From Dunaliella salina (taxonomy: Eukaryota > Chlorophyta > Chlorophyceae > Chlamydomonadales > Dunaliellaceae): a DNA stretch of 17,451 nt. A program made the translations under genes and the position numbers. The stretch covers positions 35,253 through 52,703 of the forward strand of contig MU069745.1 in the NCBI GenBank assembly GCA_002284615.2, in the 5' to 3' direction. Below the pieces are notes generated by a model. It saw only the letters and a program-made list of their open reading frames with translations, searched no databases and had not been told where the DNA came from. Below are positions 1 through 17,451 of this stretch, in pieces (within the stretch, counting starts at the first letter, position 1; each line of letters begins with the position of its first letter).

Positions 1-46
<46 letters not shown>

Positions 47-75
47 CGCGCGCTTGTGCTCTTGTGCTCTTGTGC
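1..75. repeat. (TG)n/(CG)n microsatellite with short octamer repeat
   Basis: Bases 1-38 are pure TG dinucleotides, 39-53 are CG dinucleotides, and 54-75 hold almost three copies of TTGTGCTC. Alternating purine-pyrimidine DNA of this kind can adopt Z-form. The run is cut by the window edge, so its true length is unknown. Confidence 0.95.
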
Positions 76-1076
76 AAGTCAGAGTACATAGTTACACTTA
101 TTGGATGCTGGTGTCCTCTGATTGAGGCCTTTGGAATTAAGTTTATTTTTCATTTCCTGCTCTAGCTCCAGGTGCTTGGCCAAAAACAGACGATTTTGAG
201 CATTTAGTTTGTCACTCTTTCCTCAGATCGCTGCTACCATGGTTCCAAAACTCTGCAGGTATGGAGCGCAGACATCTTTGTTTATCATCAAAACCTTCTT
301 CAAAAATGAAGGAGGCTGTATCACAGAGACAGGGCTTCTGAATGCCAAGTATTGCCAGCAATGCAGGTAGGATAAAGGGTTTCCGGAGTTTGTATGAAGG
401 TGCCAGGCTACTTGTTTTGCGGGTCCTACTAGCAATGGGTGTGGGGGTACAGGGTTGGCAGAGCAAACATGCAGAAGCCGCTAGTTGAAACGCATGACCA
501 CTAATTTTGCAATTGCTGCCGGCTGTGTAAGTGGGCACTTTCATTTGTTTTTGCCAAGTAATATGCTCCTTGTGTTCGCAACAAACAAACAGGTATGGTG
601 CTCGAACTGTCATGAATATGGTGTACATGGTGTTGGTTGGCTTCCACACTTTTCAGCAAACGCAAGATGTCTTGGCCCTTGTTTTTAGCATCGACCATCC
701 TCCCTTTTTGATTTATTCTTGCTTAGGAAGTAAGCACCTCCTTGATCTTTTGAAATAGAAATGCGACATGTTCAAATCTGGCGAAGGGGAGATCAATGTC
801 AAAATGTGGCAAAGGCTCGCCGCCATTCTATTTGCCGTGTCAGGTATTGTAAACCGCCAAACTTGATGCGCTTGGGCTCTTTGATGCGTGAGCATGCATT
901 GCAGAAACTTCCTCCAGAGCCTCGCTTTTGTGGCCAGTTATCTCTGTCCTGTATGCTACAATGCTTTTGAGCTTCCACAGTAGTGCTACTGTGCTTGGGC
1001 TGGTGCAGCAGCATGAGTTTGAAATTTGATATGAACTGTGTGCCTGACTCGATAGCCATCTTTGTCCGTTTTTCAG
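76..1076. other. No firm gene; probable intron or upstream part of the GT90 gene
   Basis: No open frame here shows recognisable protein motifs. Several sites look like plant-type splice signals, for example a T-rich stretch ending in CAG just before 227, CAG followed by GTATGG near 258, CAG followed by GTAGG near 365, and CAG followed by GTATTG near 843. The last would join in phase to the exon starting at 1077 through a 233-nt intron. The peptide it would add does not look like the expected GT90 sequence, so upstream exons are not called. Confidence 0.4.
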
Positions 1077-1470
1077 AAATTGCAGCACCGGACAGAGAGT
1101 GACTACGGCATTCAACTACAAGTACCAGCTCTTGGTGGATGGACATGGCCCTGCGTACGATGCCAGCATCTGGAAGTTGCTCAGCAGAGGCGTGAGCTTT
1201 CAAATAGCTCCTGACGCCGAGCCCCCGTCTCAGCCCGTACCTCTGTACCACATGTTCTACAGCCCGGTCTTGCGAGTGTGGGAAGACTACATCCCCACCA
1301 CTATGTCTGAGTTGGGTGAGGCAGTGCAGTGGTGCTTGAACAATGATGAAAAGTGCTCAAACATTGCTGCAAACGCGCGGAACACTGTGATAAGGGTGCT
1401 GGACCTGAAGGTGGTGCTGGACTACATGATGCGCATCTTGACAAGCCTCCATAACTGGCATCATACATAA
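1077..1470 (+). CDS. Terminal exon of a CAP10/GT90-like glycosyltransferase (partial)
   Basis: The frame runs from a pyrimidine-rich acceptor (TTTTTCAG, ending 1076) to a TAA at 1468-1470, about 130 residues. The peptide contains KYQLLVDGHGPAYDASIWKL, which resembles the core of glycosyltransferase family 90 (CAP10, POGLUT-type). There the pattern is a KY-hydrophobic-DG motif followed by the segment that positions the sugar nucleotide. Downstream come VWEDYIPTTMSELGEAVQW and NNDEKCSNIAANA, matching the family's region for the typical W-x-HYVPV, D-L and IA-x-NA blocks. GT90 enzymes transfer xylose or glucose to proteins or glycans in the secretory pathway. Only the C-terminal third is visible; the signal peptide and the N-terminal half must lie on upstream exons not identified here. 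The acceptor could also be the AG at 1084-1085, which keeps the same phase. It is the only host-like coding sequence I can support. It could be a decayed paralogue. Confidence 0.6.
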
Positions 1471-1637
1471 ATGGCTCATGATGATGATATTCTCAGATCA
1501 TCCCCTGCAGGGTGCAGGCTCTAGGAGTCAACCTTGACCTCGTAACTTCCAGACACCGGAGGAAATAGTGTTGTGCAGTGTCTTCAAAAATCGGACCTTG
1601 TAGCAAAGTGCTGCGTTGCGCACAGGTTGCTCTCCAC

Positions 1638-1701
<64 letters not shown>

Positions 1702-2278
1702 GTGTGTGTGTGTGTCATTTTTTCTAGGGGATATTATTTTTTTCCATTCACTCACTTCTGGGACTTGCCAAGGCCTACCTTGGCACTTCTTGTCTGTATC
1801 CCTACATGCACACACCCTTTTGAATGTACTGTACATGCATAGCATGGTTATTGAGGCATGAAGCATGAGAGCAAGTGACAAATGACAGCGTTTGTTTTGA
1901 GCAACACATCTCATTTTTTCAGCTGATAGGTGTAGATTTGGGTCGGGCACTTAGGTAGACCATATAGCTTTCTGGGTTGGTGTTGCACAGTTCTTAGACC
2001 ATGTGCACCCTTCAGACATGCACTCTCAAAAACAAAGAGCAGTGTGTGCTACTATAGCACTTATTTCTGTTTGTCCATGTGGAGGGTATTGCACGCACTC
2101 TTGGGGAAATTTAGTGTGCATGCCTTTTTTTAAACAACTCCTCTGTGTGTACAGTACAAAACATGGTCAATAAATATGCAGACCACTGAGCAGTGTGTGC
2201 TTGGGCCATTGTTGCACAACGTTTGTTAAGATTTCTTTGAGAATGGTTTAGAAACTCTTCATGTTATGACCGGATCTT
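1471..2278. other. 3' flank of the GT90-like exon, no second gene seen
   Basis: This stretch has no ORF with recognisable motifs; the open frames across the (GA)n tract are repeat artefacts. It carries one AATAAA hexamer at 2169-2174, about 700 bp beyond the stop codon, which may or may not be a polyadenylation signal. No TGTAA, the usual green-algal signal, is evident between the stop codon and this point. Confidence 0.4.
1642..1715. repeat. (GA)n followed by (TG)n microsatellite
   Basis: About 28 GA units (1642-1697) are followed directly by about eight TG units (1699-1715). The tract lies in the 3' flank of the GT90-like exon. Confidence 0.97.
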
Positions 2279-2356
2279 AATAGTGCCCCTAATATTAGTG
2301 TCCCTAATAAGGTGTAGGGACTAATAGTGTCCCTAATAGTGTCCCTAATAGTGTCC
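2279..2356. repeat. 12-bp tandem repeat, unit CCCTAATAGTGT
   Basis: Three near-perfect adjacent units lie at about 2323-2356, preceded by diverged units from 2279. The array abuts the LINE-B fragment that follows. CCCTAA occurs inside the unit, but the 12-bp period is not that of a telomere. Confidence 0.85.
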
Positions 2357-2358
2357 AG

Positions 2359-2931
<573 letters not shown>

Positions 2932-3058
2932 AAGTAGATCTATGCTGGACACAGCCAGGGTGCATTAAGGCAAAACCCAATAGTTAGAGCTGGCACTACA
3001 GTGAGTCCCACCAATGGAGGCAAGCTGTAAGCACTCAGGCTAATGTGGGTCCGGCGGG
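2932..3058 (-). mobile_element. LINE-B 3' tail, inverted fragment
   Basis: Read on the minus strand, the segment gives CCGGACCCACATTAG, a GTGCCAG-type block, GCCTTAATGCACCCTGG and a small hairpin (CTGG and CCAG at 2945-2958). This is the same order as the 3' end of the LINE-B insertion at 13575-13725. GACCCACATTAG encodes the family's Asp-Pro-His-stop C terminus. It is a severely 5'-truncated, diverged copy. Confidence 0.75.
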
Positions 3059-3165
3059 CGATTTCGTTGATGGGGTTCACTGTTAGTGTCAGTGCTGACT
3101 GTTGGGTCTTTCCACAATGCACGCAGGCTACGTCTAGCACAGACTTTCACTTTACTCTTGTGCAC
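3059..3165 (+). mobile_element. LINE-B 3' tail, forward fragment
   Basis: GGGGTTCACTGTTAGTGTCA, GACTGTTGGGTCTTTCC, CAATGCACGC and then ACTTTCACTTT follow the same order as the LINE-B 3' end at 13634-13720. Its hairpin is degenerate. It sits 5'-to-5' with the inverted tail on its left, so the two form an imperfect inverted repeat. Confidence 0.7.
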
Positions 3166-3184
3166 CACAAAGCAGCATTCCTCA

Positions 3185-3510
3185 CAGGAAAGAAAGAAAA
3201 AGAAAAGTCTACGCAAGCCAAAGGCTGCGTGCATTAAGGGAAGAACCCCTAACAAAACTTAGAGGCCTCACCAGAGGACGCTCTTCCTAAACTAGACAGA
3301 ACTAGCCTAGGAAAGAGCGAGAGACAAAACTAATGGGGATCCGGAGGATTGTTTGCCATGCCCCTGAGCGCTCGGATTCTCCTTCTTCCATCCTCAGCCG
3401 CCTCCACGCGCCCAGCAAACCCCCTCCCAGTTGCCCCCTGAAAGCAAAGTGCATTTCTAGTGTTAATGATGGTGGATAATCTTTGGATGGCATGGTCCCT
3501 GAGCTTGGAT
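3185..3510 (-). mobile_element. LINE-B 3' end, inverted, longer fragment
   Basis: On the minus strand the sequence reads through a G-rich block, a GATCCCCATTAG (Asp-Pro-His-stop) block, CCTCTGGTGAGG, TTCCCTTAATGCACGC, a hairpin at 3211-3230 (ACGCA and GCC pairing with GGC and TGCGT, one bulge), and a T/C-rich tail. All lie in the order of the LINE-B 3' end. The upstream limit near 3510 is approximate. Confidence 0.7.
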
Positions 3511-3553
3511 GCTAGTAATTTGGCTTTCTGTTTGGTTAGACCCAGATTTATGA

Positions 3554-4222
3554 GAGGCCATTACATTTTTAGATGATCTAAAGAACACGCCTGCCAAACA
3601 AACTAAAACATTTCAGACACTCTGCAATGAACCGGCCTCTGATACAGTTGAAACGCTGGCAGAAGGCATCTCTAGCCTCATTCACTCCTCGTACCAAGTA
3701 GCATTGAAAGTGTACAACACAAAAACTATCTCCTCAGACCACAACCACTACAACCCAAGGACTACAAGCAATAAACGGCACAACCTGAAAAAGAAGCTTT
3801 CCTTGATCAGGAACGTCCAGTCTCAGCTGACCTCCCTTGCCATCAACACAACTGGCTGCGCCTCAACTATTTTGAAGCAAAATAGGGGAAATGCGAATCT
3901 CAGTAAAGCCATCTCCAAACTTAAGAGCCTTCAACTGGACATCCCCCCTCTTTCACAACTACAGCTCTCTGAGAGCGCTAAACAAGCCATACCTTACATA
4001 GAGGAAACACGCAATAAAAACAACTTCAGCATTGCTCGTAAGGAGATGCAAAAAACAATCAACACAAACCCCAAACAAGCACACAAGGAAATCTTCAAAG
4101 ACAAAAATTTGCAACCAAGAACAGATCTCCAAGCACTCCGAGATCCAGAAACAGGTAATATTGAGACTGAACCAACCAAGCAGGCACAGATTGTTGAAAT
4201 CTATTACACACACAGGCTATGA
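3554..4222 (+). pseudogene. LINE-A1 linker upstream of RT
   Basis: The frame is open from just after the TGA at 3551 to a TGA at 4220-4222, about 222 residues; no convincing initiator is needed because this is internal to a longer ancestral ORF. The peptide is Lys-, Gln- and Leu-rich and partly helical in character, with the stretch NLKKKLSLIRNVQSQL and later KEIFKDKNLQPRTDL. That is the usual style of the connector between a LINE nuclease and its RT. No catalytic residues are seen. A single-base frame change near 4205-4222 separates it from the RT frame. Confidence 0.65.
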
Positions 4223-6350
4223 GGGCAGTAAATATCAAACATGGCAAGTATCTCCCAGGCGAAGCCCCACGAAATTGTCCCTGGGAGCAGGCTTATCACT
4301 CTGCCCCTGTGCCAGACGCATTTGCTCTACAATCAAGGATCACACAAGACAAATCGGACGGGAAGGATCAAAGAGACTGGCTCCACTCCAAAATCATGGA
4401 CAAAAGTGCCTTTAGTGGATGCATCAAAACCCTCAGTAACAACAAATCTCCAGGACCAGATGGAATAGTGAAGGAGATCCTTAGAATGCTCTCCCCCGAA
4501 ATCCAAGAAAGCATTCATAAGCTCTTCATCATCATGTGGGCTACACGCCTCACCCTGGTGTCTTGGAAAATCAGTGAGACTATCCTCATTGACAAAAACA
4601 AAGGAGAGGAGACAGATATATCCTCCTACAGGCCCATTGGTCTAGCCAACAAGCTTTACAAGCTCTGGACGCGCATGGTCACTAATACTCTCTATGAATA
4701 CGCAGAAGCACACTCCCTCCTGAGTTCCACACAAGCTGGTTTCCGGAATCAAAAATTTTTGCACCATCCACCAACTCCAAAACGTTATCATGGGACTTGA
4801 AGATGCAAAAATTTTCGGAAAAGATTTCTATGCCCTTATTGTAGATTTTACCTCAGCCTTTAACACTACTGACCATGACAGGATGCTCTGGATAATGTAC
4901 AGTTCGGGCTTCCCCACTGTTGCCGTAGACACCGTCAAAAATCTATATGAAAATACCACTACTCAAGTAAGACTGCCTTCAGGGGTTAGCACTAAGCAAA
5001 TTCACGTTGACAGAGGAACAATTCAAGGTGATACACTCTCACCCTTTCTCTTTCTCCTCTACATGGAGCCCCTCCTGCGTTGGCTGCATGTTGGAGGGCG
5101 CGGCTATAAACATGGTTGTGTCCCAGGCCAAACCACTACCGACAACCACCTTGCGAATAACCTTAGCAGCGCTGCTTTTGCTGATGATCTCCTCTGTCCA
5201 ACTAGCACAATGCAAGATCTGCAAGCACAAGCCAGAAAGCTCACCCTCTACTCTGACTGGGCTGCACTCATTATTTCCAGCAGCAAGACTAAGGCTACCG
5301 GTATTCTACACAGTTATTCCAGAAAAGATCACAATGGGGTGACTCCTTCACAAGCACTCCATCAAAAACTGCAAGGAAAAATAGAAATCCAAGGACAGAA
5401 GGCCCAGTTCCTCGCTTCAAGTGAGCCCTTCCTCTATCTTGGAGTTCAAATAACAATGGACCTTAACTGGAAGCACCAGATTCAGCGAATGACTTATAAC
5501 CTCAAAAATAAGGTTGATAATCTCGAAGCATCCTATGCATCATGGATATCCCCACGCCAAGTGCTAAACATAGTCTGCACAGCCATAATCCCTAGCCTTG
5601 CTTACTCTTTTGCAGTAACTCCCTGCACCTCTGTTGACCTTATCATCTGGGACACCATGGTAGACAGAATGGTCAAACACAAAAACAAACTTTGGAAAAC
5701 CACAGCTGCAGCAATCATCCGCGAAGATCCTGTTAATTTTGGACTTGGACGCACTTCAATCTGTGTAGAATACCATAGACGCCAGGCTTTTGCTCTCTCT
5801 TCCAGCCTTGAGGACCCCTCAGTAAGACACCGCACAGTTAGCCTCAACCTCCTAACTAAGCAGATAGAAAACCTAAATACTTTATCTAAAACCTACCTCA
5901 CCAAACAAAAAGGTACAACTCTGCACATTAAACGTCAGCTCAACTATAACATGCGCGCTCGCCAGCTCACTGGCATCCATTCCAGCAAGCTCCATCTCAT
6001 GAGAAATGGCACTAGTGTGTTCAAGGATGAGCTAGAGCACATTTGTGAAGGCCTTACCTTGCACAAGCCACCTCCACACAATCTCCCTACTCTCATCACC
6101 TGCATTATGCAACCTCTGCTGAGTATGGGAATCAGTAAGCTACATGAGCTTGCATCTCGTCGCAAAACTCACGTCATCTCAGTTTCTCAACTTCAGGCTA
6201 AACCCCCCAAGGTGAACTACAAATGTAAAATTGTGCTTAACAGGCTGGCAGCTCTTGTCAACCTTGCTCCACAAGAAGAACTGAACACATCCTTAATCCA
6301 AAAGATCATTGCCTACAAAAATACTGAAGCAAATACTCCCAGTTTTTTGT
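4219..6350 (+). pseudogene. LINE-A1 reverse transcriptase (two frames)
   Basis: The first part (4219 to about 4755) has NNKSPGPDGIVKEIL, then SYRPIGLANKLYKLW and AGFRN, typical of the N-terminal LINE RT blocks. A frame change lies in the A5T5 run near 4751-4760. The second part, from about 4760, carries motif A VDFTSAFNTTDHDRM (catalytic Asp at 4844), motif B RGTIQGDTLSPFLFLLYMEP and motif C FADD (5177-5188). These are followed by a KTKATGIL-like block, a FLYLGV motif and a long thumb. Both Asp pairs are intact. The second segment stays open for more than 500 codons, which argues that this copy is not very old and that TAA, TAG and TGA are all true stops in this organism. The protein would synthesise cDNA by target-primed reverse transcription in the nucleus. 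Confidence 0.92.
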
Positions 6351-7829
6351 CGTATCAACGACACCCATGTAAGCGGCCTTACCAACACAAACACGGGTGG
6401 GGAACAGCCCCCCCACACCCAGGTTTGTCAACCAACAAGCCCCCAACCCAACTTCAACCCCCTCACTCAAGCAGTGCCGCCGCCACAGCCTCGCTCCACA
6501 CCTTACTACAGACATAACCACACCGGACGCCGCCTCAGACGTACAGCCAATCATCCTACACCCATCAGTTGTCCTGAAACACAACCAGTTGCAGATGCCA
6601 TGGAAATGCAATCACTCGAGGAGCCTCTCAGCAAAAGATCTCGCTCCAATGCTACACTCAACATTACACCCACACAAATACTCCATCACTCTACAGGCAG
6701 ACTCACTACAAGTTTGAATACCCAGGCTCCGGCCATACAAAATACTACTGTTGAAGGGCCACCCAGCAAACGCACGCGTTCAGCTTTGAGAAATACCCCT
6801 TCTTTCATGTCCCAATTCAGCCAGGCTACCCCAAATAATAGCAGCTCACATGGTTGCCTAAGCACTGCTCACCATACCCCTACACGGTCCAAAACCCCAA
6901 GCACTAAACACCAACATCCGACAGATAATTGTCTCAACCCTCGGAAACAAACTCATATTCCACACAGCCTAGATACTCAAACAAACGGACCCAGAAAGAA
7001 GAGGCAACAATTGCTCCACACAGACAGACAGATCGTTTCCCCAGCCATCCACTCTCTACGCTCGCCTTCCCAAGGCCCAAAAGTCTGGAAATATAGGAGA
7101 GAGACAGCCAAGAAACTTGCTAAAGAGGCTACTGCTAGCCATGCTATCAGTTCTACCTTCTATCATGATTTAGATATTACCCACATAGATGATTGGAGAA
7201 TTTCTGCAGAGAACAAGAAAGAACAATCAAGCTTCCCTGCCCACCTCCAAATGCAATACCACACCCATTACGCACCCATGATTATTGAAAAATGGGCCCT
7301 GCCACTGTTCAAACAAGCTAACCTTGTACATGAAAATATCTCACCTGCTGCTCGCACTGATATTGAGTGTGCCTGCTGCCAAATATGTAATTACCATCAT
7401 AGTTATGAAACAGAAACCTTCGATCCTCCATTTCCTGATATGTGTATTTGTGATGTGTGCCACCGGATGTACCATTGGGAATGCATGAAGGAACTTGGAT
7501 GCTACTCGGATGAGCAAAGACAAGAAATTGCAACGGTTAACACATGGGCATGCCCCGTCTGTGCAAGCCTAAATGATGCCCAAAAAACTGATAGAGAGCA
7601 ACAGACTAAGCAAGAACTCTGGAGGGTCACTTGGAAACCCTCTTGGGAATCAGAGGATTTACAGGAGACGTGGCCTAAATTCAAAGAGTGTTTGCTTAAG
7701 TTTGAAGCACAACAAAGCGAGCCTAACCTTTCAACACCCACGGCAGATTCTACCCTCTCGAATCTTGAAAGACAAGGCTTTGAAAAACCTAATGAAACCA
7801 ATTTGTGGCAGCAAAAATTGGACACATAA
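6309..7829 (+). pseudogene. LINE-A1 proline-rich basic region and PHD finger
   Basis: After a frame change near the T6 run at 6343-6348, a 500-residue frame runs to a TAA at 7827-7829. The first half is rich in Pro, Gln, Thr and Ser. It has three basic patches (PLSKRSRS near 6625, PPSKRTRS near 6760, PRKKRQQ near 6992) that look like nuclear-localisation or nucleic-acid-binding signals. The second half contains a zinc-binding C4HC3 arrangement at about 7377-7562: CQIC, then CDVC, YHWEC, and finally WACPVC. This spacing fits a PHD finger; PHD fingers commonly bind histone H3 tails. The same region is present in copy A2. The TAA is followed by the same frame continuing into the next domain. Confidence 0.8.
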
Positions 7830-8790
7830 TTGCGCAACAAAATCACATTTGATACTGACCCCACTAATCCACAAGCAGACATAAAACCTACAAGCTCATG
7901 CGAATATTGGCTGCGTGAGGTTGACCTCATAACTTACACGGATGAGCAACCCCCTTATCCAGTGTCACCTGACACAGGATCCCACAGCCGTTCTCCCCCT
8001 ACTCCAACACCCCTCATTCTCCCAGAAATCTACTAGGCACACGTGGCTTGCATATATAATACGCGAGGCAAATGTGTTGGTATGATATCCCCTAACCGCT
8101 TCCAAATCCTCTACAGGGCTTTTTATGGAGCCAAGCTTGCTGGCATGCACGAGAAAATGACACCACCTCCTGGCAGCTTTGCCACTGAGCTGCAAGGACT
8201 TCTTACCCGCAAATCCATGCTTGAAAGAAAGTCTAGCAAGAAGATCAAAGACTCTTTTTCAAGAGCCCTTTTAAATCACATTCATACTGCCTTTCAAAAT
8301 TTGGCTTTGCTAACCTAAGAAAAAATGGCCTCCCCACTAGACCACAGCCCACATTTCCAGAATTATTGGAGTGCGGACTCCAGAGATACTCTTTTTGGTG
8401 CCATACATAATGCCTTCTCATCCAAATTTTCAGGCTTCTCAGTCTGCCATCCCATTTATGACGAGGGAATCATGACCCAAGCTTTGCAACATGCCATTTA
8501 CTCTACCATTCTCAACACAGAAGCCACTGCTACATTCATGTTCCTTCCGGCTTGGAATAAGAACATGATAGCCAACCCCTACTCCAAACTTGTCACTGCC
8601 TAAACACACCTCTGTGACAACCTTGGAACCATACCTCGCAAAACACTTGTTTACAGTGCCCCTCAATCATGCCCTAATCAAGAGATATTTCTACCTCAGC
8701 ATACCTGGGACCTTTGTATCTTTGCTGTTTGGAACACTGCAGCTCGAGTTCATCTCAACAATCATAACAAAGACTGGCTACAGGGCCTGA
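7830..8790 (+). pseudogene. LINE-A1 PCIF1-like methyltransferase-related domain
   Basis: The frame of the PHD segment continues, broken by TAG (8034), TAA (8316) and TAA (8601). Blocks in order are NRFQILYRAFYGAK, KMASPLDH, YWSADSRDTLFGAI, SGFSVCHPIYDE, ATATFMFLPAWN and AVWNTAARVHLNNHNKDW. Their order and spacing resemble the C-terminal catalytic region of PCIF1 (CAPAM), which methylates cap-adjacent adenosine in mRNA. The PCIF1 counterparts are an ASPL block, an xFGS block, the NPPF active-site motif, a hydrophobic strand ending in PEW, and an AVHNTA block. At the NPPF position this copy reads CHPI, so adenine N6 methyl transfer is doubtful. The assignment rests on my reading of motifs, not on a profile search. 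If right, the domain could act on the element's RNA or DNA, or serve as a non-catalytic binder. Confidence 0.6.
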
Positions 8791-9665
8791 AAGGAGATTT
8801 GAAAGAAGCCACACAGTGGAAGCTGACGAATGTTAACAGCCACCCTGTCCTGAATCCCATGCATGCTCACATGCAAGGCTTCAATAAACTGGAACGCCTC
8901 CCTTTTGACAAACAACACGTCTCTAAACACCCTAGAAATTTACATTTGAGTACCCAAGATACAGACTTGGTGCCCAGCCAATCCAGAACTCCCCTAACTC
9001 TCAAAGTTGCTGATTGGAGGACATGGGCATACACAAATGGCAGCTGCCTCGTCCGTAACAGAAAGCAAGAAACTGGAGCAGGCGTCTACTGCCCGTCCAC
9101 TGACAGCAGGAACTTTGTAGGTCCAAACGGTGCCGGGATTACTAAAACCATCACTAGAGCTGAATTAGCAGCAATTGCTGCTGCTATCATTACCAAATAT
9201 GCAGATATTGCATCAGACAGCCTCACCTCTTTCAATCAAATACATAAACAGCTTCTCTATCCTGAAAGACATCTGAGGCATATCCAAGGAGACGTCCTTA
9301 AAATGATTTCAACGCTCATTAGAGACTTTCATACCAAAATTCGAATTTACAAAGTGAAGTCCCATGCTGGCATCGCTGGAAATGAATGTGCAGATGCCGT
9401 TGCGAAGCATCAGGCAAAGCAAGCCCAGAACTGTGTGGCAGACACCGAGATACCTGGTGCAGGTCTTGGTGGAAATCCATTTACAAATATTTTCTGGATA
9501 GCCAAGGAAGAAAGAGTGCATGCTGCAGGCACATCTACGGGTCCCCCACCCGCCCCCAAGCTCACCTATCTCCCAAATCTTCAAGATGCTCTCAAATCCC
9601 ACATACATTCTAAACACAAACTTGGATATGCCAATGCCAGAACTGGTTACTACTCTTACTATTGA
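8791..9665 (+). pseudogene. LINE-A1 RNase H domain with altered first Asp
   Basis: The frame continues to a TGA at 9663-9665. RNase H blocks are WAYTNGSCLV (first acidic position), GAGVYC, ITRAELAAIAAAI (catalytic Glu), IASDSLTSF (second Asp) and KSHAGIAGNECADAVAK (final Asp). At codon 9036-9038 the expected Asp of TDGS is AAT (Asn); copy A2 has GAT there (11871-11873). The domain would degrade the RNA strand of the RNA-DNA hybrid after first-strand synthesis. With Asn at this site the copy is probably inactive. Confidence 0.9.
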
Positions 9666-10060
9666 AACTTATTACCGCAAGTAGATAAAAAAATCAGCAA
9701 TGCCTTCAAAAATATGCCCAACACCTCTGTACCCATGAAGCGTACCATCCTGCAGTACCGCACGGGCACCCTCTACGACCAAAAACATGCAGTACGTTCC
9801 AAAAAGTCAACTGATCCATCTTGCCCCCTCTCAGGCTGCCATCATTTGGACAGCGCGCTACACATGCTCTCAGGCTGCCAAATTCATATCATCTCCAACA
9901 TGAGAATTGAACGCCATAACATTGCAGGCAGAATGAGTACAAAAGCCCTCAGCAAATGCCCTGTAGGGGCAGGCATGGTCTACACAGACATTGGAAGCGA
10001 TTTTAAGCTTGCTCAACACAACCTCCAACTCCCTACACTGCCTCAAACAGAACTTTACCT
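9666..10060 (+). pseudogene. LINE-A1 CCHC zinc knuckle preceding the RLE
   Basis: The same frame as RNase H continues past the TGA. It contains CPLSGCHHLDSALHMLSGC (9822-9890), then RIERHNIAGRM. A Cys-x4-Cys ... His ... Cys knuckle followed by an Arg-His-Asn/Asp block just before the nuclease is the signature seen in R2-type RLE LINEs. The frame runs on without meaning to 10130, but the nuclease lies one frame back, so a frame change must fall between 10007 and 10130. Confidence 0.8.
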
Positions 10061-10702
10061 GCTTACTTCTTCCCTCGTGACCTTCCAGAGAGGAAAAGAC
10101 TCAACTCCAGTCGGCCAGATGCTGTTTTGATCACCCCTTTTAATGCCAAACATACCTCTAACGATGTTTCTTCTATCCAAACACAACATCTTTTGCGCAG
10201 GTCCACGTGGAGGACCACCAGAATTAGGCGTGGACGGCAACCCCATGAACTGTATGCAAATGAACGCCATGTGCACTTGATAGAAATTAAGTTCTGCAAA
10301 GACACAAGGCCTGAGCATCAGTTGAAAGCTGCAAAGCAGCAGCATGCAGACCTGTGTAAACTTATTAACGCTAAAGCTGTTACAATTCACCCTATTCTCA
10401 TGGGTGTTGGTGGTAGTATTTATACTGAGTACACCCTCAAGCAATTCAAACAACTAGGACTTGATCATCAGCGCGCCACTAAGCTTGCTCGACAACTTCA
10501 TGCCCATTCTGTTCAACGTGCCCACAAACTAGTAACCATCCGCCGCGCTATTGAAAACAAGGATACTCCCTACACCCAGGGTCTAGAGCCAGGTGCTTCC
10601 AGTAACCTTCCAGATCCCCATGAACTTTTCTTTTTTCTTACTTTGTGGTGGAGGGGACTCACGGCACTTTTGGAGCCAATGTGTCTCCTCTTCCTTAATT
10701 GA
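10007..10702 (+). pseudogene. LINE-A1 restriction-like endonuclease (PD-(D/E)XK) domain
   Basis: The frame opens after a TAA at 10004-10006 and reads YFFPRDLPERKRLNSSRPDA, then VHLIEIKFCKDTRPEHQL. Arg-Pro-Asp followed by Glu-Ile-Lys is the RPD...E-x-K core of the restriction-like endonuclease that nicks target DNA in R2-type LINEs. A helical C terminus (KQFKQLGLDHQRATKLARQL) follows. The frame ends at 10702. However, in A2 and in LINE-B the protein ends in Asp-Pro-His-stop; here that stop is lost (DPHELFFF), so the last roughly 25 residues are readthrough into the 3' UTR. The domain is out of frame with the CCHC knuckle. Confidence 0.85.
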
Positions 10703-10740
10703 TGTAGGGAGAGTTTCTCTGCCTACGTAGTTTTTTTTTC
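10688..10740 (+). other. LINE-A1 3' terminal hairpin and T-rich tail
   Basis: TCTTCCTTAATTGATG is followed by a hairpin at 10704-10726. GTAGG and AGAG on the left arm pair with CTCT and CCTAC on the right, with a G-G mismatch and a TTT loop. A run of nine T and a pyrimidine-rich tail follow. LINE RTs with stringent 3' recognition often bind such a terminal stem-loop. The same layout occurs at the LINE-B ends. Confidence 0.65.
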
Positions 10741-10783
10741 ATTTTCTTTTTCTTTTTCCCCTAGCACAAACCACCAACAGCAG

Positions 10784-11576
10784 ACAGATGACTGTCTCGA
10801 CCCTCAGTCACAAACTCATACTCCGCTCAGCCTAGATACCCAAACAATCAGACCCAGAAAGAAGAGGCAACAATTGCTCCACACAGACAGAGAGATCGTT
10901 TCCCCAGCTATCCACTCTCTAAGCTCGCTTTCTCGAGGTCCAAAATTCTGGAACTATAGAAAAAGCACAGCTGAGAAACTTGCTAAAGAGACTACTGCTA
11001 GCCATGCTATCAGCTCTATCTTCTATCATGATTTGGATGTTACTTACATAGATGATTGCAGAATTTTCGAGGAGAACAAGAAAGAACAATCAAGCATCCC
11101 CGCCCACCTCCAAATGCAATACCACACCCATTACGCACCCATGATCATTGAAAAATGGGCCCTGCCACTATTCAAACAAGCTAACCTTGAACCTGAAGAT
11201 GTCTTACCTGCTGCTTGCACTGATATTGAGTGTGCCTGCTACCAAATATGCAATTACCACCATAGTTATGAAACTTAAAACCTTAGATCCTCCACTTCCT
11301 GATACGTATGTTTGTGATGTGTGCCACCAGACGTACCATTGGGGATGCATGAAGGAGCTTGGATGCTACTCAAGTGAGGAAAGACAAGAAATTGCACCAG
11401 CTGACACATGGGCATGCCCCGTCTGTGCAAGCCTAAATGATACCCAAAAAAATGAAAGAGAGTGGCAGACAAAACAAGAGCTCAGGAGGGTCACATGGAA
11501 GCCCTCCTGGGAATCAGAAGATCTACATGAGACATGGCCCAAATTTATAGAGTGTTTGCTTAAGTTTGCAGCACAA
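10784..11576 (+). pseudogene. LINE-A2 basic region and PHD finger
   Basis: The basic patch RPRKKRQQ and the region before the finger match A1 7000-7370. An extra base near 11272-11280 shifts the frame inside the finger, so the first zinc ligands and the second half (CDVCHQTYHWGC, WACPVC) are in different frames. In the first part YQIC replaces the CQIC of A1: the codon before Gln-Ile-Cys is TAC. The PHD blocks are otherwise conserved. The copy is non-functional. Confidence 0.8.
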
Positions 11577-11580
11577 CCTA

Positions 11581-12255
11581 GTTCATCTCAACAACCATAA
11601 CAAAGACTGGCTACAAGGCCTGAAAGGAGATTTGAAAGAAGCCACACAGTGGAAGCTGACGAATGTGTCAACAGCCACTCTGTCCTAAATTCCACGCATG
11701 CTCACATGCCAGGCTTCAACAAACTGGAACGCCTCCCATTGGACAAACAACACGCCTCCAAACACCCTAAGAATCCACACATGATCTTCAAAGAAACAGA
11801 CTTAGTGCCCAGCCAATATAATGCTACTCTTATCCTCAAAGTTGATGATTGGAGAACATGGGCATACACAGATGGCAGCTGCCTCGTCCGTAACAGAAAG
11901 CAAGGAATTGGAGCAGGCGTCTACTGCCCGTCCACTGACAGCAAGAACTTTGTAGAACCAAACGGTGCTGGGATTACTAAAACCATCACTAGAGCTGAAT
12001 TAGCAGCAATTGCTGCTGCTATCNTTACCAAATATGCAGATATTGCATCAGACAGCCTCACCTCTTTCAATCAAATACATAAACAGCTTCTCTATCCTGA
12101 AAGACATCTGAGGCATATCCAAGGAGATGTCCTTTAAATGATCTAAACTCTTATTAGAGACTTTCATACCAATTCGAATTTACAAGCTGAAGTCCCATGC
12201 TGGCATCGCTGGAAATGAATGTGCAGGCGCTATTGCAAAGCAAGCCCAGAACTGC
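11581..12255 (+). pseudogene. LINE-A2 end of PCIF1-like domain and RNase H
   Basis: Right after the deletion join come VHLNNHNKDW codons, the last block of the PCIF1-like domain, which shows that A2 once had that domain. RNase H follows with an intact WAYTDGSCLV (Asp codon 11871-11873) and ITRAELAAIAAAI. One base at 12024 is ambiguous (N) inside that block. TAA at 12135-12137 and indels near 12170 and 12225 break the frame, and part of the final NECAD block reads as Gly instead of Asp. Confidence 0.85.
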
Positions 12256-12992
12256 GTGGCAGACACCGAGATCCCTGGTGCAGGTCCTGGTGGAAATCCA
12301 TTTACAAATATTTTCTGGATAGCCAAGGAAGAAAGAGTGCATGCTGCAGGCACACCTGCGGCTCCACCACCCGCCCATAGACTCACCTATTTCCCCAACC
12401 TTCAAGATGCCCTCAAATCCCACATGCATTCTAAACACAAGCTTGGATATGCCAATGCCAAACTAGGCTACTACTCTTACTATAAAAAAAACTTATTACC
12501 GCAAGTAGATAAAAAAATCAGCAATGCCTTCAGAAATATGCCCAACATTTCTGTACCCATGAAGCGTACCTCCTGCAGTACCGCACGGGCACCCTCTACA
12601 ACCAAAAACATGCAGTACGTTCCAAAAAGTCAACTGATCCATCTTGCCCCCTCTCAGGCTGCCATCATTTGGACAGCGCGCTACACATGCTCTCAGGCTG
12701 CCAAATTCATATCATCTCCAACATGAGAACTGAACGCCATAACATTGCAGGCAGAATGAGTACAAAAGCCCTCAGCAAATGCCCTGTAGGGGCAGGCATG
12801 GTCTGTACAGACATAGGAAGCAATTTTAAGCTTGCTCAACACAACCTCCAACTCCCTACACTGCCTCCAAGAGAACTTTACCTGCTTACTTCTTCCCTCG
12901 TAACCTTCCAGAGAGGAAACGGCTCAACTCCAGTCGGCCAGATGCTGTTTTGATCCCCCCTTTTAATGCCAAACAAACTTATAACCATGTTT
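12256..12992 (+). pseudogene. LINE-A2 CCHC knuckle and first half of RLE
   Basis: The sequence is about 96% identical to A1 over 9700-10080. It keeps the CCHC codons and the RHNIAGRM block, but a one-base deletion near 12572 splits the frames. As in A1, the knuckle and the RPDA motif (about 12939-12950) lie in different frames, one base apart, with the same TAA upstream in the RLE frame. The RLE is interrupted at 12992 by the LINE-B insertion. Confidence 0.85.
12979..12992 (+). repeat. Target-site duplication, left copy
   Basis: TTATAACCATGTTT immediately precedes the LINE-B insertion. The same 14 bp recur at 13726-13739 at its right end. A1 has a single corresponding site (CTAACGATGTTT) and no insert. 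Confidence 0.9.
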
Positions 12993-12993
12993 C

Positions 12994-13602
12994 TCCCTGG
13001 AAATGGAAATTCCAAAAACTGTACACCGACATATTCCACATTGGCTGTTTCCATCCAGACAACCACCACACACACAGCTCAGTCGCCCTGATGGCATAAT
13101 AGGTGTACCCCTTGAAGGCAGAGACTCCACACACCACCCACAGGATATGCATCCCAGAGACAGAGATATCAACCTCATTGAGCTCAAATTCTGTTCTGAC
13201 ACCAAACCCGAACAAACTCTTCACACTGCGCAAAATCAGCACAAACACACCATTGAAAGCTTACGCACAAGATCTCTCTGGGGCACAAACCGCAATAACA
13301 GAGTCACACTACATGCCATACTAATTGGAGTTGCAGGAACTATCTTCAATCCCTACACTATTGATCCCCTCTGCAAACTTGGCCTAACGAAAGACAAAGC
13401 TCACAAAGCTGCCAAAGAACTCCACTTTCACGCCGTAAAATCCCTAACAAAAATTCACAACACCAAAAATGCCATCCAACTCAGTAACATAAGCAAAGGG
13501 GGGTGGGGGGGGGGGGGGGGGGGGGCTACAGGGAGGGCTGCGGACAGGACAGCGAGGCGCGCAGCCGGACGGATGGCCGATGACCCACCGGACCCTCATT
13601 AG
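12994..13602 (+). CDS. LINE-B restriction-like endonuclease C-terminal fragment
   Basis: The frame is open from the insertion edge to a TAG at 13600-13602, about 202 codons, with no initiator of its own because the element is 5'-truncated. The RLE core is clear: QLSRPDGI, then DINLIELKFCSDTKPEQTL, that is, RPD followed by Glu-Leu-Lys. The LINE-A nuclease has IEIKFCKDTRPEHQL at the same place, so the two families are related. A helical stretch (CKLGLTKDKAHKAAKEL) follows, then a Gly-rich and Arg-rich end (G6 and RAADRTARRAAGRMADD) encoded by the G-run, and finally PPDPH-stop. The fragment lacks RT and probably is not translated. Confidence 0.8.
   Translation, partial: SLEMEIPKTVHRHIPHWLFPSRQPPHTQLSRPDGIIGVPLEGRDSTHHPQDMHPRDRDINLIELKFCSDTKPEQTLHTAQNQHKHTIESLRTRSLWGTNRNNRVTLHAILIGVAGTIFNPYTIDPLCKLGLTKDKAHKAAKELHFHAVKSLTKIHNTKNAIQLSNISKGGWGGGGGGATGRAADRTARRAAGRMADDPPDPH
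13498..13525 (+). repeat. G-run in the C-terminal coding end of LINE-B
   Basis: Six G, a T, then 21 uninterrupted G lie just before the LINE-B stop codon. The tract could form a G-quadruplex in the element's RNA or DNA. Related G-rich blocks sit at the same place in other LINE-B copies (about 14427-14442, and on the minus strand near 3410-3430). The exact length may be uncertain because long homopolymers are hard to sequence. Confidence 0.9.
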
Positions 13603-13669
13603 CTGGGCTGCTCATAGCTAGCCTTCTCTGGTGGGGCTTACTGTTAGTGCCAGTGCTAACTGTTGAGTC

Positions 13670-13725
13670 TTTCCTTAATGCACGCTGGCAAATGCCAGCG
13701 TGGACTTTTACTTTTATTTATACTT
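13670..13725 (+). other. LINE-B 3' terminal hairpin and T-rich tail
   Basis: TTTCCTTAATG leads into a perfect 10-bp stem, CACGCTGGCA with TGCCAGCGTG (13681-13702), with an AA between the arms. GACTTTTACTTTTATTTATAC follows up to the target-site duplication in a T-rich tail. The motif order equals that of the LINE-A 3' end. Confidence 0.8.
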
Positions 13726-13739
13726 TTATAACCATGTTT
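13726..13739 (+). repeat. Target-site duplication, right copy
   Basis: A perfect repeat of 12979-12992. LINE-A sequence resumes immediately after it. Confidence 0.9.
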
Positions 13740-14204
13740 TTCCTACCCATTCCCATCACACTTTGCGCAGCTCCTCACGGAGGACCACCAGAACTAGCCA
13801 CATGAGGCAACCCCATGAACTTCATGCAATTAGACGCCATGTGCACCTAATAGAAATCAAGTTCTGTGAAGACACAAGGCCATAGCATCAGTTGAACGCA
13901 GCAAAGCAGCAGCATGCAGACCTTTGTAAACTTATCAACGCTAAAGCTGTTACAAATCACCCTATTCTCCTGGGTGTAGGTGGAACTATTTAGTCTGAGC
14001 ATACCCTGAAGCAATTCAAACAACTTGGATTGGATCACCAGCGTGCCACAAAGCTTGCTCAACAACTTCATGCCCATTCTGTCCAATATGCCCACAAACT
14101 AGCCACCACACGCCGCGCTATTGAAAACAAAAATACTTCCCACAACCAGTTTCTAGAGCCAGGTCACCTGAGGTGCTTCTAGTAACCCTCTAGATCCACA
14201 TTAG
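13740..14204 (+). pseudogene. LINE-A2 second half of RLE
   Basis: It matches A1 10165-10630 with the block HVHLIEIKFCEDTRP, but a TAG follows at once (near 13883) and other stops occur (near 13991). The far end reads GAT CCA CAT TAG (to 14204), giving the Asp-Pro-His-stop C terminus that A1 has lost. The copy is non-functional both from its own stops and from the LINE-B insertion upstream. Confidence 0.8.
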
Positions 14205-14334
14205 CATTCTCTTTTTCATACCTTGTGGTGGAGGGGGCACACGGCTCTTTTTTGGGCCAATGTGTCTCCTTTTCCTTAATTGATGTAGGGAGAGTTTCTG
14301 TGCCTTTGTAGTCTTTCTTCTTCTCTTTCTACCC
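14205..14334 (+). other. LINE-A2 3' UTR and degenerate terminal hairpin
   Basis: CTTGTGGTGGAGGGG, CCAATGTGTCTCC and TTCCTTAATTGATGTAGGG match A1 10645-10710. The right arm of the hairpin is mutated (CTGTGCCTTTGTAG). A pyrimidine-rich tail ends near 14334, where LINE-B sequence begins. Confidence 0.75.
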
Positions 14335-14775
14335 TTAACACTGCAACCAAACTCCACTATCCCGCTGTCAAGACCTCACTAGAAACGGACAGCACCAAAA
14401 CATGCCATCCTATTCAGCATTCTAACTAATGGGGGATTGGGGGGACACCATGGGACAGGCTGCTTCCAGGAGAGCAAGGCACACACCTGAGCGGATGGCT
14501 GACAACCCGCATTAGCTTGGTTGCTCATAGCTTACCTCAGATAGTGAGGATCACTGTTATTGCCAGCGCTGGTTCTTGGGGCTTGGTTCTTGGGGAGGAG
14601 AACCGGTGGGGTCAAGTCACACGGACATGTTCGGCATGATCTCCCAGGAGTTTGGGGTTTTGAACTGCTCAGATGCCCTGGAAGGCGTAGATTGCGGAAA
14701 CACTCCCTTAACTCCTTTGACTCCCTTGTTGGGTCTTAATGCGCGCTGGTTGCTGTCCAGCGTATACTTACACTC
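14335..14775 (+). mobile_element. LINE-B 3' end, forward, with internal insert
   Basis: The segment aligns with 13400-13710 of the reference: AACTCCACT, CAGCACCAAAACATGCCATCC, a G-rich block, GCGGATGGC, CGCATTAGCTTGGTTGCTCATAGC and ACTGTTATTGCCAGCGCT. It then has an insert of roughly 140 bp, and GGGTCTTAATGCGCGCTGG with a hairpin (CGCTGG and CCAGCG, 14744-14762). A short direct repeat, GGTTCTTGGGG, lies near 14570-14597. No coding capacity remains. Confidence 0.75.
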
Positions 14776-15049
14776 TTACTGCAGGATCCAAGTGCTGTGC
14801 AGGCCCAATAGGATCGCATGGGGTCAGATTTGACATTCCAACAGCATGGACGAGTTTGCAGGGGTGGACGAGTTTAAAGTGGTGGTGGTATTTCACACCA
14901 GGATTACATTCCTGCAAACGAAGGACAATCGATTTCAGTTTCCTGTTTCATAAGTCTAGTGCCCCTGATTCTGAAAGCACACATGCTGGCAGGGAGAGCA
15001 CATGCTGTAGTCAGGCAAAGCGTTGTATGTGGCCTGTCTGTCAGCTGGT
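14776..15049. other. No gene seen
   Basis: No motif-bearing ORF. A short direct repeat GGACGAGTTT occurs twice near 14848 and 14866. Some minus-strand sequence may be the downstream end of the RT relic that follows, but I see no clear RT motif in it. Confidence 0.5.
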
Positions 15050-15461
15050 GTTAAAGCGAATTGCCTGACAACTGGCCAAGAAAAGGGCACGCAAATGCTC
15101 AGCAGCAGTCTGAGGAGTGTAGTGCATGCTTAGATACCTGAAGGACTTGGCACGAAGCATCTCCGCCGAGCATACAAATGCAACCTATTCAACATTTGTT
15201 AAAGCTGGACAGAATGAACATCAGTGAGACGCAGGTCAAGTGCAACAACATATGGGTGACTTGCAGCTCACCTGCGTGCATTGCAACAGCCTCTTGCATA
15301 TGTCTGCCAAAAATTCCAAGTAGGAATGCAAAGGGAAACAGCAAAGGAGAAACCAGACAACCTTGCTTGGCTCCAAGCTGAGGGCCCACATGAGCTTGCT
15401 CGCAGCCATTCACTACGATATATTCGCCATTATCATATATGCTTTTGTCAAAAGTTTTCAT
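15050..15461 (-). pseudogene. Reverse transcriptase relic of a third LINE type
   Basis: On the minus strand, an open frame from 15461 reads NGEYIVVNGCEQAHVGPQLG and then AKQGCLVSPLLFPFAFL. The second block matches RT motif B (usually G-x-x-QGC-x-LSP-x-LF). ELQVTHMLLHLTCVSLMF then occupies the place of the YADD block, whose Asp residues are gone. Further on, after a stop and in another frame (about 15060-15170), AKSFRYLSMHYTPQTAAEHL resembles the F-x-YLG block that follows YADD in LINE RTs. It is clearly different from the LINE-A RT (FADD type). The RT is dead: catalytic residues are missing and the reading frame is broken. Confidence 0.65.
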
Positions 15462-15562
15462 GCTTTTGTCAAGTTTTCATGCTTTTGTCCAAAGTTTTCA
15501 TGCTTTTGTCAAGTTTTCATGCTTTTGTCCAAAGTTTTCATGCTTTTGTCAAAAGTTTTAAT
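15441..15562. repeat. Minisatellite of six 19- and 21-bp units
   Basis: Six adjacent units of the form GCTTTTGTC(CA)AAGTTTTCAT, of lengths 21, 19, 21, 19, 21 and 21 bp, fill 15441-15562. The 19/21 alternation gives a 40-bp higher-order period. The first unit overlaps the start of the RT relic, whose minus-strand codons there read MKTFDKS. Confidence 0.95.
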
Positions 15563-15836
15563 GGCAGGCAGGCAAGTAGGCATTCAAATGCGCGGAAGAT
15601 GGGTCCATGATGCTTCTCTTGTTATCATATCATACACCTGCTCAAAAATCAAGACATGTTGCATGTACTCATGGAGATGCATGGGCATTTGACCTGAGCA
15701 GCATGTTGCCGCAAAATGAACGTAGGATGCAAAGTATTACAGGCTGGATAGAACCCGAAAGGAGTGTCTATATATGTTACCCGCTTCACCGCCCGACCAA
15801 ACAACCCTGCATGTTTTGAAAAATTTGAACATTGAG
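15563..15836. other. No gene seen
   Basis: Short open frames exist on both strands but none has recognisable motifs. No repeat or structural RNA is evident. Confidence 0.5.
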
Positions 15837-16240
15837 TTTGCTTGGCCTGCTTGTCAAGTTTGTGGGCGGGGAGAGGAGCTGCATGGGCTATGCTGGCCAT
15901 CTTCTCCTCAGGTTCTTTTAAATCCGTCTCCAGAGCACTTCACACACAGCCCCATCTGCACCCCTGACAGCACATGTTTGCTTGGTCAAGTTTGCTCGGC
16001 CTGCTCGTCAAGTGTCAGGGCGGGAAGTGCACTGGGCAGGCCATGCCGGCCACCTTCTGCTCAGCTACCAGACAGGGGTGTTCCAGAAGTCTTTGCCCAG
16101 GACCCCTTGTGTGCCCATGACAGGGATGCTTGGGTAAGCTTGCTTGGTCTACATGCTGGGTTTCAGGGCGGGGAGTGTTCTGGGTGGGTCAGGGTGGCAG
16201 TTGTGAAGTTTATCGGGAAACAGCCAAACCTAGGGGGTCA
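15837..16240. repeat. Degenerate tandem repeat of about 150 bp, two to three units
   Basis: Units start near 15837, 15991 and 16139, each with GCTTGGCCTGCTTGTCAAG-like sequence followed by GGGCGGGGAG, GGGC.GGCCATG.TGGCCA, TCTTCTCCTCAG-like and GACAGC/GACAGGG blocks. The spacing is 154 and 148 bp. The third unit is shorter and diverged. An open frame of about 158 codons across it shows no known domain and probably reflects the GC-rich repeat. Confidence 0.7.
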
Positions 16241-17385
16241 CGCCCCATGAATGGGGCTTTGCCAAAAAATCATGCAGACTTTATGGGTAGCAACACAAGG
16301 CTCATTATGGGCAACCAGAGGCAATTCTTATGCATACAATCTGGAAATGAGGGTCGCTGCCTCTGTACAAACTGCTTTTGTTGTACAGCGAAGAAATGAG
16401 ACTTCAAATGTGGATATACAGTGGAAAATTGGTTGCAATCCTTTGCTGCAAAGTACAAGTTGTACCGACTTACAACGATATTCCCGTTTGCACATGCATT
16501 CTGAGATATTCTTGAGCATGTGGAAAGGCGCACACCTCACTATTGTACATCACAGCCAACATACGTCTGTGCAGGAAAGCTAAACATTCTCAAGACTGCC
16601 TTGAAGCAGAAGGCATCAGCCACACACTTTTTCTAAAGAAGTCACCAGGTATTGCACTTCCCAGAACGCTCCATGCTCCTGGCTTGCCTGTGCACATAGG
16701 ATTTGCAGGGGTGGATAAGGAGAAAACTGTCGAATAATGATTGAGCGTTTTGACACAAGCCTTCCTTCCCAACTTGTCTGTCCACACTGTAGTCGCAGGG
16801 ATGGTTGAGACAGGAAACGTTGAAAGAAAAAAGCCGAACCTTGGAGGTAAACCCTCATTAATGACCATAAGAGAGCAACGGAGGCCTGAAATGGTACTTT
16901 TTTATGTTCCCTGCATAAGTGCGCCCCAACTGGCAGCGGAGTGAGAAGCCAAGTGGCTGGTGATGTACAGAACTCCAGCTTTGGAGAAAATTTCACAGCA
17001 TAAAAAAAAATTTATCAGGAGGGGTGCCAAAAGGCCATTTTTCGACTTCCTTCTTTCCCTTTTTTGGATCTGCAGGATGCCAGTACAGCAAAAGTGGGGA
17101 GCAGAAACATGAATCCTAGGGTGGCTGTGTGGGCTCTTTTGGAGTGGTCTGAGGCTAGAAAGTGATCTGTGGTCCTCCAAAGAACATCATCCTTCTGTGG
17201 AAAATACAATGAACATGAAACATGGGGCACACTGAGAGGTGCAACTCTCCAGTGCTGTGCATAGCCACACTGTCCATCACACGCCCGAAGAGAGCAGCAG
17301 CACGCCCTCACCTACAAAATCGGAACAAAGGCCCTTAAACAAAGGCCCATATCTGGCATTTTTTCCCTTACCTAATGAATTGGAG
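16241..17385. other. No gene seen
   Basis: No ORF here has recognisable motifs on either strand; the longest are just over 100 codons. A poly-A stretch of nine lies near 17003. Near 17310-17390 two diverged copies of an ACCTA...GGAACAAA-type block occur about 60 bp apart, with ACAAAGGCCC repeated between them. Confidence 0.5.
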
Positions 17386-17389
17386 CAAA

Positions 17390-17403
17390 TGCGTGCGCGC
17401 GCG

Positions 17404-17451
<48 letters not shown>
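17390..17451. repeat. (CG)n/(TG)n microsatellite at the window end
   Basis: GCGTGCGCGCGCGCGCAT (17391-17406) is followed by pure TG units to the last base. The composition mirrors the opposite end of the window, in the order CG then TG rather than TG then CG. Confidence 0.95.

Follow-up and report, generated by a model that had tools for sequence, protein, structure and literature searches.

The locus considered here, a 17,451 nucleotide stretch of the Dunaliella salina contig MU069745.1 (the window), raises the question of whether a reverse transcriptase (RT), a PHD-type finger, a domain related to PCIF1, an RNase H, a CCHC zinc knuckle and a restriction-like endonuclease (RLE) belong to a single LINE, and of what the finger and the PCIF1-like domain could do in it. 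The evidence is given by the identity, order and conservation of the modules, by the selection acting on them and by the change found at a catalytic motif. The probable answer is a dead, 5'-truncated LINE of the Dualen/RandI type, whose PCIF1-like domain, devoid of the NPPF motif, most likely binds RNA or RNA/DNA and whose PHD finger most likely holds histone tails.

The window was analyzed by reading stop-to-stop frames, by a Pfam scan and by tblastn with related proteins; the features are collected in Table 1. The start of copy 1 was placed at the exact position from which own-genome copies L004, L009 and L010 match, with more element upstream or with locus sequence beyond, and its 3' end was set by comparing element copies. 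The first-pass annotation had described the modules as lying in one orientation and mostly in one frame. All of them are indeed on the plus strand, in the order and at about the coordinates given there, but not in one open frame: the relatives align in frame 2 (to 4219), 1 (4204-4770), 2 (4763-6343), 0 (about 6300-10034, with stops inside) and 2 (10031-10621), with changes near 4210, 4760, 6300-6630 and 10031, and in-frame stops are found at 7827, 8034, 8316, 8601 and 9663. Copy 1 is a dead copy. A reassigned stop code was rejected, since copy 1 shows frame changes as well as stops and L009 reads through 7827 without a stop. Two parts of the element are matched, at 80% and 68%, by a Dunaliella salina protein. 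The second copy lacks about 1.03 kb, the PCIF1-like domain included, and is interrupted by a 733 bp, 5'-truncated relative lying between 14-bp target-site duplications (12979-12992 and 13726-13739), as expected of a LINE-type insertion.

Table 1. Features of the window, with the evidence or marks defining each of them.
Feature	Position	Strand	Evidence
Copy 1, 5'-truncated, decayed Dualen/RandI-type LINE	3553..~10753	+	tblastn with relatives; own-genome copies
Reverse transcriptase, interrupted near 4760 by a change of frame	4423..5815	+	RVT_1, RT HMM and tree, FADD at 5177
PHD-type C4HC3 zinc finger	7377..7562	+	all eight zinc ligands, PHD spacing
PCIF1-like methyltransferase-fold domain	7893..8804	+	in-frame stops at 8034, 8316, 8601
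CHPIY at the place of the PCIF1 catalytic NPPF	8445..8459	+	alignment to zebrafish PCIF1
RNase H domain	9027..9416	+	PF00075, 49.5 bits; YTNGS at 9030 in copy 1
CCHC zinc knuckle	9822..9878	+	motif in window
Restriction-like endonuclease (RPD ... EIKFCKDTR)	10112..10309	+	PD at 10112, E-x-K at 10280
Pyrimidine-rich 3' tail	10734..10753	+	3' ends of copies compared; (TTTTC)n-like elsewhere
Copy 2, 5'-truncated, interrupted by a later insertion	10757..14330	+	tblastn and own-genome copies
3' end of a different Dualen-like family, inside copy 2	12993..13725	+	14-bp target-site duplications

Three protein searches returned 59 proteins, all known as predictions; in a few cases they may be spliced gene models (P0035 comes from EukProt). 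Both RT and the PCIF1-like domain are carried by 34 of the 59, RT always coming first (34/34); RNase H follows RT in 31 of the 34, an APE precedes it in 24, and the full order APE-RT-PCIF1-RNase H-CCHC/RLE is present in 22. In P0049, RT, PHD, PCIF1 and RNase H all score above the Pfam cut-offs. The Pfam model PF12237 is above its cut-off in P0003, P0006, P0010, P0020, P0021, P0026, P0031, P0035, P0036, P0043, P0044, P0046, P0048, P0049 and P0050, below it in P0001, P0011, P0012 and P0018, and unlisted in P0014, P0015, P0017, P0022 and P0057, in all of which, except P0057, a custom PCIF1 HMM finds the domain. This HMM was refined in successive rounds on proteins already collected (final list, 32 proteins plus the window), so that its matches among P0001-P0042 are circular; 13 of the 17 proteins first returned by a later search match it. 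Fourteen of the 59 proteins have no PCIF1 match, and among these P0056 and P0057 carry APE, RT and RNase H. The HMMs for RT, RNase H, APE and the C-terminal region were likewise built from members. The C-terminal one matches 30 of the 34 proteins, the simple PD...[ED]xK motif being present in 17 of those 30, with some doubtful fits; as a consequence, the case for an RLE across the relatives relies on the HMM and on the R2-like fold of P0001. A CCHC-type pattern was found in 28 of 30 relatives examined. A cysteine protease domain is above cut-off in P0017 (Josephin) and P0048 (Peptidase_C48) and below it in P0031 (OTU) and P0044 (Josephin), and none was recognized upstream of the longest own-genome copy read, itself possibly truncated. 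A search for relatives in genome contigs led to one contig; of 54 stretches from viral contigs, none was confirmed.

The D. salina genome (284,922,659 bases in 1403 contigs) was searched with the RT as query. At least 79 matches were obtained, a lower bound because 73 of 3599 candidates were scored. Colinearity with the window, at 87-89%, extends in L003, L006 and L009 from 3553-3601 to about 8000. Among eight further stretches, L020 consists almost entirely of N (5957 of 6001), while the PCIF1-like region of the window is matched at 87-89% by each of the other seven; six of these continue to the RLE in blocks of 85-89%, L021 leaving the element at 9495, and L017 and L018 contain an insert of about 100-200 bases before the RLE. 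In C230, C332, C55, C222 and C1, two neighboring stretches together cover the element from RT to RLE. In L009 a single frame, broken by one TAA at 2842 in the C-terminal part of the RT, leads from RT to within the PCIF1-like domain; the last 622 codons, which begin in that part of the RT and take in the PHD finger, are open. Read singly, L009 and the 11 of 34 proteins with a PHD pattern between RT and the PCIF1-like domain do not bear out a coding unit that stops before the finger.

Pooled Nei-Gojobori dN/dS values were obtained for the window and 11 own-genome places, after dropping DNA matches that were below 80% identity or not longer than 200 bases. They are 0.23 for RT (4763-6262), 0.31 for PHD (7281-7700), 0.26 for RNase H (9015-9440), 0.52 for the linker, 0.39 for the PCIF1-like domain, 0.40 for CCHC and 0.38 for RLE, against 0.68 to 1.60 for the same stretches in shifted frames; in these figures decayed copies and pairs sharing history are pooled, some places cover only some domains, and one place may hold more than one copy. 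Values below those of the shifted frames indicate that the PHD finger and the PCIF1-like domain, like the other modules, have been kept as protein in the source lines; the PCIF1-like domain is under purifying selection. The placement of both domains between RT and RNase H, proposed in the first-pass annotation, is supported, and they are genuine, selected parts of the element.

The relation of the domain to PCIF1, previously suggested, is confirmed by a Pfam match of 32.2 bits (cut-off 31.1; read-through of 7830-8801) and by a fold match, which covers human PCIF1 residues 417-668 only; ASPL and FG motifs are common to both. Of the hallmarks of the PCIF1 family, the methyltransferase fold is kept, NPPF is replaced and no WW domain was found in the window pieces scanned (E <= 1). 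The fold match, which starts at residue 417, does not show the helical domain that adjoins the cap site, and a PDB sequence search with the window PCIF1 piece alone gave 0 matches. At the position of NPPF, 44 element domains read NPPF in no case, NPEY in 11, NAEY in one and NPPG in one, 31 being without Asn; the count includes the partly gapped P0016 and P0052 and the near-copies P0019/P0021 and P0034/P0037, the gapped P0004 and P0009 lying outside it. The HPIY of the window recurs in three own-genome copies, the motif being readable in L017, L021 and L022 and frame-broken in L016 and L019, with no readout from the scan for L018 and L023.

A tree of the RT sequences was built from the collected proteins and the window only; of the 45 proteins having a PCIF1 match, 11 lack an RT and are therefore outside it. 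In this tree, which is unrooted, with a bootstrap not settled and long branches meeting, the rows with an N motif form one supported six-row clade and fall in several other places, which corresponds to at least six changes between the N motif and other sequences, and the window falls inside a supported 17-row set, with P0054 adjoining. NPEY may be the older state, lost repeatedly, since the same unusual motif recurs on separate branches, a direction that the unrooted tree does not itself show.

The retained fold, the selection on the domain and the occurrence, on a number of distinct RT branches, of the 11 NPEY and the single NAEY, both near NPPF, would be in keeping with an active adenine methyltransferase marking the RNA or the cDNA of the element. 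Such an activity is nevertheless unlikely: the window lineage reads HPIY; disruption of NPPF is reported to lower PCIF1 activity (PMC6318281); SPPG and APPA are described as the mutants commonly made to test that activity, the mutation being said to inactivate the enzyme (PMC10544176); and the fold match leaves out the helical domain, the cap site being described as lying between the helical and methyltransferase domains of PCIF1 (PMC9916840). Active cap methylation was rejected as the main reading, as NPPF is found in 0 of 44 element domains. The earlier suggestion that the element may modify its own 5' adenosine is likewise unsupported, given HPIY in place of NPPF and a structural match limited to part of the human protein. 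Judging from the motif, catalysis has probably been lost in the window lineage; a His in the place of the NPPF Asn need not abolish activity, and HPIY could have another chemistry. A history in which Dualen-type LINEs possessed, at an early stage, a captured adenine methyltransferase of the PCIF1 type (NPEY), marking their own RNA or nascent DNA, along with a slot for chromatin readers, and in which window-like lines turned the enzyme into a binding pseudoenzyme, is conceivable, although doubtful.

As to the PHD-type finger, its C4HC3 spaced pattern was found in 0 of 2100 shuffled proteins. Pfam PHD is not listed for the finger of copy 1, for which zf-RING_15 gives an E value of 0.046, below cut-off; the finger of copy 2 gives 3.2e-5 with zf-RING_15 and 0.064 with PHD, both below the Pfam cut-off. 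The Pfam PHD cut-off is missed in all three own-genome copies scanned (copy 1, copy 2 and L009) and exceeded in the relatives P0010, P0014, P0049 and P0050. Between RT and the PCIF1-like domain, the pattern is present in 11 of the 34 relatives having both; because of this fraction, and of the own-genome copies missing the cut-off, a role of the finger is not general. The absence of a PHD chain among the fold matches listed is not an argument against the finger, since other domains filled the list. In the same interval, weak Chromo matches were detected in P0026 (20.9 bits) and P0050 (16.1 bits), both below the cut-off of 25.1. Across the family, this interval holds PHD in some members and a weak chromodomain-like match in others, and NPEY is still present on several branches. 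A slot holding different chromatin readers would fit a targeting function.

In the favored reading, that of a Dualen/RandI-type LINE with a binding PCIF1-like domain, an intact element would encode one long protein with APE, RT, PHD-type finger, PCIF1-like domain, RNase H, zinc knuckle and RLE, preceded in some relatives by a cysteine protease. By analogy with the families to which these domains belong, integration would proceed by target-primed reverse transcription, with the endonuclease nicking the target, RT copying the RNA and RNase H removing the template. The PCIF1-like domain, having kept the methyltransferase fold and lost NPPF in the window lineage, would most likely bind the element RNA, or RNA/DNA, within the integration complex, which the PHD finger most likely anchors to histone tails. 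The two domains could instead act mainly against the host, by binding RNA polymerase or chromatin and shielding the element from silencing. A precedent is the Drosophila PCIF1, reported to be catalytically dead and still to bind the Ser5-phosphorylated CTD, so that a dead PCIF1 can apparently keep a binding role (PMC9916840). CTD binding is, however, tied there to the WW domain (PMC9916840), not found in the window pieces, and the PCIF1-like domain lies inside the replicase protein, with RT before it and RNase H after it, which makes a mainly host-directed role improbable.

The class assignment made in the first-pass annotation, an RLE-bearing LINE with RNase H, as known from Dualen-like elements, is borne out by RVT_1, by the RNase H match and by the PD...E-x-K motif. 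RVT_1 scores 55.8 bits in the ORF at 4724-6514 (cut-off 29.6) and 18.1 bits, under that cut-off, in the first part of the RT, found in another frame (4198-4797); Pfam gave no match in the two ORFs of the knuckle/RLE region. All the modules then listed were recovered in their order, and to that set an APE has to be added, present upstream of RT in L010 and in the 24 relatives mentioned above. In L010 it is an APE-like ORF, the copy being frame-broken, which scores 5.5e-21 with the custom HMM and 19.9 bits with Pfam (below the cut-off of 24.5). The 15 proteins used as queries, of which several carry an APE, gave no APE match in the window; as L010 has the ORF upstream of a stretch matching the window from its position 3553, the APE has most likely been lost from copy 1 by 5' truncation. 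An RLE-only LINE, related to Dualen and without APE, would account for the missing match and for a copy starting at 3553, but is very unlikely in view of L010 and of the APE-bearing relatives. That separate elements were stacked by chance, as a window of several nested elements, with its numerous frame breaks, might suggest, is virtually out of the question and is refuted by the several colinear own-genome copies, the same order recurring in single predicted proteins, PHD finger between RT and PCIF1-like domain included.

The 3' ends of the copies have in common a variable pyrimidine-rich tail, often TTTTC-like. Eight of the 12 junctions listed lie in sequences differing by eye, on which ground site-specific insertion was rejected; in three others (window copy 1 and two in L016) the element is followed by a further piece of its own family, and the tail is missing from L022. 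The presence of APE and RLE in one element is reported for Dualen/RandI (PMC4640811, PMC3636483), for which RNase H is also reported (PMC4640811), and green-algal RandI families are described as ending in short 3' repeats without poly(A) (PMC3747384). The 24 relatives and L010 have the APE upstream, the RLE is downstream and RNase H is present, the window copy being truncated before the APE.

That this lineage also has a selected PCIF1 methyltransferase fold, in most cases lacking the catalytic motif, raises a testable issue, namely what the job of a methyltransferase fold in a retrotransposon replicase is, and whether it was once an enzyme there. Some PF12237 matches in predicted eukaryotic proteins may be parts of transposons rather than cap methyltransferases. 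Among titles and abstract beginnings, in a search outside which most subscription papers lie, no report was found of PCIF1 in retrotransposons, or of PHD or methyltransferase domains in Dualen; the review of adenine methylation that Iyer and colleagues published in 2016 could mention the combination.

Compared by description, the element resembles Dualen/RandI in having APE and RLE, RNase H and a short-repeat 3' tail; a cysteine protease, reportedly found in some Dualen elements by Kojima and Fujiwara in 2005, occurs in some relatives. What sets it apart, between RT and RNase H, is the PCIF1-like domain, accompanied in a subset by the PHD finger; the passages on Dualen/RandI consulted in the literature name neither. 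R2 is an rDNA-specific RLE retrotransposon, not known to carry APE, RNase H, PHD or PCIF1-like domains, whereas the 3' junctions of the element lie mostly in different sequences. CR1-type LINEs share with it a PHD finger, which in their case is located in a separate ORF1 protein. Finally, with PCIF1/CAPAM, the cap-specific m6Am methyltransferase, the element shares the methyltransferase fold and the ASPL and FG motifs, but it carries HPIY for NPPF, with no WW domain found and the helical domain unmatched, and its domain is part of a retrotransposon replicase.

The 3' end of copy 1, the decayed, 5'-truncated Dualen/RandI-type LINE, directly adjoins copy 2, a second 5'-truncated copy of the same family, and block-wise identity between the two ranges from 81 to 98%. 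About 1.03 kb, including the PCIF1-like domain, are absent from copy 2. The two copies also differ in their first RNase H motif, which is YTNGS in copy 1 and YTDGS in copy 2. Embedded in copy 2 is a 3'-terminal piece, 733 bp long, from a distinct Dualen-like family, with exact 14-bp repeats, TTATAACCATGTTT, on both sides, which are a target-site duplication.

Other repeated sequences are located within the window. The RLE of the family inserted in copy 2 is resembled by a fragment (blocks at 74 and 88%), which is interrupted by a long (CA)n array. A repeat weakly similar to the C-terminus of these LINEs (E 2e-4) adjoins the 5' end of copy 1 in the opposite orientation, and has matches in L008 and L013, two other stretches of DNA compared with the window. 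A minisatellite is made up of 19- and 21-base units.

Repeated elements and related features, by window position
Feature	Position	Strand
RLE-like fragment	2344-2820	
Repeat adjoining copy 1	3193-3557	-
First RNase H motif of copy 1	9030-9044	
Copy 2	10757-14330	+
Inserted 3' fragment, repeats included	12979-13739	
Minisatellite	15418-15579	

Among the 59 proteins returned by the searches for relatives, P0013, annotated in Dunaliella salina as DUNSADRAFT_1943, carries N-terminal remnants of copy 1's family, namely the post-RNase H stretch and the RLE; other Pfam domains are also given for it. P0006, an element of copy 1's kind, is encoded on L001 (PUPH01000029.1), a contig labelled as a Thermoplasmata archaeon MAG, which for this reason is probably a eukaryotic contaminant. 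In four relatives the type of N-terminal protease-like match varies between Josephin, OTU and Ulp1/C48: the Pfam matches are above the cut-off in two (Josephin in P0017, Peptidase_C48 in P0048) and below it in the other two (OTU in P0031, Josephin in P0044).
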